Below, one piece after another: positions 1 to 64,000 of a stretch of DNA of 64,000 nucleotides. The DNA comes from Thiothrix unzii (GTDB taxonomy: Bacteria > Pseudomonadota > Gammaproteobacteria > Thiotrichales > Thiotrichaceae), in the NCBI RefSeq assembly GCF_017901175.1, contig NZ_CP072793.1, forward strand, positions 1,116,001 to 1,180,000, in the 5' to 3' direction. The translations under genes were made by a program, and so were the position numbers. Positions within the stretch are counted from its first letter, which is position 1. The number at the start of each line of letters is the position of its first letter. A model generated the notes under the pieces. The model made no database searches, had not been told where the DNA came from, and worked only from the letters and a program-made list of their open reading frames with translations.

Positions 1-71
1 TTGCGGTCGAGTTTCTGTTCACGCTCTTCGGCGGCAAACAGACTGGTTTTGATGGCACTTTTCTTGGGCAT
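1..71 (-). CDS. IS5-like transposase, N-terminal fragment cut by window edge
   Basis: A leftward reading frame starts at 71 (MPKKSAIKTSLFAAEERE...) and runs off the left edge. The start resembles IS5-group transposases that begin MPKK-x-LFAAEERE, from memory of the family. Only 23 residues are visible, so no catalytic residue can be checked. The sequence just upstream (about 95-116) has a short inverted motif, GTGAG...CTCAC, that could belong to the element end. Confidence 0.45.
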   Translation of the reverse strand, partial: MPKKSAIKTSLFAAEEREQKLDR

Positions 72-149
72 GGCTAGTAACGGGGTCGTTGGCTCAGGTG
101 AGCATTTTCTCACATTTGTACGGGTATCAGTGGGTTTTTAGAGGTTCCC

Positions 150-1175
150 TTAATTTTTCCGGCTATTCAGAATACGTTGAACATTGCTGGCAATGATTTG
201 TGCGCTATTGCTTGGTGTATAGGAAAAATTTTCCAAATCGGTAGTCTTATTCAATAATCTGGCGTGACCTTTTTTTATTAGAAAAGAGACAACTTGATTA
301 TGGGTAGCTTCCACAATATCGGGATCATGGAAAATATAAACGGGTTTGCCGCTACTCGCAGCTTCACTGCACATGGATATAGAATCCGCTGTCACCACGA
401 GATAATCCACACTTCCTAAAATGCCGAAATAAGGATTATCTCCAGTCGTTTGTTTTGGGTCATACAAATAATAAGGAACGCTGATTTGTGAACATAGCGC
501 ATCCTGACTTTCTTGTGATGTCCTCGCAGATACACTGATGATTAACGTGGATTTCATGCGTGTGGCGATTTCGTTGATAGTTTTACCCAGATTTTTCGCA
601 ATGGCGGGTGAAAAAATCCGGCGTTTATCCCCGACATCGCCGCCCATCAGTAAGCCGATAACAGTGCCTTTATTAATGAATGGCGCAAAGTCTTTAGCCC
701 AGCGCGATTTTGCTTGACGCAATTGTTTATCCCTTATGCGGTTGGCGACGGTTTCACACAATAAAAGATTAGGGATGTTGTCGTTATTGTGATATGGGTA
801 GCTGACGATAATATCGGTATTATCAATATCCGTTTGTTGGGCTTTAATCTGTAAGCCGCGTACCGGCGGACGTAAAGCAACCACGACGGTTTTACCACCG
901 GATAACGTTTTAATAACCTGCATATATGGAATATGAAAGCACGGCCCGATTAATACATCAGGCCATTTCAACGCATCCGGCCTGATAAGGTTTGCTCGCA
1001 ATAATCGCGCTTTCACTTGTTCCGGTGTACAAAATTCACTGGGCATCTCCAATTCTGACCAAGTATCGCTCAGGTGTTCGGCGATGCCGATGCGTGCGTT
1101 GGTATCTCCCGCCCGCGTGGTTTTGGTGATCCAGACCAGCGGCGGCGGGAGGGTTTCGGCAGTGATGGCAGTCAT
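150..1175 (-). CDS. ELM1/GtrOC1-family putative glycosyltransferase-like protein
   Basis: The 341-residue protein matches the bacterial ELM1/GtrOC1 (DUF1022) family. It has an early WITKTTRAGDTNARIGIAEHL segment, a central GLLMGGDVGDKRR glycine motif and a late VTADSISMCSEAASSGKPVYIF segment. The last is the nucleotide-sugar-binding-like signature typical of GT-B folds. Its biochemical role is unknown; a glycosyltransferase fold is likely. No membrane segment is evident. It is transcribed leftwards, separated by about 40 bases from the end of clpX2, so it may be read from the nif operon or independently. Confidence 0.75.
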   Translation of the reverse strand: MTAITAETLPPPLVWITKTTRAGDTNARIGIAEHLSDTWSELEMPSEFCTPEQVKARLLRANLIRPDALKWPDVLIGPCFHIPYMQVIKTLSGGKTVVVALRPPVRGLQIKAQQTDIDNTDIIVSYPYHNNDNIPNLLLCETVANRIRDKQLRQAKSRWAKDFAPFINKGTVIGLLMGGDVGDKRRIFSPAIAKNLGKTINEIATRMKSTLIISVSARTSQESQDALCSQISVPYYLYDPKQTTGDNPYFGILGSVDYLVVTADSISMCSEAASSGKPVYIFHDPDIVEATHNQVVSFLIKKGHARLLNKTTDLENFSYTPSNSAQIIASNVQRILNSRKN

Positions 1176-1216
1176 ACGGGCGTTTCTGCGGGTGAAAATG
1201 GATTAGAAAGTATACA

Positions 1217-2542
1217 TTAACCCACAGTGGTTTGAGGTATTAATCCAGATTCTGATTCTTCCGCCACGCTGTCTGAGGTGTCGGGTAAACGGTATTCCAG
1301 CACAACCTCAATTTCGCCCTTCACTACGTCTTCTGTCACCACACACCGCGCCACATTTTCTTCCGATGGCAAGGTAAACATCAACTTGCGCAACAAGGTT
1401 TCCAGCACGCCACGTAAACCGCGTGCACCCGTGCCGTGGGCAATCGCCTTTTGTGCAATCGCCCGCAGTGCATCGTTGGTGAACTCCAACTCCGCATTAT
1501 CCAGCGCGAACAGTTGTTGGTATTGCTTAATCAGGGCGTTTTGTGGTTCGGTGAGGATGCGTACCAGCGCGTCTTCGTCGAGTTCGTGCAGCGCAGTGAT
1601 GACCGGGAAACGTCCGATGAATTCGGGGATCAGCCCGAAATGGCGCAAGTCTTCCGGTTGCACTTCGCCCAATACCATAGAGACGCAAAATTTTGCGTCT
1701 CTACCATCGGTCGGATTGCCGTGTGCGGCGTGGAAACCGATGCCTTTTGCGCCCGGTTTCAGGCGTTTTTCCAGCAGCTTTTCCAGACCGGAGAATGCGC
1801 CGCCGACGATGAACAGGATATTGCGGGTGTCGAGCATTACCGGGGCTTGGTCTTTGCGGCCTTTGGCGGGGACTTTGACGGTCGTGCCTTCTACCAGCTT
1901 GAGCAGGGCTTGTTGCACGCCTTCGCCGCCGACATCGCGGGTTCCGTGCGAGTTTTCACCGCTGCGGGCAAGTTTGTCGATTTCGTCGATGTAAACGATA
2001 CCCCATTCCGCCAGTTCCTTGTTGCCGTCGGCGCTGTCGAGCAGGCGGGCAATGATGCTTTCCACGTCTTCACCGACGTAACCCGCTTGCGTCAGGGTGG
2101 TGGCATCGGCGATGACGAACGGTACGCCCACGATCCGCGCCAAGGTGCTTGCCAGCAGGGTTTTGCCTGTGCCGGAAGGCCCCAGTAGCAGGATATTGGA
2201 TTTGTCGAGTTCGACCACCGATTTGTCGGTGCGGGTGCAAATGCGCGGCTTGTCGGTTTCCAGATTGAGGCGTTTGAAATGGTTGTAGACCGCGACGGCC
2301 AAGGTTTCTTTGGCGGTGTCTTGCCCGATCACGTAGCCGTCAAGGATCGCCTTGATTTGCAGCGGTTTCGGTGGCGTTTTGAGCGGTTCGCTCATGCTGC
2401 GCTTGCGGCTCCAGGTGCTGATGACTTGGTGGGCAAGGCGCACGCAGGCTTCGCAAATGTGTCCGTTCATTCCGGCAATCAGCGGGATGTGCGCGGTTTG
2501 CTCTTGTCCGCAGAAGGAACAGGCGGCTGTTTTATCGCTCAT
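1217..2542 (-). CDS. clpX2: ClpX-type AAA+ unfoldase in the nif operon (ClpX2-like)
   Basis: The 441-residue protein has the ClpX zinc-binding domain (C8, C11, C30, C33), Walker A GPSGTGKT, Walker B VYIDEIDK and the C-terminal RGLRG sensor region. The chosen start (MSDKTAACSFC) overlaps the nifM stop as ATGA; an upstream open extension is a shadow of nifM. In Azotobacter vinelandii a second ClpX lies after nifM and is reported to limit NifB/NifEN levels. The same order here (nifW, nifZ, nifM, clpX) supports that assignment. Residues about 281-288 (RDAKFCVS) come from an in-frame palindromic repeat. No clpP lies nearby, consistent with a specialised copy. Confidence 0.88.
   Translation of the reverse strand: MSDKTAACSFCGQEQTAHIPLIAGMNGHICEACVRLAHQVISTWSRKRSMSEPLKTPPKPLQIKAILDGYVIGQDTAKETLAVAVYNHFKRLNLETDKPRICTRTDKSVVELDKSNILLLGPSGTGKTLLASTLARIVGVPFVIADATTLTQAGYVGEDVESIIARLLDSADGNKELAEWGIVYIDEIDKLARSGENSHGTRDVGGEGVQQALLKLVEGTTVKVPAKGRKDQAPVMLDTRNILFIVGGAFSGLEKLLEKRLKPGAKGIGFHAAHGNPTDGRDAKFCVSMVLGEVQPEDLRHFGLIPEFIGRFPVITALHELDEDALVRILTEPQNALIKQYQQLFALDNAELEFTNDALRAIAQKAIAHGTGARGLRGVLETLLRKLMFTLPSEENVARCVVTEDVVKGEIEVVLEYRLPDTSDSVAEESESGLIPQTTVG
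1678..1703. repeat. 26-bp perfect palindrome inserted in frame in clpX2
   Basis: A perfect palindrome, half-site TAGAGACGCAAAA, is centred between 1690 and 1691. It adds eight or nine residues to ClpX without breaking the frame, in a variable linker before the conserved GEVQPEDL segment. Very similar GTAGAGACGC...GCGTCTCTAC palindromes are, from memory, common dispersed repeats in cyanobacteria and some filamentous sulfur bacteria. Confidence 0.85.
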
Positions 2543-3420
2543 GGGGATACCTCTGGGGTGGTGGCTTGCAATTGCTTTAACCATTCTTTCTGGCAGTTGC
2601 GTTGGGCGCGTTCTTGCAACTGGGTACGGATTTGCGCTTTGGCCTTGGTCAGTGACACTTGTTGTGCGGGGTAAATGTGTTCGCACAGCAATAGGTGGAA
2701 ACCGAGTTCGGTTTCGATGGGGGCGCTGACTTGCCCCGCACTGAGGGCGAACAGCGCGGCATCGAGTTGCGGGTAGAGTTTGCCGTAGGGCAGGTTGCCA
2801 AGTTTGCCGCCTTCCATCGCGGTGGGGCATTCGGAATATTGGCGTGCCAGTTTGCCGAATTGTTTGGCATTGCCCGTGGCTTGGGCGGCGATACTGCGGA
2901 TGCGTTGCAGCACGGTGTCGTACTGGTTTTCGGCGTAATCGTTGTTGACGGTGATGAGGATTTGCCGCACCAGCCGCGTTTCTGGCTGCATGAAACGTTC
3001 GCGGTTCATCTCGTAGTAAAGCTGCACGTCGATGTCGCCGATGGTGATGCTGCGGGCAGCGATTTTTTGCAGGATGCCGTCGAACAACAGTTCGCGTTGC
3101 AGGGCTTGGCGCAGGGTGTCGGGGGTCAGACCGTTCTGGCTGAGGTCGAGGGTGAAGTCTTCGTCGTTGGGGTAGCGGTCGGCGATTTCTTGCAGTGCCA
3201 TATCGACCCGTTCGGGCTGGATGATGATTTGGCTGGCTTCGGGGCTTTGCAGGGCGAGTGATTCGAGGTGAAAACTGCGGTCAGCGCGTTGGCAGACGCG
3301 GTTGAATTCCTTTTCATCCAGATGCGGCAAATTTTTCTGAAAAGCTTCCAGCGCGTTACGCAGCAGGTGGTAGCGGTAGGCGGGCGGCTTGCCCATGATG
3401 GCGAAACTTAGGTTAGGCAT
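2539..3420 (-). CDS. nifM: NifM, PpiC-type peptidyl-prolyl isomerase for nitrogenase Fe protein
   Basis: The 293-residue protein has an N-terminal helical region and a C-terminal parvulin domain (ETRLVRQILITV..., ...FGKLARQYSECPTAMEGGKLGNLPYGKL..., GFHLLLCEH). NifM helps mature the NifH Fe protein. It lies in the order nifZ-nifM-clpX, overlapping nifZ by eight bases and clpX2 by four, so it is translationally coupled. The start MPNLSFAIMGK was chosen because the longer frame runs deep into nifZ. Confidence 0.88.
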   Translation of the reverse strand: MPNLSFAIMGKPPAYRYHLLRNALEAFQKNLPHLDEKEFNRVCQRADRSFHLESLALQSPEASQIIIQPERVDMALQEIADRYPNDEDFTLDLSQNGLTPDTLRQALQRELLFDGILQKIAARSITIGDIDVQLYYEMNRERFMQPETRLVRQILITVNNDYAENQYDTVLQRIRSIAAQATGNAKQFGKLARQYSECPTAMEGGKLGNLPYGKLYPQLDAALFALSAGQVSAPIETELGFHLLLCEHIYPAQQVSLTKAKAQIRTQLQERAQRNCQKEWLKQLQATTPEVSP

Positions 3421-3853
3421 CGGGGACTTCCTCCAGCAGCTTTTCGGGGACTTGCAACGTGCGTCCGGGGAAGCGCACATGGTAGGCGAAGCCTGTGGGT
3501 AAGCCGCTGATCACTTTGAGGATTTCGCCGACATCGCCGGGGTTGGCGATGACTTCACCTTCAATGGAGAGGGTGACTTTGGTGGTCACTTTGTCGCGGA
3601 ATTGGTAGAGGCTGGGTTCCCACGGGTCATCACCGCCGATCAGTTCTTCTTCGCGGCAACCGACTGTTTTTTGTTCGTCGAGGAAATGTACCGAGTAGAT
3701 GATCTGGTCTTGCAGGAACGTGCCGACATCGCGCACGTAGCCGACACTGCCGCGCTTTACCAGCATATTGCCGATGGTTGCGCCGTAAAACGTGCCATCG
3801 TCACGCACATTGCGGATCACGCGCACTTTCGCGCCGTATTCGTATTGGGGCAT
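3413..3853 (-). CDS. nifZ: NifZ nitrogen fixation protein
   Basis: The 146-residue protein starts MPQYEYGAKVRVIRNVRDDGTF and has two similar halves, each with a VRVIRNVRDDGT or PGDVGEIL-type segment, as in NifZ. NifZ takes part in P-cluster maturation of MoFe protein. It lies four bases downstream of nifW and overlaps nifM, so it is part of one transcript from the sigma-54 promoter upstream of nifW. Confidence 0.88.
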   Translation of the reverse strand: MPQYEYGAKVRVIRNVRDDGTFYGATIGNMLVKRGSVGYVRDVGTFLQDQIIYSVHFLDEQKTVGCREEELIGGDDPWEPSLYQFRDKVTTKVTLSIEGEVIANPGDVGEILKVISGLPTGFAYHVRFPGRTLQVPEKLLEEVPDA

Positions 3854-3857
3854 GGCG

Positions 3858-4181
3858 TTACCCCTTCCCGAACAGGCTTTCCAGCGTGACGAAAGCGGTT
3901 TGTGGCTCGTTCATGCGGTAGACTTTCAGCACTTTTTCGGTCTTGGCATCGGAGTCCACGAAGTCGGTATACGCCTTGGAGAGCAGGCGGGTGTATTGCT
4001 CGCGCAAGGCATCGTCGTCGCTGGCGACTGGCTCTTTCGTCAGGTAGTTGTGGAAGCGTTGCAGGATGTGCAGGCGGTTGACATGCACCACAGTCTGGTC
4101 AAACGCGATGTCGAAGTAGTTGAGGAAGTCTTCCGCGCTGACCAGTTCTTCGAGGTCGAGGGTGAGGTCGGTATCGGTCAT
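3858..4181 (-). CDS. nifW: NifW nitrogenase stabilising/protective protein
   Basis: The 107-residue protein has the NifW pattern: LEELVSAEDFLNYFDIAFDQTVVHVNRLHILQRFHNYL, then a second helical half ending VFVTLESLFGKG-like. NifW associates with the MoFe protein and protects or assists it. The start at 4181 (MTDTDLTLD) has a strong ribosome site, AAGGAGC, at about 4187-4193; a start 11 codons upstream lacks one. It is the first gene of the operon nifW-nifZ-nifM-clpX2. Confidence 0.9.
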   Translation of the reverse strand: MTDTDLTLDLEELVSAEDFLNYFDIAFDQTVVHVNRLHILQRFHNYLTKEPVASDDDALREQYTRLLSKAYTDFVDSDAKTEKVLKVYRMNEPQTAFVTLESLFGKG

Positions 4182-4214
4182 GTCGTGCTCCTTGTGCCAA
4201 ATGAGGAAGATCAA

Positions 4215-4229
4215 GCAAAGGGCGTGCCA
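4215..4229 (-). promoter_or_regulatory. Sigma-54 (-24/-12) promoter of the nifWZM-clpX2 operon
   Basis: On the minus strand the sequence reads TGGCACGCCCTTTGC. This is the consensus TGGCAC-N5-TTGC with GG and GC ten bases apart. It lies about 35 bases upstream of the nifW start with room for a transcript start near 4203. The match and the position before a nif gene make this a strong call. Confidence 0.9.
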
Positions 4230-4316
4230 TGTTGTGGAATTGTTTTTTATTCAGTGGGTTAGATTGTATTTTTGAACCCTTTGTAGGGTTTGGCACAGAG
4301 AGTTGGCGTGATGCGT

Positions 4317-4332
4317 TGTGGTAAACGGAACA
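4317..4332. promoter_or_regulatory. NifA-type upstream activator sequence
   Basis: TGTGGTAAACGGAACA fits TGT-N10-ACA, the NifA enhancer site. It lies about 90 bases upstream of the -24 element, a usual distance. One copy is visible. Confidence 0.75.
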
Positions 4333-4412
4333 GAGGAAAGTAACTTACATTGGCAATAAAAATCAGGCAAACTCATACTGATTCCCCCATCAATTCCGCG
4401 AAACCTTAAACT

Positions 4413-5138
4413 ATGACAGACCGCTATTCCCGAATTTTTCTACTCAGCCACATGCGAGCCTACAGCAGTACCTTGGGGCATATTATCGGCTCACACCCGC
4501 GTATCAATGGCTATTACGAAATGCACCAAAGCTACCTCAGCGACGCGGATTTAGCCCAGCAAATTGCGGATTACAGCCAACACGATAGTTTAAAACCCGA
4601 CAGTCATTATCAGTTTGATAAACTGCTGCACAACGATTATCGGCTAAATTTAAGCCTGCCCGCGTTGCAATATGCTGTCATTTTTATTGCGTTGCGCCAA
4701 CCTGAGCCAACCATTAAAAGTATCATTAAGTTATTTCGGCAAAAATCCAGCGATGATTTGTATGCGCAACCCACTGGGGCAACCAACTATTACTTGGAAC
4801 GGCTGCAAACCCTTGCCGATTTCGCCCAACAACACCCACAACGTTATTACTATTTTGATACCGAAAAAGTCTGTACTGACACCGACCGCTTATTAAGCCA
4901 GTTACAGCAATGGATAGGAGTAGCTGAACCGTTATCGCGTGAATACGGTAGCTTTGCCAAAACAGGCATAGCCGGTGCGGGGGATACTTCACCGCTCATT
5001 CACACCGGCAAAATATTACCGGATTTTCAAGAAGCGGTGGATGATGTGGAACTGGATGCGACGTTATTGCAACAGGCAGAACAGGCTTATCAACGCAGCC
5101 GCACCCTCTTGCTGCACTACGCCAAACAGCATTGCTAA
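4413..5138 (+). CDS. Sulfotransferase-like P-loop protein
   Basis: The 241-residue protein begins TDRYSRIFLLSHMRAYSSTLGHIIGSHPRINGYYEMHQSY. This resembles the 5'-phosphosulfate-binding loop of PAPS sulfotransferases (usually SxPRSGTT) followed by the HP-x-I/V region. The key loop is divergent, so catalysis is not assured. It is divergent from the nif operon, and its 3' end overlaps arfB tail to tail by four bases. The substrate is unknown. Confidence 0.5.
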   Translation: MTDRYSRIFLLSHMRAYSSTLGHIIGSHPRINGYYEMHQSYLSDADLAQQIADYSQHDSLKPDSHYQFDKLLHNDYRLNLSLPALQYAVIFIALRQPEPTIKSIIKLFRQKSSDDLYAQPTGATNYYLERLQTLADFAQQHPQRYYYFDTEKVCTDTDRLLSQLQQWIGVAEPLSREYGSFAKTGIAGAGDTSPLIHTGKILPDFQEAVDDVELDATLLQQAEQAYQRSRTLLLHYAKQHC

Positions 5139-5536
5139 TAATCGACTTTTTTACGCCCTGATTTAATGTCGCTGTGCTTTTTCTTGCTGTCGAGCCGCTT
5201 GAGCCGCGAGCTAAACGTCGGGCGCGTGGCTTTGCGCTTCTTTTGCACTTTGGTCGCGTCCACGATTAATTGTTGCAAGCGTTCGAGTGCATCCGCACGA
5301 TTTTTTTCCTGACTGTTGTGGGTTTGCGCCTTGATGACCACCACGCCATCGCCGGAAATGCGCTGATCCGCGTAGCTCAACAGCTTTTCTTTCCAACTAT
5401 CCGGCAATGAAGAAGTGCGGATGTCAAAACGCAAGTGAATCGCCGTCGAGACTTTATTGACGTTTTGCCCGCCAGAGCCTTGAGCGCGGATGGGTTGGAA
5501 ATCGAGTTCTTCGGGAGGGATGATCATGTTGCGCAT
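5135..5536 (-). CDS. arfB: ArfB-type peptidyl-tRNA hydrolase (ribosome rescue)
   Basis: The 133-residue protein carries the class I release-factor GGQ motif as GSGGQNVNKVSTAIHLRFDI and a Lys/Arg-rich C-terminal tail (KKRKATRPTFSSRLKRLDSKKKHSD) that inserts into the mRNA channel. This is the layout of ArfB/YaeJ, which frees stalled non-stop ribosomes. A second in-frame ATG three codons later (MIIPPEELDF) is an equally good start. Confidence 0.9.
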   Translation of the reverse strand: MRNMIIPPEELDFQPIRAQGSGGQNVNKVSTAIHLRFDIRTSSLPDSWKEKLLSYADQRISGDGVVVIKAQTHNSQEKNRADALERLQQLIVDATKVQKKRKATRPTFSSRLKRLDSKKKHSDIKSGRKKVDY

Positions 5537-5559
5537 CCTAACGGGTGATCAATTTGACA

Positions 5560-5955
5560 TTAGAGTTTGGTGAAATGCGGTGCTTTGGCAGCTTTTTTGT
5601 CAAACGTCAGCGTGGTATCGCAGCCTTTGCCCCGCGCTACGTGGCAAATCAGCAGATCCGCCAAATCATAGGTGTTGTGTTGTGCGCTGCTAACGAAATC
5701 GCGGACGCTCAATGAGTCCTGAAACTCCAACGCAACCATAGACAGCAATTCGCTTAGGGAGTCTAGGATTTCATCACGCGGCACTTCATAGACACTTTTC
5801 AGTACCCACATCATTTCCAACACGACCACATTGCTGATAAATAAAGGTTGCTTGTCAGCTTCGGCATCCGCCAATAATTGGGTGGCGATTTGCGCCTGCT
5901 TTTCGTCATCCTGCACCAAAAAGCGCACCAGCACATTGGTATCAACAGCCCTCAT
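5560..5955 (-). CDS. vapC: PIN-domain toxin, VapC-like
   Basis: The 131-residue PIN-domain protein has the expected acidic residues: VDTNVLVRFL near the start, the Glu in NVVVLEMMWVL, Asp in DLADLLICHVA and Asp in TLTFDKKAAK. VapC toxins are magnesium-dependent RNases. The start overlaps the antitoxin stop by four bases, the usual coupled arrangement. Confidence 0.88.
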   Translation of the reverse strand: MRAVDTNVLVRFLVQDDEKQAQIATQLLADAEADKQPLFISNVVVLEMMWVLKSVYEVPRDEILDSLSELLSMVALEFQDSLSVRDFVSSAQHNTYDLADLLICHVARGKGCDTTLTFDKKAAKAPHFTKL

Positions 5956-6209
5956 ACCGCCTCATTCCTGATGTATTGGGCAACAGCCTGATCCATTGCT
6001 TCGATGCTTACCGGCTGGGATTTTTTGTACTTGCTCAACAACCCGGCAACCTCTGCCACTTTGCGGGTAACGGGCTTAATAACTACCTCACCCCGATCAT
6101 TCAGGACAAACTCAATCTTATCTCCCGTGACTAAATGCAGATTATCCCGCACACTTTTGGGAATAGTGACCTGTCCCTTTTGCGTCACTGTCGATACAAA
6201 AGCGTTCAT
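5952..6209 (-). CDS. vapB: AbrB/SpoVT-type antitoxin, VapB-like
   Basis: The 85-residue protein has an N-terminal swapped-hairpin DNA-binding domain (VTQKGQVTIPKSVRDNLHLVTGDKIEFVLNDRGEVVIKP), the AbrB/MazE fold. A C-terminal tail probably wraps the toxin. The ribosome site AAGGAGC precedes the start. It is expected to repress its own operon through the inverted repeats just upstream. Confidence 0.88.
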   Translation of the reverse strand: MNAFVSTVTQKGQVTIPKSVRDNLHLVTGDKIEFVLNDRGEVVIKPVTRKVAEVAGLLSKYKKSQPVSIEAMDQAVAQYIRNEAV

Positions 6210-6218
6210 GTTAGCTCC

Positions 6219-6260
6219 TTGGTATTACCTTAAGTACTAATTCATACCAAGAGTAATACC
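6219..6260. promoter_or_regulatory. Inverted-repeat operator upstream of vapBC
   Basis: Two overlapping inverted repeats flank the probable promoter: TTGGTAT (6219-6225) with ATACCAA (6244-6250), and GGTATTAC (6221-6228) with GTAATACC (6253-6260). They sit immediately upstream of the antitoxin ribosome site, where a VapBC autorepression operator is expected. Confidence 0.65.
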
Positions 6261-6274
6261 GCGCAATAGACTTG

Positions 6275-7771
6275 TCAAAACAACTGATCCCACACTTCGC
6301 GCTCCCCGCGATACCCCATCAACGCTGCCAGCATCTGCTGCTTACGCTTTGCCCGATGCTCAGCCGATTGGATTTGCTGCCAAGCCAGCGACTGCTCACT
6401 GAAGTTCCGGCGAATATTCCCCAAAAACTGCAACACCTGCGTCAACGCGGGCGTACCTTGCCAGCCGTGCTGCGGCTGTTGAACCCACTGTTCCAAGGCT
6501 TGCACCTGCGCATTCACTGCCGCATGTTTAGCTTCATACAATGTCAGCAATTCCGCCTCCACCGTATCCATCACCTGTTGCACCGCAGCGGCATTGGCTA
6601 ATTGCGCCAAATCGTGCTGTTTGAGCCATGCCACCACCGAAAACAGCATTAAATCGCCAAAAAACTGGCGTTCAAACTCATCCGAAATATCAATCGCAGC
6701 ATCGTGTTGTTGCTCCACACCGGGGCGAAAACCGTCATCGGCATCCGTGGTACGCTTGTGCAACATCGGCAAATTCGCCGCCGCAAACCGTTCGCCAATT
6801 TCCGCTTGAATCAACCGTCCCGCCGTCGGCCCCGACATCCGCAGCCGCAAATGCCCAAACGGAATAATGTATTTCAAACCCTCGAAATTGACGATGTAAT
6901 TACCGGGATAAATGGTGCGTGCCGGGGTCAGTGCCAACGGGTCAGCACCCGGTTGATACACCGTCTTGCGTGTCAAATGTTCGCCAAAGAAAAACGCCTG
7001 TAACCGTGCCGCAAAGGTTTCCAGGCACGCCTGATTATCATGTACCCCCGATAATGGGCAAGGGTAATCAAAATGGCTAGTCTGCTGATCAAACCCAAAT
7101 AATTTTGCCAAATCATGATAAGCAGCATCATGCGGCACAGGCGTATCCCGATGAAACTGGCACGCGCCATTGAGATCATAGTCGGCAATTTCGTGCAAAA
7201 ACGCACTCACATCATCCAGAAAATTCGCTGCCATCACCGAGGGCGATACCGGCGGATCACCCACCAGCTTCCCCGTCAACATGGCGATGTCATTGGTTTG
7301 GAAAATCTGATTAATGTGATGGAAATAATCCAGTTCCGGCAAAAACAACTGGTCACTGTCCACCAGATAATACAAGGTGCGGTCTTTATTCCGCGTCAGT
7401 TGCAGCATTTTCAGGTAACTGAGATTGCGGTTGGCGGCTTGTCCTTTACGGTAAAAACGTTCAGTGGGTTGTGTAGTCAGCAAATTCCCTAAGAACTGGC
7501 GTTGCGCGACAGGGATACTTTGCAACACCTGATATTGTTCGGGCAGGTCGAAATGGATCACGTCCAGCCCTTTCGCGCCATATTCCGCCACCAACGCCTG
7601 ATGCGCGGCGATGTGTTGCGGTTCGCGGCTGTCTTCGGCAACCACAATGGTAATACCGCCGTCATAGCCGTAACGGGTGAGTTGCTGGTGAATGCTTTCC
7701 AGACAGTTGCGTAAATGCGCGGGGCGGTCAGCTACTGGAATGCTGAGGATAAAGTGATAGTGTGCAGGCAT
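6275..7771 (-). CDS. Glycosyltransferase family 2-like protein
   Basis: The 498-residue protein begins MPAHYHFILSIPVADRPAHLRNCLESI, the GT-A start. A YYLVDSDQLFL segment provides the DxD-like metal/nucleotide-sugar site. The C-terminal third is helical and unassigned. The start at 7771 lies seven bases after the ThDP-enzyme stop, so the two are co-transcribed. The acceptor is unknown. Confidence 0.6.
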   Translation of the reverse strand: MPAHYHFILSIPVADRPAHLRNCLESIHQQLTRYGYDGGITIVVAEDSREPQHIAAHQALVAEYGAKGLDVIHFDLPEQYQVLQSIPVAQRQFLGNLLTTQPTERFYRKGQAANRNLSYLKMLQLTRNKDRTLYYLVDSDQLFLPELDYFHHINQIFQTNDIAMLTGKLVGDPPVSPSVMAANFLDDVSAFLHEIADYDLNGACQFHRDTPVPHDAAYHDLAKLFGFDQQTSHFDYPCPLSGVHDNQACLETFAARLQAFFFGEHLTRKTVYQPGADPLALTPARTIYPGNYIVNFEGLKYIIPFGHLRLRMSGPTAGRLIQAEIGERFAAANLPMLHKRTTDADDGFRPGVEQQHDAAIDISDEFERQFFGDLMLFSVVAWLKQHDLAQLANAAAVQQVMDTVEAELLTLYEAKHAAVNAQVQALEQWVQQPQHGWQGTPALTQVLQFLGNIRRNFSEQSLAWQQIQSAEHRAKRKQQMLAALMGYRGEREVWDQLF

Positions 7772-7778
7772 GGTTATC

Positions 7779-9452
7779 TCAACGGCGCGAAGAATAATTG
7801 GGGTAAGCATCCTGATCCACCATCAGTTCAATCAAATTAATGCCTTGGTGAAAATCAGCTAATTCAAACACCCGCTGGCAATCGGCATCGCTGGCAATTT
7901 TAAAATGGTTAATCCCAAACGATTTTGCCAGCAGCGCGTAATCCGGGTTTTGAAAATCGCAATCGAGAAAACGCTGTTCATATTGCTGGTGCTGGTTTTT
8001 ACGGATTAAACCCAAAGTCTGGTTATTGAACATAATAATCGTCAGCGGAATCTGGTAATTCACTGCCGTCATGATTTCCATGCAGCACATTTGAAAACCG
8101 CCATCGCCAAGAATCGCAAACATTGGCTTTTTCAACGCAAAGCGTGCGCCAATCGCCGCAGGAATCGCGTGACCTAATGACGATACCCCGGTATTCGGCA
8201 CAAACAAATCATCCGCTTTCACCCGATAAAGGTTTTGCGCGAAAATAATATTGTCATCGACCAATACAATGCCTTCGTCAAAATGCTGTTCCAGACGCGC
8301 AAACAGGGTTTTCACCAGCGCGAATTTATCCCCGAAAATCACCATGTCATGCACAATGTTTTGCTGATCAATATGGCGTTTGAAAGCAGCAATATCAGGG
8401 CGCGGTTTCGGCTCAAGCCCTTGCGGAACACAACAGGCATTCATGGATTTGAGGAAATCACCAAGGTCAGATTGGATGGCTAAATCGGCTTTGAATACCT
8501 TTTCCAATTGCGCCACATTGCGGTCAACCTGAATGATTTTGCTGGGGTTTAATACGCCCTGTTTCCACACATAGCTGGTGCGCTCGTTAAAGCCCGCCCC
8601 CAGCAAAATAATCAGGTCGGCTTCTTCCATGAAATAGTGCATGGCGTGACCGCTGGAGGTGACCCCCAGACTGCCTAAAGACAGTTCGGAACGTTCGTCA
8701 ATAGCACCCTTGCCCTTCAAACTGGTGGCAACCGGAATATTGAGGTGGTCACTGAACCGACGCAATTCGGCACGCGCTTGCGCCGATTGCAGGCAACCGT
8801 AACCCGCAAGAATCACCGGACGTTGCGCTTGGCGGATCATTTCGGCGCATTGTTCCAACAGTTGCGGGGCAATTTGCAGCTTGGGTAACGGTTTCAGCGT
8901 AGGCAATTTGTCCAGAATCGCGACATCGACCAGTTCCTTTTGCACATTGACCGGAATGCTCAATACCACAGGCCCCGGCACGTCGGAAACCAGTTGGCGA
9001 GCGGCCTGATTCAGCACATTGGTGAGGTAATCGGTGCGTTCGATCAGCTTGTGGTAACGGGTCACGCCCGAAAACAGTGCGGTTTGGTCAATGCTGCCAC
9101 CTTCGCCTGAACTTTCCTGCAAACCGCCGCGCCCAAAAATGTGGGTCGGGGCTTCGCCGGTAATCACAATCATCGGCAGCTTGTCGGCGTAGGCGTTGGC
9201 AATGCCAGTAATCAAATTACTCGCACCGGGGCCTGCGGTAGTAATGCAAGCCCCGATACGCCCACTCACGCGGGCATAGCCACCCGCCATGAATGCCGCC
9301 CCCTGCTCATGCTTGACCAACACCGTCTGGATGCTGGAGTCATACAAATCATCATACACCGGCAAAATATGCGCCCCCGGCATCCCGAAAATCGTATCGA
9401 CACCTAGCTGTTGCAGGAATTTGACGATGAGTTGGCTGACTTGTATTTGCAT
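7779..9452 (-). CDS. Thiamine diphosphate-dependent enzyme, acetolactate synthase-like
   Basis: The 557-residue protein has the three domains of the ThDP decarboxylase/synthase family. The N-terminal pyrimidine-binding domain has the catalytic Glu in VKHEQGAAFMAGGYAR; a central domain follows; the C-terminal domain has the metal motif GDGGFQMCCMEIMTAVNYQIPLTIIMFNN. It looks like a catabolic or biosynthetic IlvB relative. The lack of a neighbouring small subunit argues against canonical IlvB. It sits between a mutarotase and a glycosyltransferase on the same strand. Confidence 0.75.
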   Translation of the reverse strand: MQIQVSQLIVKFLQQLGVDTIFGMPGAHILPVYDDLYDSSIQTVLVKHEQGAAFMAGGYARVSGRIGACITTAGPGASNLITGIANAYADKLPMIVITGEAPTHIFGRGGLQESSGEGGSIDQTALFSGVTRYHKLIERTDYLTNVLNQAARQLVSDVPGPVVLSIPVNVQKELVDVAILDKLPTLKPLPKLQIAPQLLEQCAEMIRQAQRPVILAGYGCLQSAQARAELRRFSDHLNIPVATSLKGKGAIDERSELSLGSLGVTSSGHAMHYFMEEADLIILLGAGFNERTSYVWKQGVLNPSKIIQVDRNVAQLEKVFKADLAIQSDLGDFLKSMNACCVPQGLEPKPRPDIAAFKRHIDQQNIVHDMVIFGDKFALVKTLFARLEQHFDEGIVLVDDNIIFAQNLYRVKADDLFVPNTGVSSLGHAIPAAIGARFALKKPMFAILGDGGFQMCCMEIMTAVNYQIPLTIIMFNNQTLGLIRKNQHQQYEQRFLDCDFQNPDYALLAKSFGINHFKIASDADCQRVFELADFHQGINLIELMVDQDAYPNYSSRR

Positions 9453-9461
9453 GAGCGACGC

Positions 9462-10322
9462 TTATACCCCGTATTCTGCTACCAAACGGAATTCCGCACC
9501 TGCCGGAATGCTAACCACATCATCCGCCGCATTCGTCGTTTCGACGCATACGAAACGGGTGTAGTCGTCGTCCTGCAAATCAGCCATGCCCGCCGCGATT
9601 TTTGCCCACGGATTCCACACCACCGCCGTTTTATTGCCGCTGGAAGTAATGCGGATCGTGCGGTTCAACGCGCCATCGACAATCGCCAGTTCCGCCGGAA
9701 CGCCGAGGTAAACGCGGTCAACTTCGCTCGCAATACTGATTGCACCGCCTTGCTGCTTGGTAGCACCGTTGCCGTCTGCGGCTTTGTCGAGGTATTGCGT
9801 ACCTTCCAACCCGGTCACGGTCGTTTGCGCAATATCACCCACTGCAAAATAGGTGTGCATCGCTTGGGTAATCGTGAATGCTGCATCGCCGGTATTGCGT
9901 GTCACCAATGCCAGTTGCAAGGTTTTGCCGACGGTAACTTCCATCGCCAAACGGAACGCATGAGGCCAAATTGCCAAAGTTTCGGGGGAAGATTCCACGC
10001 CCAAAATCACGGTGGTTGAGCCATCCGCATTTTCGCGGGTTTCCCAGTCGCTCCACATGCGGTTACGCATGAAACCGTGAGCGGGGCGGCCTTTGCCTTC
10101 GGGATCTGCGCCGAACCAAGGCCAGCAAATCGGCACGCCGCCTTTGATCGCCTTGCCTTCGGCGTAATAGGCTTTGTCGCTGACAAACAGCACATCCGCC
10201 GCGCCTTTGGGAGTGAAGGACAAGACTTGTCCTGCGTAAACCGAAATTACGGCATCGGCATGGTCGTTGCTAACGTTGATCATCGGCAAGCCACCGTTGC
10301 CTGCTACACGAGTGATTGTCAT
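9462..10322 (-). CDS. D-hexose-6-phosphate mutarotase (YeaD-like)
   Basis: The 286-residue protein is an aldose-1-epimerase-like beta-sandwich. It has the family signatures GGVPICWPWFGADPEGKGRPAHGFMRNRMW and THTYFAVGDIAQTTVTGLEG-like (the catalytic His and downstream Glu of the family are present by pattern). It interconverts alpha and beta anomers of hexose 6-phosphates. It is first of a likely three-gene leftward group. Confidence 0.85.
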   Translation of the reverse strand: MTITRVAGNGGLPMINVSNDHADAVISVYAGQVLSFTPKGAADVLFVSDKAYYAEGKAIKGGVPICWPWFGADPEGKGRPAHGFMRNRMWSDWETRENADGSTTVILGVESSPETLAIWPHAFRLAMEVTVGKTLQLALVTRNTGDAAFTITQAMHTYFAVGDIAQTTVTGLEGTQYLDKAADGNGATKQQGGAISIASEVDRVYLGVPAELAIVDGALNRTIRITSSGNKTAVVWNPWAKIAAGMADLQDDDYTRFVCVETTNAADDVVSIPAGAEFRLVAEYGV

Positions 10323-10372
10323 GGTGCATTTCCTGTTTATGGTTAAAAATCGCCGCCATCATACCGCATCCA

Positions 10373-12022
10373 TCAAGGCAGATGCAGTACCTGATCCATC
10401 GCCTCTAACCCATGCGCACGGTGCGTAATCAGCAACAGGCTTTGCCCGTTACGCGCCACATGCATGAGAATATTCGCCATCACCTGTGTCGCGGTTTCTG
10501 GGTCTAAGCCTTCGGTAGGTTCATCGAGAATCAATAGCCACGCCGGTTTCAGCAAGGCACGCGCAATCGCCACGCGCTTGGCTTGCCCGCCGGACAAACG
10601 CACGCCGGTTTCGCCCACCCACGTTGCATACCCTTCCGGCTGTTGCGTAATAAAATCGTGAATCAGCGCAGTACGACACACCGCTTCCAGTTCCGCATCC
10701 GTCGCATCACGCTTTGCCAGCAACAAGTTTTCGCGCAAGGTAGTGTTAAACAAATGCGTTTGCTGCGGCACGACCGCGATGTGCTGACGCAAAGCTTCGC
10801 CGCTGTATTGGGCGATAGTTTGCCCACCTAATAGCAATTCACCACTGCTCGGCTCACGGAAACGTAGCAGCAAACTGGTCAAGGTGCTTTTGCCCGCCCC
10901 CGTTACGCCGACGATGGCGAGCTTGTGGCCTTGCGGGAAATCCAACGTCAAACCATCCAACACCGCATCACCCTGCAACTGATAACGAAACCCCACGTCC
11001 CGCAACGCAAAATCTAAACGTTCAGGCACAGGCAGCGGATTCGCTGGTTCTGTCACCGCCGCAGCTTGATCCGCAAGACTGAAAATACGCCGCGCCGCCG
11101 CCAAGGTTTCCCCCAAGGACTGGAATGCCAACGGCAAGGGCAATACCGCTTCAAAACTTGCCAGCGCAAACAGTGCCAACATCGCCAATTCCGGCGGCGC
11201 TATCGCATGATCACGCACCAACGGAATTGCCAGCACCAACATGCCCCACATTGCCAGATTCGCACACAACCCCAACGCGCCTTGCGCCACACCATTCAAG
11301 CGGCTCAAGGTTTGCTGTTGCGCCGCCAAGGTTTGCGACAACTGCTGAACGTGCGCGGCATGAGCATCCGCCGCGCCATACACCAGCAATTCACCCATGC
11401 CCTGCAAATCGTTAACCAAAGCCGAGCGCAATTGCGCGGCCGTTTCCACCGATTGTTGCCCTGCTTCATGCCCCAAACGGTTCATCAACCACGGGATCAA
11501 CACGCCCGCCACCAACAACAAGCTCAACTCCAGCAACGCCAACAATGGGTGATAAAACAGCAACGCCACCACGAAGACCAGCGTCGCCAACGCCGCCACC
11601 ACCACCGGCACTAACAGGCGCAAGTACACATTATTCAGCGTATCAATGTCGGCACGGATGCGGCTCAATACATCGCCACTGCGGTACTGCTCCAACACCG
11701 CCGGAGCCAGCGGCTCGATGCGCTCGTAAAACCACACCCGTAATTCCGCCAACATGCGGAACGTGGCTTCGTGTGTGACCAAACGTTCGCCATAACGCCC
11801 CGATGTGCGCACAATCGCTGCCAGCCGAATCAACGCCGCCGGAGTGAAATAGTTCATCGACACACCCGCGACACCTGCCATTGCCATCGCGGTAATGAAC
11901 CAGCCCGACACCGCCATCAGCCCCACATTCGCCAGCAAGGTGATAAATGACAAGCCCATGCCCAACGCAGCCCAGTTCCAATACGGCTTGAACAGGCGCA
12001 ATAATCGCAGTAAATCGTTCAT
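10373..12022 (-). CDS. cydC: CydC, ABC exporter subunit for cytochrome bd assembly
   Basis: The 549-residue half-transporter has six N-terminal membrane segments and a C-terminal ATPase domain: Walker A GVTGAGKST, signature LSGGQAKRVAIARALL, Walker B LLILDEPTEGLD. CydDC exports glutathione/cysteine and is needed for cytochrome bd maturation. It overlaps cydD by four bases. Confidence 0.9.
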   Translation of the reverse strand: MNDLLRLLRLFKPYWNWAALGMGLSFITLLANVGLMAVSGWFITAMAMAGVAGVSMNYFTPAALIRLAAIVRTSGRYGERLVTHEATFRMLAELRVWFYERIEPLAPAVLEQYRSGDVLSRIRADIDTLNNVYLRLLVPVVVAALATLVFVVALLFYHPLLALLELSLLLVAGVLIPWLMNRLGHEAGQQSVETAAQLRSALVNDLQGMGELLVYGAADAHAAHVQQLSQTLAAQQQTLSRLNGVAQGALGLCANLAMWGMLVLAIPLVRDHAIAPPELAMLALFALASFEAVLPLPLAFQSLGETLAAARRIFSLADQAAAVTEPANPLPVPERLDFALRDVGFRYQLQGDAVLDGLTLDFPQGHKLAIVGVTGAGKSTLTSLLLRFREPSSGELLLGGQTIAQYSGEALRQHIAVVPQQTHLFNTTLRENLLLAKRDATDAELEAVCRTALIHDFITQQPEGYATWVGETGVRLSGGQAKRVAIARALLKPAWLLILDEPTEGLDPETATQVMANILMHVARNGQSLLLITHRAHGLEAMDQVLHLP

Positions 12023-13812
12023 GCCTCACCCCCATAAGCGGCTTGCATTTGCTGGTAGAGCGGGGAACTGACCAGCAATTCGGCGTGCGTTCCGATCACG
12101 CTCACCTGTCCCTGATCCAGCACCACAATTCGGTCGGCGGTTTGCACGGTGCGCAAACGGTGCGCAATCATTACCAGCGTGCGCCCTCGCGCCAAACTCT
12201 CGACTCCGGCTTGCACCAAGGTTTCGCTGGCACGATCAAGGTTGGCGGTAGCTTCGTCGAGGATCACCAGCGGCGCGTCCTTGAGGAATGCCCGTGCCAG
12301 TGCGATGCGTTGTACTTGTCCACCGGAAAGCCCCTGTCCCGCTTCGCCAATCAATGTGTCGTAACCTTGCGGCAATTTGACGATGAATTCAGCAGCATAG
12401 GCTTGTTCGGCAGCGGCTTGCACTTGTTCCAGCGTTGCAGTGGGGTTGCCGAGGCGGATATTGTCGGCAACCGTGCCGGGGAACAGTTGCGGCTTTTGCG
12501 GCAGCCATGCCAGTTGCTTGCGCCATACATCGGGAGCAATATCGGTTAGCGGCGTAGTGCCGATGAGGATTTGCCCGCTTTGGGGTTGCAGGAAACCCAT
12601 TAGCAGGTTGATTAACGTGGTTTTGCCAGCACCGCTTGCGCCGACGATGGCTAGGGTTTCGTTGGGGTGGATTTCCAGCGAGAGATTGCTTAGGGCGGTT
12701 CTAGCGTCGGGGTAGGTGAAGGAAAGGTTTTGAAGAGAAATCCCCCCTAGCCCCCCTTTTTCAAAGGGGGGAATCAGGAAAGTAGCACATCCAGCCTCCC
12801 CCTTTGAAAAAGGGGGATTGAGGGGGATTTTCTCTTCTAGCATCCCCACCATCTTCTCCGCCGCCCCAATCGCTGCCATCCGCGCATGATACTGCGTCCC
12901 CATATTGCGCAGCGGCAGGTAAAATTCGGGTGCAAGCAGCAGTACAAAGAAGCCGTACAGAAAATCCATTTCGCCCCAGAACAGGCGGAAGCCGATCAAC
13001 ACCGCAATAATGGCAATGCTAACCGTGCCAAAAAATTCCAGCACAAACGAGGACAGAAACGCGACCCGCAATACCGACATAGTGCTTTGACGGTATTGGT
13101 CAGAAATTTGCGCCACCACTTGCGCTTCGCGGCGGCTGGCATTGAACAGTTTCAGGGTAGTTAAACCTTGAATTACGTCGAGAAAATGCGCACTCATCCG
13201 CGCCAGTTGTTGCCATTGCTGCTGGTTGCGCTTTTCCGTGCCTTTGCCGATCAGAATCATGAACACCGGAATCAGCGGGGCTGTCACCAGCATTACCACC
13301 GCCGAGAGCCAATCATTGGCAAGCACGAACACCAATATCGCCAGCGGCACGAGTGCCATCAGCGACATCGCGGGAATGTAGCGGGCGTAATAGGCTTCGA
13401 GTGCCTCCACGCCATCGCTGAGGGTATTGAGCAAATCGCCACTGCGCTCACCCGTCAGCCATGCGGGGCCGAGTTGCTGCACTTTTTGGTAAAGCTGGGT
13501 GCGGATGGCGAGTTTGACCTGCACAGCAGCATGAAACGCGGCTTGTTCGGATGCCCACGCCAAGCCTGCCCGCAGCAGAAATAATGCCAGCAAGCCCCAC
13601 AAACTGGGCATGACATCCACCAAAGCAGCTTCAGCAAACACCACGGCATTTACCACGTTTGCCAGCAACCATGCCTGCACGATCAGCAACAAACCGGAAG
13701 TAAGACCAATCGCAACAGCGGCTTTCAGCCAGAAACCGGAATGGGTTTTCCAGCCTTTCAGCGCGGCGAGGATTTCAGGAGAGGGTTTATGGGGTTTGGG
13801 TTGTTGGCTCAT
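12019..13812 (-). CDS. cydD: CydD, ABC exporter subunit for cytochrome bd assembly
   Basis: The 597-residue partner of CydC has membrane helices up to about residue 320 and a C-terminal ATPase (Walker A GASGAGKTT, signature LSGGQVQRIALARAFL, Walker B LVILDEATANLD). Residues about 328-358 (IPLNPPFSKGEAGC... to ...PPFEKGGLGGI) are a translated repeat inserted between the membrane and ATPase domains. Start MSQQPKPHKP at 13812 was preferred over an upstream ATG without a ribosome site. Confidence 0.9.
   Translation of the reverse strand: MSQQPKPHKPSPEILAALKGWKTHSGFWLKAAVAIGLTSGLLLIVQAWLLANVVNAVVFAEAALVDVMPSLWGLLALFLLRAGLAWASEQAAFHAAVQVKLAIRTQLYQKVQQLGPAWLTGERSGDLLNTLSDGVEALEAYYARYIPAMSLMALVPLAILVFVLANDWLSAVVMLVTAPLIPVFMILIGKGTEKRNQQQWQQLARMSAHFLDVIQGLTTLKLFNASRREAQVVAQISDQYRQSTMSVLRVAFLSSFVLEFFGTVSIAIIAVLIGFRLFWGEMDFLYGFFVLLLAPEFYLPLRNMGTQYHARMAAIGAAEKMVGMLEEKIPLNPPFSKGEAGCATFLIPPFEKGGLGGISLQNLSFTYPDARTALSNLSLEIHPNETLAIVGASGAGKTTLINLLMGFLQPQSGQILIGTTPLTDIAPDVWRKQLAWLPQKPQLFPGTVADNIRLGNPTATLEQVQAAAEQAYAAEFIVKLPQGYDTLIGEAGQGLSGGQVQRIALARAFLKDAPLVILDEATANLDRASETLVQAGVESLARGRTLVMIAHRLRTVQTADRIVVLDQGQVSVIGTHAELLVSSPLYQQMQAAYGGEA
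12739..12829. repeat. Imperfect inverted repeat translated in frame within cydD
   Basis: Two arms of about 33 bases, each built from runs such as CCCCCTTTGAAAAAGGGGG, face each other around a 24-base centre. The insert keeps the frame and encodes a PPF-x-KG-x-x-G repeat on both arms. This type of G/C-run palindrome with the NPPF-KGG reading is, from memory, a recurrent repeat family in cyanobacteria and some proteobacteria. Confidence 0.8.
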
Positions 13813-13899
13813 CGCTTTCCGGTTGACATCCGACGTGTTGAATTGCATTCTGCTGAATAAAAATAAGCGAACACTTTGGAAAAGGATACCCCATCGCGG

Positions 13900-14586
13900 A
13901 TGCGTCTGGATACTACCTACACCGTCAATACCCCAGAAGGCATTGCACTCACGCTTTCTCCGGCAAGCCCGATACCGCGTTTACTGGCGTGGTTGCTTGA
14001 TCTGCTGTTACGTAGCGGCATTAGTTTGGCATTGCTGTTGTTATTAGCCAGCCTTGGTAAATTGGGGCTGGGCATAGCGATGATCCTGATTTTTCTGCTG
14101 GAATGGTTTTATCCGGTGTATTTTGAGCTGCGCCATCGCGGGCAAACACCGGGGAAAAAAGTACTGAATCTTTACGTGACGCACACCGATGCCAGCCCGA
14201 TTACGCCCGCTGGTTCATTAGTGCGCAATCTGTTGCGGGTGGTGGATTTCCTGCCTTTTTTATACGGATTTGGGTTAATCAGCATGATGCTCAACCGGCG
14301 GTTCCAACGCTTGGGGGATTTAGCCGCGAATACCGTGGTGCTGCATTGTCACGCGCCTCACGTACCGGAAATACCGCTGGATGCGGCAAGCATACGCCCG
14401 GATGTGCGCCTGACCTTGGCGGAACAACAGGCGATTTTGCTATTTGCGCAACGCAGCGCAACACTTGCACCCGCGCGGTTAGAGGAATTAGCACGCATGA
14501 CTGGGGCATTAGTGCCGCCACACCAAAATGCGACCCAATGGTTACAAGGTATCGCCGTGTGGTTAGGTGGAGGGAGTAAAGCGTGA
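13900..14586 (+). CDS. RDD-family membrane protein
   Basis: About 228 residues. After a short N-terminal strand-rich leader (TTYTVNTPEGIALTLSPASPIPRLLAWLLDLLLR) come RDD-type membrane helices containing HRGQTPGKKVLNLYV and LVRNLLRVVDFLP. It heads a six-gene operon with SpoIIM, DUF4129, DUF4350, MoxR and DUF58 proteins, an arrangement often seen with MoxR ATPases. A TTG start eight codons upstream is possible, but the ATG has a better preceding AAGGA. Confidence 0.8.
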   Translation: MRLDTTYTVNTPEGIALTLSPASPIPRLLAWLLDLLLRSGISLALLLLLASLGKLGLGIAMILIFLLEWFYPVYFELRHRGQTPGKKVLNLYVTHTDASPITPAGSLVRNLLRVVDFLPFLYGFGLISMMLNRRFQRLGDLAANTVVLHCHAPHVPEIPLDAASIRPDVRLTLAEQQAILLFAQRSATLAPARLEELARMTGALVPPHQNATQWLQGIAVWLGGGSKA

Positions 14587-15578
14587 AACAAGATCAGTTT
14601 ATTGCGCATTACCAGCCGCTGTGGACGGCCTTTAGCGCGTGGTTGGATTACCAGCAATTCAGTAAAAAGCAGCGGATAAAACAGGCGTTAAGCGAACCGG
14701 CGTTGGATTTTCCGCGCACTTATCGCCAGATTTGCCACCACCTCGCGTTGGCGCAATCGCGGATGTACAGCCCCTTATTGATTGGGCAGCTCAATGATTT
14801 GGTGATCCGGGGGCATAACCAGTTATACGGCGCACGTTTGCATTTTTTACACCGGATGGCGACGTTTTATTTGCGGGATTTGCCGCAATTGGTGCGTAGC
14901 TGTTATCGCAGTTTATTGTTGTCGGGATTGCTGTTTTTCGGCAGCTTTTTTGCGATGTTGGTTGCGATTCAAGTAGAGCCAGAGCTGATTTACAGCGTGA
15001 TTAGTGGGGAACAGGTCGCGAATATGGAAACGATGTACGACCCGGCACGCACCACCCGTTTCGGGCGTGAACGCGAGGCGGATAGCGATGTGTTTATGTT
15101 CGGGTTTTATATCCGTAATAATACCGGGATTGGGTTTCAGGTGTTTGCGGGGGGAATGTTATTTGGGTTGGGCAGTTTGTTTTTCTTGTTGTTTAATGGC
15201 TTAACCATCGGTGCGGTAGCGGGGCATTTGACCCAGTTAGGTTACATCGAAACCTTTTGGGGATTCGTGGCGGGACACAGTGCGTTTGAATTAACCGCGA
15301 TTGTGTTATCAGGCGTGGCAGGATTCCAACTGGCGCAGGCGTTAATCATGCCGGGGCGTAAATCGCGCTTGCTGGCATTGCGTGATAATAGCCAGATTGC
15401 AATTCAAATCGTGTACGGCGCGGCGACTTTATTCATTATGGCTGCTTTTGTGGAAGCGTTTTGGTCATCGCAAGTGTGGATTCCGGTGACAGTGAAATAC
15501 ACCATAGGCGTGGTATTGTGGGTGCTGGTCATCGGCTATTTCGCGTTAGTTGGGCGAGGGCGTGCGCGTGCAGCTTAA
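14583..15578 (+). CDS. SpoIIM-like stage II sporulation protein M family membrane protein
   Basis: The 331-residue protein has an N-terminal soluble helical part (KQDQFIAHYQPLWTAFSAWLD...) and about five membrane helices, including GGMLFGLGSLFFLLFNGLTIGAVAGHL and FVAGHSAFELTAIVLSGVAGF. The last motifs are typical of the SpoIIM/DUF95 family. Despite the name, no sporulation is implied. It overlaps the RDD gene by four bases. Confidence 0.8.
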   Translation: MKQDQFIAHYQPLWTAFSAWLDYQQFSKKQRIKQALSEPALDFPRTYRQICHHLALAQSRMYSPLLIGQLNDLVIRGHNQLYGARLHFLHRMATFYLRDLPQLVRSCYRSLLLSGLLFFGSFFAMLVAIQVEPELIYSVISGEQVANMETMYDPARTTRFGREREADSDVFMFGFYIRNNTGIGFQVFAGGMLFGLGSLFFLLFNGLTIGAVAGHLTQLGYIETFWGFVAGHSAFELTAIVLSGVAGFQLAQALIMPGRKSRLLALRDNSQIAIQIVYGAATLFIMAAFVEAFWSSQVWIPVTVKYTIGVVLWVLVIGYFALVGRGRARAA

Positions 15579-17091
15579 CGACATTACCACCCAGATTCGC
15601 CTGCGTTCTACGTGGGAAGCCACCGATTTAGGGCTGGCAATGGTACAGCACAACTGGCGGTTGATTTACCCGATTTGGACATTATTGCTGGTCGGTTTCG
15701 CGCTGGTGGTGTGGTTATTAATGCCCGTGGATTACCTGATTTACGCGCCGATGTTATTGTGGTGGTTTAAACCGGTATTTGATCGGATATTGCTGCTGAT
15801 ATTAAGTCGTCAACTGTTTAATCAACCCGTATCGGCGGCGCAAGTCATGACCGCGCTACCGGCGTTATTGCGTAATAGCGGTTTGCTGAGTGCTTTAACT
15901 TGGCGGCGATTTTCGTTTTCGCGGGGCTTTAATTTACCGATTTGGCAACTGGAACAATTGCGCGGTGAACCCCGCAAACAACGCCAGCATTTATTACACC
16001 AACAAACCCACGGACACGCGGTATGGTTAACTATCGCGTGTGTGCATTTGGAATACGTGGTAATGACAAGCTTATACGCGCTGGTGGTGTGGCTTGACCC
16101 GAATGATTATGCGTGGGAATACCTAACCGGAATATTCACCAATGCATTTGATGATGAGGTGTTGTATTGGGGTGCACTGATTTATTTCGTCGCGTACAGC
16201 GTAAGCGTTTGGCTGATTGAACCGCTGTATGTTGCCGCCAGTTTTAGTCTGTATTTAAATCGCCGCACCCAATTGGAAGCATGGGATATTGAGCTGGCAT
16301 TCCGTAAACTCGGCGAGCGTTTACGCCAACTTGCTCCTTCCGCTTTAGGCTTGCTACTCGCCCTTGTTTGCGGGTTGGCAACAGTAACCCCCATGCCAGT
16401 GTGGGCAACACCCGAAGCTGACACCGAAACCGTCGCAACAACCCGTTTGCAAGGCGATGCGGCACGCGCTCAAATCGAAGCGATTATGCAGCAAGAAGCG
16501 TTTTCCCAAGTACGCAAAGTCAAGCAATGGACAGCCCGCGAAACTGACGATGAAGAACCCGACATTGCCGAGTGGTCAAAATCCTTACAGGCGATTATTG
16601 CCACGGTAATGAAAGCAGTGCTGTGGATTGCGGTGGTGATTCTGGTGGTGTTGGGAATTGCTTACCGCCGTCAATTGCTGGCGTTACTGAAACCGTTACG
16701 CACCAAAACACACACCACCGCGCCGCCGGATATTTTGTTTGGGATGGATATTCGCCCGGAATCATTACCGGATGACATTGCCGCTGCCAGCCAACGCTTG
16801 TGGGAAGATGGGCAACACCGCGCTGCCCTTGGGTTGCTGTATCGCGGCGCGTTAATGCGCTTAACCCGGCACGATGATGTAGCCATACACGATAGCCACA
16901 CTGAAGGCGATATTCTCAATCTCGCCCGACCTGCTTTAAATGCACAACGCCTTGCTTGGTTAAGTGCAGTGACCAGTGCATGGCAGGAAGTGGCTTACGC
17001 GCACCGGATTCCAGCCGATAGTAAGGTTTTACCACTGTTTAGCGGCTGGACGACTTTCAGTGCCGAACCCACAGCGGAGGTAGTCGCATGA
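15568..17091 (+). CDS. DUF4129-type membrane protein of the MoxR operon
   Basis: About 507 residues with membrane helices in the first half, another at about residues 350-370 (AVLWIAVVILVVLGIAYRR), and a C-terminal soluble domain (ASQRLWEDGQHRAALGLLYRGALMRL), the DUF4129 signature. I take the GTG start (MQLNDITTQ) at 15568, overlapping the SpoIIM stop and preceded by GAGGG. Function unknown; context suggests a membrane complex with the MoxR ATPase. Confidence 0.75.
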   Translation: MQLNDITTQIRLRSTWEATDLGLAMVQHNWRLIYPIWTLLLVGFALVVWLLMPVDYLIYAPMLLWWFKPVFDRILLLILSRQLFNQPVSAAQVMTALPALLRNSGLLSALTWRRFSFSRGFNLPIWQLEQLRGEPRKQRQHLLHQQTHGHAVWLTIACVHLEYVVMTSLYALVVWLDPNDYAWEYLTGIFTNAFDDEVLYWGALIYFVAYSVSVWLIEPLYVAASFSLYLNRRTQLEAWDIELAFRKLGERLRQLAPSALGLLLALVCGLATVTPMPVWATPEADTETVATTRLQGDAARAQIEAIMQQEAFSQVRKVKQWTARETDDEEPDIAEWSKSLQAIIATVMKAVLWIAVVILVVLGIAYRRQLLALLKPLRTKTHTTAPPDILFGMDIRPESLPDDIAAASQRLWEDGQHRAALGLLYRGALMRLTRHDDVAIHDSHTEGDILNLARPALNAQRLAWLSAVTSAWQEVAYAHRIPADSKVLPLFSGWTTFSAEPTAEVVA

Positions 17092-18119
17092 AAGCGCAAC
17101 GTATCGGTTTCGGCTTACTCGCGATTTTAGTGCTGGTCGGCGCAACCCTAAGCTTTTTAAATACCTTTGAACTCAAGGAAACCGAGGAACACGTTGGTTT
17201 CAAAGGTGAAGCTAAAACCAATAACCTGTACGCCGCACGCTTGTTTCTCAAAAGCATGGGCATCCCCGCGCAACGTCAGGAACGCTTAAGCACGCTGCCT
17301 GGTACTGACACGGTGCTGATTATTGACACCCAGCGTTACACGCTTTCCACCCAAAAAATTGAGGAGCTGTTGGCGTGGGTAGAGCGTGGCGGGCATTTAA
17401 TCACCCGCGCCCGCACCCCTGACAATGATGCAACGCTTTACAATGATGATGAAGACGAGGATGAGGACGAAGCCAAACCCACTGCTTCCCAGAGCAAATT
17501 TGACCCGTTGCAAACCGCATTAGGCGTTACCCTTGGGGAAAATATTATCCCTGAAGAGGACGATTTACCCTTACAGTTAGAACGCCCCGGCTACCCGAAA
17601 ACTTTGGAAGTTGACCCGGAATTCTTTTACGCGCTGGAAACCACCGCCGCTGTGCAAAGTCAGCAAGCCTACCAAAATAATGCTTGGCTGCTGGAAATCA
17701 AACGCGGTTCGGGTTTAATTACGCTTGCCGCCAATCTCGATTTTATTGAAAACGCTGCGATTGATGATTACGACCATGCTGAGTTTTTCTGGCATTTACT
17801 GCACGGCTTGCACCCGCAACCGCAAAATGTGTGGCTGATACATCAAGACGATTTACCGCCATTGTGGAAACTGCTGTGGGAACGTGCATGGCCGTTGCTA
17901 TTGACGCTGGCGTTAGCGATTCCATTGGGAATTCTCGCGTTAAGCCCGCGCTTTGGCCCGTTACAAGCCGCGCCAACCCCAGAACGGCGACGCATTTTGG
18001 AACACATTCATGCCAGCGGACGTTTTATGTGGAAACGTCACCAGCAAGGCGACACCCAATACCCGGCATTTACCGATGCTGTCGAACAACTTTCTCCCAA
18101 GCCCAAGGACACACCATGA
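17088..18119 (+). CDS. DUF4350 domain protein
   Basis: The 343-residue protein has an N-terminal membrane anchor, a GATase-like domain (NNLYAARLFLKSMGIPAQ..., DTVLIIDTQRYTLS) characteristic of DUF4350, an acidic DDEDEDEDEAK stretch near residues 120-130, and a second membrane helix near residues 265-285. It overlaps its neighbours by four bases on each side. Role unknown, tied to MoxR by context. Confidence 0.75.
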   Translation: MKAQRIGFGLLAILVLVGATLSFLNTFELKETEEHVGFKGEAKTNNLYAARLFLKSMGIPAQRQERLSTLPGTDTVLIIDTQRYTLSTQKIEELLAWVERGGHLITRARTPDNDATLYNDDEDEDEDEAKPTASQSKFDPLQTALGVTLGENIIPEEDDLPLQLERPGYPKTLEVDPEFFYALETTAAVQSQQAYQNNAWLLEIKRGSGLITLAANLDFIENAAIDDYDHAEFFWHLLHGLHPQPQNVWLIHQDDLPPLWKLLWERAWPLLLTLALAIPLGILALSPRFGPLQAAPTPERRRILEHIHASGRFMWKRHQQGDTQYPAFTDAVEQLSPKPKDTP

Positions 18120-19090
18120 ACGACAATACCCTGACGCTTGACCAAGCCAGCGCACTCGCTGAAACCATCCGCCGCGAAATCAGCAAAGCCTTGATTGGGC
18201 AAAAGCGCGTGGTCGTCGAAACCCTGATTGCGTTACTCGCGGGCGGGCACGTTCTGATCGAAGGTGTTCCCGGTCTTGGAAAAACCCTGTTGGTACGTGC
18301 GTTGGCGCAAACCATTTCCGGTCAATTTGCCCGCATCCAGTTCACCCCAGATTTAATGCCAGCCGACATTAGCGGACACGTGTTGTTTGATATGCAACAC
18401 CAAACCTTCAACGTGCGCAAAGGCCCGGTTTTCACCAACCTCTTGCTGGCGGATGAAATCAACCGCGCCCCAGCGAAAACCCAGTCGGCATTGCTGGAAG
18501 TGATGCAAGAACAGCAAGTGACCATTGAAGGCAATCCGTACCCCGTGCCGTTGCCATTTATGACGCTGGCAACACAAAACCCGCTGGAACAAGAAGGCAC
18601 GTACCCCTTACCCGAAGCGCAACTTGACCGTTTCCTGCTGAAAATTTTTATTGAATACCCCACGCTGGAGGAAGAAGCTGAAATGGTCACGGTGGTAACA
18701 GATCACCAAATCGGCGACCGTTTCAACCTCAATAATCTGCAAACCGTTGCCTCACCTGCGCAAGTATTAGCGATGCAAGCCGTTACCGCGACGCTGGCGG
18801 TGGACGTAACTGTGCTGGATTACGCGGTGCGGATTACCCGTGCTACCCGCCACTGGCAAGGTTTACGCTTTGGGGCAGGGCCGCGCGGCAGTATTGCGTT
18901 GATCAGAGCGGCACGGGCGAATGCCTTACTTGCCGGACGCGACTTTGTTGACCCGGACGATATTAAACAGGTGTGTTTACCGGTATTGCGTCACCGGGTA
19001 TCGCTTGCCCCCGAAATGGAGCTGGAAGGCTACACCGCCGACCATTTGCTCACCGCCATTTTGGAAAAAACTGAAGCACCACGCCGATGA
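18116..19090 (+). CDS. MoxR-family AAA+ ATPase
   Basis: The 324-residue AAA+ protein has Walker A EGVPGLGKT, Walker B LLADEINRAPAKTQSALLEVMQE and sensor motifs TQNPLEQEGTYPLPEAQLDRF. MoxR ATPases act as chaperones in assembling enzyme or membrane complexes, often with VWA or DUF58 proteins. The start at 18116 overlaps the preceding stop as ATGA; longer open frames upstream are shadows of the DUF4350 gene. Confidence 0.9.
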   Translation: MNDNTLTLDQASALAETIRREISKALIGQKRVVVETLIALLAGGHVLIEGVPGLGKTLLVRALAQTISGQFARIQFTPDLMPADISGHVLFDMQHQTFNVRKGPVFTNLLLADEINRAPAKTQSALLEVMQEQQVTIEGNPYPVPLPFMTLATQNPLEQEGTYPLPEAQLDRFLLKIFIEYPTLEEEAEMVTVVTDHQIGDRFNLNNLQTVASPAQVLAMQAVTATLAVDVTVLDYAVRITRATRHWQGLRFGAGPRGSIALIRAARANALLAGRDFVDPDDIKQVCLPVLRHRVSLAPEMELEGYTADHLLTAILEKTEAPRR

Positions 19091-20394
19091 TTTTGCCAGC
19101 GCGTCGCTTATTTTATGTGTTAGGCGGTAATGCAGTCGTCGCATTGCTTGCCACGATCAATCCCGCTTGGGTAGCGGGTTGGTATGCCAGTGTCGGGGTA
19201 AGTTTGTTGCTGGCTTTTATTGATATGCTGCGGGTGGTCACTGAACCCGTGCCAGAAGCGCAACGCTTTGTGCCGCATTCGCTGCCGTTGGGGGTGAAAC
19301 GCAGTATCCGTTTGCACTTACACAACCGCAGCACGCGCTCGCTGACGTTGTGGCTGTATGATCACTTTCCGCGCGAAACCAGCGTCGAAGGTTTCCCGTT
19401 TCGTCTGTCTGTGGCGGCGGATACGTTTGCGGAACCGCTTTATAATGTGACCGCTAACGAACGCGGCAAACTGCACTTTCCCGGCCTGCAATTGCGCGTG
19501 TTATCACCTTGGCAACTGTGGTGGCACGATGTCACTTTGCCGGTGCAATCCGAGGTCAAGGTTTACCCCAACTTTGCGGCGGTGGCGCAATACGCGCTGC
19601 TGGCTACCGACAACCACCTCAGTCACATGGGGATTATGAAAAAACGGCGGCGCGGCGAAGGGCAGGATTTTCACCAACTGCGCGAATACCGTGCGGGTGA
19701 CAGTTTGCGCCAAATTGACTGGAAAGCCAGTGCGCGAATGCACAAAGCCATTTCCCGCGAATACCAAGATGAACGCGATCAGGAAGTCATTTTCATGCTG
19801 GATTGCGGGCATCGGATGATGGCAAAAGACGATGCGTTATCGCACTTTGATCACACCTTGAACGCGATTTTGCTGCTGACTTATGTGGCATTACGTCAAG
19901 GTGATGCGGTGGGTTTGGGAAGTTTTGCCGGGGCGAATCGCTGGCTGCCTGCGCACAAAGGGCAACACAATGTGCAGCATATGCTGAATGCCTTGTATGA
20001 TTTGCAACCGACGGCGCAAGCACCGGATTATGCGCAAGCTGCGACCGAATTACTGGTGCGTCAAAAGAAACGCGCACTGGTGATTTTGCTGACGAATTTA
20101 CGCGATGAAGACACCGACGATTTGTTGCCCGCGTTGCATTTATTGCGTACCCGCCATTTGGTGTTGCTGGCAAGTATGCGCGAACAGGCATTGGATAGCG
20201 CGTTGGACGCACCTGTGGATACTACCGAAGACGCGCTGCATAAAGCGGCGACTCAGCACTATTTACGCACTCGCGAAGCGACGCTGGAACGTATCCGCGC
20301 CGCTGGTATTCGCTGTTTAGACGTAACCCCGAACGCTATGTCAGTCGGGCTGATTAACCATTACCTCGACATTAAACGTAGCGCGGTGTTGTAG
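19087..20394 (+). CDS. DUF58 domain protein
   Basis: The 435-residue protein has two N-terminal membrane segments, then a DUF58 core with GEGQDFHQLREYRAGDSLRQIDWKASARMHKAISREYQDER and a VWA-like segment (EVIFMLDCGHRMMAKD). It is the usual partner of MoxR. It overlaps the MoxR stop by four bases and ends the operon. Confidence 0.85.
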   Translation: MILPARRLFYVLGGNAVVALLATINPAWVAGWYASVGVSLLLAFIDMLRVVTEPVPEAQRFVPHSLPLGVKRSIRLHLHNRSTRSLTLWLYDHFPRETSVEGFPFRLSVAADTFAEPLYNVTANERGKLHFPGLQLRVLSPWQLWWHDVTLPVQSEVKVYPNFAAVAQYALLATDNHLSHMGIMKKRRRGEGQDFHQLREYRAGDSLRQIDWKASARMHKAISREYQDERDQEVIFMLDCGHRMMAKDDALSHFDHTLNAILLLTYVALRQGDAVGLGSFAGANRWLPAHKGQHNVQHMLNALYDLQPTAQAPDYAQAATELLVRQKKRALVILLTNLRDEDTDDLLPALHLLRTRHLVLLASMREQALDSALDAPVDTTEDALHKAATQHYLRTREATLERIRAAGIRCLDVTPNAMSVGLINHYLDIKRSAVL

Positions 20395-20397
20395 GAT

Positions 20398-20829
20398 TTA
20401 TTTCATCGCGGCTTGGACTTCACGCACAGTGGGGTACAAATGCTCGACTTCATCCTCAATCCGGTTCAGCACCAGTTGAATCATTTCACGGGTATCTTTG
20501 GTGAATCGTTCGTAATCGTTGATGCGCAATTCGTGGCTGCGGCTCCATTGCTTCAGGTATTGCCCGAATACGCGCTTGATTTCGCCAGAACCTGACAAAA
20601 ATTTGTTCGCTGTCTGGCGCACACGCTGGTCACTGTGCAACAACATGGACTGGTATAATTCGCGCTCTTCCAGATCCAGATGCTCTTTTACCCGATCCAC
20701 GTAGGTAAAAAATAAGTTAGTGACCACGCGCGTATCCCAAACGGCACGCTCGCTAATCAATAAACACAGCACATTGGACAGTTCAGTAATGGTGTCGTTT
20801 TGCTGGTTAAGTTCGGTAAATGAAACCAT
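20398..20829 (-). CDS. Hemerythrin-like (HHE) helical protein
   Basis: The 143-residue all-helical protein has VKEHLDLEERELYQSML and EVEHLYPTVREVQ segments that fit His/Glu ligand spacing of hemerythrin-like proteins. Not all iron ligands can be confirmed by eye. It is convergent with the DUF58 gene, three bases away. A role in oxygen, NO or iron sensing is only an inference. Confidence 0.5.
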   Translation of the reverse strand: MVSFTELNQQNDTITELSNVLCLLISERAVWDTRVVTNLFFTYVDRVKEHLDLEERELYQSMLLHSDQRVRQTANKFLSGSGEIKRVFGQYLKQWSRSHELRINDYERFTKDTREMIQLVLNRIEDEVEHLYPTVREVQAAMK

Positions 20830-21093
20830 GTGGTGTCGCCTTTCATCAGTTTTTGTATCGGTTTTGAATACCCTAAAGGTATGCGGGCTACGTTAACGAT
20901 TTCGCTCAAAAATCGGCATGACAAATATCAAACCAAGCTCAGTCTGATCGCGAATCCCCGCAGAAGCTGACGTTTATCGGCAAAAATAGCGTCTCAAGCT
21001 ACAATAATCCGACAAATCGCCACAACTACGCTAAATTCATTGAGCGATATGGATATGCATCTCTCAACTTTACAAACATAAATGGAGCGTTAA

Positions 21094-21507
21094 ATGAGCT
21101 TAATCAGTGAATTCAAAGAATTTGCCATGAAAGGCAATGTGGTAGACCTCGCTGTCGGTGTGATTATCGGCGCGGCCTTTGGCAAGATCGTTTCGGCTTT
21201 TGTCGATGGCGTGGTCATGCCATTACTGGGCTTGCTGATGGGCGGGGTGGATTTCAGTAAAATGGGCGTGGTATTAAAAGCGGGTGATCCGGTTGCTGTG
21301 CCACCGATTCCTGATTTGGTACTGGCTTATGGCGCGTTCATTCAAACGATTTTTGACTTTGTGATCGTGGCGTTTGCGATTTTCATCGCGATTAAAGCCA
21401 TGAACAAACTCAAGCGTAAGGAAGAAGCCGCGCCTGAAGCTCCGGCAGCACCATCTAGTGAAACAGTGCTGTTAACTGAGATTCGTGATTTATTGAAAAC
21501 TAAATAA
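21094..21507 (+). CDS. mscL: MscL large-conductance mechanosensitive channel
   Basis: The 137-residue protein starts [36 protein letters not shown], the MscL first helix. A second helix ([30 protein letters not shown]) and a cytoplasmic C-terminal helix follow. The channel releases solutes on hypo-osmotic shock. It is preceded by about 260 bases of non-coding sequence that should contain its promoter. It is the last chromosomal gene before the ICE. Confidence 0.95.
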
Positions 21508-21716
21508 AATTCCTGCTCTGGCTCCCTCTCCCGCCAAGCGGTAGAGGGGCTGTCACTTCACGGTCACTCACCGTTTTGGCGTGTTCACTGTCTTTGCACC
21601 AAGCGTACAATTGTGATTCGTGCTTTTAACACTGTCCACTATTCGCGGGGTAGATCACTCCCAACTTGACCATCATCCATGAAGGGTAGGGCTATTGCTC
21701 TTGACCGTGCTTTGGT

Positions 21717-21734
21717 GTAGCACCAGCGTAGCAC
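21717..21734 (+). repeat. Paired GTAGCAC direct repeats, left of the tRNA fragment
   Basis: GTAGCAC occurs at 21717-21723 and again at 21728-21734, an 11-base spacing. An identical pair with identical spacing stands just before the integrase gene. Direct repeats one helical turn apart suit arm-type binding sites of a tyrosine integrase. Confidence 0.5.
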
Positions 21735-21770
21735 TGATAAATTAACAACGATAACGATGATTTTTGACAG

Positions 21771-21807
21771 TCCGTTAAAATCAAGCTAAGCTCTTGATTT
21801 TAACGGA
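21771..21807. repeat. 15-bp perfect hairpin beside the tRNA fragment
   Basis: TCCGTTAAAATCAAG, a 7-base loop, and its exact complement. It lies about 18 bases past the tRNA 3' end on the tRNA strand. No T run follows on either strand, so it is not a classic terminator. The rest of 21508-22042 shows no gene. Apart from this hairpin, the tRNA fragment and the GTAGCAC pairs I see nothing else in it. Confidence 0.75.
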
Positions 21808-21824
21808 TTCATTCTGACAAAAAA

Positions 21825-21869
21825 TGGTGGGCCCACACAGACTCGAACTGTGAACCAAAGGATTATGAG
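21825..21869 (-). other. 3' half of a CAU-anticodon tRNA gene: left attachment site (att core)
   Basis: On the minus strand the sequence runs from the anticodon loop (CTCATAA, anticodon CAT at 21865-21867) through a perfect T arm (CACAG-TTCGAGT-CTGTG) to acceptor strand TGGGCCC, A and CCA. The 5' half is missing: sequence beyond 21870 cannot pair as an anticodon stem. It resembles tRNA-Ile2(CAU), with elongator Met as the alternative. A tRNA 3' half next to an integrase is the usual ICE/genomic-island junction. The intact tRNA should lie at the far end. Confidence 0.85.
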
Positions 21870-22012
21870 ATTTACTCATACCAATTTTTCATCTCTATGT
21901 TTTTTCAGGAAAAAATGGTTTTTCCTCGAAAAGTCATGCACTTAATCCGATAGCTTTCATTAACTTTTTCTTCTTCTTGTTGTCATTGAATAACATTGAA
22001 TGACGCTACGCG

Positions 22013-22030
22013 GTAGCACATTGGTAGCAC
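22013..22030 (+). repeat. Paired GTAGCAC direct repeats before the integrase gene
   Basis: GTAGCAC at 22013-22019 and 22024-22030, 11 bases apart, immediately upstream of the integrase start. Candidate integrase arm sites, matching the pair at 21717-21734. Confidence 0.55.
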
Positions 22031-22042
22031 AGAGAAGTTTTG

Positions 22043-23227
22043 ATGAATATGGAACGGAAATTATTATTTGGTCAGCGGACAGTGGCAGCCCTGCCTATTC
22101 CAACGGATGAAAAAGTTGCAACATATTACGACACGCAATTAACTGGATTGTGTATTAGGGTGTATCCCAGTGGTAGAAAGGTCTTCTATGTCTACCGTAA
22201 GGTACGTGGTCGTCCAGAGCGGGTAAAATTGGATGCTTTCGGAACCATCACTGTACAACAAGCCCGCGAACTTGCGGTAGGTGTAAACATGCAAGTGGCT
22301 CAAGGGTTAAGTCCCACTTCCATACGGCAGGAAGAAAGAGCAGAACTGACCTTGGGCGAGTTATTTGAGATCTATCTTGAACGCCATGCCAAAGTCCATA
22401 AGCGCACTTGGACGGATGATGAAAAACGCTTCCATTATCATCTGTCCCATTGGAAACGTCGGCAACTTTCCGAAATACGTCGCAATGACATCCTCACTTG
22501 GCACGCCAAGACAGGCAAAGAACGAGGTGTTTATGCGGCTAACCATGCATTGGCGGTCTTGCGGGTTCTTTTCAATAAAGCTATCGAGTGGGAGTTTTTT
22601 GATGCGGTCAATCCCTGTGTTGGCGTGAAGAAGTTCCGTGTAACCTCAAGGGAGAGATTTCTTCAGCCACATGAAATGCAGAAATTCTTTGATGCACTCG
22701 ATGGCCTAGCCGAACCCTCTACACGGGATTTTTTCCTGATGTGCCTGTACACCGGAGCACGCAAAAACAACGTGCTGTCGATGCGTTGGGAAGACATTCA
22801 GTTTGAGCGTTATGAATGGCGGATACCGATGACTAAAAATGGTACGTCACAGATAGTTCCACTTATTGAACCAGCCGTGCTACTACTGAAAGGACGGCGT
22901 TCCTTAACGACCAGTGATTGGGTTTTCCCCTCCAGCCTGAATAAAACCGGACATCTGGTTGAACCCAAAAGTAGTTGGGACACAGTGCGCAAAACCGTTG
23001 GCTTGGAAGATTTGCGGATGCACGACCTACGCCGCAGTCTCGGCAGTTGGCAAGCCCGCACGGGAGCAAGTCTGGTCATCATCGGTAAAACGTTGAATCA
23101 CCAAAGCCCGCAAAGTACTCAAGTGTATGCCCGTTTGGATAGCGACCCAGTACGGCAGGCGATGGAAACAGCGGTCAGTGCGATGAAAACAGCGGCTAAT
23201 AAAAATAGAAACGCCAAGCCGAGTTAG
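22043..23227 (+). CDS. int: Tyrosine-type site-specific integrase of the ICE
   Basis: The 394-residue protein is a P4-like integrase. It has an N-terminal DUF4102-type arm-binding domain (YDTQLTGLCIRVYPSGRKVFYVYRKVRGRPERVKLDAFGTITV), a SAM-like core-binding domain and a catalytic domain with Arg near 240 (TGARKNN), HDLRR near 327-331 and the nucleophile Tyr near 362 (STQVYARLD). It should recombine the tRNA 3' end with attP. The ATG at 22043 was preferred to the adjacent TTG. Confidence 0.93.
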   Translation: MNMERKLLFGQRTVAALPIPTDEKVATYYDTQLTGLCIRVYPSGRKVFYVYRKVRGRPERVKLDAFGTITVQQARELAVGVNMQVAQGLSPTSIRQEERAELTLGELFEIYLERHAKVHKRTWTDDEKRFHYHLSHWKRRQLSEIRRNDILTWHAKTGKERGVYAANHALAVLRVLFNKAIEWEFFDAVNPCVGVKKFRVTSRERFLQPHEMQKFFDALDGLAEPSTRDFFLMCLYTGARKNNVLSMRWEDIQFERYEWRIPMTKNGTSQIVPLIEPAVLLLKGRRSLTTSDWVFPSSLNKTGHLVEPKSSWDTVRKTVGLEDLRMHDLRRSLGSWQARTGASLVIIGKTLNHQSPQSTQVYARLDSDPVRQAMETAVSAMKTAANKNRNAKPS

Positions 23228-23321
23228 GATGGTGCTCGGCTGTCTTGACTGGAGCGGCGGGGAAAACACGGTTGTGCTATCCTCGTACCTGACGTTCCAG
23301 TCAGCCCTAAAGGATGCCGCC

Positions 23322-24575
23322 ATGCCAGATTTAACCAACAACCTGTTCAAGCAAATCGCTCTTGGCGAAGATTCTGTGCTTGAATTGAAACGGGTTGAAT
23401 TCAAGGGTGGACAGATCAGCGCACCCCATCGCAATGGCATGGCCGATGAAATGGCAGCGATGGCAAACAGCAATACAGGTGTCATCGTGTTGGGGGTGGA
23501 TGACAAATCCAAGGCGATTATCGGCATCCCATCAGACAAAGTGGACGCTGTAGAAACATGGTTGCGAGACATTGCCAATGACCAGATTACCCCACCGTTA
23601 CTTTGCCGGATACGTAAGCTGTTTGCCCCAACCCCTGATGGTAATGAAACCGCGATAGTACGGATTGACATTCCTCGCAGCTTATTTGTACATCAAAGCC
23701 CCGGTGGCTACCTCTACCGCATCGGCAGCTCCAAACGGCAAATGACCCCAGATGCTCTCGCACGTTTATTCCAGCAGCGCAGTCAAGCAAGGATTATCCG
23801 TTATGATGAGCAAGCTGTTCCACAAGCCACCTTGGACGACCTGAAAACACCACTATGGCAGCGTTTCCGTTCCTCACTTTCTCCCAAAGATGACCGTGAA
23901 TTCCTGTCCAAACTGAAACTGATCACCTGCGATGAAGATGGCAATTGGCATCCTACCGTCAGTGGTGTGCTGATGGCGACAGAACGCCCCGCAGAATTCA
24001 TTACCAACGCCTACATTCAAGCCGTGGTCTACCGTGGCACGGAACGCAATGCCGCCTACCAACTGGATGCCAAGGATATTCATGGCCCGCTGGATGAACA
24101 AATCCGCGATGCCTGCAAATTTGTCGAGCGCAATATGCGGGTGTACGCGGTGAAAAAACCCAACCGCATTGAAACCCCACAATTCTCCCTCAGTGCCGTC
24201 TTTGAAGCCGTGGTGAATGCGGTAGCACATCGCGATTACTCCATCTACGGCTCAAAAATTCGCCTACACTTGTTTGCCGATCGTCTCGAACTGTTTTCAC
24301 CGGGCGCGATCCCCAACACCATGACAGTGGACAGCCTACCTGAACGGCAATCGGCACGGAATGAACTGCTGTGTTCATTGCTGGCGAAATGCCCAATGAA
24401 CGTGGATGCGATGGGTTCACAACGCAATTTTATCATGGACAAGCGTGGCGAAGGCGTTCCTATCATCCTCTCAGAAAGTGAGCAATTAGCAGGTAAACGC
24501 CCGGTTTACCGAATGATTGACGATGCGGAACTGTTGTTAACGCTGTTTGCAGCACCGTCACCGCATGGGGATTAA
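23322..24575 (+). CDS. AlbA_2/Schlafen-like domain ATP-binding protein
   Basis: The 417-residue protein has an N-terminal AlbA_2 domain (EDSVLELKRVEFKGGQ..., EMAAMANSNTGVIVLGVDD, PGGYLYRIGSSKRQM). The C-terminal part resembles the RecG-associated/HATPase_c_4 region (SLSAVFEAVVNAVAHRDYSIYGSKIRLHLFADRLELFSPG). This family is often in islands as putative regulators or defence factors; the role here is unknown. The start at 23322 follows AAGGA; an earlier start lacks support. It lies right after int, a typical cargo site. Confidence 0.7.
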   Translation: MPDLTNNLFKQIALGEDSVLELKRVEFKGGQISAPHRNGMADEMAAMANSNTGVIVLGVDDKSKAIIGIPSDKVDAVETWLRDIANDQITPPLLCRIRKLFAPTPDGNETAIVRIDIPRSLFVHQSPGGYLYRIGSSKRQMTPDALARLFQQRSQARIIRYDEQAVPQATLDDLKTPLWQRFRSSLSPKDDREFLSKLKLITCDEDGNWHPTVSGVLMATERPAEFITNAYIQAVVYRGTERNAAYQLDAKDIHGPLDEQIRDACKFVERNMRVYAVKKPNRIETPQFSLSAVFEAVVNAVAHRDYSIYGSKIRLHLFADRLELFSPGAIPNTMTVDSLPERQSARNELLCSLLAKCPMNVDAMGSQRNFIMDKRGEGVPIILSESEQLAGKRPVYRMIDDAELLLTLFAAPSPHGD

Positions 24576-24723
24576 AGGGCAGGGGTGTTGCCCTCAAAAC
24601 TATCGCACTTGACTGCAAAGCGATTTACGCCGTTTAAAATTGATAATTTTTCAACTTATTCGTTGAATTTTTTTACATTCCTGCACTCTATACCTACTTT
24701 TTAAGCAGTTAACGGTGTACACA

Positions 24724-25308
24724 ATGGCTAGAAAGAATGCGTTACCCACTTGGTATCCTGCGGAATGCCACCGGGATAATTGGCAATGGCAAGTTTCTCA
24801 GTGGATTGATGCGCTATCCTATCGCAGTCAGTTAGTGATCATGCAGGCACAGGGACTGTTAACAGAAGAGCATCTGGAAGCGGTGATTCATGGTTGCTCA
24901 CCAAAAGTACAGCCACGTACTGTCTCAATCCCTGTTGAAATTGATCAGCCTGATAACCTCTTGTTCAAGCAGTTTTCCGAAGCACTAGCCGAGGCTCGGC
25001 AGCAATCCGACTCGTCATTAGCGACGAACATCTGCCAACGTATCAGTACACCTCCCTCCAAATTTAAATTGCTTAACCTGATGGATAGTCTCGGTAAGTT
25101 GCATCAGTTGCGGGTGCTTGATTGGATTGATTTGGCTTTATGGTCGCGATTGACAGGTGTTACCTTCGAGGCCACTTACTTGGGTGATATTTTTTGGTGT
25201 GATGAAGATATTGATCGACGTTATCGCTTGGTGACGAGAACGCGCCCTTTGGCTTGCCAATTAATTGCTAAATCAGTAATTTATCGTTTGTTGCAGGTAA
25301 ATAGGTAG
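24724..25308 (+). CDS. DUF6387-like protein of ICEs
   Basis: The 194-residue protein begins MARKNALPTWYPAECHRDNW and has a C-terminal LRVLDWIDLALWSRLTGVTFEATYLGDIFWCDEDIDRRYRLVTRTRPLA segment. This resembles the DUF6387 family found between integrases and maintenance genes in SPI-7-like elements, from memory of the pattern (LP.W, DL.LW...G......L...IF). No function known. The preceding 148 bases are AT-rich and probably hold its promoter. Confidence 0.5.
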   Translation: MARKNALPTWYPAECHRDNWQWQVSQWIDALSYRSQLVIMQAQGLLTEEHLEAVIHGCSPKVQPRTVSIPVEIDQPDNLLFKQFSEALAEARQQSDSSLATNICQRISTPPSKFKLLNLMDSLGKLHQLRVLDWIDLALWSRLTGVTFEATYLGDIFWCDEDIDRRYRLVTRTRPLACQLIAKSVIYRLLQVNR

Positions 25309-25427
25309 ATATGGTGTTTGTTACAAATTGCTATTTTGATTAACTTTTCAGACATACCCAAAAGCGCAAAAACTCAATAAAAAGCACTTTAACTTGTCTT
25401 AACGCAACAACTTAAGGGTGACTTTCT

Positions 25428-25763
25428 ATGCATTTACATTCGACAGTGAAAACGAAACAACGTGTAAAAGCGAATCAACAACGTCTACAAGCCAAAATTA
25501 ACGCACAGATGGCTGAACGCGCTACTACTGGAGTAGTTGTCAATTTTGCATTAGAGAATAGACTCTCTACCCGAACAGCAGCGAGTTATTTAGGTATTCG
25601 TTCAGAAACGTTGGCACGTTGGCGTGCCGAAGAACGTTTACTGGGTTTTGAACAGCCCAATTTCTATCGGATTGGTAAGAAAATCGTTTACCTTAAAAAT
25701 GATCTTGATGAGTTTCTGCTGACACGCGGCGAAGCATCATTATCTAACGCCCGCATACGTTAA
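25428..25763 (+). CDS. Helix-turn-helix protein, probable excisionase-like factor
   Basis: The 111-residue basic protein has a MerR/Xis-type winged helix: LENRLSTRTAASYLGIRSETLARWRAEERLLGFEQPNFYRIGKKIVYLKNDLDEFLLTR. Such proteins bind DNA to direct excision or regulate early ICE genes. It lies between int and parA. Function is by fold and context only. Confidence 0.65.
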   Translation: MHLHSTVKTKQRVKANQQRLQAKINAQMAERATTGVVVNFALENRLSTRTAASYLGIRSETLARWRAEERLLGFEQPNFYRIGKKIVYLKNDLDEFLLTRGEASLSNARIR

Positions 25764-25852
25764 AAAAGCCCATACCTACTTTAGGATGTTAGTGTTTTAA
25801 CACCAACGTAAAGCACGCTTTATTTGCTGCGATAGATTAACGGAGTACGGCT

Positions 25853-26686
25853 ATGATTTTGACTGTGTGTTCAACCAAAGGCGGTGTTGGAAAAACGACA
25901 TTAACCGCCAATTTAGGTGGGTTGCTCGCCAGCCTTGGGAATCGCGTGTTATTAGTGGATGCGGATATACAACCCGCACTCTCCACCTATTACGCACTAA
26001 CTACCAAAGCACCGCAAGGATTGAAAAATCTACTGATGAATGCAGAGGCATCTAATAGTATTAGTGTCACCGATTTCGGGTGTGACTTGATTTATTCCAA
26101 TGATTCTGTGGGGGAGTTATCCAATTGGATGATTAATTGTCGGGATTGTTGGCGTTTTCTCAGTTACCGATTGCAAAAAATAAAAGCATCCTATGATTTT
26201 ATTTTAATTGATACCCAAGGAGCGGCAGGGCCGTTACAGGATGCCGCTATTTTTGCCGCCGATAAGTTGATTTCACCCATTCCCACCGAAACACTGTCGG
26301 CTCGTGAGTTCTCGCGGGGAATGGTGGGTATGTTGACCCGATTACGTACCGCATTTTATTACTCCGGGTTAACGATACCACCACTTGTTGGGATGCTCTA
26401 TCGTGTCGACCGTACCCGTGATGCCGCACTGGTAACGGCTGATCTACGCGGTCACGTCATCGAAACCTTGCAAGCCGCTCAAGCAAACGCGGATGGCCTG
26501 CCGAACTTAGCCATTAGCATTTTGGATGCTCATATCTCAGCCTCAGTTTGTTGGCGCGAAGCTGCCACGCTGGGTGTGCCCATCCACACCCTGACGAAAT
26601 ACCCACTGGCAAAGCTGCAATTGTTGGCCATCCTTGCCGAGTTGCAGGTTGTGCCGACGGCACAGGTCGAGAACATACGGAGCTAA
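25853..26686 (+). CDS. parA: ParA/Soj-family partition ATPase
   Basis: The 277-residue protein begins MILTVCSTKGGVGKTTLTANLGGLLAS, the deviant Walker A. LLVDADIQPALSTYY and FILIDTQGAAGPLQDAAIFAADKLISPI follow. In SPI-7/PFGI-1 ICEs a Soj-like ParA heads the maintenance module and is needed for element stability. The stop codon lies in a hairpin. Confidence 0.9.
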   Translation: MILTVCSTKGGVGKTTLTANLGGLLASLGNRVLLVDADIQPALSTYYALTTKAPQGLKNLLMNAEASNSISVTDFGCDLIYSNDSVGELSNWMINCRDCWRFLSYRLQKIKASYDFILIDTQGAAGPLQDAAIFAADKLISPIPTETLSAREFSRGMVGMLTRLRTAFYYSGLTIPPLVGMLYRVDRTRDAALVTADLRGHVIETLQAAQANADGLPNLAISILDAHISASVCWREAATLGVPIHTLTKYPLAKLQLLAILAELQVVPTAQVENIRS

Positions 26687-26703
26687 CCCCGCGAAGGGGT
26701 TAG
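26683..26703. other. Hairpin spanning the parA stop codon
   Basis: CTAACCCC-GCGAA-GGGGTTAG forms an 8-bp stem containing the parA TAA. No T run follows, so it could stabilise the mRNA end or attenuate read-through to parB rather than terminate. Confidence 0.6.
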
Positions 26704-26804
26704 TCGTTCCATCATGGCAACATTGAATCTGTTGAGCATCTCGCTTGCGCTAGGTAAAGCATGAATACCTCAAAACAACAACCTCATGCAAAATAGGGGA
26801 GAAC

Positions 26805-28472
26805 ATGACGGTCAATAAAATACCTTCAAGACGCGGTTTGCTGGTTGAGCATTTTGATAATAACCAGAATGTCAGCTCATCGGATCAAGTTGTTGGTACG
26901 ATAGTCGGCATGGTGGTTGCTGTGGATAGGATTCGTTTCTTTGAAGGCAATCCACGTCGTTCACCGAATGAATGCTACGCCGCGATTAAAGAATCCATCC
27001 GTGAAATTGGTTTGGATACCCCACTGCCCATTAGCCATCGTCCCACCGATGAGCCGGGACATTACATTATCTATAAAGGCGGTAATACGCGCTTACGTGC
27101 CTTACAAGAATTATGGGAAGAAACCCATGATGAACGTTTCTTTCGGGTTCGTTGTGAGTTTCACCCCTTTATCTCGGACATCGACGCATTAATCAGCCAC
27201 CTGCGTGAAAACGATTTGCGTGGCAATATGACCTTGATTGACAGGGCATTAGCGGTACAAGCAGCCAAAGCGACACTAGAGCAAGAATTGGGTGAGCTAT
27301 TATCTCAGCGTCAATTACAAGCAGCCCTTGAACAGCGCGGATTCCCTATCAGTCAGGGAATGATTTCAAAATTGGAATACGCCGTAAAACTGAATATTGC
27401 CATTCCTATTGCTTTATCCTGTGGTATGGGCAAACTTCAGATTGAACGTTTAACCAAACTCGAAAAAGCTGCACTGAAAGTTTGGCAATGCCATAGCCCT
27501 AGCAATGGCACAGAACAACAGTTTAGGGAAACCGTATTTTTACCTGCCCTTGCCAGCAGTGATGCTGAAGATTGGTTATACGAGCGTGCAGAGACTTTAG
27601 TAAAAGAAAAGTTAGTAGCGGCACTACCATCAAGTGTTGACAGGACGCAGGTATTGACTGGCTTTAGTCAGGCAATGGACGGTAAAGCATTAATAGATTA
27701 TCCCCAGCTTGAATTTGTGTCGTCACCAATAGCTAATGTTTTACCTGAACCATACCCCGATTATCCAGATCCCGAACCTGTTGATGCACCGTTAAACCAA
27801 TATGACTTACTCGCTAGTCATACAACGGCGACTGATAACATTCACTATCATAATGCGGATGGGAATATTATTGAACAAAAAGAGGTTATTGTTGGCGGTA
27901 ATGGGCGTTGGCTGGTAAAGCTCAAACACTTACGCACCCGTAATTACGAGATTGCCAGTAAATTGACAGACAGCAGCCCCATTCCGCAAGCCAGTAATGC
28001 CATTGTCTCGCTTGAAACCGGTTATGGATTCTTCGTGGTCGACGTATTTAATCCAGATTTTATGGCGCAATTAATCGCCAAAACCTTAGGTGATGAAGCG
28101 TGTTCTGATACAGAAAAAGCCGATGCTGAGCGTGACCACATGCACGCATCGAACCTTTGGTGGTTATTGGCGGAATTGTGTGGTTTGTTTCCTGATCAGC
28201 ATGAGCCTTGGATGACTGCGCCCGATTCAGTAAGGGCGGCACAGATTGATGCCGATAGTTATATCCGCGATGAAGATTTATTGCACAAGGTGCATACCGT
28301 TGTGCCTATTTCAGCGCGGTTACGTACTTTTTGGTTAGCGATGCCGTTAACCCAATTGGAGCTTATTTTTGAGTTGATCCGTAATACCGTAGCCATTGTT
28401 GAGCTGGTATCAGATCATCGTCAATACACGGATGATGCAAGCCCTTGGGAGATCATCACCCGTGATTATTGA
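26805..28472 (+). CDS. parB: ParB-family protein of PFGI-1-class ICEs
   Basis: The 555-residue protein has a ParB/Srx nuclease-like fold near residues 40-130 (VDRIRFFEGNPRRSPNECYAAIKESIREIGLDTPLPISHR..., YKGGNTRLRALQEL), then an HTH region (FPISQGMISKLEYAVKLN). The long C-terminal part is typical of the ICE ParB family (TIGR03764-like, from memory). It follows parA with GGGGAG as ribosome site. It probably binds a centromere-like site; two candidate arrays lie downstream. Confidence 0.85.
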   Translation: MTVNKIPSRRGLLVEHFDNNQNVSSSDQVVGTIVGMVVAVDRIRFFEGNPRRSPNECYAAIKESIREIGLDTPLPISHRPTDEPGHYIIYKGGNTRLRALQELWEETHDERFFRVRCEFHPFISDIDALISHLRENDLRGNMTLIDRALAVQAAKATLEQELGELLSQRQLQAALEQRGFPISQGMISKLEYAVKLNIAIPIALSCGMGKLQIERLTKLEKAALKVWQCHSPSNGTEQQFRETVFLPALASSDAEDWLYERAETLVKEKLVAALPSSVDRTQVLTGFSQAMDGKALIDYPQLEFVSSPIANVLPEPYPDYPDPEPVDAPLNQYDLLASHTTATDNIHYHNADGNIIEQKEVIVGGNGRWLVKLKHLRTRNYEIASKLTDSSPIPQASNAIVSLETGYGFFVVDVFNPDFMAQLIAKTLGDEACSDTEKADAERDHMHASNLWWLLAELCGLFPDQHEPWMTAPDSVRAAQIDADSYIRDEDLLHKVHTVVPISARLRTFWLAMPLTQLELIFELIRNTVAIVELVSDHRQYTDDASPWEIITRDY

Positions 28473-28479
28473 GATTGAT

Positions 28480-29019
28480 ATGGATTTGAGCTTTAGCGAC
28501 ATGGCTGAAGCCACGCTCAATGACACGCAACGGGCATTGTTAGCCGCACAGCCAGACGTATTACGCGCAGCAGTCTATCAGCGTATTGAAGCATCACTAC
28601 GGGTATCCGCGAAATTGCAATTAGCCTCCTGTTATCAGTTAGGCATTAGCACCTTTACCTTTGAGCGGGTCATTCGTGAGGAGCATCACAAATTAGCGGC
28701 TGAGTTTGCGCATCAGGACTTGATGACACGCTTGGTCGCTGGTGGTGCTTCCTTCACCGTGTTGCATACTCTCTGCAACATGGATAAAGCCACGTTTACC
28801 CGTATTCGCCATGCGTTAGGGTTAAAAGTACCGCCGAGCCGCAAGTCGATTGATGATGCAACCTCGGTCAGTATTTACCGCGACTGGGAGCTTATGAAGC
28901 GGGCAGTCACGCCGGAAAGCCTCTTGCAGTTACACGAATCCAGTGGGGCATCCATTAATGCCATTTGGAGCTTGCTACAAGATTGGCAATACGTCCAAGC
29001 TAAAATGGCGCGGAGGTAA
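28480..29019 (+). CDS. DUF2857 domain protein
   Basis: The 179-residue helical protein (DLSFSDMAEATLNDTQRALLAAQPDVLRAAVYQRIEAS...) matches DUF2857, a protein always near parB in SPI-7/PFGI-1 ICEs. A GTG at 28462 behind GGGAG, overlapping the parB stop, is an equally good start. Function unknown; FlhC-like DNA-binding relatives have been suggested for this group, which I cannot check. Confidence 0.75.
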   Translation: MDLSFSDMAEATLNDTQRALLAAQPDVLRAAVYQRIEASLRVSAKLQLASCYQLGISTFTFERVIREEHHKLAAEFAHQDLMTRLVAGGASFTVLHTLCNMDKATFTRIRHALGLKVPPSRKSIDDATSVSIYRDWELMKRAVTPESLLQLHESSGASINAIWSLLQDWQYVQAKMARR

Positions 29020-29022
29020 TCC

Positions 29023-30372
29023 GTGTCAGGTATGCACCATTACTTACTGCAAATGATTGAACGCAGCCAAGCAACGCTCGTGATGAAAGCGGGTAAGTCA
29101 GCACAGGATGGCCTGTTGTTTTTAGGCAATCCGCAGTTGGTGTTTCCGCGTTTGTTGTTTGACGATCCGGTACTGGAACCGGTAGATCGCAATGTATGGG
29201 CAGTCATCAAGCTCCATGCCGCTGATGGTGATTCCGTTACTGCGTTCCCTACTTATGAAGAAATCATGCTGCGTTGCAATATCGGCTCCAAAGCCACGGT
29301 ATCCCGTAGCATCGCCATCTTGCGTGCGTGTCGCTGGCTAACGGTTTGCAAAGCCCGCTTACGGGATGCCAAGGGGCGCGTAAAAGGCAACATTTATGCA
29401 CTACATGATGAACCACTGCAATTGGCTGAAACACTAGAACTGGATGATACCTACCTGCATTTTCTTCAAGAAACCGCGCAACATAAACAAAACCCTCATC
29501 CGCGTGCCATTGGTGTTGCTACAACGGTTTTACAAGATATGCAAAGCCAAGTTGGTGCAGGTATTGATATAACCGAACTCGAATCCCCACTCTTACGTCG
29601 GAAACAAGCAACAGCATGGCAACAAGAGACGGTCGTTGAAGGCCGGTTTTTTGCCTTTACCAAGTCAGGCATTGAAAAAGTTAACAGCCGTGATTACCTA
29701 AAAGCAACCAAGCGCACCGAAGTACAGAAACTGTACTTAGCCTCCTCTGCCACAACATCACCCAGTACAGTTTCTGTACCCAGTCAATCCAAACCGCCAT
29801 CTGATGGCGATGAGTACAGAAACTGTACTGATGCACGTGGGGGTAGTACAGAAACTGTACTACGTAGTATTAGTAGTAAGTATATTTATAAAAATACTAC
29901 TACTAATACAGCCGTCTCAGTGAGTACAGAAACCGTACTGATATGGCCTGACAGCTTGCAAGGCAGCAACCGTGATTTAGTGGCGATGCAGTTAAAAACC
30001 TTACCCGATGTGCATCACCAGCCTGTTATTGACGCATTGTCTGCCACGTTGACCGCCATCGCGACCGGTCATGCCAAACCATTACGTTCGTTATTGGCCT
30101 ACACCCGCCGATTATGTGTGTTGTCACAAGCTGGGCAGTTAAATCCCATTATTCCCATAACTCCCCCAACGAAGGCAGAAGCATCCGTCAGTGATGCGGT
30201 GACAGTTCAAGAACTCAATGACCTTGCCAATGACATCAAAACCTTACAGGGATTCCAAAAAGCAGAACCAGAAAATTCTCTTCAATGGATTGCCTACGGG
30301 GATCAAATTGCAATGAAGAAAGCAGAGTGGTATCGCCGCCGTGATTTATTACCGGCAGTAGCGCAAGCATAG
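29023..30372 (+). CDS. STY4528-family ICE protein carrying an internal repeat array
   Basis: The 449-residue protein has an N-terminal domain (LLFLGNPQLVFPRLLFDDPVLEPVDRNVWAVIKLHA...TAFPTYEEIMLRCNIGSKATVSRSIAILRACRWLTVCKARLRDAKGRVKGNIYALHDEPL) that matches the STY4528 family and looks like a winged-helix replication initiator. The middle (residues about 230-310) is low-complexity Ser/Thr because the DNA carries palindromic repeats. The GTG start is preceded by GGAGG. A role in ICE replication or its control is inferred from the fold and the iteron-like array. Confidence 0.78.
   Translation: MSGMHHYLLQMIERSQATLVMKAGKSAQDGLLFLGNPQLVFPRLLFDDPVLEPVDRNVWAVIKLHAADGDSVTAFPTYEEIMLRCNIGSKATVSRSIAILRACRWLTVCKARLRDAKGRVKGNIYALHDEPLQLAETLELDDTYLHFLQETAQHKQNPHPRAIGVATTVLQDMQSQVGAGIDITELESPLLRRKQATAWQQETVVEGRFFAFTKSGIEKVNSRDYLKATKRTEVQKLYLASSATTSPSTVSVPSQSKPPSDGDEYRNCTDARGGSTETVLRSISSKYIYKNTTTNTAVSVSTETVLIWPDSLQGSNRDLVAMQLKTLPDVHHQPVIDALSATLTAIATGHAKPLRSLLAYTRRLCVLSQAGQLNPIIPITPPTKAEASVSDAVTVQELNDLANDIKTLQGFQKAEPENSLQWIAYGDQIAMKKAEWYRRRDLLPAVAQA
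29721..29939. repeat. Five palindromic iterons inside the STY4528-family gene
   Basis: AGTACAGAAACTGTACT occurs at 29721-29737, 29813-29829 and 29845-29861. It occurs as a reverse-orientation copy at 29764-29780 (one end base differs) and with one change at 29923-29939. Arms AGTACAG and CTGTACT are separated by three bases. The spacing is 43, 49, 32 and 78 bases. A candidate binding array for the STY4528, ParB or another ICE protein. Confidence 0.85.
29867..29909. other. AT-rich hairpin next to the iterons
   Basis: GTATTAGTAGTA (29867-29878) and its exact complement TACTACTAATAC (29898-29909) enclose an almost pure A/T loop of 19 bases. It lies between the fourth and fifth iteron. The combination resembles a replication-origin unwinding element. 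Confidence 0.7.
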
Positions 30373-30376
30373 GCGG

Positions 30377-30542
30377 GTGATTCCCTAGGAATCACTTGTG
30401 GTGTAACTGAGTACGGTCGGGGTAGGTGATTCCCTAGGAATCACTTGCGGTGTGACTGAGTGCAGTCGGGGTAGGTGATTCCCTAGGAATCACTTGCAGT
30501 GTGACTGAGTGCAGTCGGGGTAGGTGATTCCCTAGGAATCAC
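30377..30542. repeat. Four 49-bp-period palindromic repeats
   Basis: GTGATTCCCTAGGAATCAC starts at 30377, 30426, 30475 and 30524, each exactly 49 bases apart. The 30-base spacer is also conserved and contains GACTG-AGTG-CAGTC. The array fills the gap between the STY4528 and TIGR03761 genes. Candidate parS/centromere, origin or operator. Confidence 0.9.
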
Positions 30543-30597
30543 CTTCAGGTGCGGGTTACTGGAACAGAGTTTGAATCAACAAGTAGTGAGAAATGAC

Positions 30598-31467
30598 ATG
30601 GCGAAATCGAAAGAAGAAGTAAGAGCAGAGCTGAACCGGCTTTTTAAAAAGGACGATGCACAAGCGGGTGAAGCCGTCGCGTTAGGACGCTCCTTTTTGA
30701 ATGCCCCCAGTTTATTGGATGCACGTAACGGACAGATAGGCGCATTGCGGGGTGAAGCTAGCGTAACGATTCATACCCGGCAGGCACAGCAATTATTGAC
30801 CGGTCGTGAGGCGGTTGACGGGCGGCCACCTGTCATGGGGCTGATGCGTTTTAGCAGTATTTTGACGCAGATCACAACAGCAGCCAAACAGGATGATCCG
30901 TGGGCAGATTGGCATCTGGTGCAACTTGAAGAAAAGTTGACAGCAGCCGGGGAACATCTGACGCAGCAGCTCAGCAATATCGAGCGCGTCTTGAAAACGA
31001 ATAAACTGATGGATGTGCAGGTATCGGAATCGGTCAAACCGATGAAAGTATCTATTGGGTTTGCCTCCAGTTATGCCTACTGGGTAGCGCGGTTGATCTT
31101 GCAATACGACGAAGTGGTGCGTGCAGTACTCACCGCTAAACACGTAGCGATGATCAGCCATGAGGCCGCTAATCAACTGCTGAGCGATGCAGGGGCAAGC
31201 CTGCGGCGCGTGTTTGAATCAACGGCTCGGTATCGCTTTACAGGACTGACTCGTGCCGATGTGTTGGCAAACAATGCACGAATCGCTGAGGCTGAAAAAC
31301 GCTTAGACAGAAAGCTGGAACAAGTTCCTGTCGACATCTTGGATAAATCCAGACGTGCGAGTTATGCGCCCACGATTGTGAGCGCAGGTCAGGTGACACC
31401 CTTAACGCCAACAGCAGCAGCGGTGGCGGAGGATGTTGCGACAGCCGCTACCGAGGACGTGGTTTAG
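30598..31467 (+). CDS. TIGR03761-family (PFL_4669-like) ICE protein
   Basis: The 289-residue protein contains GALRGEASVTIHTRQAQQLLTGR...PPVMGLMRFSSILTQITTAAKQDDPWADWHLVQLEEKL..., the pattern of the PFL_4669 family found in PFGI-1-class ICEs. Function unknown, conserved beside ssb and topB. The ATG at 30598 (MAKSKEEVRAEL) was chosen over a TTG nine codons upstream. It is the first gene after the 49-bp array, which may control it. Confidence 0.75.
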   Translation: MAKSKEEVRAELNRLFKKDDAQAGEAVALGRSFLNAPSLLDARNGQIGALRGEASVTIHTRQAQQLLTGREAVDGRPPVMGLMRFSSILTQITTAAKQDDPWADWHLVQLEEKLTAAGEHLTQQLSNIERVLKTNKLMDVQVSESVKPMKVSIGFASSYAYWVARLILQYDEVVRAVLTAKHVAMISHEAANQLLSDAGASLRRVFESTARYRFTGLTRADVLANNARIAEAEKRLDRKLEQVPVDILDKSRRASYAPTIVSAGQVTPLTPTAAAVAEDVATAATEDVV

Positions 31468-31593
31468 GTTATTTAGCTGATGGCTCATTTAGCTAGTGGG
31501 CTATTTAGTGCCGCCTAAAGGGCTTTTAAGGGTAAGGGGGAGCGTGGCTTTCCCCCTTGAGAAACCCAAGGCAGGGTGGAAGGTAAAGTGGCA

Positions 31594-32037
31594 ATGCAGC
31601 AGGTAGTGACGATGGGATTGTACGGATTACCGTTTGAAGGGATTAAGGGCATTCGCAGCGAGATTGCTAGGTTGCAGCAGCAGGAGGTGCAATGGATGGA
31701 TGAGTTGAACGCTTTGCAGCAGGTGATGCGCACGACGTTTGGTTATCGCTTGCCGCTCACACTGAGCCGCAGAAAGAATAAAGCCTATGCACCGCTGATG
31801 TGGCGACAAGGAAAAACCAATCGTCGATTATACGGAGGTTTGGAGACACCGGAAGGGCAGGGGATTTTAAAAGCATTGCCACCGGAGCAGCAACGTGAAC
31901 TGCTGAACATTGAGTTCAAGCGGATACACCTGAATCATGTGCTGGGCTTGTTGCAGTATGAGATAGCGCGTTTAAAGCGGCTAGAGAGTGAATTTGAGGC
32001 GTGGCGTGATCGGATGCGGGATGTGAACCAGCATTAA
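31594..32037 (+). CDS. DUF3158-family ICE protein
   Basis: The 147-residue basic, coiled-coil-like protein (IKGIRSEIARLQQQEVQWMDELNALQQVM..., LMWRQGKTNRRLYGGLETPEGQGILKALPPEQQRELLNIEFKRIHLNHVLGLLQYEIARLKRLE) fits DUF3158. It is placed before ssb as in related ICEs. GGAAGG lies about ten bases before the ATG. A GTG at 31576 would add six residues. Confidence 0.75.
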   Translation: MQQVVTMGLYGLPFEGIKGIRSEIARLQQQEVQWMDELNALQQVMRTTFGYRLPLTLSRRKNKAYAPLMWRQGKTNRRLYGGLETPEGQGILKALPPEQQRELLNIEFKRIHLNHVLGLLQYEIARLKRLESEFEAWRDRMRDVNQH

Positions 32038-32085
32038 AATGCGCCAGATTATTTTGATTATTTTTTGTTGATAGGGGATTAAGCG

Positions 32086-32463
32086 ATGGCAAACCGATTT
32101 GAAGGACGTGGCAACTTAGGGAGTGATCCCGTGTTGAAATACGTGGAAGTGTCCGGTGAGAAACGGGCAGTATGTGAGTTTCGGGTGTACTTTGACCGCC
32201 AAGTGCGGGACGGGGATGAATGGCGCGAACACGGCGGGTTTTGGTTGAACGTGACCCAGTGGGGTAAACGGGGTGAGTTGGCAGGCAAGCTCCTCGTCAA
32301 AGGTTGTCGGGTGCTGGTGATCGGTAGTCTGGTGCAGGAGACATGGGCAGACAAGGACACTGGTGAGGAGAAAAGCCGTCTGGTACTGGATGCGGATAGT
32401 GTGGATATGGATTTGGTGCGTGTAGAATCCGTCAAATTTATCGAAAAGCGGGGGGAATCATGA
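32086..32463 (+). CDS. ssb: Single-stranded DNA-binding protein of the ICE
   Basis: The 125-residue OB-fold protein (FEGRGNLGSDPVLKYVEVSGEKRAVCEFRVYFDRQVR..., GGFWLNVTQWGKRGELAGKLLVKGCRVLVIGSL) lacks the acidic DDDIPF tail of housekeeping SSB. It belongs to the ICE-specific short SSBs that protect transferred or replicating single strands. AGGGG precedes the ATG. Confidence 0.85.
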   Translation: MANRFEGRGNLGSDPVLKYVEVSGEKRAVCEFRVYFDRQVRDGDEWREHGGFWLNVTQWGKRGELAGKLLVKGCRVLVIGSLVQETWADKDTGEEKSRLVLDADSVDMDLVRVESVKFIEKRGES

Positions 32464-32497
32464 ACCATAAACTATTCACCATGCCGCAGGTGTGTTG

Positions 32498-34597
32498 ATG
32501 CTATACCTGTGTGAGAAGCCGAGTCAGGCTAGGGATATTGCCAAGGTGTTAGGGGCTAGTGGGCGTGGTGACGGTTATCTCCAAGGGCAAGGCATCACGG
32601 TAACGTGGTGCTTTGGGCATTTACTGGAACAGGCGGAACCGGAAGCTTACGGGCAACAGTACAAACGCTGGCGTTTGGATGTACTGCCCATTTTGCCGGA
32701 ACAGTGGATTTTGGACGTGAAGAAATCCGGGGCAAAGCAATTCAAGGTGGTGAAAGCCCTGTTGGCAAAAGCCGACCATGTGGTGATTGCCACGGATGCT
32801 GACCGCGAAGGCGAAATGATTGCACGGGAAGTCATGGCACTGTGCCGCTACCGGGGGCAAGTGTCACGCTTATGGTTATCGGCCTTGGACGATGCCAGTA
32901 TCAAGAAAGCCTTGGGACAGCTCAAACCGGGGCATGAAACCGAAAAGCTCTACCAAGCCGGATTAGCGCGTAGCCGTGCCGATTGGCTGGTGGGCATGAA
33001 TTTAAGTCGTGCCTACACACTGGTGGCTCAATACAACGGGCAATTAGGCGACAAAGGCGGGGCATTGAGCGTGGGGCGAGTGCAACCCCCCACATTACGC
33101 TTAGTCGCGGATCGGGATCAGCAGATACAACACTTTGTACCCGTGGATTACTGGGATGTACAAGCCAATTGTTTACCCGACAGCACCACCCACCGCTTTA
33201 AAGCCAACTGGGTTCCCATCAAGGGCATGGACGGTATTGATGCAGAAGGATGGTGTTTAGACAGTGCCTTGGCGCAGCAGGTTGTCACAACCTGTCAGGG
33301 GCAACCAGCGAGCGTATTACGTTGTGACACGGAGCGTAAAAAGCAGGCCGCGCCGTTACCGTATGACCTATCCGGTTTACAGGTCGAAGCCTCACGGCGT
33401 TGGGGCTTAGGTGCGCAACAGGTGTTGGACATTGCTCAAGCCCTGTACGAAAAGCACAAGCTCACCACCTACCCACGCACCGATTGCGGCTACCTGCCGG
33501 TGTCGCAACACGCAGAAGCAGCCGGGGTGTTCAAGGCGTTAGTCGCCACCGACAGCAATATCGCCGGGTTGGTGGCACAAGCCAATCACAGCATTAAGGG
33601 CAAAGTTTGGGACGACAGCAAAATCACCGCTCACCACGGCATTATTCCCACCGCTGCTGCTGGTAGTTTGGAGCATTTATCCGAACCCGAATTGTTCTTG
33701 TACGACCTCATCCGTCGCCGCTACCTTGCCCAATTTTTCCCGGCACACGAGTATGACCAGACCGTGATTGAGTTGGATTGCCAAGGCTACAAATTCCGGG
33801 CATCCGGGCGGGTTGACCGCGTGGCAGGTTGGAAAACAGCCTACCAAGAACCCGAAACTGATACCGGTGCGGAAGACAAAAAAGCAGGTGCAGGCCATGA
33901 AGAAGCGCAGGCTCTGCCACAGTTGAGTGCAGGCGACACGGTGTTGGCACAGGATTTGGTCAGTCTCACACGCCAAACCAAACCACCCGCACCTTACACC
34001 GAAGGCACGCTGATCCAAGCCATGAAAGGCATTGCCAAGCTGGTGGAAAATCCCAAGCTCAAAGCCATTTTGCGCGAAAATGCCGGGATCGGCACCGAAG
34101 CCACCCGTGCCAACATCATCGAAACTCTCTTACACCGCAAACTGCTGGAGCGGATTGGCAAGAAAAAACAGTTACGCGCCACCCCCAAAGGCATGGCACT
34201 GATCGCCATGTTACCCAATGCCGTCAAAGACCCCGCACTCACCGCCGCATGGGAACAAGCACTCGATTCCATTGCCAGCGGTGAGATGACGCTGGCGCAG
34301 TTCATGGACAAGCAACAAAACTGGCTGCTGAAAGTACTGGAACGCGCCAAGTCAGGCGTGAACATACCGGTACAGCCGGAATCTGTAGCAGTGGTGGGGA
34401 AAGCTGATGGAGCAACCATGACTACTCGCGGGAATACCAGCGGCCTGCAAGCTGGTGCAGTGGCTCAGGATGCAGATGGTAAAACGTGTCCGGCGTGCGG
34501 TAAACCCATGCTCAAACGCAACGGCAAGTACGGGGATTTTTGGGGGTGCAGCGGGTTTCCGGGGTGTAAGACGATTGTAAAACTGAATGGTGCTTAA
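32498..34597 (+). CDS. topB: DNA topoisomerase III
   Basis: The 699-residue type IA topoisomerase has a Toprim domain (LYLCEKPSQARDIAKVLG, DADREGEMIAREV), the active Tyr near residue 325 in TTYPRTDCGYL, and a C-terminal four-Cys zinc finger (CPACGKPMLKRNGKYGDFWGCSGFPGC). ICE-borne TopB is a marker of the SPI-7/PFGI-1 class and resolves replication or transfer intermediates. Three possible starts (GTG, TTG, ATG) lie in tandem; the ATG is used. Confidence 0.93.
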   Translation: MLYLCEKPSQARDIAKVLGASGRGDGYLQGQGITVTWCFGHLLEQAEPEAYGQQYKRWRLDVLPILPEQWILDVKKSGAKQFKVVKALLAKADHVVIATDADREGEMIAREVMALCRYRGQVSRLWLSALDDASIKKALGQLKPGHETEKLYQAGLARSRADWLVGMNLSRAYTLVAQYNGQLGDKGGALSVGRVQPPTLRLVADRDQQIQHFVPVDYWDVQANCLPDSTTHRFKANWVPIKGMDGIDAEGWCLDSALAQQVVTTCQGQPASVLRCDTERKKQAAPLPYDLSGLQVEASRRWGLGAQQVLDIAQALYEKHKLTTYPRTDCGYLPVSQHAEAAGVFKALVATDSNIAGLVAQANHSIKGKVWDDSKITAHHGIIPTAAAGSLEHLSEPELFLYDLIRRRYLAQFFPAHEYDQTVIELDCQGYKFRASGRVDRVAGWKTAYQEPETDTGAEDKKAGAGHEEAQALPQLSAGDTVLAQDLVSLTRQTKPPAPYTEGTLIQAMKGIAKLVENPKLKAILRENAGIGTEATRANIIETLLHRKLLERIGKKKQLRATPKGMALIAMLPNAVKDPALTAAWEQALDSIASGEMTLAQFMDKQQNWLLKVLERAKSGVNIPVQPESVAVVGKADGATMTTRGNTSGLQAGAVAQDADGKTCPACGKPMLKRNGKYGDFWGCSGFPGCKTIVKLNGA

Positions 34598-34785
34598 TGG
34601 CGTATTGTATTGAATTCATCGGTTGCTGTGGGCAGGAATGCAGTGCCAACTTTGAAGGCGACATTCCGGGGCTGCTTCAGGAAATAACATGGATTGAAGA
34701 ACGGGGTGGTTGGGGCATTACAGCCACTGATGAAGCGGGTGAGTTCGTCTACGAGGATGGTAAATTATTGAAAAAATTGAATTGA
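34597..34785 (+). CDS. Small protein, unknown
   Basis: A 62-residue protein (MAYCIEFIGCCGQECSANFEGDIPGLLQEITWIEERGGWGITATDEAGEFVYEDGK) overlaps the topB stop as TAATG, so it is translationally coupled. Three cysteines cluster near the N-terminus. I recognise no family. Confidence 0.6.
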   Translation: MAYCIEFIGCCGQECSANFEGDIPGLLQEITWIEERGGWGITATDEAGEFVYEDGKLLKKLN

Positions 34786-34798
34786 AACCATCAAAACC

Positions 34799-34827
34799 TT
34801 GACAGCATAGAACAATGATTTTAGCAT
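34799..34827 (+). promoter_or_regulatory. Candidate sigma-70 promoter before the first leader module
   Basis: TTGACA (34799-34804), a 17-base spacer, then TAGCAT. The -35 is perfect and the -10 matches four of six. It would drive the DUF3577 leader transcript. A small hairpin with a TTAC loop (CATTC...GAATG) lies downstream near 34850. Confidence 0.5.
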
Positions 34828-34924
34828 CTTCACACCTCATTCTTTACGGAATGGGAGACTGTCCTTCCGTTCAATCCACTTAACCGAAACATTGGTTGGA
34901 AGGCTCTGGAATCGCAACCAGCCC

Positions 34925-35088
34925 AAAAATAGCGAACAGTTTTCTATGTGTATTGTTGCACTCTCAACAAGCCCTAGCGGTCGAACCTTACGGTTTGGCA
35001 GCAAACCCTGCAAAGCCCTGTCGTGCCACTAGCACAGGGCGGTATCCTGATAGGATATTGGTGGTTATTTTTTACTTATCTTTTACTT
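34925..35088 (+). ncRNA. Long structured leader module, divergent copy (M0)
   Basis: This gene-less stretch keeps the skeleton of modules M1-M3 with different stem sequences. TTTCTATGTGTA is followed by stem TTGTTG/CAACAA (34953-34970; GTGTTC/GAACAC in the others) and GCCCTAGC. Stem AACC/GGTT carries a TTAC loop (34984-34995), and hairpin TATCCT/AGGATA (35043-35057) lies between GCGG and TTGGTGG. Preserved pairing with changed sequence argues for a functional RNA. The rest of 34786-34924 holds only the candidate promoter. Confidence 0.7.
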
Positions 35089-35162
35089 ACCCTGCTGGGA
35101 GCAACACTCCCGACGGGAAATGTTTCTCCAGCATCATTGCGTCCATTTCAAGGAGAAACACC
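35089..35162 (+). promoter_or_regulatory. Short leader L0 before the DUF3577 gene
   Basis: First hairpin GGGAG-CAACA-CTCCC; then TGTTTCTCC can pair with GGAGAAACA, which contains the ribosome site. The most divergent member of the leader family; spacing between the arms is longer than in others. Confidence 0.7.
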
Positions 35163-35576
35163 ATGTCTACTGCTTCTAATTCCCAATATTTCAATCTTCA
35201 CACCGCTGGCATTGGCTATATTTCACGTATTCGTGAAGTAAAACCGAAAAAAGGTGGTGCATTCCTCGCCTGCAAGGTTTCAGCTTTGTGCGGTGCTGCG
35301 GATGCGGTTGAATACCGTCCTTTCGATTGCCGGGTATCCGGTGCTGAAGCGGAAAAGCTCGTTTATCGCTGCATGGATGCAGTCAATGCCGATAAAAAGG
35401 TACTGATTGCGTTCAACATCGGTGACATTTACCCTGATCTCTATGAGTTCAACGGTGAAACCAAGGTCATGATGAAAGGCCGTCTGTTGCGTATCGACTG
35501 GATCAAGGTAGATGGGCAAACCGTCTACACTGCACCTAAACGTGCTGCTGAAGATACAGAAGCTGACGTTGCCTGA
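35163..35576 (+). CDS. STY4534-family ICE replication protein (DUF3577)
   Basis: The 137-residue protein (STASNSQYFNLHTAGIGYISRIREVKPKKGGAFLACKVSALCGAADAVEYRPFDCRVSGAEAEKLVYRC...) matches DUF3577/STY4534, a small protein next to topB in SPI-7-class ICEs; an OB-like fold and DNA role are assumed in the family name. The start follows AAGGAG within leader L0; a longer upstream frame is only the leader read through. Confidence 0.85.
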   Translation: MSTASNSQYFNLHTAGIGYISRIREVKPKKGGAFLACKVSALCGAADAVEYRPFDCRVSGAEAEKLVYRCMDAVNADKKVLIAFNIGDIYPDLYEFNGETKVMMKGRLLRIDWIKVDGQTVYTAPKRAAEDTEADVA

Positions 35577-35589
35577 TCTGTTCACTCTG

Positions 35590-35900
35590 CCTGCGGGGAA
35601 GCTTTGCTTCCCCAGTACGGTATTTTTCCCTACGCCGTAGTTTCAGTGTTGTACTCATGGCGACTGATTTTTAGTCGTTATCGGTACAACACTGCCGGTT
35701 GCACGTCGCCGGTCATACAGACGCTTGCCCCTTTGTGCGGAACCTGTCCGCGCCTCGTTGTGGTTCGCTACGGCATGACCTTCTCACCCATTTGGAAGGT
35801 AACAGTAAGTACACAAGCAGTTGTAACGATGGCGACGTGCTGAATGCTCTGTTGGGGATTTTGTTGAAACTTGTCACCACGCTAATACGCACCAATGGTG
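35590..35900 (+). ncRNA. Structured non-coding region between DUF3577 and module M1
   Basis: No credible gene. Strong stems are visible: GGGGAAGC/GCTTCCCC with a TTT loop (35595-35613), and a nested hairpin with outer arms AGTGTTGTAC and GTACAACACT (35645-35654 and 35684-35693) and inner CGACT/AGTCG. GCGG/CCGC lies near 35740. The first hairpin follows the DUF3577 stop and could act as a weak terminator. The rest suggests a stable RNA. Confidence 0.55.
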
Positions 35901-35922
35901 ACAAACCTTAGTTGATCTTATT

Positions 35923-36172
35923 CACGTTGGGCTGCTTACCTTCGGGTAGGATGGCCTTTCCAGTGGGCAGGGATACCGCAATATCCGTGCCCACTGGAAA
36001 GGTTTCTATGTGTAGTGTTCCACTTCTGAACACGCCCTTAGCTGTCGCCTTTACAGGTTGCAGCCAACCCTTAAAGCTATCTGTGCCACTGCTGATAGCG
36101 GCTTAACTTCGGTTAAGTTGGTGGCTACCCCGCAAGGGGACTTTACTGTTTTGTTTACTGATCTTTTATTGT
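35923..36172 (+). ncRNA. Long structured leader module M1
   Basis: Successive hairpins: CTTACC-TTCG-GGTAGG (35935-35950); a perfect 15-bp stem starting CCTTTCCAGTGGGCA (35955-36002) with an inner GGATA/TATCC; GTGTTC/GAACAC (36015-36033); CCT-TTAC-AGG (36048-36057); CTTAAC-TTCG-GTTAAG (36102-36117); and CCCC-GCAA-GGGG (36128-36139). A possible promoter, TTTACT-17-TTTATT (36142-36170), ends it, just before leader L1. Confidence 0.8.
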
Positions 36173-36240
36173 TAACCCTGCCGGGAGAATCACTCCCGTG
36201 GGGGAGGTTTCTCCTGAAACTTACTTTTAGGAGAAATACC
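36173..36240 (+). promoter_or_regulatory. Short leader L1 (reference copy) before the DUF3275 gene
   Basis: Hairpin CGGGAG-AATCA-CTCCCG at 36182-36198. TTTCTCCT (36208-36215) can pair with AGGAGAAA (36229-36236), which holds the Shine-Dalgarno sequence seven bases before the ATG. Alternatively GGAG (36203-36206) can pair with CTCC (36211-36214), freeing the ribosome site: two mutually exclusive folds. Confidence 0.85.
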
Positions 36241-36930
36241 ATGCAACCATTTACTGCTAACACCGCTACTTCTACCGTTATCGTAACCGGCACATTGATG
36301 ATCCGTGATATTCCGAAACGTGCAGGTGGCTCATTCAAAGTTGGGAAACTCTCAACGCATATCGGTCAGTTCGAGGTGAAGAACCCTGAGCTTGACCAAT
36401 ACGAAGCGGGAACCTACTCCGGCAATTTTTGTATCGACAAAATTTACCCGTCACATTACGTGGCTGGTGGCAAAATCGTTATTGAAATGCGTGCGGTGCT
36501 TTCGTGCTTTGTGCTTGCCGGGTTCGATGAGGACACCGGAGAAGTAGAAAACAGCATCGAAGTCGATCCCATTGACGAAGAAACGTCTACTGTTACCGTA
36601 ACACCTGTTACCACGGTTGTTGAGGCAGCAGAAGACGTAGCACCTGCTTCCGGTGATGCTGCTCCTGTGGCAGATGATGACGCATCTGCTTCAGACAATG
36701 ACGCAGCCGACACTGACGACACCAAAGCGGTGATGTCGGTTGAGGAAGAGCGTGTTTTTCGTGAGCAACAGATGGATAAAGACACCTTTGGTGAGTTTTA
36801 TCCGTTGGGCGCGGAAGTTAAGCTGGATGTAACCGTTGGACGCACCAAGCTGCGTGCGCAGTGTGACCGCTTGAAGTCCTTGGGCTACAAGTTTGTCGCA
36901 GCGCGTCAAGTTTGGGTTAAAGCCGATTAA
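36241..36930 (+). CDS. DUF3275-family ICE protein
   Basis: The 229-residue protein has an N-terminal domain (ATSTVIVTGTLMIRDIPKRAGGSFKVGKLSTHIGQFEVKNPELDQYEAGTYSGNFCIDKIYPSHYVAGGKIVIEMRAVL) that fits DUF3275. An Ala/Asp-rich acidic linker (about residues 120-165) and a C-terminal YPLGAEVKLDVTVGRTKLRAQCDRLKSLGYKF segment follow. Function unknown. It is alone in its cassette behind leader L1. Confidence 0.75.
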   Translation: MQPFTANTATSTVIVTGTLMIRDIPKRAGGSFKVGKLSTHIGQFEVKNPELDQYEAGTYSGNFCIDKIYPSHYVAGGKIVIEMRAVLSCFVLAGFDEDTGEVENSIEVDPIDEETSTVTVTPVTTVVEAAEDVAPASGDAAPVADDDASASDNDAADTDDTKAVMSVEEERVFREQQMDKDTFGEFYPLGAEVKLDVTVGRTKLRAQCDRLKSLGYKFVAARQVWVKAD

Positions 36931-36940
36931 TTTACTTTGC

Positions 36941-37016
36941 AACACACCCCTTGGGAGAATATCACTCCCTTTGGGGCGTGGTGTTCTCCTGATGTTAACT
37001 TTGAAGGAGAAACACC
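36941..37016 (+). promoter_or_regulatory. Short leader L2
   Basis: Hairpin GGGAG-AATATCA-CTCCC; GGTGTTCTCCT pairs with AGGAGAAACACC. The outer pairs GGTGTT/AACACC differ from L1, a compensatory change. Confidence 0.8.
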
Positions 37017-37538
37017 ATGACGACTAATGTTCGCCCATTGATGGGGCAGCCACCTGAAGTTGCACCTGATGCGAAGGCTGAAATTTTGGCTGCGATTACC
37101 GTGCTGGCTAAACACCAAGTTGCTGCTGTTCGTCGATCCAGTGATAGCTGGCCAGAGCCTGATCGTGGTTATTGGGTCATCCCTGTTGGTAATTTTTGGG
37201 AAGAAAGCCAAGTATTCAAACCCTTTTGGATTGCTATTGAGCAGGCAGTGGATACATCGGTTGATACTGATTTACCGCAGGTTTTGTTTAATGGATGTTG
37301 TTACCCAGTACGTCGCCTAAATCTTTCATCTGAAGTGGCTTTGCATCACTTTAGTGGTTGGGGAACCGTTGATGTATCAACGCTGGACTTAGAGAAAGCC
37401 CTGATGAATGACGATGGTGAGCCTGTATCGGATGAGGCACAAACGATTGATGATGAAATATTTTACTATATAGAGCCGCACCAAATGGCATGGTCAGATA
37501 AGCAGCTCGAACAATTTCTTATTGAAACGGTCGTTTAA
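37017..37538 (+). CDS. Unknown cassette protein (173 aa)
   Basis: The acidic, Trp-rich protein (PEVAPDAKAEILAAITVLAKHQVAAVRRSSDSWPEPDRGYWVIPVGNFWEESQVFKPFWIAIEQAVD...) has no family I recognise. It is the only gene behind leader L2. Soluble, no signal peptide. The overall acidity recalls DNA-mimic anti-restriction proteins, but that is only a hint. Confidence 0.65.
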   Translation: MTTNVRPLMGQPPEVAPDAKAEILAAITVLAKHQVAAVRRSSDSWPEPDRGYWVIPVGNFWEESQVFKPFWIAIEQAVDTSVDTDLPQVLFNGCCYPVRRLNLSSEVALHHFSGWGTVDVSTLDLEKALMNDDGEPVSDEAQTIDDEIFYYIEPHQMAWSDKQLEQFLIETVV

Positions 37539-37559
37539 TTACTTGTTTTAAATCATCTT

Positions 37560-37626
37560 TAACCCATTGGGAGAATCACTCCCGTGGGGGAGGTTTCTCC
37601 TGAAACTCACTTTTAGGAGAAATACC
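37560..37626 (+). promoter_or_regulatory. Short leader L3
   Basis: Near-identical to L1: GGGAG/CTCCC hairpin and TTTCTCCT paired to the AGGAGAAA ribosome site before the ATG. Confidence 0.85.
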
Positions 37627-38784
37627 ATGACTGCTATCGCTAACGTCGGCATTGCCGAACCTTTATTTTCTGTTGATACCCTGTTGGCTGGCCCGACTTG
37701 TGCGGCGCAAGTACCTTCAGGCATTTACTGTGTGGGTGCATTAACCGCACCAGATGGGCAATTCCTGTATTTGTCGCTGGTTGGTCGTGATACGGCCTTC
37801 CAAGAACTACGCGGGTTAATGACTACCGGTAAGCTTAACTCCTTCTTGATTCGTCAGGACGGTGGTAAGTTAATTAGCGGTTGGTTCAGCCGTGAATGGC
37901 TGGGGAAGATGGAATATCACGGGGCAAAACTGCAAACCCAATTGTTTGGGGAAGTGTCCCAAATGATTTTCTATCATCCGTTACTGACCACACCCGATAA
38001 AGCCAATCAAACGGCGGTATTGCCCTATTTAGGGGAAATCACAGAATCTTTGATGCAGGACGCTTGGCAATTAGTGAAACACGTTTGCGAAGTGCCTTTG
38101 TTGGATGAGTGGCGCGATGTGGTCATGCAGTTGTTAACCCGGCTGGAATGGCTGGATACGTTAACGGGCTTTGGCTGTAATGCTACTTACATCAAGATCG
38201 GTAATAACATCGGTGGTTTGATCAGTGCCAATATCCGTGCCGGTGCGTTATGCGTCGATGCGGACTCTCAAGGGCGTTATGCCTTCCCGGACAAGTTAAC
38301 CATCGACTTAGAGGCAAACCGTTATCAACCTCCTGTACCAGCTCAAACACCATCTGATAAAAAGGGTGGTTTTGAGGACGATGCGGATTTCATCGACTGT
38401 TATTCCCGTGCGCAAGCGATTGCAGACGGGGTACTGGTGGATGCATCTGCACACAAAGAGGTTCGTGAGGCAGGCTTTAAAGTGCCGGTCGCATTAACGG
38501 CTGCGGTGTGGGATCGCTTCGTCGAGTGGGACAATGATGATGTTCGTAAAGAGCAGCAATCATTGGGACAAAGCACCGCTGGACGCTTGTGGGATGTCAT
38601 GTATATGGCGTTTTATGCCATCCGCCATTCACGGGGCGGCGGTGATGTGCTGTTTTACGATCTGCACGTCATTGAGCGCGATGGTTTTAGTACCACACCG
38701 CGTGGCATTAGGCTGAAGCTGTATTCTGGTGCGGGTGATCATGGCGAACACGTCATCACCATCATGCTGCCGGAAGAAGACTGA
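37627..38784 (+). CDS. Protein with C-terminal DUF6573 domain and unknown N-terminal region
   Basis: The 385-residue protein is modular. Residues about 255-385 (DFIDCYSRAQAIADGVLVDASAHKEVREAGFKVPVALTAAVWDRFVEW..., GRLWDVMYMAFYAIR..., KLYSGAGDHGEHVITIMLPEED) match DUF6573, usually a stand-alone protein of about 120 residues in ICEs and plasmids. The N-terminal 250 residues are unrecognised. The first six residues, MTAIAN, and their codons are identical to those of the helicase gene at 48342. Confidence 0.75.
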   Translation: MTAIANVGIAEPLFSVDTLLAGPTCAAQVPSGIYCVGALTAPDGQFLYLSLVGRDTAFQELRGLMTTGKLNSFLIRQDGGKLISGWFSREWLGKMEYHGAKLQTQLFGEVSQMIFYHPLLTTPDKANQTAVLPYLGEITESLMQDAWQLVKHVCEVPLLDEWRDVVMQLLTRLEWLDTLTGFGCNATYIKIGNNIGGLISANIRAGALCVDADSQGRYAFPDKLTIDLEANRYQPPVPAQTPSDKKGGFEDDADFIDCYSRAQAIADGVLVDASAHKEVREAGFKVPVALTAAVWDRFVEWDNDDVRKEQQSLGQSTAGRLWDVMYMAFYAIRHSRGGGDVLFYDLHVIERDGFSTTPRGIRLKLYSGAGDHGEHVITIMLPEED

Positions 38785-38795
38785 TTTTTTATTTT

Positions 38796-38872
38796 ATTCC
38801 TGTCGGGAAACGCATTCCCGGTGGGTGTGTGTTTCTACCGACGTACCACTACGCTAATTTTTGGAGAAACAC
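38796..38872 (+). promoter_or_regulatory. Short leader L4
   Basis: Divergent copy: CGGGAA-ACGCA-TTCCCG hairpin, then TGTGTTTCT pairs with AGAAACACA before the ATG. An alternative stem CGGT/ACCG replaces the usual GGAG/CTCC. The arms are about 24 bases apart. Confidence 0.75.
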
Positions 38873-38911
38873 ATGAAACTAATGAATCAAGGGGGTGAGT
38901 CATGCAGTTAA
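38873..38911 (+). CDS. Possible 12-codon leader peptide
   Basis: ATG directly behind the L4 ribosome site opens a 12-codon frame (MKLMNQGGESCS) whose end overlaps the next gene start by ten bases. Its second half supplies a GGGGGTGAG ribosome site for that gene. It may couple translation or simply be a remnant start. Confidence 0.35.
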   Translation: MKLMNQGGESCS

Positions 38912-39141
38912 ATGGCATCCCTGTAAAACTGCACCGGACACCCAAAGGTAAAACCCTACTGCAACCTCAAGCCCACGCCTACTGTCGGTGGGAGTCAGTC
39001 AGTGGTGCTGACAGTAGTGTTACCCGGCATCGTCAAATGAAGCAAGCCATCGCCCGTGCCGTGCAATTGCGCGGCTGCGTGCGTGCCGTGTCTTTTTTGC
39101 CGGATGGCATTGTCCAGCATGGCGAATGGCGGAGAGTCTGA
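38902..39141 (+). CDS. Small basic cassette protein (79 aa)
   Basis: A 79-residue protein (MQLNGIPVKLHRTPKGKTLLQPQAHAYCRWESVSGADSSVTRHRQMKQAIARAVQLRGCV) with net positive charge. No family recognised. It is followed one base after its stop by the next gene, so both are one cassette behind leader L4. Confidence 0.6.
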   Translation: MQLNGIPVKLHRTPKGKTLLQPQAHAYCRWESVSGADSSVTRHRQMKQAIARAVQLRGCVRAVSFLPDGIVQHGEWRRV

Positions 39142-39142
39142 T

Positions 39143-39562
39143 ATGGGTTCCTATTATGGCTATCCTAATCGTCCTGCGCTGGTTGCCGAGCTGACAACCC
39201 GTTGGCAAAGCGGGGAAAAGTACATGGAAACGGTTGCGCACACGTTGCGCGGCAATGTCCTATGGGCTGTTCACCGCTGGGTAGATGCTGAAGGTCAGGT
39301 GATTTCAACGTCAGATGATCGGGGTGGGCATTTCATTTATGCCTATCTGTTGCAAGTGCATGGTGGTGATTGGGGATACAAACCGTTGGAGGAATCCAGC
39401 GGCCCGGTCTATTACACCTGTCCGTTGAAATACCTCGACATGGCGGCTGAAACCCATCCTGAGTGGCGCGAAAAGGTGCGGAATTATCACCGTGCTAAAA
39501 AGCGCACGTTTGAAATTGGGCAGTGGTACGAATATGCCAATGAAGGCATTGTGAGACTGTAA
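39143..39562 (+). pseudogene. Cassette gene interrupted by the IS256-family element (5' part)
   Basis: The visible product is 139 residues and ends EGIVRL using a stop inside the IS end. Removing the IS and one 8-bp duplicate joins 39552 to 40890 in frame and restores a 168-residue protein whose lost tail is RISRINPLCGWLDGTEYRLT... The C-terminal about 33 residues are thus displaced. The protein (MGSYYGYPNRPALVAELTTRWQ..., GPVYYTCPLKYLDMAAET) has no family I can name. The truncation may or may not inactivate it. Confidence 0.85.
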
Positions 39563-40881
39563 AGAAATCTGTGTAACTGCGTTTTGCTCATAAATCAAAC
39601 AAAGTCTTTGAGCCTGTCTTCAAACAGGAGCATAAAGCGGTTGAGTGCCGATTTCCAGTTATGGATGGGCATCGTCCATTTGCGCGAAGCCTGTTCAATG
39701 GCAAGGAAAACCACTTTTTTGGCAGCATCTTCGTTAGTAAATACCTTGCGCTTGTTCACCGCCTTGCGCACCACGCTGTTGAGGGATTCGATGGCGTTAG
39801 TGGTGTAGATGGCTTTGCGGATGTCCGCAGGGTAAGCAAAGAAGGTGTTGAGGTTTTCCCAGTGGTTGAGCCACGAACGGCTGATTTGTGGGTATTTGTC
39901 ATTCCAGCGTTCACCAAACTGCTGGAGGGCGAGTTTCCCTTGGTCTTCGGTGCTGGCTTGGTAGATGTCCTTGAGGTCGGTGGTGACGGCTTTGTAATCT
40001 TTCCATGCCACGAATTTCAAGGAGTTGCGTACCATGTGGACGATGCAAAGTTGGATGTCAGTTTTGGGGAACACCGCATTGATGGCATCGGGGAAGCCTG
40101 TCAGCCCATCCACGCAGGCAATCAGGATGTCCTGGACACCCCGATTTTGCAGTTCAGTCAAAACGCCTAACCAGAATTTCGCACCTTCATTTTCGGACAG
40201 CCATAGCCCCAACAGTTCTTTATGCCCTTGCAAGTTGACCGCCAATGCAAGGTAGACTGATTGGTTAACCACTTGTTTTCCCTTGCGGATTTTCATCACC
40301 ATCGCATCAAGGTAGACAATCGGGTAGACCGGGTCTAACGGGCGGGATTGCCATGTTGTCACCTGATCCAACACCGATGCCGTGACACTGGATACCAAGG
40401 TCGGGGAAACCTCTGCCCCGTACAGCTCTTGGAAGCAATCCACGATTTCACGCGTACTCATGCCTTTGGCATACAGGTACAGGATTTGGTCATCCATCTT
40501 GGTGAAGCGGGTTTGGTTTTTCTTCACCAGTTGCGGGCTGAAACTGCCATCACGGTCACGCGGGGTTTGGATTTCAACCGTGCCTTGGTCGCTTTTCAGC
40601 AGCTTGCTCATGTAACCGTTACGGCTGTTCCCTACCTCTGGGGTTTTCGCATGGCGGTCATACCCTAGATGGTCATCCAATTCCGCGTTTAAAGCAGCCT
40701 CTACCGTCATCTTCAGCAGGAGTTGCGATAGTTGCTTGAGGTCTGCTTCCGTCTTGATGCTTTTTGCCAAGTCTTTGGCTAGAGCTTGGAGTTGTGCCTG
40801 TTCCATTGTGTCGTACTCTCTCATCGTTACCCGCATTAGGGTAGCCTATCAGAGCAGTTACACAGTTTGGTTTACAGTCTC
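39553..40881 (-). mobile_element. IS256-family insertion sequence, complete, 1329 bp
   Basis: The 28-bp imperfect terminal inverted repeats start GAGACTGTAAA at both ends (39553-39580 and 40854-40881 reversed) and end TGTGTAACTGC. The target duplication GGCATTGT is present at 39545-39552 and 40882-40889. One transposase gene fills the element. An exact duplication suggests a recent insertion. Confidence 0.93.
39595..40836 (-). CDS. IS256-family (mutator-type) transposase
   Basis: The 413-residue DDE transposase has the helical insertion and motifs of the family: YLDAMVMKIRKG (first Asp), ACVDGLTGFPDAINAVFP (second Asp), and TTNAIESLNSVVRKAVNKRKVF (Glu). The frame is intact and full length. 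Internal starts at 40824 (MREYDT) or 40806 (MEQAQ) are alternatives. The gene is on the opposite strand to the ICE cassettes. Confidence 0.93.
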   Translation of the reverse strand: MRVTMREYDTMEQAQLQALAKDLAKSIKTEADLKQLSQLLLKMTVEAALNAELDDHLGYDRHAKTPEVGNSRNGYMSKLLKSDQGTVEIQTPRDRDGSFSPQLVKKNQTRFTKMDDQILYLYAKGMSTREIVDCFQELYGAEVSPTLVSSVTASVLDQVTTWQSRPLDPVYPIVYLDAMVMKIRKGKQVVNQSVYLALAVNLQGHKELLGLWLSENEGAKFWLGVLTELQNRGVQDILIACVDGLTGFPDAINAVFPKTDIQLCIVHMVRNSLKFVAWKDYKAVTTDLKDIYQASTEDQGKLALQQFGERWNDKYPQISRSWLNHWENLNTFFAYPADIRKAIYTTNAIESLNSVVRKAVNKRKVFTNEDAAKKVVFLAIEQASRKWTMPIHNWKSALNRFMLLFEDRLKDFV

Positions 40882-40889
40882 GGCATTGT

Positions 40890-40986
40890 CCGTATCAGTC
40901 GCATCAATCCACTCTGCGGATGGCTTGACGGTACAGAGTATCGTCTAACCCACAAGGAATGGATCGGCGAATGCCTGACCGCTTAA
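40890..40986 (+). pseudogene. Displaced 3' end of the IS-interrupted cassette gene
   Basis: Reading in the frame of the gene before the IS gives RISRINPLCGWLDGTEYRLT and onward to TAA at 40984-40986. No start codon remains. Confidence 0.85.
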
Positions 40987-40995
40987 TTGTTTAAC

Positions 40996-41244
40996 TTTGG
41001 GCAAATCACACCTTCGGGTGTGGTGGCCTTTCCAGTGGGCAGGGATACTGTAATATCCGTGTCCGGTGGAAAGGTTTCTATGTGTAGTGTTCCACTTCTG
41101 AACACGCCCTTAGCTATTGGTCTTACGACTGGTAGCCAACCCTTAAAGCTATCTGTGCCACTGCTGATAGCGGCTTAACTTCGGTTAAGTTGGTGGCTAC
41201 CCCGCAAGGGGACTTTACTGTTTTGTTTACTGATCTTTTATTGT
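40996..41244 (+). ncRNA. Long structured leader module M2
   Basis: Repeat of M1 with compensatory changes. The first hairpin is CACACC-TTCG-GGTGTG (41007-41022; CTTACC/GGTAGG in M1), and the TTAC-loop stem is GGTC/GACT (CCT/AGG in M1). The CCTTTCC stem has lost some pairs. CTTAAC-TTCG-GTTAAG (41174-41189) and CCCC-GCAA-GGGG (41200-41211) are kept. No gene in this stretch. Confidence 0.8.
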
Positions 41245-41315
41245 TAACCCTGCCGGGAGAATCTCTCCCGTGGGGGAGGTTTCTCCTGAAACTCACTTTT
41301 AGGAGGTGCTATCTC
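41245..41315 (+). promoter_or_regulatory. Short leader L5
   Basis: GGGAG-AATCT-CTCCC hairpin. Only CTCCT/AGGAG can pair at the ribosome site because AAATACC is replaced by GTGCTATCTC, so sequestration should be weaker here. Confidence 0.8.
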
Positions 41316-41537
41316 ATGAATGATCCAAAATATTCACAGCGACAATCCGCTGCTATTCATCAGCAATTGATTGGTGGCGTTATTGAACGATCCCTTGTCG
41401 GTGAAAACTGGTCTGGAATACCGGGATTCGGTTTTGAAGTGCGTATGCCAACGGGTGAGCTGAAAACAGTGTTTGTTTTGAGTGATCCAGAAGGCAATGG
41501 TGCTGGCTGCCTTGAGATTAATGGAGAAATTTCATGA
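41316..41537 (+). CDS. Small cassette protein, paralogue of 41959-42162
   Basis: A 73-residue protein. The C-terminal half FGFEVRMPTGELKTVFVLSD plus PEGNGAG is nearly identical to the protein at 41959, showing a recent duplication. No family recognised. It overlaps the next gene by four bases. Confidence 0.7.
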   Translation: MNDPKYSQRQSAAIHQQLIGGVIERSLVGENWSGIPGFGFEVRMPTGELKTVFVLSDPEGNGAGCLEINGEIS

Positions 41538-41854
41538 ACCCTCATTACACACGCGGTAGCAATCTTGTTTCTGTGAACAGCAGATACAGCGTTACCGAGG
41601 CCATGAAAGAGCCTATTGGTTATAAGGCTTGTTGGATATGCCCATCACGGGATGAAGCCATTGTTTTTGTCAGAAACATCAAAGCAGTGGCAACACTTCT
41701 TAACAGGTCAACAACCTGCTTTCGGTATCGTGTTCCCAAATATGACGAATCTGCTGAAAGCATGAGGATTCAATTACAACTGATTTCCAATGGACAAATG
41801 AAAGCTGAAGATATTGCTTCAGAATGGATGGTTATCATGGAAATCACTGCCTGA
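41534..41854 (+). CDS. Unknown cassette protein (106 aa)
   Basis: A 106-residue protein (NPHYTRGSNLVSVNSRYSVTEAMKEPIGYKACWICPSRDEAIVFVRNIKAVATLLNRSTTCFRYRV...) coupled to the preceding gene by an ATGA overlap. No family recognised; no membrane segment. Confidence 0.6.
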   Translation: MNPHYTRGSNLVSVNSRYSVTEAMKEPIGYKACWICPSRDEAIVFVRNIKAVATLLNRSTTCFRYRVPKYDESAESMRIQLQLISNGQMKAEDIASEWMVIMEITA

Positions 41855-41869
41855 AATAGCCGTTTCGCT

Positions 41870-41958
41870 TGTTACTGATCTTTTATTGTTAACCCTACTG
41901 GGAGAATCATTCCCGTGGGGGGAGGTTTCTCCTGAACTTCACTTTTAGGAGAAATACC
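41870..41958 (+). promoter_or_regulatory. Short leader L6 with upstream flank
   Basis: Includes the TACTGATCTTTTATTGTTAA flank shared with M1 and M2 (candidate -10 region), GGGAG-AATCA-TTCCC (one G-U pair), and TTTCTCCT paired to AGGAGAAA. Confidence 0.8.
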
Positions 41959-42162
41959 ATGTCAGATGTTGAATACACAAAAATGATGGCGACAGCTATC
42001 GGTCAATCGTTAGTTGGAGCAGTGATTACCCAGTCGGTAGTCGCTGAAGATTATTCCAGCTTTGGCTTTGAAGCACGGATGCCCACGGGTGAGATAAAGA
42101 CTGTTTGGGTCTTGAGTGATCCAGAAGGCAATGGTGCTGGCTTCCTTGATGTGGAGAGCTGA
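41959..42162 (+). CDS. Small cassette protein, paralogue of 41316-41537
   Basis: A 67-residue protein. FGFEARMPTGEIKTVWVLSD plus PEGNGAGFLDV matches the paralogue at about 80 percent over the last 30 residues by eye, while the first half differs. Function unknown. Confidence 0.7.
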   Translation: MSDVEYTKMMATAIGQSLVGAVITQSVVAEDYSSFGFEARMPTGEIKTVWVLSDPEGNGAGFLDVES

Positions 42163-42165
42163 TTA

Positions 42166-42372
42166 ATGGCTGGTTTTATTATCGAAACACCCAATCAGTG
42201 CTGGCATGTTATTGCGGCGGGGAAAATCTGCTTTATTGCCGGATATGATTGTCGCAAGACATCACCGCCTCATGTTTTTGCCGATTACCAAGAAGCCGAG
42301 CCTGTATTAAAGGCTTTGCAGCAAGGTGATCACCGTGCGGAAAAGTTGCGGATTGTCGCAGCATCCCTTTAA
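42166..42372 (+). CDS. Unknown cassette protein (68 aa)
   Basis: A 68-residue protein (AGFIIETPNQCWHVIAAGKICFIAGYDCRKTSPPHVFADYQEAEPVLKAL) starting four bases after the previous stop. Three cysteines. No family recognised. Confidence 0.6.
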   Translation: MAGFIIETPNQCWHVIAAGKICFIAGYDCRKTSPPHVFADYQEAEPVLKALQQGDHRAEKLRIVAASL

Positions 42373-42383
42373 ACCTCATTGTT

Positions 42384-42453
42384 ACCAACCCTACCGGGAG
42401 AATCACTCCCGTGGGAGAGGTTTCTCCTGATATTTACGTTAAGGAGAAACACT
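42384..42453 (+). promoter_or_regulatory. Short leader L7 before radC
   Basis: CGGGAG-AATCA-CTCCCG hairpin; GTTTCTCCT pairs with AGGAGAAAC (nine pairs) before the ATG. Confidence 0.85.
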
Positions 42454-42963
42454 ATGGACTATCAAGATCAAAACCAATGCGTTATGGAAGCAGGCGGGAT
42501 GTACCGCGTGAGTGGCTTGTTTAGTGCTGATGACCTCATGGGTATCGCCAGTGGTATTGCGCTGCAAGCACTCAACCAACGCAAAGACCTGAACCTTGCC
42601 GATCCTGATGCGGTGCGTACTTACCTGCTGTCATGGCTGGGGAACCGCAAGGCTGAAGTGTTTGGGTGTTTGTTTCTGGATAATAATCACCGGCTTTTGC
42701 ATGTCGGTGAATTGTTTTTCGGAACCATTGATAAAGCCAGCGTTCACCCTCGCGAGGTTGTACGGGAATGCCTGAAGCACAACGCTGCTGCGGTCATTTT
42801 TGTACACAACCACCCGTCAGGTGTCCCGGAGCCTAGTCAAGCGGATGAACGCATTACCCAAAAGCTCAAGGATTCACTGAATCTGATTGATGTGCGGGTA
42901 TTGGATCACTTCGTGGTCGGTGTTGACGCTATGGTGTCATTCGCTGAACGCGGCTTGTTATAA
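42454..42963 (+). CDS. radC: RadC-family JAMM/MPN-domain protein
   Basis: The 169-residue protein has the metalloprotease-like JAMM motif [14 protein letters not shown] (His118, His120, Ser128, Asp131) and the upstream [50 protein letters not shown] core. It lacks the N-terminal HhH part of chromosomal RadC, as usual for plasmid and ICE forms. The function of RadC is unsettled; a role in conjugative establishment is only inferred. Confidence 0.88.
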
Positions 42964-42987
42964 CCCTTAGCTTTTTAAGCACTCATT

Positions 42988-43062
42988 GTTAACCAACCCC
43001 GCCGGGAAGCATTTCCCGTAGGGGGTGTTTCTCCCGGTGTTATTTTTTTCAGGAGAAACACG
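42988..43062 (+). promoter_or_regulatory. Short leader L8
   Basis: CGGGAA-GCAT-TTCCCG hairpin (A-U replaces the G-C of L1). GTGTTTCTCC pairs with GGAGAAACAC (ten pairs). GGG/CCC alternative stem retained. Confidence 0.8.
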
Positions 43063-43455
43063 ATGGCTATTGAAACGCAAACACACACCTTCCGCTCTGT
43101 GGCTACCACGGTCAGTGGTGAATTCGCAGAAAATATGACGTATCCAGCGTCAGCACAGGTGACATTGATCAAAGCGCATTGGGATGAAGTTCGGTTATTG
43201 CTGGAATCTTTGCCCAGTTCGGTATTGACTATAGATATGATTCTTGACGGTCAAGATGATTTTTTTAGTGACGAAGGTGATGAGGTTGATCCCGCTTTAC
43301 TGGAGGATTGTCCTCAATTCCACTGCTACCGATTTCATCGTTACGGTGAAATCAGTGCTTTTACGTTCACGTTCTACTTGGTACTGGTATCCAAATTCCA
43401 CGAAACGTATGTCGAATACGAGCTGGTAATGGATTCAGAACAGGAGGGCGTGTGA
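43063..43455 (+). CDS. Unknown acidic cassette protein (130 aa)
   Basis: A 130-residue protein with a very acidic middle (DMILDGQDDFFSDEGDEVDPALLEDCPQFHCYRF) and a strand-rich C-terminus (ISAFTFTFYLVLVSKFHETYVEYELVMD). No family recognised. The charge is compatible with a DNA mimic but this is speculative. It overlaps the DUF2786 gene by one base. Confidence 0.6.
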   Translation: MAIETQTHTFRSVATTVSGEFAENMTYPASAQVTLIKAHWDEVRLLLESLPSSVLTIDMILDGQDDFFSDEGDEVDPALLEDCPQFHCYRFHRYGEISAFTFTFYLVLVSKFHETYVEYELVMDSEQEGV

Positions 43456-44237
43456 TGGAAAACGTGGATATGAACCGCATCTTAGACAAGATCAAGAAGT
43501 GCTTGGCACTAGCTGCATCGGATAACCCCGGTGAAGCGGAGGCCGCATTACGTCAGGCTAAGAAGCTCATGGACAAACACGGCATTACGGAAGCACAGGT
43601 CAAACTGGCGGAAGTGAAGTCGATGGAAAGCAAAGCACCGCCTGCCCGTGATCGGGCTGCTCGTCTTGCTAATACGATAGCTTTGGCATTTGCTTGTCGG
43701 TTGATCTTGCATCACCCCAGTAGGGGTGGTGCATTTGAGTTTATCGGCAAAGGCCATTACCCGGAGCTGGCACAATACACTTACGCGGTGTTGTGGAAAC
43801 GTTTGGAGGTGGAAAGTGATGCTTTCCATGAACAGATGTTGTGCAGCCTGCTTGATCCTGATTGGGATGCCAGTGGTGCAACCATTGCAGCGCGTTTGGG
43901 TCGGGATATTTATGATGGCGAAGTGCAGTACACCCTGCGTCGGGCTAAAGCACTCAAGAAAGCGGCTAAAGAAGATGCACGTAAAGCCACGACCTCATTT
44001 TGTGAGGGCTGGTTATACCGCGTTAACGAAACCGTGCGTAATTTTGCAGGGCATGAGCCTGATCAGGACATTCAGGAATGGATTGATGTCAAATTTGGCA
44101 AGCTCAAAACCCATAAGCACCGCCAAAACCGTGATCTGGATGCCGATGGCGTTCAAGCCGGTATAGATGCGGGTTCCCGTGTGAGCCTGCATCACGGTGT
44201 TAAGGGTGATCCTGTCGCCCAGCATTTACTTAACTAA
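43455..44237 (+). CDS. DUF2786 domain protein
   Basis: The 260-residue protein starts with DUF2786 (MNRILDKIKKCLALAASDNPGEAEAALRQAKKLMDKHGITEAQV, about residues 6-50), a helical pair common in mobile-element proteins. A C-terminal domain resembling the DUF7168 type follows (RLANTIALAFACRLILHH..., KGHYPELAQYTYAVLWKRLEVESD). Function unknown. Second gene behind leader L8. Confidence 0.8.
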   Translation: MENVDMNRILDKIKKCLALAASDNPGEAEAALRQAKKLMDKHGITEAQVKLAEVKSMESKAPPARDRAARLANTIALAFACRLILHHPSRGGAFEFIGKGHYPELAQYTYAVLWKRLEVESDAFHEQMLCSLLDPDWDASGATIAARLGRDIYDGEVQYTLRRAKALKKAAKEDARKATTSFCEGWLYRVNETVRNFAGHEPDQDIQEWIDVKFGKLKTHKHRQNRDLDADGVQAGIDAGSRVSLHHGVKGDPVAQHLLN

Positions 44238-44245
44238 CCTTTCAC

Positions 44246-44321
44246 TTTAACCAACCCTGCCGGGAAGCATTTCCCGTCCGGGGGTGTTTCTCTCGGTATG
44301 ACTTTATTGAGGAGAAATACG
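44246..44321 (+). promoter_or_regulatory. Short leader L9
   Basis: CGGGAA-GCAT-TTCCCG hairpin; GTGTTTCTC pairs with GAGAAATAC (one G-U pair) ahead of the ATG. Confidence 0.75.
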
Positions 44322-44675
44322 ATGGATACATGGACTCGCTACTCTATTGAGCGACTGCTTGAATTGATGGCTAATCAGGGATTTCAGTACGAAAATCTAC
44401 CCACCCAGCAACGCTTATACGGCGGTAGCGTCGGTGTGGCTTTGGTGATTTTGCTGCGGGAAGTTTTGCAGCAAGGTCTGGATGCGCCACTGTTTATGGA
44501 TTTGGTCGATAAAAACCAAGTGATTAACGAAATCAGTGAACGCGATTTCAAGATACCTGTCGAGCAACCCGATGTGCTTGAAAACCTGTTTGCACGGCTG
44601 ATAGACAAGGCATGGAAACAAGGTGCACCTTCGGATGATTTGCTAGAAGACGTTTTTGCGGAGGTATCCGCATGA
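44322..44675 (+). CDS. Unknown cassette protein (117 aa)
   Basis: The helical 117-residue protein (MDTWTRYSIERLLELMANQGFQYENLPTQQRLYGGSVGVALVILLREVLQQGLDAPLFMDLVDKNQVINEI) has no family I recognise. It overlaps the next gene by four bases; the cassette behind L9 holds three genes. Confidence 0.6.
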   Translation: MDTWTRYSIERLLELMANQGFQYENLPTQQRLYGGSVGVALVILLREVLQQGLDAPLFMDLVDKNQVINEISERDFKIPVEQPDVLENLFARLIDKAWKQGAPSDDLLEDVFAEVSA

Positions 44676-44917
44676 CTGATTTAACAGGGCATTATGTCGA
44701 TGCTGTATTGGCGCGTTATCAATCCGATCTTAGTGTATTCAGGCAATATGCAGCGGTTTACACCGAAGTGTTTGAAGAATACCTAACTGATGAAACCGTC
44801 CGCATGACCGATGTGAATTTCATTACCCGGTGTGCAGAGCAAGACTACCGTGATGGTGCTTCCGGTGCTGCAGTGTTCCAAGATATTTATGATGAGTTGG
44901 AGGCTGCGCATGGCTAA
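44672..44917 (+). CDS. Unknown cassette protein (81 aa)
   Basis: The acidic 81-residue protein (MTDLTGHYVDAVLARYQSDLSVFRQYAAVYTEVFEEYLTDETVRMTDVNFITRCAEQDYRDG) is coupled to both neighbours by overlaps of four and eight bases. No family recognised. Confidence 0.6.
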   Translation: MTDLTGHYVDAVLARYQSDLSVFRQYAAVYTEVFEEYLTDETVRMTDVNFITRCAEQDYRDGASGAAVFQDIYDELEAAHG

Positions 44918-45197
44918 GAAATCCGTCAATTTGGCGTTTGTACAGCAATACAACCTGTCGCTGATTCCGCTGAAAGGCCGGTGTGATCAGGATGTGTTTC
45001 GGGAATTTGAAAAAATCGCTCAACCCTGTATCGGTATCCCGTTACCTGAAGCTGAGTACCAGCATTTGCTAAAGGCAAAGTCTGATTATTTTCAGCAGGG
45101 GAATGGTGATGTGCTGGTATTGGTCAGTCATGGACAGCAATACGCGCTATTGCCATTGACACGAAGTGCAGCATTAAACGTGTTGTCACAACAGTGA
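44910..45197 (+). CDS. Unknown cassette protein (95 aa)
   Basis: A 95-residue protein (MAKKSVNLAFVQQYNLSLIPLKGRCDQDVFREFEKIAQPCIGIPLPEAEYQHLLKAKSDYFQQGNGDVLVLVSHGQQYALLPL). The start overlaps the previous gene by eight bases and follows TTGGAGG. The ending DVLVLVSHGQQYALLPL suggests a small beta fold. No family recognised. Confidence 0.6.
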   Translation: MAKKSVNLAFVQQYNLSLIPLKGRCDQDVFREFEKIAQPCIGIPLPEAEYQHLLKAKSDYFQQGNGDVLVLVSHGQQYALLPLTRSAALNVLSQQ

Positions 45198-45204
45198 TTC
45201 ATTA

Positions 45205-45453
45205 ACGTTGGGCAAATCACACCTTCGGGTGTGGTGGCCTTTCCGGTCGGCAGGGATGCAATAGTATCCGTGTCCGGTGGAAAGGTTTCTATGTGTAGTG
45301 TTCCACCCTGAACACGCCCTTAGCTATTGGTCTTACGACTGGTAGCCAACCCTTAAAGCTATCTGTGCCACTGCTGATAGCGGCTTAACTTCGGTTAAGT
45401 TGGTGGCTACCCCGCAAGGGGACTTTACTGTTCTGTTTACTGTTTTTTTATTT
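45205..45453 (+). ncRNA. Long structured leader module M3
   Basis: Third close copy. CACACC-TTCG-GGTGTG, the CCTTTCC/GGAAAGG stem with more changes in its inner part, GTGTTC/GAACAC with a loop two bases shorter, and GGTC-TTAC-GACT are present. CTTAAC-TTCG-GTTAAG and CCCC-GCAA-GGGG are identical to M2. No gene here. Confidence 0.8.
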
Positions 45454-45522
45454 TTAACCCCATTGGGAGATTCACTCCCGTGGGGGAGGTTTCTCCTGAA
45501 ACTCACTTTTAGGAGAAACATC
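45454..45522 (+). promoter_or_regulatory. Short leader L10 before the methyltransferase gene
   Basis: GGGAG-ATTCA-CTCCC hairpin and GTTTCTCCT paired to AGGAGAAAC before the ATG. Confidence 0.85.
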
Positions 45523-46650
45523 ATGGCTAAAATTCTTGTATTCCCGCGCTTGGCGCAAAATTTCATTAAGAACGGCTATTACCCAACTGACGATGCCACC
45601 ATTGCCCGTACTTTATCGGCACTGGAAGCAGCGGACGAAGGGCAGATGCGTATTCTTGACCCGTGTGCGGGTGAAGGAGTCGCATTGGCTGAATGCAAAT
45701 ACCACCTTGGTAAAGAGCGCACCGTCGCTTATGGCGTTGAATATGACCAAGAGCGTGCTTGGCACGCGAAAACCCTGTTGGATCACTGTTTACACGGTGA
45801 TTTTAACGGGGTCATGACGACCTACGGTACGTTTGGTTTGCTTTGGCTCAATCCGCCTTACGGGGATATGGTCAAAGATCACGAAGGCAACGGCGCACAC
45901 GGCTTGTTTAAAGAAAGCCGTGCCCGTTTGGAAAAACACTTTTACCAGCGTTCTCACGGCCTCTTGCAGGTCGGTGGGGTCATGGTGCTGATTTTGCCTA
46001 CCACCAGTTATGACAAGCAATTGTCGAATTGGGTGGCTATGCACTTTCGGGATGTGAAAGTGTTCCGGGCAGCGACAAATCAGTTCAAGCAAACCGTGTT
46101 GTTCGGTGTGAAGCAAAAAGCCAATGGCAATGTCGATACCAGCCTGCGTCAGCACCTGATGGGTATTGGTGTCGGTGATATTGTCCCGGATGAGTTGCCA
46201 GAAACATGGACGGATACCCCGTACTATGTACCTGCGATTCAAGAAGGTCGTCGCCAGTTTAAATTTGCTGCGGCCAATATAGACGCTGCACAACTGCGAC
46301 AGGAGATGGCTAATCACCAGTCAGTGCTGCAACAGCAGTTTACCGGGTTATTCCGGCAAGCTGAGGCGCAAGCCAACCGCCATCCGCTGCGTCAGATGAC
46401 CCAATGGCATACGGCATTGGCATTGGCGGCGGGGCAAGTCGGTGGTGTGGTGCATTCTGAGGATGGGCGTGTCTATCTGATCAAGGGTAGTACCCACAAA
46501 GAGAAGCGCACTGAAACCCGCATCCATGAAAATATCGACGGATCACAAACCGAAGAGCGGATCGACACGGATGTGTTTGTGCCCGTGATTCGCGCATTGG
46601 ACTTTACCCCCAACAGCCCTAGCTACGGCGATGTGCTGATGATTCGTTAA
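45523..46650 (+). CDS. N6-adenine DNA methyltransferase-like protein (DUF6094 type)
   Basis: The 375-residue protein has SAM-binding motif I DPCAGEG (residues 46-52), an acidic YGVEYD motif II and the catalytic NPPY (110-113), as in N6-adenine methyltransferases. VMVLILPTTSYDKQL follows. The C-terminal 200 residues are an accessory region typical of the DUF6094 group, from memory. There is no restriction enzyme beside it, so it looks like an orphan enzyme, possibly modifying ICE DNA against host restriction. Confidence 0.8.
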   Translation: MAKILVFPRLAQNFIKNGYYPTDDATIARTLSALEAADEGQMRILDPCAGEGVALAECKYHLGKERTVAYGVEYDQERAWHAKTLLDHCLHGDFNGVMTTYGTFGLLWLNPPYGDMVKDHEGNGAHGLFKESRARLEKHFYQRSHGLLQVGGVMVLILPTTSYDKQLSNWVAMHFRDVKVFRAATNQFKQTVLFGVKQKANGNVDTSLRQHLMGIGVGDIVPDELPETWTDTPYYVPAIQEGRRQFKFAAANIDAAQLRQEMANHQSVLQQQFTGLFRQAEAQANRHPLRQMTQWHTALALAAGQVGGVVHSEDGRVYLIKGSTHKEKRTETRIHENIDGSQTEERIDTDVFVPVIRALDFTPNSPSYGDVLMIR

Positions 46651-46661
46651 TCCCCCTAAAC

Positions 46662-46740
46662 CTTTAACCAACCCCAATGGGAGAACACCACTCCCTAGGG
46701 ACGGTGTTCTCCCGATGTTTTCATTTGAGGAGAAATAGTG
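46662..46740 (+). promoter_or_regulatory. Short leader L11
   Basis: GGGAG...CTCCC hairpin with a 7-base loop (AACACCA); GGTGTTCTCC faces GGAGAAATA with partial outer pairing; alternative GGGA/TCCC stem retained. Confidence 0.75.
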
Positions 46741-47088
46741 ATGTGTGGCGACTATAGCGTTGGGCAAGTTATTACTGTTGATGGTTGTGACGGTGCTGTA
46801 GAGGCAATTGTCCTAGAAATATCGGCTAGTGGCGTATTTTACGATACGTTGCCAGTGAATGAGGTTTACTGGTCTGGTGCTGACCAAGCAGCAGCATTGT
46901 TGGATGGTTGGGCATTATTTCAAGTCGATGGCGGCAAGCTGGAGATTCAGCGTCATGATGAATCAAGTCGTTTTGACGATGATATTCAAGCCCGTGATTA
47001 TGTAATGAATTCGGGTGATGGACGATGCCGCCGAGCCAAGGCTTATTTGCTCCTGTTCCCTAATGGTCGTGAGCCAATGATTCCGTAA
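46741..47088 (+). CDS. Unknown cassette protein (115 aa)
   Basis: A 115-residue protein (MCGDYSVGQVITVDGCDGAVEAIVLEISASGVFYDTLPVNEVYWSGADQAAALLDGWALFQVDGGKLEIQRHDESSRFDDDIQARDYVMNSGDG). Strand-rich, acidic. No family recognised. Sole gene behind L11. Confidence 0.6.
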   Translation: MCGDYSVGQVITVDGCDGAVEAIVLEISASGVFYDTLPVNEVYWSGADQAAALLDGWALFQVDGGKLEIQRHDESSRFDDDIQARDYVMNSGDGRCRRAKAYLLLFPNGREPMIP

Positions 47089-47094
47089 TTAACT

Positions 47095-47173
47095 ATTTAA
47101 TCAACCCTATCGGGAGAACACCACTCCCTAGGGGTAGCGTTTCTCCCGATGTTTTCACTTGAGGAGAAACCCC
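47095..47173 (+). promoter_or_regulatory. Short leader L12
   Basis: CGGGAG...CTCCC hairpin; GTTTCTCC pairs with GGAGAAAC ahead of the ATG; very similar to L11 in its GATGTTTTCACTTGAGGAG linker. Confidence 0.8.
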
Positions 47174-47539
47174 ATGAAATCTCAATACCGTTTAGTCGTC
47201 GTTCAAGATGGCAACTTTAAACGCTTATTTGTCTTTTTAGGTGACACATTAGCCGGTGGTTTGCTGGATTACTCACCCGAAAAGCCGCTGTGGACAACAG
47301 AGGCTGTCGGCAAGTGTGATTTAAGTGGCACGGGCATGGTCGATGTTGCCAGAGCCGTCGTGGTCTTTGGGTCTTATGTGTTTCAGTGCAACCAAGACAT
47401 CTTGGCGAACTGGGATGCTCATACACTGGTTGGGCGCGATGATTTCATCGTTGGCTACCTGGAAGACCTGTGGTTGATGTTGCCAGAAAGTGCGATTACC
47501 GAAAACCAGTCTTTTCTGGTGGAAGGCGGTGTGCAATGA
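47174..47539 (+). CDS. Unknown cassette protein (121 aa)
   Basis: A 121-residue protein (MKSQYRLVVVQDGNFKRLFVFLGDTLAGGLLDYSPEKPLWTTEAVGKCDLSGTGMVDVARAVVVFGSYVFQCNQDILANWDAHTLVGRDDFIVGYLEDLW). No family recognised. It overlaps the next gene by four bases. The cassette behind L12 has three genes. Confidence 0.6.
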   Translation: MKSQYRLVVVQDGNFKRLFVFLGDTLAGGLLDYSPEKPLWTTEAVGKCDLSGTGMVDVARAVVVFGSYVFQCNQDILANWDAHTLVGRDDFIVGYLEDLWLMLPESAITENQSFLVEGGVQ

Positions 47540-47832
47540 CGGCGATCATTCAAGTCACTACTTGCAAGGGTGTCCAGTACAGCCTGCAACCCGTTGCGAT
47601 GGAGCTGCCGCTTCCGAGTGCTGATCCCCAAGATTTTTGGGATTTTTGGTTAGAGACTGTCGAGGATGCAAACTTTTCACGAGCAGAAAGCAACCGACTT
47701 CTGCAATTTTTGGTCAAGCATAAAACGGATGCCGTTACCGATGGGAGTGCGTATTACACGCTGACCCGTGCAGGGCTTGCCCGTTGTGACCCGTTTTACC
47801 GGGAAAAGCGTCAGCAAGGAGGTGTTGCATGA
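47536..47832 (+). CDS. Unknown cassette protein (98 aa)
   Basis: A 98-residue protein (MTAIIQVTTCKGVQYSLQPVAMELPLPSADPQDFWDFWLETVEDANFSRAESNRLLQFLVKHKTDAVTDGSAYYTLTR) coupled by ATGA overlaps to both neighbours. No family recognised. Confidence 0.6.
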   Translation: MTAIIQVTTCKGVQYSLQPVAMELPLPSADPQDFWDFWLETVEDANFSRAESNRLLQFLVKHKTDAVTDGSAYYTLTRAGLARCDPFYREKRQQGGVA

Positions 47833-48245
47833 AACCTGAATCGTGCAATGCAGCACCCACCGCGCTGGATGAAACCCTTGTATTGATCGACCATGAATGG
47901 GCAGAACACCGCGAAAGCGGTTTGCGTGTCCGTAAGTTACGGTGTCAGACGGTGCTTAAGCAGCGTTATGACCAATGGTTGTTTGAAGTCACCAATGGTT
48001 TGTTTTCGGCGGTCTTTCTGTACGAAAAATGGCCTACTTATCATCAACCCATCAGGAAGGGTTTAGCCGTTTTTGGTGAACTGTTCCCGGTCGGCGATGC
48101 TCAAGTCGGGCATTGGTACGAAGTGAATGGGCTTGAAGGCATTCCCTTTATCGAGATCAGTAGCCTGTACCCGTTGCAGGGTCAATACGCTGGTCATTCA
48201 TACGCATTGAACGTTGAGCAGTTGGGTGATTGCCTGACTTGCTAA
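47829..48245 (+). CDS. Unknown cassette protein (138 aa)
   Basis: A 138-residue protein (MKPESCNAAPTALDETLVLIDHEWAEHRESGLRVRKLRCQTVLKQRYDQWLFEVTNGLFSAVFLYEKWPTYHQPIRKGLAVFGELFPVGDAQVGHWYEVNG). Mixed alpha/beta, no membrane segment, no family recognised. Last gene of the L12 cassette. Confidence 0.6.
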   Translation: MKPESCNAAPTALDETLVLIDHEWAEHRESGLRVRKLRCQTVLKQRYDQWLFEVTNGLFSAVFLYEKWPTYHQPIRKGLAVFGELFPVGDAQVGHWYEVNGLEGIPFIEISSLYPLQGQYAGHSYALNVEQLGDCLTC

Positions 48246-48261
48246 CGGTTCGTTTTACTCA

Positions 48262-48341
48262 ACCTTTTATTGTTAACCCCCTTGGGAGAATCACTCCCGT
48301 GGGGGAGGTTTCTCCTGAAACTCACATTTAGGAGAAATACC
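48262..48341 (+). promoter_or_regulatory. Short leader L13 before the helicase gene
   Basis: CTTTTATTGTTAACCC flank, GGGAG-AATCA-CTCCC hairpin, TTTCTCCT paired with AGGAGAAA. Nearly identical to L1 and L3, and identity with L3 continues 18 bases into the coding region. Confidence 0.85.
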
Positions 48342-50636
48342 ATGACTGCTATCGCTAACACTCAAGCTGAACCTGCTGTTATTTCATTATCAGCGTTCGT
48401 TCAAGATTTCGGTAACGCTTTGCGTGATGCCGTAGACCAACAAAATCCGCCTGTCTTTCATGCGGAAGATACCTGTCCGATCCGCGATGCGGTGATGGAT
48501 GGATTATTGCGTGCGCCATTCCCTGCACAGCGCGAAGCGGTGCAAGCCATTACTGCCTTATTGGTCGATCAAGGTGAAAAAGCCGGGATTATCAATGCAG
48601 AAATGGGCACGGGAAAAACCATGATGGCAATCTGTGCCGCTGCGGTGATGCAGGCTGAAGGCTTTCAACGCACTTTAGTCATTTGCCCACCGCACTTAGT
48701 TTACAAATGGCGGCGTGAGATCAAGGAAACTGTCCCCAATGCCCGTGTGTGGGTATTGAACGGTGCGGATACCTTGGCACGTTTGCTGCAATTGCGTGAG
48801 CTGGTGAAAACCGGCTGCAATGCCGATGCGCCAGAGTATTTCGTGATGGGACGGGTGCGCATGAGAATGGGTTATGAGTGGAAGCATTCGTTTTCCCACA
48901 AGCTTATCAGCGGTCGCAGCAGCGATACGGGTGAGTTTTATGCGCATAAGGTTTTGGCTTGCCCTAAATGCGGCACGGTTTACCGTGACGCGGAAGGCAA
49001 TACTTACCGTTCTGCGAAGTTCTTGCCGGATCAACGTCTAGCTTGTAACCATACGCATGTGGATGAAGACGGTGCGGAGCATGTCTGCGGTGAACAACTG
49101 TGGACGCTGCTGCGTAAGGAATCCCTGAAAGACAAGCGCAAGCTGGTACTGGATGGGTTAAAGCAACTCCCAACCATTGGTGACAAGACGGCAGAACGCC
49201 TGATTTCCGCGTTTGGTGAGGATATGCTGGGTAATATGTTGTCCGATAATATCCACGAGTTCACCAACTTGATGGATGACAGCGGCAATATGGTATTCAG
49301 TGACCGCCAAGCCGAACGTATGGAACGCAGCCTTGCTAAGATGGAGTTTTCCTTGGGGCAAGGCGGCTACCAGCCAACGGAATTCATCAAACGGCATTTA
49401 CCGGATGGTTACTTCGGCACCTTGGTAGTCGATGAGTGTCATGAATATAAGAACGGTGATTCTGCCCAAGGCCAAGCCTTTGGGGTACTTGCAGCGAAAG
49501 CCCGTAAGGTGCTGTTGCTGACGGGAACCCTAATGGGTGGCTATGCCGATGATCTGTTTCACCTGTTATGGCGTGCTAACCCGCGTCGGATGATTGAGGA
49601 CGGGTACAAATACCGCAACCGCTCGTTGGGTGGTGCGGTGATGGGTTTCATGCGGGATCATGGCATTCTCAAGGACGTGTTTAAAACCACGTCTGGCGGT
49701 AGCCACAAAACCTCGCGTGGTGATAAAAGCTCACAACGTACTTCCAAAGCTCCGGGTTTCGGCCCGACTGGCATTTGCCGTTTTATCCTGCCTTATACCG
49801 TGTTTTTGAAACTCAAAGACATCGGGCAAGACGTGTTGCCACCTTACCGTGAGCATTACGTTGAGGTGGACATGGACGGTGAACAGCGTGATGCGTATGA
49901 CACCTTGTCAACTGACCTGACCGCAGTCATGCGTAAAGCGTTAGCCAAGGGTGACACCACCTTGTTAGGGGTGGTGTTGAATGCGTTATTGCGCTGGCCG
50001 GAAACTTGCTTTCGTGCTGAGTCAGTGCGCCATCCCCGTACCCGCGAGGTGCTGGCAAGCGCACCGCAACAGTACACGGACAGTGAGCTGACTCCCAAAG
50101 AGCAACGTCTGATTGACCTGTGCAAAGCAGAAAAAGCCAACGGTCGTCGGGTACTGATTTACACCAGCTACACCGGCAAACAAGACACCGCGCACCGCCT
50201 CAAAACGTTATTAAGTGCGGCAGGTCTGAAAACCGATGTATTGCGCTCCAGTGTCTCCACTGAACAGCGTGAGGATTGGATTTTGGATCGTGTTGACCGT
50301 GGCATTGATGTATTGGTGTGTAACCCGGAACTGGTAAAAACGGGACTGGATTTACTGGAATTTCCGGTAATCGCGTTCATGCAAACCGGTTACTCGGTTT
50401 ACACCCTGCAACAGGCTGCACGCCGCTCTTGGCGGATCGGGCAGAAGCTGGACGTTGATGTTTACTTCTTGGGTTATGCTAATACCGCGCAAACCGCGTG
50501 TTTGGCGTTAATGGCGGAAAAAATCGCTGTTAGCCAAAGCACGTCCGGTGATATGCCGGATACCGGTTTGGATGTGCTAAACCCCAATGGTGATTCCGTG
50601 GAGGTAGCACTCGCCAAGCGAATGCTGGCAAAGTAA
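48342..50636 (+). CDS. SNF2/SF2-type helicase with Cys cluster and helix-hairpin-helix segment
   Basis: The 764-residue protein has Walker A MGTGKT (88-93), motif Ia LVICPPHLVYKWRREI, DECH near 363-366, LLLTGTLMGG (motif III) and a C-terminal helicase half (RVLIYTSYTGKQDTAHRLKTLL, VLVCNPELVKTGLDLLEFP, QAARRSWRIGQ). Between the two halves lie a Cys/His cluster (CPKCG, CNHTH, CG) and an HhH-like LPTIGDKTAERLISAFGEDM. The SNF2-like ending (RRSWRIGQ) points to dsDNA translocation. Substrate unknown; its neighbours are a methyltransferase and RadC. It ends at a strong terminator. Confidence 0.85.
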   Translation: MTAIANTQAEPAVISLSAFVQDFGNALRDAVDQQNPPVFHAEDTCPIRDAVMDGLLRAPFPAQREAVQAITALLVDQGEKAGIINAEMGTGKTMMAICAAAVMQAEGFQRTLVICPPHLVYKWRREIKETVPNARVWVLNGADTLARLLQLRELVKTGCNADAPEYFVMGRVRMRMGYEWKHSFSHKLISGRSSDTGEFYAHKVLACPKCGTVYRDAEGNTYRSAKFLPDQRLACNHTHVDEDGAEHVCGEQLWTLLRKESLKDKRKLVLDGLKQLPTIGDKTAERLISAFGEDMLGNMLSDNIHEFTNLMDDSGNMVFSDRQAERMERSLAKMEFSLGQGGYQPTEFIKRHLPDGYFGTLVVDECHEYKNGDSAQGQAFGVLAAKARKVLLLTGTLMGGYADDLFHLLWRANPRRMIEDGYKYRNRSLGGAVMGFMRDHGILKDVFKTTSGGSHKTSRGDKSSQRTSKAPGFGPTGICRFILPYTVFLKLKDIGQDVLPPYREHYVEVDMDGEQRDAYDTLSTDLTAVMRKALAKGDTTLLGVVLNALLRWPETCFRAESVRHPRTREVLASAPQQYTDSELTPKEQRLIDLCKAEKANGRRVLIYTSYTGKQDTAHRLKTLLSAAGLKTDVLRSSVSTEQREDWILDRVDRGIDVLVCNPELVKTGLDLLEFPVIAFMQTGYSVYTLQQAARRSWRIGQKLDVDVYFLGYANTAQTACLALMAEKIAVSQSTSGDMPDTGLDVLNPNGDSVEVALAKRMLAK

Positions 50637-50663
50637 CTTTTTTACCTTCACCTTAACCCTGAA

Positions 50664-50688
50664 CCCCGCCGTGTGCGGGGTTTTTTTT
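50664..50688 (+). terminator. Rho-independent terminator closing the cassette region
   Basis: CCCCGC-CGTGT-GCGGGG followed by eight T. It separates the leader-cassette region from the tra operon; the 180 bases after it should hold the tra promoter, though I cannot fix -35/-10 with confidence. Confidence 0.92.
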
Positions 50689-50868
50689 GTTCATTTTTCG
50701 TTAATTTTCATAAATCCACGCATTTAGATTCATAAATAAAAACTATTGTCAAGAGAGTGACGTTTGAGTGCGACAGGGGGGGGTGACGGCACTCCATTGC
50801 CTTGTTGTTGACACCCTTGAAATAATTTAGCCAACGTTTAATACGCATTTAAAGGCTAACAATAGATC

Positions 50869-51561
50869 ATGCACAGCAAGGGGACACCAACGGGCTTACA
50901 GCACCTGACAACACTGAGTGTGCTGTTGGGTATCGCTGTGTGCGTGCATTCCCCAGCACTAGCCAGTGCAGCCGCATTGGGCAAAACCTACCCGATTGCT
51001 GAACGTGATTTTTTGGAGGTGATCCACGAACGGCTGCAAGCCAAGCAAGCGGCTGGCGAAATCGACGCGATGCAGCAGGCGATGCGTGCCACTGCGCTAA
51101 ACACCATCGAAAACCCCACCCCGATTCCCGGCATTAGCAGTGCCACGCAAGCACAAACCCATTATTACGACCCCAGCGTGGTTGCCGAGAAGGCTATCCA
51201 CGATGCCAGTGGCAAGGTGGTGGTAGCAGCCGGTACGCGGGTCAATCCCTTGGAATATTTAGGGTTGAGTAAAGTGTTGCTGTTTATTGACGGCAGTGAC
51301 ACGCAGCAACTGGCCTATGCCGACGACTATTACCAAACCAGCAACAAGCCGGTGAAAGTGATTTTAGTGGGCGGGTCGTACATGCAGGTCATGCGTCAAT
51401 GGAAGCGTCCGGTGTATTTCGACCAAGGCGGTTATTTGACCCAGCGTTTAGCGATCAAACACGTACCGACGCTGGTGTATCAGGACAAGCCCACGGATAG
51501 CGTGTTGCGCATTGATAGCATTGCGTTGCCGCACGCGCCTACTGAGGGTGCAACCCCATGA
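50869..51561 (+). CDS. traW: TraW, F-type conjugation protein
   Basis: The 230-residue protein has an N-terminal signal peptide (LTTLSVLLGIAVCVHSPALASA) and the TraW pattern (GKTYPIAERDFLEVIHERL..., GTRVNPLEYLGLSKVLLFIDGSD..., VILVGGSYMQVMRQWKRPVYFDQGGYLTQRLAIKHVPTLVYQ). TraW is periplasmic and acts with TraU and TrbC in pilus assembly. It is the first gene of a long overlapping tra operon. Confidence 0.9.
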   Translation: MHSKGTPTGLQHLTTLSVLLGIAVCVHSPALASAAALGKTYPIAERDFLEVIHERLQAKQAAGEIDAMQQAMRATALNTIENPTPIPGISSATQAQTHYYDPSVVAEKAIHDASGKVVVAAGTRVNPLEYLGLSKVLLFIDGSDTQQLAYADDYYQTSNKPVKVILVGGSYMQVMRQWKRPVYFDQGGYLTQRLAIKHVPTLVYQDKPTDSVLRIDSIALPHAPTEGATP

Positions 51562-52610
51562 CACGCCGCAACTCCCCACCGTTACCCATCACTCATGCCG
51601 TATCGCTGACCTTGCTGGTGGTTGTCCTGCTGCTGTCGCCCTTACCCTCCCATGCGGTGGAGCCGACCTGCGAGGGTAAGTTTGCCAACCCGATCACGGA
51701 CATTTGTTGGTCGTGCATTTTCCCGCTGACATTGGGCGGGGCAAAGTTAATGAGCATGGGGCAAGAGGATACCGCCAATCCGGGCGGGGTACTGTGTACC
51801 TGTACCGGGAATGGCATTCCCAAGATCGGCATTAAGGTGGGTTTTTGGGAGCCAGTGCGCCAAGTCGACATTGTGCGCAAACCGTTTTGCCTTGCCTCTT
51901 TGGGTGGTATCGACCTTGATCCGGGGTTTGATGCGCCGGAAGCGGGGCGTGATGATCCTGAAGACGGCGCACCACCGGCCTCGTTTTACCAAGCGCACTG
52001 GTACGTCAACCCGATTTTGTATTGGTTGGAAGTGTTGCTGGATAACGCCTGCCTCGAAAAATCCCCGTTTGATATTGCGTACCTGACCGAGCTTGACCCG
52101 CTATGGATTGACGATGAGCTGACTTACATCATCAACCCTGATGTGTCCTTGTTTGCCAACCTACCAGCGCAAGCGGCGTGTGCGGCGGATTGCGTGCAAG
52201 CCTCCGCCGGGTTTGCACGCCCTGAATTGTTTTGGTGTGGCGGTTGCCAAGGCACGGCGTATCCGCTGAACGGGCATGTGCAACACCATATCGGCGGGGT
52301 GCAAGCCTCCAGCCTCCTGATGCAACGCCTCACCGCCAAAATGCACCGCCAAGGGCTGATCTGGTCTGCCAGTGGCGGTGACGGCTTGTGCGGGTACTAC
52401 CCGCGTTTGCAGATGGATAAATCCAACTACAAGTACCAGATGTTATTCCCGGTTCCGCAAACCCAAAAGATTGCCGGACGCTGCTGCCAACCCTATGGGC
52501 GTACCACGACCATTTGGGGTGCAGGCAAGGAGTTCCCGTACAAAGGCGAAGACTTCTCGTACATGGTCTTCCGCAAACGTAACTGCTGTCAGGGTGCTAT
52601 TGGGTTTTAA
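51558..52610 (+). CDS. traU: TraU, F-type conjugation protein
   Basis: The 350-residue, Cys-rich periplasmic protein (CEGKFANPITDICWSCIFPLTLGG..., YHWYVNPILYWLE-like, CLEKSPFDIAYLTELDPLWIDDEL, CCQPYGRTTTIWGAGKEFPYKGEDFSYMVFRKRNCC) matches TraU. A signal peptide precedes residue 36. Many cysteines explain the Dsb-like genes in the operon. It overlaps traW by four bases. Confidence 0.92.
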   Translation: MTRRNSPPLPITHAVSLTLLVVVLLLSPLPSHAVEPTCEGKFANPITDICWSCIFPLTLGGAKLMSMGQEDTANPGGVLCTCTGNGIPKIGIKVGFWEPVRQVDIVRKPFCLASLGGIDLDPGFDAPEAGRDDPEDGAPPASFYQAHWYVNPILYWLEVLLDNACLEKSPFDIAYLTELDPLWIDDELTYIINPDVSLFANLPAQAACAADCVQASAGFARPELFWCGGCQGTAYPLNGHVQHHIGGVQASSLLMQRLTAKMHRQGLIWSASGGDGLCGYYPRLQMDKSNYKYQMLFPVPQTQKIAGRCCQPYGRTTTIWGAGKEFPYKGEDFSYMVFRKRNCCQGAIGF

Positions 52611-52611
52611 C

Positions 52612-53358
52612 ATGAAACAATCCCACTACCTCACCAGCGTGATCAACGTGTTATTCGGGCTTTGCATGAGCCTGACGGCGACTGCCCAGCCTACCGATGC
52701 CATGCCCACGGCGGCACAAGTCGCTGCGCAACAGCAACGCCAAGCCGACACCACACTGCCTAATGAGGCTGCGGTAGCGGCGGCTGCGGATAAAGTGGCG
52801 ACCGTGCTGGCTGCACCGGGGCTGCAAGCCGACAAGGTGGCGGGTCATCAACCGCGCCTAAACGCTATTCCGATGCCGCCGCACGTAGACGGTGCATTAG
52901 CGGAGTTGTTTGCGCAAGCGGAGCGTCCGTTGCTTCCGGCGTTACGCAGCGATGGTGAGCTGCTGATCATGGTGTCGTTTTCGATGCCCAAAGACACCCT
53001 GAAAAACCTAGCCCTGCAAGCCGACAAAGCCGGTGCGGTGTTGGTACTGCGCGGGATGGTGGATGATTCGTTAACAGCCACTACCAAAGCGATCCGCGAG
53101 GTTTTGGGTGAGGATGCCGGTGACAGCACCTTTCAGGTCGATCCGAATGTATACAAAGCGTATGCGGTGCAGGATGTACCCACCTTCGTACTGGCAAAGC
53201 AACCACCCCAAGCTGAACAGGCGTGTGAACTGGGCAAGGATTACGTGGCGGTACGCGGTGATGTCTCCTTGACCTACGCCTTGCGTGAATTAGCCAAACA
53301 ACCGCACTGGGATACCGCCGCCCAACGTTACCTTGCTGCCTTGGGGGTGAAACCGTGA
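52612..53358 (+). CDS. trbC: TrbC, F-type pilus assembly protein
   Basis: The 248-residue protein has a signal peptide (TSVINVLFGLCMSLTATAQ) and a C-terminal thioredoxin-like TrbC domain (ELLIMVSFSMPKDTLKNLALQADKAGAVLVLRGMVDDSLTATTKAIREVL..., AVQDVPTFVLAK). It normally pairs with TraW. A longer upstream open frame is a shadow of traU; the start at 52612 lies one base after the traU stop. Confidence 0.9.
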   Translation: MKQSHYLTSVINVLFGLCMSLTATAQPTDAMPTAAQVAAQQQRQADTTLPNEAAVAAAADKVATVLAAPGLQADKVAGHQPRLNAIPMPPHVDGALAELFAQAERPLLPALRSDGELLIMVSFSMPKDTLKNLALQADKAGAVLVLRGMVDDSLTATTKAIREVLGEDAGDSTFQVDPNVYKAYAVQDVPTFVLAKQPPQAEQACELGKDYVAVRGDVSLTYALRELAKQPHWDTAAQRYLAALGVKP

Positions 53359-54515
53359 GGTGTGTAACGTGGTTGGCAGGCTTGGGCGTGTTGTGGCTTA
53401 TCGCCAGCAGTGGCGTACAAGCGGATACCGCTACCGCATTCCAGCAAGGCAGTGATACCGCTGCCAGTGGTGCAGCCGCCGCCAGTGCAGTGAATGCCAC
53501 CAATGCCACTGGCAATGTGCCGGGTTACAACACCGCTCCAACCGAGGCGGGTTTATGGCGTGACGGCAAAGTTAATTTGTCCGGGGACGGTTTAGGCAAG
53601 CAAGCCGGGTGTACCACTGCCAGTACCAGCGGCTTTAATGGCAAAGAGTGTGATGCCATTAACTTTTTGGGCAGTGGCAGACCGGAGTACCCATTAACCC
53701 GTACCGATGCCTTATTCAACTTATCCAACGGCATTACCAAGAATAATCGTGATGCCGTTTCCGGTATGAACGGTGGTTCTGGAACAGGTGGATGCACGAC
53801 GGTTGAAGTCAAAGACCCCGATTTACAAAGTACCGAACACTGCGAGGAATTTTTAGAACCCGTGGATAAGCGTTGCCCCATTGGGCGCGTGGTCACGGTG
53901 GATCGTGATGCCAATTATCAGTGTGAAAAGTCAGTAAGTTCTTACGAGAGCCTCAAGTGCCGCCGGGGGTTTTCCGTCAATGTTGGAACAGTCATTAAAC
54001 CCGAATCGTTTGATGTTAATCGTGGTTCGGAAGTGCCGGGGTGGTCAGCAAGTACATTCACCATGAATTTTACGGTTAAGGGTACGCCTGACAGTTTTAA
54101 AATTGAGCGTTATCAAGTGGATAATTATGGGCAAGTTTGGATAAACGGCACAAAAGTCTATGAAAATGTTCTGCCGGGTTATTCTGATATGCGCTGGGGT
54201 TCTGTTGGTTATGAGTATGTGGAGGGATGGGGTGATTGGGGTGGGTACTCCCGGATGGTTTATAAAAACAGCGGTGGTGTCACGCTGGGTGACTTTTATG
54301 ACGATGGTTGCAATTGGGGTTGCCGGGGTGCAGCGCCTAACTTGGATATTACTCGGTATATTAGGCAGGGTAATAACGAAGTTGTTTTGGTCTGTGCGAA
54401 TGCAAATGGTATCGGCCCCTGCGCTATCAAGATAACAGGCTCGGCGCGTGAATTAGTGGTTCTGGGTTCCTTGGTTGATAACCAATGTTCTGCGTTGGAA
54501 AACAGGGCTAAGTAA
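53355..54515 (+). CDS. traN: TraN-like protein, first of two tandem genes
   Basis: The 386-residue protein has a signal peptide (AGLGVLWLIASSGVQA) and a Cys-containing mid region (TSGFNGKECDAINFL..., CTTVEVKDPDLQSTEHCEEFLEP...CPIGRVVTVDRDANYQCEKSV) like the N-terminal half of TraN, the outer-membrane mating-pair stabiliser. Residues about 230-330 look like a beta-sandwich (SFKIERYQVDNYGQVWINGTKVYENV...LDITRYIRQGNNEVVLVCAN). GTG start overlapping trbC; its stop overlaps the next start as TAATG. Confidence 0.7.
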   Translation: MRCVTWLAGLGVLWLIASSGVQADTATAFQQGSDTAASGAAAASAVNATNATGNVPGYNTAPTEAGLWRDGKVNLSGDGLGKQAGCTTASTSGFNGKECDAINFLGSGRPEYPLTRTDALFNLSNGITKNNRDAVSGMNGGSGTGGCTTVEVKDPDLQSTEHCEEFLEPVDKRCPIGRVVTVDRDANYQCEKSVSSYESLKCRRGFSVNVGTVIKPESFDVNRGSEVPGWSASTFTMNFTVKGTPDSFKIERYQVDNYGQVWINGTKVYENVLPGYSDMRWGSVGYEYVEGWGDWGGYSRMVYKNSGGVTLGDFYDDGCNWGCRGAAPNLDITRYIRQGNNEVVLVCANANGIGPCAIKITGSARELVVLGSLVDNQCSALENRAK

Positions 54516-56122
54516 TGATCATTAAAATAACTCGTGTAGCCATAACAGCACTCTTTCTTTTCTTGGCATCGTTTCAGATACAAGCCGGTGATTGCAAAAA
54601 AATCGGGTCTGTTTGTGTGGATAGCTCGCCAACCAAGACCATTTCCGGCTTGGTCGTTGATGCTTCTCTTGTCGGTGGGTGCTGGGAATATGAAGATACG
54701 TATTCCTGCATAAAACCAATGGCAGTAGATTACTGCAATGCCTTGGTGACTCACGGTTGCAATGAAACATCCAGTCGGTGTGTCGAAACCGATTTTAACG
54801 GTGCGTGTATGCGCTACCAAAAAACCTACCGTTGTGCTGACCCGATTGCCCCGAAGCCCACTAACACGGTAGTGCTGGATGATTCGCACACGATTACCGA
54901 AGACAAACTGGATGAAAGCCAATGCAAAACCAACAAGGACAACAGCGCTTGCACCCTTGCCGAGCATCAGTGCGTAGAACCGGGTGAAACCCGCACCATC
55001 AACGGCTTGGCAGTCACCAAGGATTGTTGGGCGTGGGAAGACACCTACACCTGTTTAGGCAATCGCCTGAATACCTGCGAGGATTTGGAAGCCAAGGGGT
55101 GTACCAAACAATCCTCTGATACCTGCCTTGACCGCTTACCCAATGGTACTTGCCAAGTGTGGGATGTGGCGTACTTGTGCAAAACACCCGGTGCTACCCA
55201 TACCCGCGAAGACTGTTCCAACAAGAGCTTTTGCCTCGAAGGTAAATGCTTCGATTCCGGGAGTCCGCCCGATACGGACTTTGCCAAAGCCATCACCATG
55301 ATGGAGGCGGCGCGTGAAGCCGGAACGTATATGACCGATGATTTACAGATATTCAAAGGCACGGATGAGCGTTGCTCCATTAAGTTGTCCGGTTTAAAGA
55401 ATTGCTGTAAGTCAAAAGGTGGTGCGCAAACAAACCAATCAATGATGCTGGCGATGTCGGCTGGTAAAGCCCTGTTGGATTACAGCTTCCAAAAGGGCAG
55501 TAATTACATGTACGACTTCATGTTTTCCAAGGGCAATAACTGGATGACGGAACGTGCAGTCAATGCGTGGTCATCCGGTGCATGGAACCCTAATCCTTCC
55601 ACTTCCATGAGTTTTTACGGTTTGACCGTGAGCTACACCAGTGGCGCGGGTTTCGCGTTTTCGTTTGATCCGTATTCCTTCGCCTTGCAGGTGGGGCTGT
55701 ACCTGCTGATGCAGCTTTTATCCTGTACCGAAGACGAAGCCTACCTGCAAATGAAGCGCGGTTCTAACTTGTGCCATTACGTCGGGAATTACTGCGACAA
55801 GAAAATTCTAGGGTATTGCTACGTCAAAAAAGAGTCGTACTGCTGCTTCAACTCCCGATTAGCACGCATCATCAATGAACAAGGCCGCCCACAGATCGGT
55901 AAAGGTTGGGGCAGTGGCAATAGCCCGAACTGTTCCGGGTTTACTACCGAGGAACTCGAAAAGCTGGATTTCGGGGCAATGGACTTATCGGAGTTTATCA
56001 GCGAGATCATGGCGAATGCACAGATACCCAATGCCTCCACGGTGAACAGTTTGGTGCAAAAGCAAAGCGGTATCGTGGGCGATAAAGTGAATCAGTATTA
56101 CCAAAATGGGGCAGGACGATAA
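54515..56122 (+). CDS. traN: TraN-like protein, second of two tandem genes
   Basis: The 535-residue protein has its own signal peptide (ITRVAITALFLFLASFQIQA) and Cys-rich repeats: C-x-EYEDTYSC, C-x-R-YQKTYRC, CWAWEDTYTC, CQVWDVAYLC. A C-terminal domain (LKNCCKSKGG..., CYVKKESYCCFNSRLARIINEQGRPQIGKGWGSG) is diagnostic of TraN. A single TraN usually covers both parts; here the protein is divided into two separately exported chains. Confidence 0.85.
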   Translation: MIIKITRVAITALFLFLASFQIQAGDCKKIGSVCVDSSPTKTISGLVVDASLVGGCWEYEDTYSCIKPMAVDYCNALVTHGCNETSSRCVETDFNGACMRYQKTYRCADPIAPKPTNTVVLDDSHTITEDKLDESQCKTNKDNSACTLAEHQCVEPGETRTINGLAVTKDCWAWEDTYTCLGNRLNTCEDLEAKGCTKQSSDTCLDRLPNGTCQVWDVAYLCKTPGATHTREDCSNKSFCLEGKCFDSGSPPDTDFAKAITMMEAAREAGTYMTDDLQIFKGTDERCSIKLSGLKNCCKSKGGAQTNQSMMLAMSAGKALLDYSFQKGSNYMYDFMFSKGNNWMTERAVNAWSSGAWNPNPSTSMSFYGLTVSYTSGAGFAFSFDPYSFALQVGLYLLMQLLSCTEDEAYLQMKRGSNLCHYVGNYCDKKILGYCYVKKESYCCFNSRLARIINEQGRPQIGKGWGSGNSPNCSGFTTEELEKLDFGAMDLSEFISEIMANAQIPNASTVNSLVQKQSGIVGDKVNQYYQNGAGR

Positions 56123-56667
56123 TGACCTCAAACAAACGCATGACGACGCTACGCAAACGTGTTTATTTCCTCCTAGCGGTTGTGGGCTGCGTGTTTCTGG
56201 TGGGTACATGGGCAAACGGTGATAGCCCTCCTGTCACCCAAGCTGCACCAGAACGCGCAACGCCCACCTTTTTTATGGCGGCGGTCATCAACGGTGAAGA
56301 CAAGTCCGAAGGTTTAGCCCCGCTGGAGATGGAAACCCGTTGGCAGGCACAAACCCTGTCGGATGACCCGCTACGTATCCGCGCAACCTTGATCACCCGC
56401 TACAAAACCGAGGATAACGAAGGGCGTTTGTGTGCGCGGGTCAAGGTCGGTATCGGGCAAGACCGTGTACCACTCAAGGGACGTATTTACCAAGATTGCA
56501 ACGGTGCAGCAGCAGCGCGGGCGTGTAAGCCGTTCTTTGTGTGGTCAGAACTGGATATGTGCGATGACGAAATGCCGCCAACCGCCAACTACACCAAATA
56601 CAAAGCCGCATCAGAAGACAAAAACTGGAAGCCACCCGTCACCGAAATCAAGGAGCCACAACCATGA
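56122..56667 (+). CDS. Membrane-anchored periplasmic protein of the tra operon, unknown
   Basis: The 181-residue protein has a basic N-terminus and one membrane helix (VYFLLAVVGCVFLVGTW), then a periplasmic strand-rich domain with four cysteines (RLCARV, YQDCNG, ARACKPF, DMCDD). No family recognised. It overlaps traN by one base and the DsbA-like gene by four. Confidence 0.65.
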   Translation: MTSNKRMTTLRKRVYFLLAVVGCVFLVGTWANGDSPPVTQAAPERATPTFFMAAVINGEDKSEGLAPLEMETRWQAQTLSDDPLRIRATLITRYKTEDNEGRLCARVKVGIGQDRVPLKGRIYQDCNGAAAARACKPFFVWSELDMCDDEMPPTANYTKYKAASEDKNWKPPVTEIKEPQP

Positions 56668-57224
56668 TGACACGACGCAACTTCCTGATTGGCGCAACCA
56701 CTGGGTTCTTTCTGGCAAACCTTCCCCGTGTGGGGATGGCAAACGGGACAGGTACAGGCGGACAACGCTCGTTTATTGAGGTGTTCTCTTTCGCCTGTCC
56801 CCACTGCTACAAGCTCTCGTTACAACTGGGTATCTGGTTGCCGCTGCACCCGCAGGTGAAGCATTACGCGGTGCATATTGTGTCCTCCCCCGATGACCTG
56901 AAACTAGCCGCTGCCGGGTATGCCGCTGCGGTGCTGGGCAAAGGTGAGGCATACCGGGCCGCTTTCTTCAAAGCCATTTACGAAGGCAACCAAGCACCGG
57001 ATGAACGCACGATGGTCACGGTAGCGGAATCGCTGGGATTCAAGGCCGCCGCCTTTGTCGACACCATGAAAGGCTCCGACACCGCTGAATTACTGGCGCG
57101 TTCGGAAACCCTTACCCAGCAATTCGCTATCACTGCGACACCCACCCTGATTATTGACAGCCAACGGGTACGCCAACCGGACAAAGACCCGTTGGACATC
57201 CTGCAAGAGGAGTTCGGGGCATGA
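56664..57224 (+). CDS. DsbA-like thiol:disulfide oxidoreductase
   Basis: The 186-residue thioredoxin-fold protein has a CPHC active site (residues 45-48), as in DsbA, and a cis-Pro in ATPTLIID. The N-terminus TRRNFLIGATTGFFL looks like a twin-arginine signal. It probably oxidises the many cysteines of TraU and TraN in the periplasm. Confidence 0.88.
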   Translation: MMTRRNFLIGATTGFFLANLPRVGMANGTGTGGQRSFIEVFSFACPHCYKLSLQLGIWLPLHPQVKHYAVHIVSSPDDLKLAAAGYAAAVLGKGEAYRAAFFKAIYEGNQAPDERTMVTVAESLGFKAAAFVDTMKGSDTAELLARSETLTQQFAITATPTLIIDSQRVRQPDKDPLDILQEEFGA

Positions 57225-57889
57225 TCCAAAGCATGAAGCGTCCGCTCTTACACCTTGCTGGGTTGTTGTTGATCAGCGCCGGATTGTTACCGGCTAAGGC
57301 ACTGGCACGGGTAGTCAGTGATGAAGCCTATAACGGCGTTGCACCGTGCTGGCAAGACGCAGCCCAGCGTTACGGTGTGCCGGTGTCTTTGCTCAAGGCG
57401 GTGGCACAGGTGGAATCCAGCAACCGCGCACGGGTGGTGGCACGTAATACCAACGGGTCACTCGACATCGGTTACATGCAGATTAACGACTGGTGGCTAC
57501 CGCACTTACAACGCTATGGGATTACCAAAACCACTTTGCTGGATGATGCCTGCATCAACCTCAATGTGGGTGCGTGGATACTCAAACAAGGCATTGACCG
57601 CTACGGCTACAACGCCCAAGGCATTGGTGCGTATGGTGCTGGCACAGACCCTAAAAAATCTCAGGTGAGGACAACGTATGCAAACAAGGTATTCCGTGCG
57701 CTGGCACAACAGCAAGGCAAGCCGGTTGACGGGGATGGTGGCGGTACTGTTGGGGGTACTGCTGTTGAGCGGGTGCAAGTTGCCCCAGCCAAAGGCGGCG
57801 ACGTTCAGTCACCCCACCGCCGCCAACAGCGTGCCGTCATCACCAACAGCCCCACCACTGAACAGCTCGTTTGGAGCGTCTTCGACTGA
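57221..57889 (+). CDS. Lytic transglycosylase of the T4SS
   Basis: The 222-residue protein has a signal peptide and an SLT domain: catalytic Glu65 in LKAVAQVESSNRARVV, GSLDIGYMQINDWWLP and NLNVGAWILKQGIDRYGYNAQGIGAYGAG. It opens peptidoglycan for the conjugation channel (family role of VirB1/Orf169). Its last 70 codons overlap the lipoprotein gene in another frame, and that tail is low-complexity. Confidence 0.9.
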   Translation: MIQSMKRPLLHLAGLLLISAGLLPAKALARVVSDEAYNGVAPCWQDAAQRYGVPVSLLKAVAQVESSNRARVVARNTNGSLDIGYMQINDWWLPHLQRYGITKTTLLDDACINLNVGAWILKQGIDRYGYNAQGIGAYGAGTDPKKSQVRTTYANKVFRALAQQQGKPVDGDGGGTVGGTAVERVQVAPAKGGDVQSPHRRQQRAVITNSPTTEQLVWSVFD

Positions 57890-58289
57890 GTTGACAGGCG
57901 CGGATTGGATGGATGGTTTAGTGGATTTGGACGGCATTGTGCCGCTGACACCACCTGCACCCGTGGTGACAAGCACACTGCCTGCACCGGTACGCACACT
58001 GGGGATTAACGTTAACCCGGCTGCTGATCCGTACCGTGGTGTATTGGCTGCTTGTCCGCAGGGTGAGGCAGCTAAAACCCAAGCGGATTGGTATATGCCG
58101 GGGTATCAGCACATCGGGCAACGCTTATGCGACGGGCAATGGGTAACGTGCGGTAACAGTTATCCGTGTGCCGCACCCACACCCAAGGACGGCAGTGCGG
58201 TGACAACAGAATACGGATATGACGCAGGTAGCGGACAGGGGACGGGTGCGGAAAGTAGTTATTACCACTATTACGCCCCGAAACACTAA
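57678..58289 (+). CDS. Lipoprotein of the tra operon, unknown
   Basis: The 203-residue protein has a lipoprotein signal (VAVLLGVLLLSGC, lipobox LLSGC) and a Pro/Thr-rich linker. The C-terminal domain (AACPQGEAAKTQADWYMPGYQHIGQRLCDGQWVTCGNSYPC) has four cysteines. The start at 57678 has a good GGTGAGG ribosome site but overlaps the transglycosylase gene by 212 bases; an internal ATG at 57735 is a fallback. Role unknown. Confidence 0.7.
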   Translation: MQTRYSVRWHNSKASRLTGMVAVLLGVLLLSGCKLPQPKAATFSHPTAANSVPSSPTAPPLNSSFGASSTELTGADWMDGLVDLDGIVPLTPPAPVVTSTLPAPVRTLGINVNPAADPYRGVLAACPQGEAAKTQADWYMPGYQHIGQRLCDGQWVTCGNSYPCAAPTPKDGSAVTTEYGYDAGSGQGTGAESSYYHYYAPKH

Positions 58290-58347
58290 GCCATCGGCAC
58301 AGCTCAGGATGGGCAGGGTTTTTTTACCAATAAACAGGAGATAACAC

Positions 58348-58779
58348 ATGGATAAAACCATGCTAAACCCCGCGCAAGCCTTGGCTCAAGCGGTTGATGA
58401 CGCGACTACCCGCCTCACCTTGTGGGTGATGGATCACAAGAAATGGGTGATTGCATTTGCGTTGCTGGCGATGCTGTTACTGATTGCTTTTAACGCCGAT
58501 GCGGGTACGACCGGCACGGAGTTCAAGGGGATTTACGACAAGCTCAAAGACTGGACTTCCGGTTATTTGGGTAAGGCGATTGCCTTGTTTGCCTTTTTAC
58601 TGGGCTTAGGGATTGGGGTGGCTAAATCCAGCCCGATTCCTGCCATTGCCGGGATCGTGTTCGCACTGTTCGTGGCATTCGGCCCGGCTGTGTTGGAAGG
58701 CATTGCAACCGCAACACTGGTATACGCTCCGGCAATCCACGAGGGCATGAGCGTCGTGGCTATTGTTGTGATGACGTAA
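58348..58779 (+). CDS. traA: TraA-like pilin
   Basis: The 143-residue protein has a long leader and three hydrophobic segments (WVIAFALLAMLLLIAFNADA; AIALFAFLLGLGIGVA; IAGIVFALFVAFGPAVLEGIATATLVY). The processing-type site LIAFNADA-GTTG fits an F-like propilin. It precedes traL-E-K-B as in F. CAGGAG lies upstream, and a hairpin follows. Confidence 0.8.
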   Translation: MDKTMLNPAQALAQAVDDATTRLTLWVMDHKKWVIAFALLAMLLLIAFNADAGTTGTEFKGIYDKLKDWTSGYLGKAIALFAFLLGLGIGVAKSSPIPAIAGIVFALFVAFGPAVLEGIATATLVYAPAIHEGMSVVAIVVMT

Positions 58780-58792
58780 ACCACCACCAACC

Positions 58793-58823
58793 GGGTATGG
58801 CAGGTCGCTGACAGGCCATACCC
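58793..58823 (+). other. Hairpin between traA and traL
   Basis: GGGTATGG and CCATACCC form an 8-bp stem around a 15-base loop, 14 bases after the traA stop. No T run. A 3' stabiliser or partial attenuator after the pilin gene would raise pilin over assembly proteins. Confidence 0.6.
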
Positions 58824-58858
58824 CTGACAAATACACGCGACAAGGGCGAACAATCACG

Positions 58859-59158
58859 ATGAGCAGTAAAGAACAAGCACTGGGGCAGTATTACATTCCG
58901 CGCTTACTGGATGCCCCGCCCAAAGCCTTCTACTGGGAGATGGACGAATTCATGGCGATGGTCGCACCCATCGGGATTGGCCTGATCATGGGGTGGTTTT
59001 TTATCGGTGCGGTGTTGGGGCTATTGGCGGCTTACGCCATTGGCAAATTCAAAGCCGGGAGAGGTGCGTATTACATGCTGCACGTTTTGTACTGGTATAT
59101 CGGCATGGGCAAGCTCAAATCCACCCCGCCGTCTTACATTCGGGAGTTCGTGGGATGA
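58859..59158 (+). CDS. traL: TraL, F-type conjugation protein
   Basis: The 99-residue inner-membrane protein (YYIPRLLDAPPKAFYWEMDEFMAMVAPIGIGLIMGWFFIGAVLGLLAAYAIGKFKAGRGAYYMLHVLYWYIGM) has the TraL pattern and two adjacent membrane helices. It overlaps traE by four bases. Confidence 0.92.
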   Translation: MSSKEQALGQYYIPRLLDAPPKAFYWEMDEFMAMVAPIGIGLIMGWFFIGAVLGLLAAYAIGKFKAGRGAYYMLHVLYWYIGMGKLKSTPPSYIREFVG

Positions 59159-59772
59159 ACCGCCAGCAACAACTCAAAGACATCGGCGTAGTCATGGCGG
59201 AAAAACGCCAGTGGCAATACATCGCCAGCGGCTTGCTGCTTGCCCTGCTACTGCTGATGGTGGTGTTAATGGGCAAGAGTCACGACACCAAAACCATTTT
59301 TGTACCGCCCAATGCTGAATTGGCGCAAAAGCCATTTTGGGTGGCGGACAGTGGCGCGTCCCCGGAATATTTCCAGATGACCGCCGATTACGTGGCGCAG
59401 TTGGCGTTAACCGGTGATGCCAAAAGTGCCGCCTACAGCATTGACCGTTTAATGGGCGTGGTACATCCCTCCATCCGTGGGGTACTCAAGGCCGAACTGG
59501 ATGCCGCCGCGCTGAAAATGAAGGCCGAGAACGTCACGCAAGCCTTTTACCCGGTGGAATACAGCATGGGTGATAACCGCCCGGTGGTCGTGATCAAAGG
59601 CACGCTCAAAACATGGGTGGGCGACAAACTCACCTCCAACCGTGATGCCCTGTACCGCCTGACTTTCAGCATGGAAGCAGGACGCATCTACCTGATGGAG
59701 TTCGTAGAAACTTCCCCGCACGACCCCTTCAATACCGCACCGGCTAACCCAACCACAGGAGCAACCTCATGA
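59155..59772 (+). CDS. traE: TraE, F-type conjugation protein (VirB8-like)
   Basis: The 205-residue protein has one N-terminal membrane helix (IASGLLLALLLLMVVLM) and a periplasmic domain (FWVADSGASPEYFQMTADYVAQLALT..., YRLTFSMEAGRIYLMEF) matching TraE. It is a bitopic scaffold of the secretion channel. The start at 59155 overlaps traL; longer frames upstream are shadows. Confidence 0.92.
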   Translation: MNRQQQLKDIGVVMAEKRQWQYIASGLLLALLLLMVVLMGKSHDTKTIFVPPNAELAQKPFWVADSGASPEYFQMTADYVAQLALTGDAKSAAYSIDRLMGVVHPSIRGVLKAELDAAALKMKAENVTQAFYPVEYSMGDNRPVVVIKGTLKTWVGDKLTSNRDALYRLTFSMEAGRIYLMEFVETSPHDPFNTAPANPTTGATS

Positions 59773-60584
59773 AAATGTCATTAACAGGTTTAACTCGCAG
59801 CGGTTATGCGCTGCTACTGGTCATGACAGGTGCATGGCTATTGCCCACGTTGGTGAGTGCGGCTGATTTCACCGTGAATGACGGTGATACCGTCACTGCT
59901 AAAATTTCCCGTGACGGTTTAACGCGGGTGACGGTACAAGGTGCGCGGATTGAACAGGTGTTTTCCGCCGATGGTAAGGATTTGACGTTTCAGGTGGATA
60001 AGCAAAACGGGCAGGTGTTTGTGCGCTACAAAGGCGGCAAAGAAAAAGTGCTGGATGCAATGGAGCTGCCCGGTGGTGGTTCGGTAAAGCGCAAGCAAAC
60101 CACGGGTAGTGGTAAGCAGGATTTTGCCGCGTTTGTCACCGACGATGGTGGTCGCACCTTTACCCTTAATTTGAGTGTCACGGATGATCCCTCCGCCAGC
60201 ATTGTGCTGAAACCGATGGTGGTGGAGAAAGCCAAATCGGGACGGGTGGTCATCCAAAACGATTTGTCGTTACCCAGTGAGGTGATGGCCTTAATGCAGG
60301 TGATGACGGGTAATGTCGAGGAAGTTTCCGGGTACGACGTGGCGCGTGACCTGAGTGAACCGCAAACATTGTGGGCAGGTGCGGACTACCTACGAGTGGC
60401 TTCTTACGAAGGCGACAGCTTACTCGGTGAAGTTTACACCCTGACCAATCGCTCAGGCTCACAGATGCGCATTGTCGAGAGTGAGTTTCAAGGCAAGGGC
60501 GTGTTAGCGGTGGCGGTGAAGAACCCGATTCTGGAGGCCAACGAGTTCACCTACGTCTACACCGTGCGCGAGGTGACACCATGA
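59769..60584 (+). CDS. traK: TraK, F-type outer-membrane complex protein (VirB9-like)
   Basis: The 271-residue periplasmic protein has a signal peptide ending VSA-ADF. The TraK pattern is TVNDGDTVTAKISRDGLTRVTVQGARIEQVFSADGKDLTFQVDKQNGQVFVRYK... and the C-terminal FQGKGVLAVAVKNPILEANEFTYVYTVRE. It forms the core complex with TraB and TraV. Confidence 0.92.
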   Translation: MKMSLTGLTRSGYALLLVMTGAWLLPTLVSAADFTVNDGDTVTAKISRDGLTRVTVQGARIEQVFSADGKDLTFQVDKQNGQVFVRYKGGKEKVLDAMELPGGGSVKRKQTTGSGKQDFAAFVTDDGGRTFTLNLSVTDDPSASIVLKPMVVEKAKSGRVVIQNDLSLPSEVMALMQVMTGNVEEVSGYDVARDLSEPQTLWAGADYLRVASYEGDSLLGEVYTLTNRSGSQMRIVESEFQGKGVLAVAVKNPILEANEFTYVYTVREVTP

Positions 60585-62068
60585 GCAGTGTGCCGGATGC
60601 GGCGAGTACCGCCAAAAAACAAAAGCTGTTGTTATTCGGGGGTGGATCGGCGGTGTTCGCGCTGTTGATCTTCATGATGTGGCTGGCAGACGACCAACCC
60701 AAGGCAGAAGCCATACCCACGCAAGTGGGGACAGTGCAGCAAGTCGAAGCCGCTGCCCGGAAAATCAGTGACGAAGAATTGTGGACAGCCAAGGCCGATG
60801 CTGCGTTACAGGCGATGCAACGTGGTAATGAAAAAGCCCTGCAAGAAATGGAGCAACTCAAACGCCGTAACGAGGAGTTAGCCGAACAATTGAAAGGGCA
60901 ACAAACCACGGTAGCCAGTTTACAAGAAGCCGCCGCTAAAGTGCCCACAACACTGGCATTACCTAACTTGCCACCGGTCTCTGGTGCTAACCCTGCACTG
61001 GATGGCATTGTGCCGCCGTTGCCTGCGGGTGCGGGTCAAGGCGGTGCGGGTTTACCACCGGGCATGGCAGGAATGCCCGGTGCTGAGGGGATGCCGCCGA
61101 TGCAGGCATTACCAGCACCCGACGTGGATGAAGGCATGGTGCATATTACCGTGGGTGAACAAGCCGTGCCGGTGGATACCGTGACCACGGTGGGTACGCC
61201 CACCAGTACAGGTGTCGCAAACCCCAACGGTGACAATCCCACCAAACCGCTGGTGACTCCCACCAGCATCGACATCGAGCAAACCGCCAGTACGCCGACG
61301 ACGGGTGGTAGGCCATTACCGCAAAAACGCGAACGCCCCAAGGCAAAAACCTACATCCCGTCCGGTACGTTCTTTAAGGCGCAACTGGTGGCTTCGCTGG
61401 ATGCCCCCACCGGGGGTAACGCTGAACAAAATCCCCACCCGGTATTACTGATGGTGACGGATAACGCCAATCTGCCGAACCGCTTCCGCTCCAAAGTCAA
61501 AGAGTGTCACGTCATTGCCTCCGGGTACGGTGACATCTCGTCTGAACGGGTCAACCTGCGCACCGAACGACTGTCGTGTGTGCTCAAAGACGGCACGGTG
61601 GTGGACACTAAACTGGATGCGTATGTCGCAGGCGAAGACGGTAAGGCAGGGCTGCGCGGTAATCTGGTATCCAAGCAAGGTGCGTTGGTTGCCAATGCGA
61701 TGTTGGCGGGAACATTAGGCGGTGTTGGGCAAGGTTTGGCGCAAGCCGCCACTACCGTGACCCAAACTGGCACGGGTGCTGTCACCTCGGTATCCCCGAA
61801 TCAAGCCTTGGAGTTTGGGATGTACAGTGGATCGGGTACAGCCTTGAACAAACTGGCGGAATACTACATAAAAGCCGCTGAAAAGACCTTCCCGATTCTG
61901 GAAGTCGCAGCCGGTCGTGATGTGACCATTATTCTGTTATCCGGTTTGGACATTGAGGCCGACGCAGGCAGTGCCGGTGGACGTGAAGGCTTGACCAGCA
62001 TTGTGACCGACGCTGACCGGCGACAGGCCAGTAAATCACTGCGCCGAGAGGAGGAAGCCGCATGGTAA
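60581..62068 (+). CDS. traB: TraB, F-type core-complex protein (VirB10-like)
   Basis: The 495-residue protein has a membrane helix near 22-42 and a coiled coil near 60-115 (EELWTAKADAALQAMQRGNEKALQEMEQLKRRNEELAEQL). A Pro/Gly-rich linker and the C-terminal beta-barrel domain (YIPSGTFFKAQLVASLDAPTGG..., RFRSKVKECHVIASGYGDISSERVNLRTERLSC, AAGRDVTIILLSGLDI) follow. It bridges both membranes. Confidence 0.93.
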   Translation: MSSVPDAASTAKKQKLLLFGGGSAVFALLIFMMWLADDQPKAEAIPTQVGTVQQVEAAARKISDEELWTAKADAALQAMQRGNEKALQEMEQLKRRNEELAEQLKGQQTTVASLQEAAAKVPTTLALPNLPPVSGANPALDGIVPPLPAGAGQGGAGLPPGMAGMPGAEGMPPMQALPAPDVDEGMVHITVGEQAVPVDTVTTVGTPTSTGVANPNGDNPTKPLVTPTSIDIEQTASTPTTGGRPLPQKRERPKAKTYIPSGTFFKAQLVASLDAPTGGNAEQNPHPVLLMVTDNANLPNRFRSKVKECHVIASGYGDISSERVNLRTERLSCVLKDGTVVDTKLDAYVAGEDGKAGLRGNLVSKQGALVANAMLAGTLGGVGQGLAQAATTVTQTGTGAVTSVSPNQALEFGMYSGSGTALNKLAEYYIKAAEKTFPILEVAAGRDVTIILLSGLDIEADAGSAGGREGLTSIVTDADRRQASKSLRREEEAAW

Positions 62069-62409
62069 TGCAACGGTTAAAGCGTATTCCGCGCTGTTTA
62101 TGGCTACCCCTGCTGGCTTTCGTGCCGTCGCTGGGGTGGATTGGGGTCGTACAGGTAACACGTCCGAGTGTGGATGCAGCCATTCACACACTGGTTCCCG
62201 GTACGGACATCCAAGCCATTAACCCAACCCCGTTGGACGGGATGTACGAAGTGGTGGCAGGTCAGAACATTTTCTACATGCAGCCCGGTAAGCCGTATTT
62301 GCTGGTAGGGCATTTGTTTGACCTCAGCACTGCCGAAGACCTGACCCAACTGAAAAAAAACCAACGGATACAACCCAATAATCCGACAACAACGGAGACA
62401 ACCCCATGA
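62062..62409 (+). CDS. DsbC N-terminal-domain protein without thioredoxin domain
   Basis: The 115-residue protein has a signal or anchor helix, then TDIQAINPTPLDGMYEVVAGQNIFYMQPGKPYLLVGHLFDLSTAEDLT. This matches the DsbC dimerisation domain (usually G-x-YEV...YxxxxGxYLxxGxLxD). The thioredoxin domain and CxxC are absent. F-like operons carry a full DsbC here. It may be a structural or inhibitory relic, or a pilus accessory. Confidence 0.75.
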   Translation: MVMQRLKRIPRCLWLPLLAFVPSLGWIGVVQVTRPSVDAAIHTLVPGTDIQAINPTPLDGMYEVVAGQNIFYMQPGKPYLLVGHLFDLSTAEDLTQLKKNQRIQPNNPTTTETTP

Positions 62410-62945
62410 TGATGATGCCCTTCCACCTGATCATTGTATTACTGGGTGTTTTGTTACTCAGTGGGTGCAGCACCAGCCCCAACTATGCGTGCGGTACACC
62501 GCAAGGCGGTAAATGCCAATCGGTGTCTGACTCCTACCTCAGTGCTTTGGGTAAAAAGCTTAAAGGTAATGCAACGGCTACTAAGACGACCAACACCACC
62601 GGCAAGCCTGCGGTTGAAGCCAGCGCACGGGTGACACAATACATTCCCGAAGGCGTGGCGATCCGCTCCCTACCGCAAGTGATGCGGGTATGGATTGCGC
62701 CGTGGGAAGACAATAACGGGGTATTCCACGACCAATCCTACAGCTATTTTGTGGCGGATGCCGGGGAATGGTCATTGCGTGCCAACACCGAAAAAAGCCT
62801 GTATCCCAACGGCTACGCGCTGTTAGAGCGGCCTACCGATAAAACGGCTGCACCGGCTGACAACAAGGCGGATGCCAAACCCAAGGCGGCGATGACCACG
62901 CAACAAGCGCAGGATCAAGCCCTTGACTTCATGGCGGGTGAGTAA
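62406..62945 (+). CDS. traV: TraV, F-type outer-membrane lipoprotein (VirB7-like)
   Basis: The 179-residue lipoprotein (lipobox LLSGC) has the TraV core: YACGTPQGGKCQSVSDSYLSALGK and RSLPQVMRVWIAPWEDNNGVFHDQSYSYFVADAGEW. It anchors the core complex in the outer membrane. It overlaps traC by one base (TAATG). Confidence 0.92.
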   Translation: MMMMPFHLIIVLLGVLLLSGCSTSPNYACGTPQGGKCQSVSDSYLSALGKKLKGNATATKTTNTTGKPAVEASARVTQYIPEGVAIRSLPQVMRVWIAPWEDNNGVFHDQSYSYFVADAGEWSLRANTEKSLYPNGYALLERPTDKTAAPADNKADAKPKAAMTTQQAQDQALDFMAGE

Positions 62946-64000
62946 TGTTAGCCAAACTTGCCGCCCTGATCACCCCTAAGAACCGGCGTTCCACCCCGGA
63001 TGCCAATGTATTGCGCGGTGAACCACCACCGAGCATTGCGGTTTTTAGTGAGCATTTTAAACGTTATGGCTTGGCGGATTTGCTGCATTACGAATCCTAC
63101 GACCCGGAAACGCAGCTTTACTACAACAGCTTAAATGCCGCGTTTATTAACCCCAAGGAACGCCCAAAAAGTTACGGTTTCATTTTAGAAATCCCGCCGT
63201 CGGCGGGTGCGAATGAGGAAATGGCTAAAATCCTGCTGGGGATGTTTAACCAGCAGTACCCGACTGGATCGACTATTCAATGCTGCTTGTACGCCTCCCC
63301 GGAAATTGCCGGGATGTGTCAGGCGTGGGTAGGTGCGCGGCAATCCGGCTCGATTTATGAGCGCATGGCACAACGCCGTGCCGATTACCTGTTAAAAGGT
63401 ACACGCCGCTCCTTGTTTAAGGATTCCACCTACTTGGTGCGTGATTACCGTTGTACTTTTGCTTTGATGATGCCGGGTAATCCCGATGAGGGCGACATCA
63501 GTGACGCACTGTCATTGCGTGACAGTTTGATGGGGGTATTGCGTGCTGCCGGGTTTCCGGCACGGGTAGTGGCTCCACCGGACTTGCTGGCATTGGTGGA
63601 TGAGCTGGTGAGTCCTGCCCGTGAAGGTGACTTTAAGCATTTAAAGCCGCAGTACGATGCGCATGTGCCGTTACGGGAGCAGGCGGTATCCCGCGAGGTC
63701 AACCTGCAAATGAAGGAAGACGGCTTAGTGATCGGTGACAAGGCGGTGCGTTGCTTGTCGGTCAATAGCTACCCCAAAGAATGGTCACTGGCGATGATGG
63801 AGGATTTCATTGGGGATTATTTCCAAGAAACCCTGCAAGTGCCGTGCGCGTTTGTGTCTACCATCGGGATTCAGATACCCGATAGGGAGGCAATGCAGCG
63901 CATGGTGACGCTGAAGGCCAGTCGCGCTATTCAAACGGCGGATTCACCGATGGCGAAATTCCTGCCGGACTTGCTGAATCGGGGACGGGAATGGCGCAAA
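62945..64000 (+). CDS. traC: TraC ATPase of the T4SS, N-terminal part cut by window edge
   Basis: The frame is open for 352 codons to the right edge. The N-terminal region (FSEHFKRYGLADLLHYESYDPETQLYYNS..., KSYGFILEIPPSAGANEEMAKILLGMFNQQYPTGSTIQCCLYASPEIAGM) matches TraC/VirB4. Walker motifs lie beyond the edge. TraC energises pilus assembly at the inner membrane. Confidence 0.9.
   Translation, partial: MLAKLAALITPKNRRSTPDANVLRGEPPPSIAVFSEHFKRYGLADLLHYESYDPETQLYYNSLNAAFINPKERPKSYGFILEIPPSAGANEEMAKILLGMFNQQYPTGSTIQCCLYASPEIAGMCQAWVGARQSGSIYERMAQRRADYLLKGTRRSLFKDSTYLVRDYRCTFALMMPGNPDEGDISDALSLRDSLMGVLRAAGFPARVVAPPDLLALVDELVSPAREGDFKHLKPQYDAHVPLREQAVSREVNLQMKEDGLVIGDKAVRCLSVNSYPKEWSLAMMEDFIGDYFQETLQVPCAFVSTIGIQIPDREAMQRMVTLKASRAIQTADSPMAKFLPDLLNRGREWRK

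Follow-up and report, generated by a model that had tools for sequence, protein, structure and literature searches.

A palindromic box array within an STY4528-family gene of Thiothrix unzii as the probable vegetative replication origin of its ICE

The STY4528-family gene of an ICE in Thiothrix unzii carries a series of palindromic boxes and an AT-rich hairpin within its own coding sequence, which raises the question of what these DNA elements do there and which protein reads them. A preliminary description of the locus had proposed an origin of ICE replication placed inside its initiator gene. We followed up this proposal in a window of 64,000 nucleotides, by which we mean the whole stretch of DNA analysed, in which the gene and its elements lie at the following positions:

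29023-30372, forward strand: STY4528-family gene (449 amino acids, match to family NF040582), proposed replication initiator
29722-29736: box 1, GTACAG-AAA-CTGTAC, codon phase 0
29765-29779: box 2, GTACAG-TTT-CTGTAC, codon phase 1
29814-29828: box 3, GTACAG-AAA-CTGTAC, codon phase 2
29846-29860: box 4, GTACAG-AAA-CTGTAC, codon phase 1
29924-29938: box 5, GTACAG-AAA-CCGTAC, past the hairpin, codon phase 1
29867-29909: AT-rich hairpin, an inverted repeat largely of GTA/TAC units, proposed unwinding/helicase-loading element

The gene scored 167.6 bits against STY4528_fam (NF040582), above the curated cut-off of 130, and is thus a member of this family. AGTACAG-N3-CTGTACT, allowing up to two mismatches, matched five times (starts 29721, 29764, 29813, 29845, and 29923); copies 1, 3, and 4 fit exactly and copies 2 and 5 each deviate at one position, and the TTT spacer of copy 2 corresponds to a reversed orientation relative to the AAA copies. 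The boxes are 15-bp palindromes with the half-site GTACAG and a 3-bp spacer, and together with the hairpin the array spans 29721-29939. Dinucleotide shuffles of the window contained on average 0.11 matches and never five copies (0/100), and shuffles of the gene that preserved protein and codon usage reached a maximum of three copies (five copies in 0/5000). These stricter tests, which uphold the five copies reported earlier for the coding sequence, supersede an array test with looser settings that had given 1/200 for the window gene. Exact GTACAGNNNCTGTAC occurs at four sites in the 3.72-Mb genome, all within the array, the fifth copy having one mismatch, and elsewhere in the genome there are two further sites at one mismatch. 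The boxes repeat one word but fall in codon phases 0, 1, 2, 1, and 1 (encoded peptides VQKLY, STVSV, EYRNC, STETV, and STETV for boxes 1-5), so it is the DNA word rather than the peptide that has been preserved. Both this reading in three frames and the preference for AGT codons in the tract described below bear out the earlier claim of selection on DNA sequence and not on protein. Compared with L008, the closest relative among the matches listed (protein 75% identical), half-site letters are the same at 57/60 positions, the remaining linker at 78/122, the N-terminal domain at 424/531, and the hairpin arms at 20/24, with box 2 being the least conserved box (10/15).

A scan of genome contigs with the single protein returned no STY4528 relative, and an alignment was used as query instead. 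The resulting sample of 130 STY4528 genes consisted of 50 loci, including the window's own (L006), and 80 of 574 confirmed relatives, among the matches listed, and was grouped at 85% DNA identity into 81 clusters, one of which is the window's gene. To pass the array test, a cluster had to have three or more N6-N3-N6 boxes in the linker, a result reached by at most 4 of 400 synonymous shuffles. Forty-one of the 81 clusters passed, with the array in the same linker as in the window gene; their boxes fall in two codon phases in 23 clusters, in three in 12, and in one in 6, so that 35 have more than one phase. The preliminary description had suggested checking other STY4528 genes for GTAC-type palindromes at the same place. 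Palindromes are present there in these 41 clusters, but mostly with other half-sites, the GTAC type being that of the window's lineage. Half-sites are lineage-specific and include GTACAG, GTTCGG, CTTCGG, GTTCCA, CTTCCA, GTTTCC, CTTCAA/CTTTAA, GTTCAA, GTGCAA, and others. The other 40 clusters failed the linker array test, many having only one to three looser boxes; they include L038 and L104, counted as failing because the downstream array was picked, though three CTTCAA-type boxes are present in their linkers. L101, in which the test picked only the downstream second array, was not counted as passing. In L063, L131, and L141 neither boxes nor tract are clear.

The 12-bp AT-rich inverted repeat described between copies four and five was located precisely, with perfect arms at 29867-29878 and 29898-29909 and 19 nt between them; a 12-bp stem at this place was reached by 1/1000 synonymous shuffles. 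The GTA tract is six bases longer in L008 than in the window gene. In relatives, a GTA-rich tract commonly lies 3' of the boxes and is in many paired with a TAC-rich tract, its form varying by lineage: the window's group has (GTA)n, several enterics have TACGTACGTA, and ICEHin1056 has CAGTACAGTAC. Serine is encoded by AGT at 183 of 210 codons in the tract, as against 205 of 1577 in the remainder of these genes. Stem scores of at least 8 were obtained for 39 of 52 Ser/Thr-type clusters (two of 52, L060 and L104, being pattern misfires). The stem was better than all 60 shuffles in only 17 of the 75 clusters tested, so pairing is not universal. In L012, L041, and L053 the GTA tract is kept and pairing is lost, the right side in L041 and L012 being ACA-rich and unpaired with the GTA tract. 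A loose GTA-tract pattern matched in 68 of the 81 clusters; because it failed to pick up the window gene, we place no weight on this count. GC skew did not show a clean switch at the array.

As a side observation, the runs of TAG trinucleotides beside the last box (29867-29909 and in relatives) resemble DnaA-trios, without a nearby DnaA box. The DnaA box TTATCCACA (up to one mismatch) was found neither in the STY4528 gene nor anywhere from 27770 to 32399, and its 17 sites across the window are no excess over the 14.8 expected by chance. A DnaA-dependent origin with a BUS was considered and rejected, as DnaA boxes adjoining the trios were not found.

The gene and its boxes are embedded in an ICE backbone, the parts of which that matter here are:

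25853-26686, forward strand: ParA-type ATPase
26805-28472, forward strand: ICE ParB (TIGR03764), candidate binder of the second array
30377-30542: second array, four copies of GTGATTCCCTAGGAATCAC at a 49-bp period, proposed centromere (parS) or accessory iterons
30571-31467, forward strand: PFL_4669-family ICE protein (AcaB domain)
32086-32463, forward strand: single-stranded DNA-binding protein (SSB)
32492-34597, forward strand: DNA topoisomerase III (TopB)
34896-35576: STY4534-family 'ICE replication protein', downstream of topB

This backbone comprises a tyrosine integrase (22040), ParA, ICE ParB, DUF2857, STY4528, PFL_4669, SSB, and TopB, and further genes of the element encode the STY4534-family protein, RadC, F-type TraU, TraN, TraE, and TraB, as well as TraV. 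Family matches thus confirm parAB, ssb, and topB as neighbours of STY4528. The STY4534-family protein could be a second replication factor. A replicative DnaB helicase was not detected among 20 distinct ORFs scanned against Pfam/NCBIfam (22040 to ~46650 plus the transfer region), and annotated dnaB is present in pKLC102, ICEHin1056, and pPant4; the window's ICE may depend on a host helicase. The ICE also contains a Mutator-family transposase gene (PF00872, 395.7 bits) on the opposite strand (39595-40836, reverse strand), and ARAGORN found no tRNA genes in the window.

Downstream of the STY4528 stop, the four copies of GTGATTCCCTAGGAATCAC occupy the interval up to the PFL_4669-family gene. Of the 81 clusters, 40 have a 16-21-bp palindrome two or more times between -300 and +1200 relative to the STY4528 stop, although a few of these 40 arrays are other motifs (e.g. 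L050, L062, L131). In all 40 clusters the palindromes were unmatched by 20 letter shuffles per cluster. Many of the downstream tandem palindromes share a GTG...CAC outline, and the downstream array of pKLC102 has 15 copies, 57 bp apart among those listed. The 49-bp array may be a ParB-bound centromere.

The protein that could read the intragenic boxes is the product of the gene itself, in which we distinguish the following parts:

29110-29556, forward strand: N-terminal winged-helix domain, about residues 30-178 (AlphaFold2 model and structural matches)
29290-29295, forward strand: codons of K90 and A91, start of the predicted recognition helix (residues 90-102)
29932-30138, forward strand: C-terminal helical domain, about residues 304-372 (helices 314-369, profile similarity to the lambda-O-like C-terminus)

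The AlphaFold2 model of residues 30-226 has a pLDDT of 87.6. Its N-terminal part matched best the Geobacillus primosomal DnaB (Z 6.8), 4pql (6.5), which we take to be a pSK41-type Rep, and DnaD (6.3), followed at ranks four and five by the Rep-DNA complex 5kbj (6.1) and a DnaD model (6.1); 4pta (MDR initiator) gave Z 5.9, and later matches were a Vibrio protein of unknown function (5.8), RctB (5.5), and LexA (5.5). The scores for 5kbj and 4pql extend over 100-103 residues at an rmsd of 4.2-5.2 and are middling. Foldseek alone returned nothing at E ≤0.001 for the model, and no initiator emerged when PDB sequences were searched with a profile. HTH_36 (E 6.8e-5, below the gathering score) was the sole Pfam family matched at E ≤0.1. 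The model thus offers a lead to an initiator-like winged-helix fold with middling scores: the corresponding claim of the preliminary description stands in so far as the top five matches are Dna and Rep proteins, but the Z-scores are middling and Foldseek alone gave no significant match. The PHROG 'replication initiation O-like' weakly matches residues 60-164 of the window protein (E 1.2e-5), and the pKLC102 STY4528 protein had no PHROG match. Another 21 proteins of the same order score weakly against the STY4528 profile, with matches in its C-terminal part; scans of seven of them gave hits to Phage_rep_O (n = 6, one below cut-off) or HTH_36 (n = 1, below cut-off). Some of these, the lambda-O-like genes L030, L033, L020, and L026, have intragenic palindrome arrays too, AACCAAnnnTTGGTT and TTCCGAnnnTCGGAA.

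Across the clusters, the outer base of the half-site (base 1) varies together with residue 90, which is the first residue of the recognition helix in the AlphaFold model (K90 in the window protein). K, R, or N occurs with G and H, D, E, T, or S with C in 75 of 76 clusters, L090 being the sole exception and L106 and L128 agreeing by tie-break only, as tied letters were resolved by order of appearance, toward the hypothesis; the remaining five of the 81 clusters (L050, L063, L131, L141, and L142) are without a base-1 call. In set A (53 clusters), which left out seven two-copy chance arrays (L044, L050, L063, L084, L106, L141, and L142) and for which the consensus of L045 and L059 was assigned by hand, the 43 clusters with G all have K, R, or N at residue 90, and the 10 with C all have H, D, E, or T. 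By normalised mutual information, residue 90 is the top column for base 1 in set A (0.36, next 0.16), and residue 91 is narrowly the top column for base 5 (0.46 versus 0.44), E occurring with G in 17/17, K with C in 5/5, and A with A in 15/16 clusters. In the second set (set B), which was not blind because linkers had been viewed before the motif pattern was written, base 1 is C at 21/23 sites of T-type genes and G at 20/24 sites of R-type genes. Leave-one-out prediction over 155 columns gave the fewest errors for base 1 with residue 90 (2, compared with 5 for the next column, D47, and 26 for the majority baseline) and for base 5 with residue 91 (5, compared with 7 for the next columns and a baseline of 29). 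With the helix left out of tree building, the tree required 8 Fitch changes for base 1, 7 for the residue class, and 8 for both jointly, whereas 200 label shuffles required on average 22 and at least 17 changes for base 1. Bases 3 and 6 are best tracked by columns outside the recognition helix. This covariation in sequence argues strongly that residue 90 tracks base 1, and more weakly that residue 91 tracks base 5.

We conclude that the array is probably, and with good confidence, the vegetative origin (oriV) of a PFGI-1/SPI-7-type ICE, located inside its own initiator gene STY4528. This reading is backed by the significance of the array, its uniqueness in the genome, its three codon phases, the putative oriV at the same place in PFGI-1, and the gene context. 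The original proposal of an ICE origin inside an initiator gene is hence supported in silico, by recurrence, covariation, fold, and O-like matches. The STY4528 winged-helix N-terminus would bind the 15-bp palindromic boxes as symmetric dimers. In each half-site, residue 90 would recognise the outer base and residue 91 probably base 5. Once assembled on the cluster of boxes, the protein would melt the adjoining AT-rich GTA/TAC hairpin, after which its lambda-O-like C-terminal domain would recruit a helicase, probably that of the host. The stretch that encodes the DNA sites would form a floppy linker in the STY4528 protein.

The covariation would demonstrate binding specificity, not replication, and the boxes could instead be an operator through which STY4528 controls its own operon, while replication starts elsewhere, either at oriT with the relaxase or with the STY4534-family protein. 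We consider this unlikely. It is true that the LexA repressor fits the N-terminal model as well as RctB does (Z 5.5), that the STY4534-family 'ICE replication protein' is also encoded here, as it is in pKLC102, and that the copy number of ICEclc depends on TraI and oriT1 (PMC6561031). However, the sites lie ~700 bp past the start codon, adjoin an AT-rich tract, and are flanked by replication genes, the layout is the same as that of the Rep boxes and ori inside pSK41 rep (PMC5703833), and the top five structural matches are Dna and Rep proteins. Moreover, in the part of pKLC102 viewed (100000 of 103532 bases) no product named as an initiator was noticed besides the STY4534-family protein, DnaB, and the relaxase. 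STY4528-bearing plasmids were dropped as proof of an origin, since pPant4 has a separate replication initiation protein.

Much further down in our estimation is a role of the boxes as the parS centromere of the ICE ParB, unrelated to initiation. Their palindromic repetition is typical of partition sites and parB lies one gene upstream of STY4528, but the half-site bases follow STY4528 residues 90 and 91, and a more plausible centromere is the distinct array of tandem palindromes immediately past the gene, a position that parS can also take in repABC plasmids (PMC3155836). We give slightly less credence still to the idea that repeats and hairpin act in mRNA, through structure, pausing, or decay, or have arisen incidentally from the repetitiveness of a Ser/Thr linker: palindromes also fold in RNA and the tract does code for runs of Ser and Thr, yet the occurrence of one DNA word in three phases speaks against selection on the peptide, and base 1 tracks a recognition-helix residue that is encoded ~430 bp away.

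An intragenic origin read by STY4528 would matter beyond this locus. The PFGI-1, SPI-7, ICEclc, and ICEHin1056 group of ICEs disseminates genes for resistance, virulence, and catabolism, and its vegetative initiator has so far been unclear. With STY4528 as the likely initiator, and with its site and reading residues named, a simple binding and replication test becomes available. If the code is true, the origin word, and perhaps compatibility between ICEs, would be predictable from the protein sequence, and this would help to explain the copying of a large class of gene-spreading elements. More speculatively, and we regard this wider picture as possible though doubtful, STY4528 may be a large family of Pseudomonadota ICE initiators with intragenic origins, in which a two-residue code sets the origin word and perhaps the incompatibility group, and in which the TAG trinucleotides on both strands of the hairpin are an initiator-trio that loads helicases bidirectionally without DnaA.

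Several known systems share parts of this arrangement. The oriV of repABC replicons lies in repC near an A+T-rich stretch, with no DnaA box found there and a possible parS just 3' (PMC3155836). The STY4528 gene is similar in its intragenic origin near an A+T-rich stretch, the lack of a DnaA box, and the candidate partition site downstream; it differs in its box array, a kind not described for repABC in the accessible part of that paper. No RepC-named family was matched among the 10 proteins scanned from 22040 to 34597. The DnaA-trio consensus in the BUS of bacterial oriC is 3'-GAT-5' (PMC8287927), i.e. 5'-TAG-3', which is the unit of the STY4528 tract after the last box; unlike the DnaA-trio and BUS, this tract has no DnaA box near it and is often a two-armed hairpin. 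In phage lambda, the initiator gene O contains repeats, and an AT-rich stretch lies beyond them. The C-terminal profile of STY4528 recurs in O-like proteins of the same order, whereas the N-terminal family of STY4528 differs from that of lambda O, the Phage_rep_O N-terminal domain (PF04492) giving no match in STY4528 at E ≤0.1.

In the RepA_N plasmid pSK41, the winged-helix N-terminus of Rep binds boxes in the middle of its gene, the site encodes a dispensable linker, and the C-terminal domain of Rep contacts the DnaG primase (PMC5703833). The origin boxes in the centre of the STY4528 gene resemble this in architecture, not in homology: pSK41 belongs to low-GC Gram-positive hosts, STY4528 has no significant sequence similarity to solved Reps and a middling fold match, and the RepA_N Pfam domain (PF06970) was not found in STY4528, HTH_36 being the only family at E ≤0.1. 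The Rep of the hybrid pPR9 is described with a helix-turn-helix of pfam13730 (PMC5703833), the same Pfam family that is the sole, below-cut-off match of STY4528.

Among ICEs, replication of excised ICEclc is tied to TraI and oriT1, with residual foci that may mean other mechanisms (PMC6561031), and because of this dependence some relatives may replicate mainly from oriT. For Haemophilus ICEs, a putative oriV has been reported that contains iteron-like as well as AT-rich repeats, and its authors regard this as in keeping with pKLC102, SPI-7, and PAPI (PMC2258188). The 1223-bp orf5 of ICEHin1056 is labelled ssb-like and is not among the mutants named in the accessible part of the source (PMC3739013). 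By size and gene order we observe that this orf5 (L065 2992-4215) is the STY4528 gene, so that the ssb label looks mistaken. In the literature outside subscription papers we found no statement of STY4528 as an initiator with an origin in its own gene, and papers that name STY4528 merely list the name in their accessible parts.

The closest precedent is PFGI-1, for which a putative oriV with a matching layout has been published at the same place, and whose authors found no Rep protein and called the mode of replication not clear (PMC2647930). The window repeats the oriV layout of PFGI-1 and pKLC102, with the boxes at 29721-29939, four 49-bp repeats at 30377-30542, and the PFL_4669-family gene at 30571. 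The published PFGI-1 palindrome contains GTTCGG-AAT-CCGAAC (PMC2647930), which is the box that we found in the STY4528 genes of pKLC102 and enterics, unlike the GTACAG box of the window. The accessible part of that paper names neither the PFL_4668 product as binder nor the GTA/TAC hairpin nor a recognition code (PMC2647930). The window array is a variant of a known architecture, at a position for which relatives already had a predicted origin, and the present analysis adds the probable binder STY4528, a putative recognition code, and the recurrent GTA/TAC tract.
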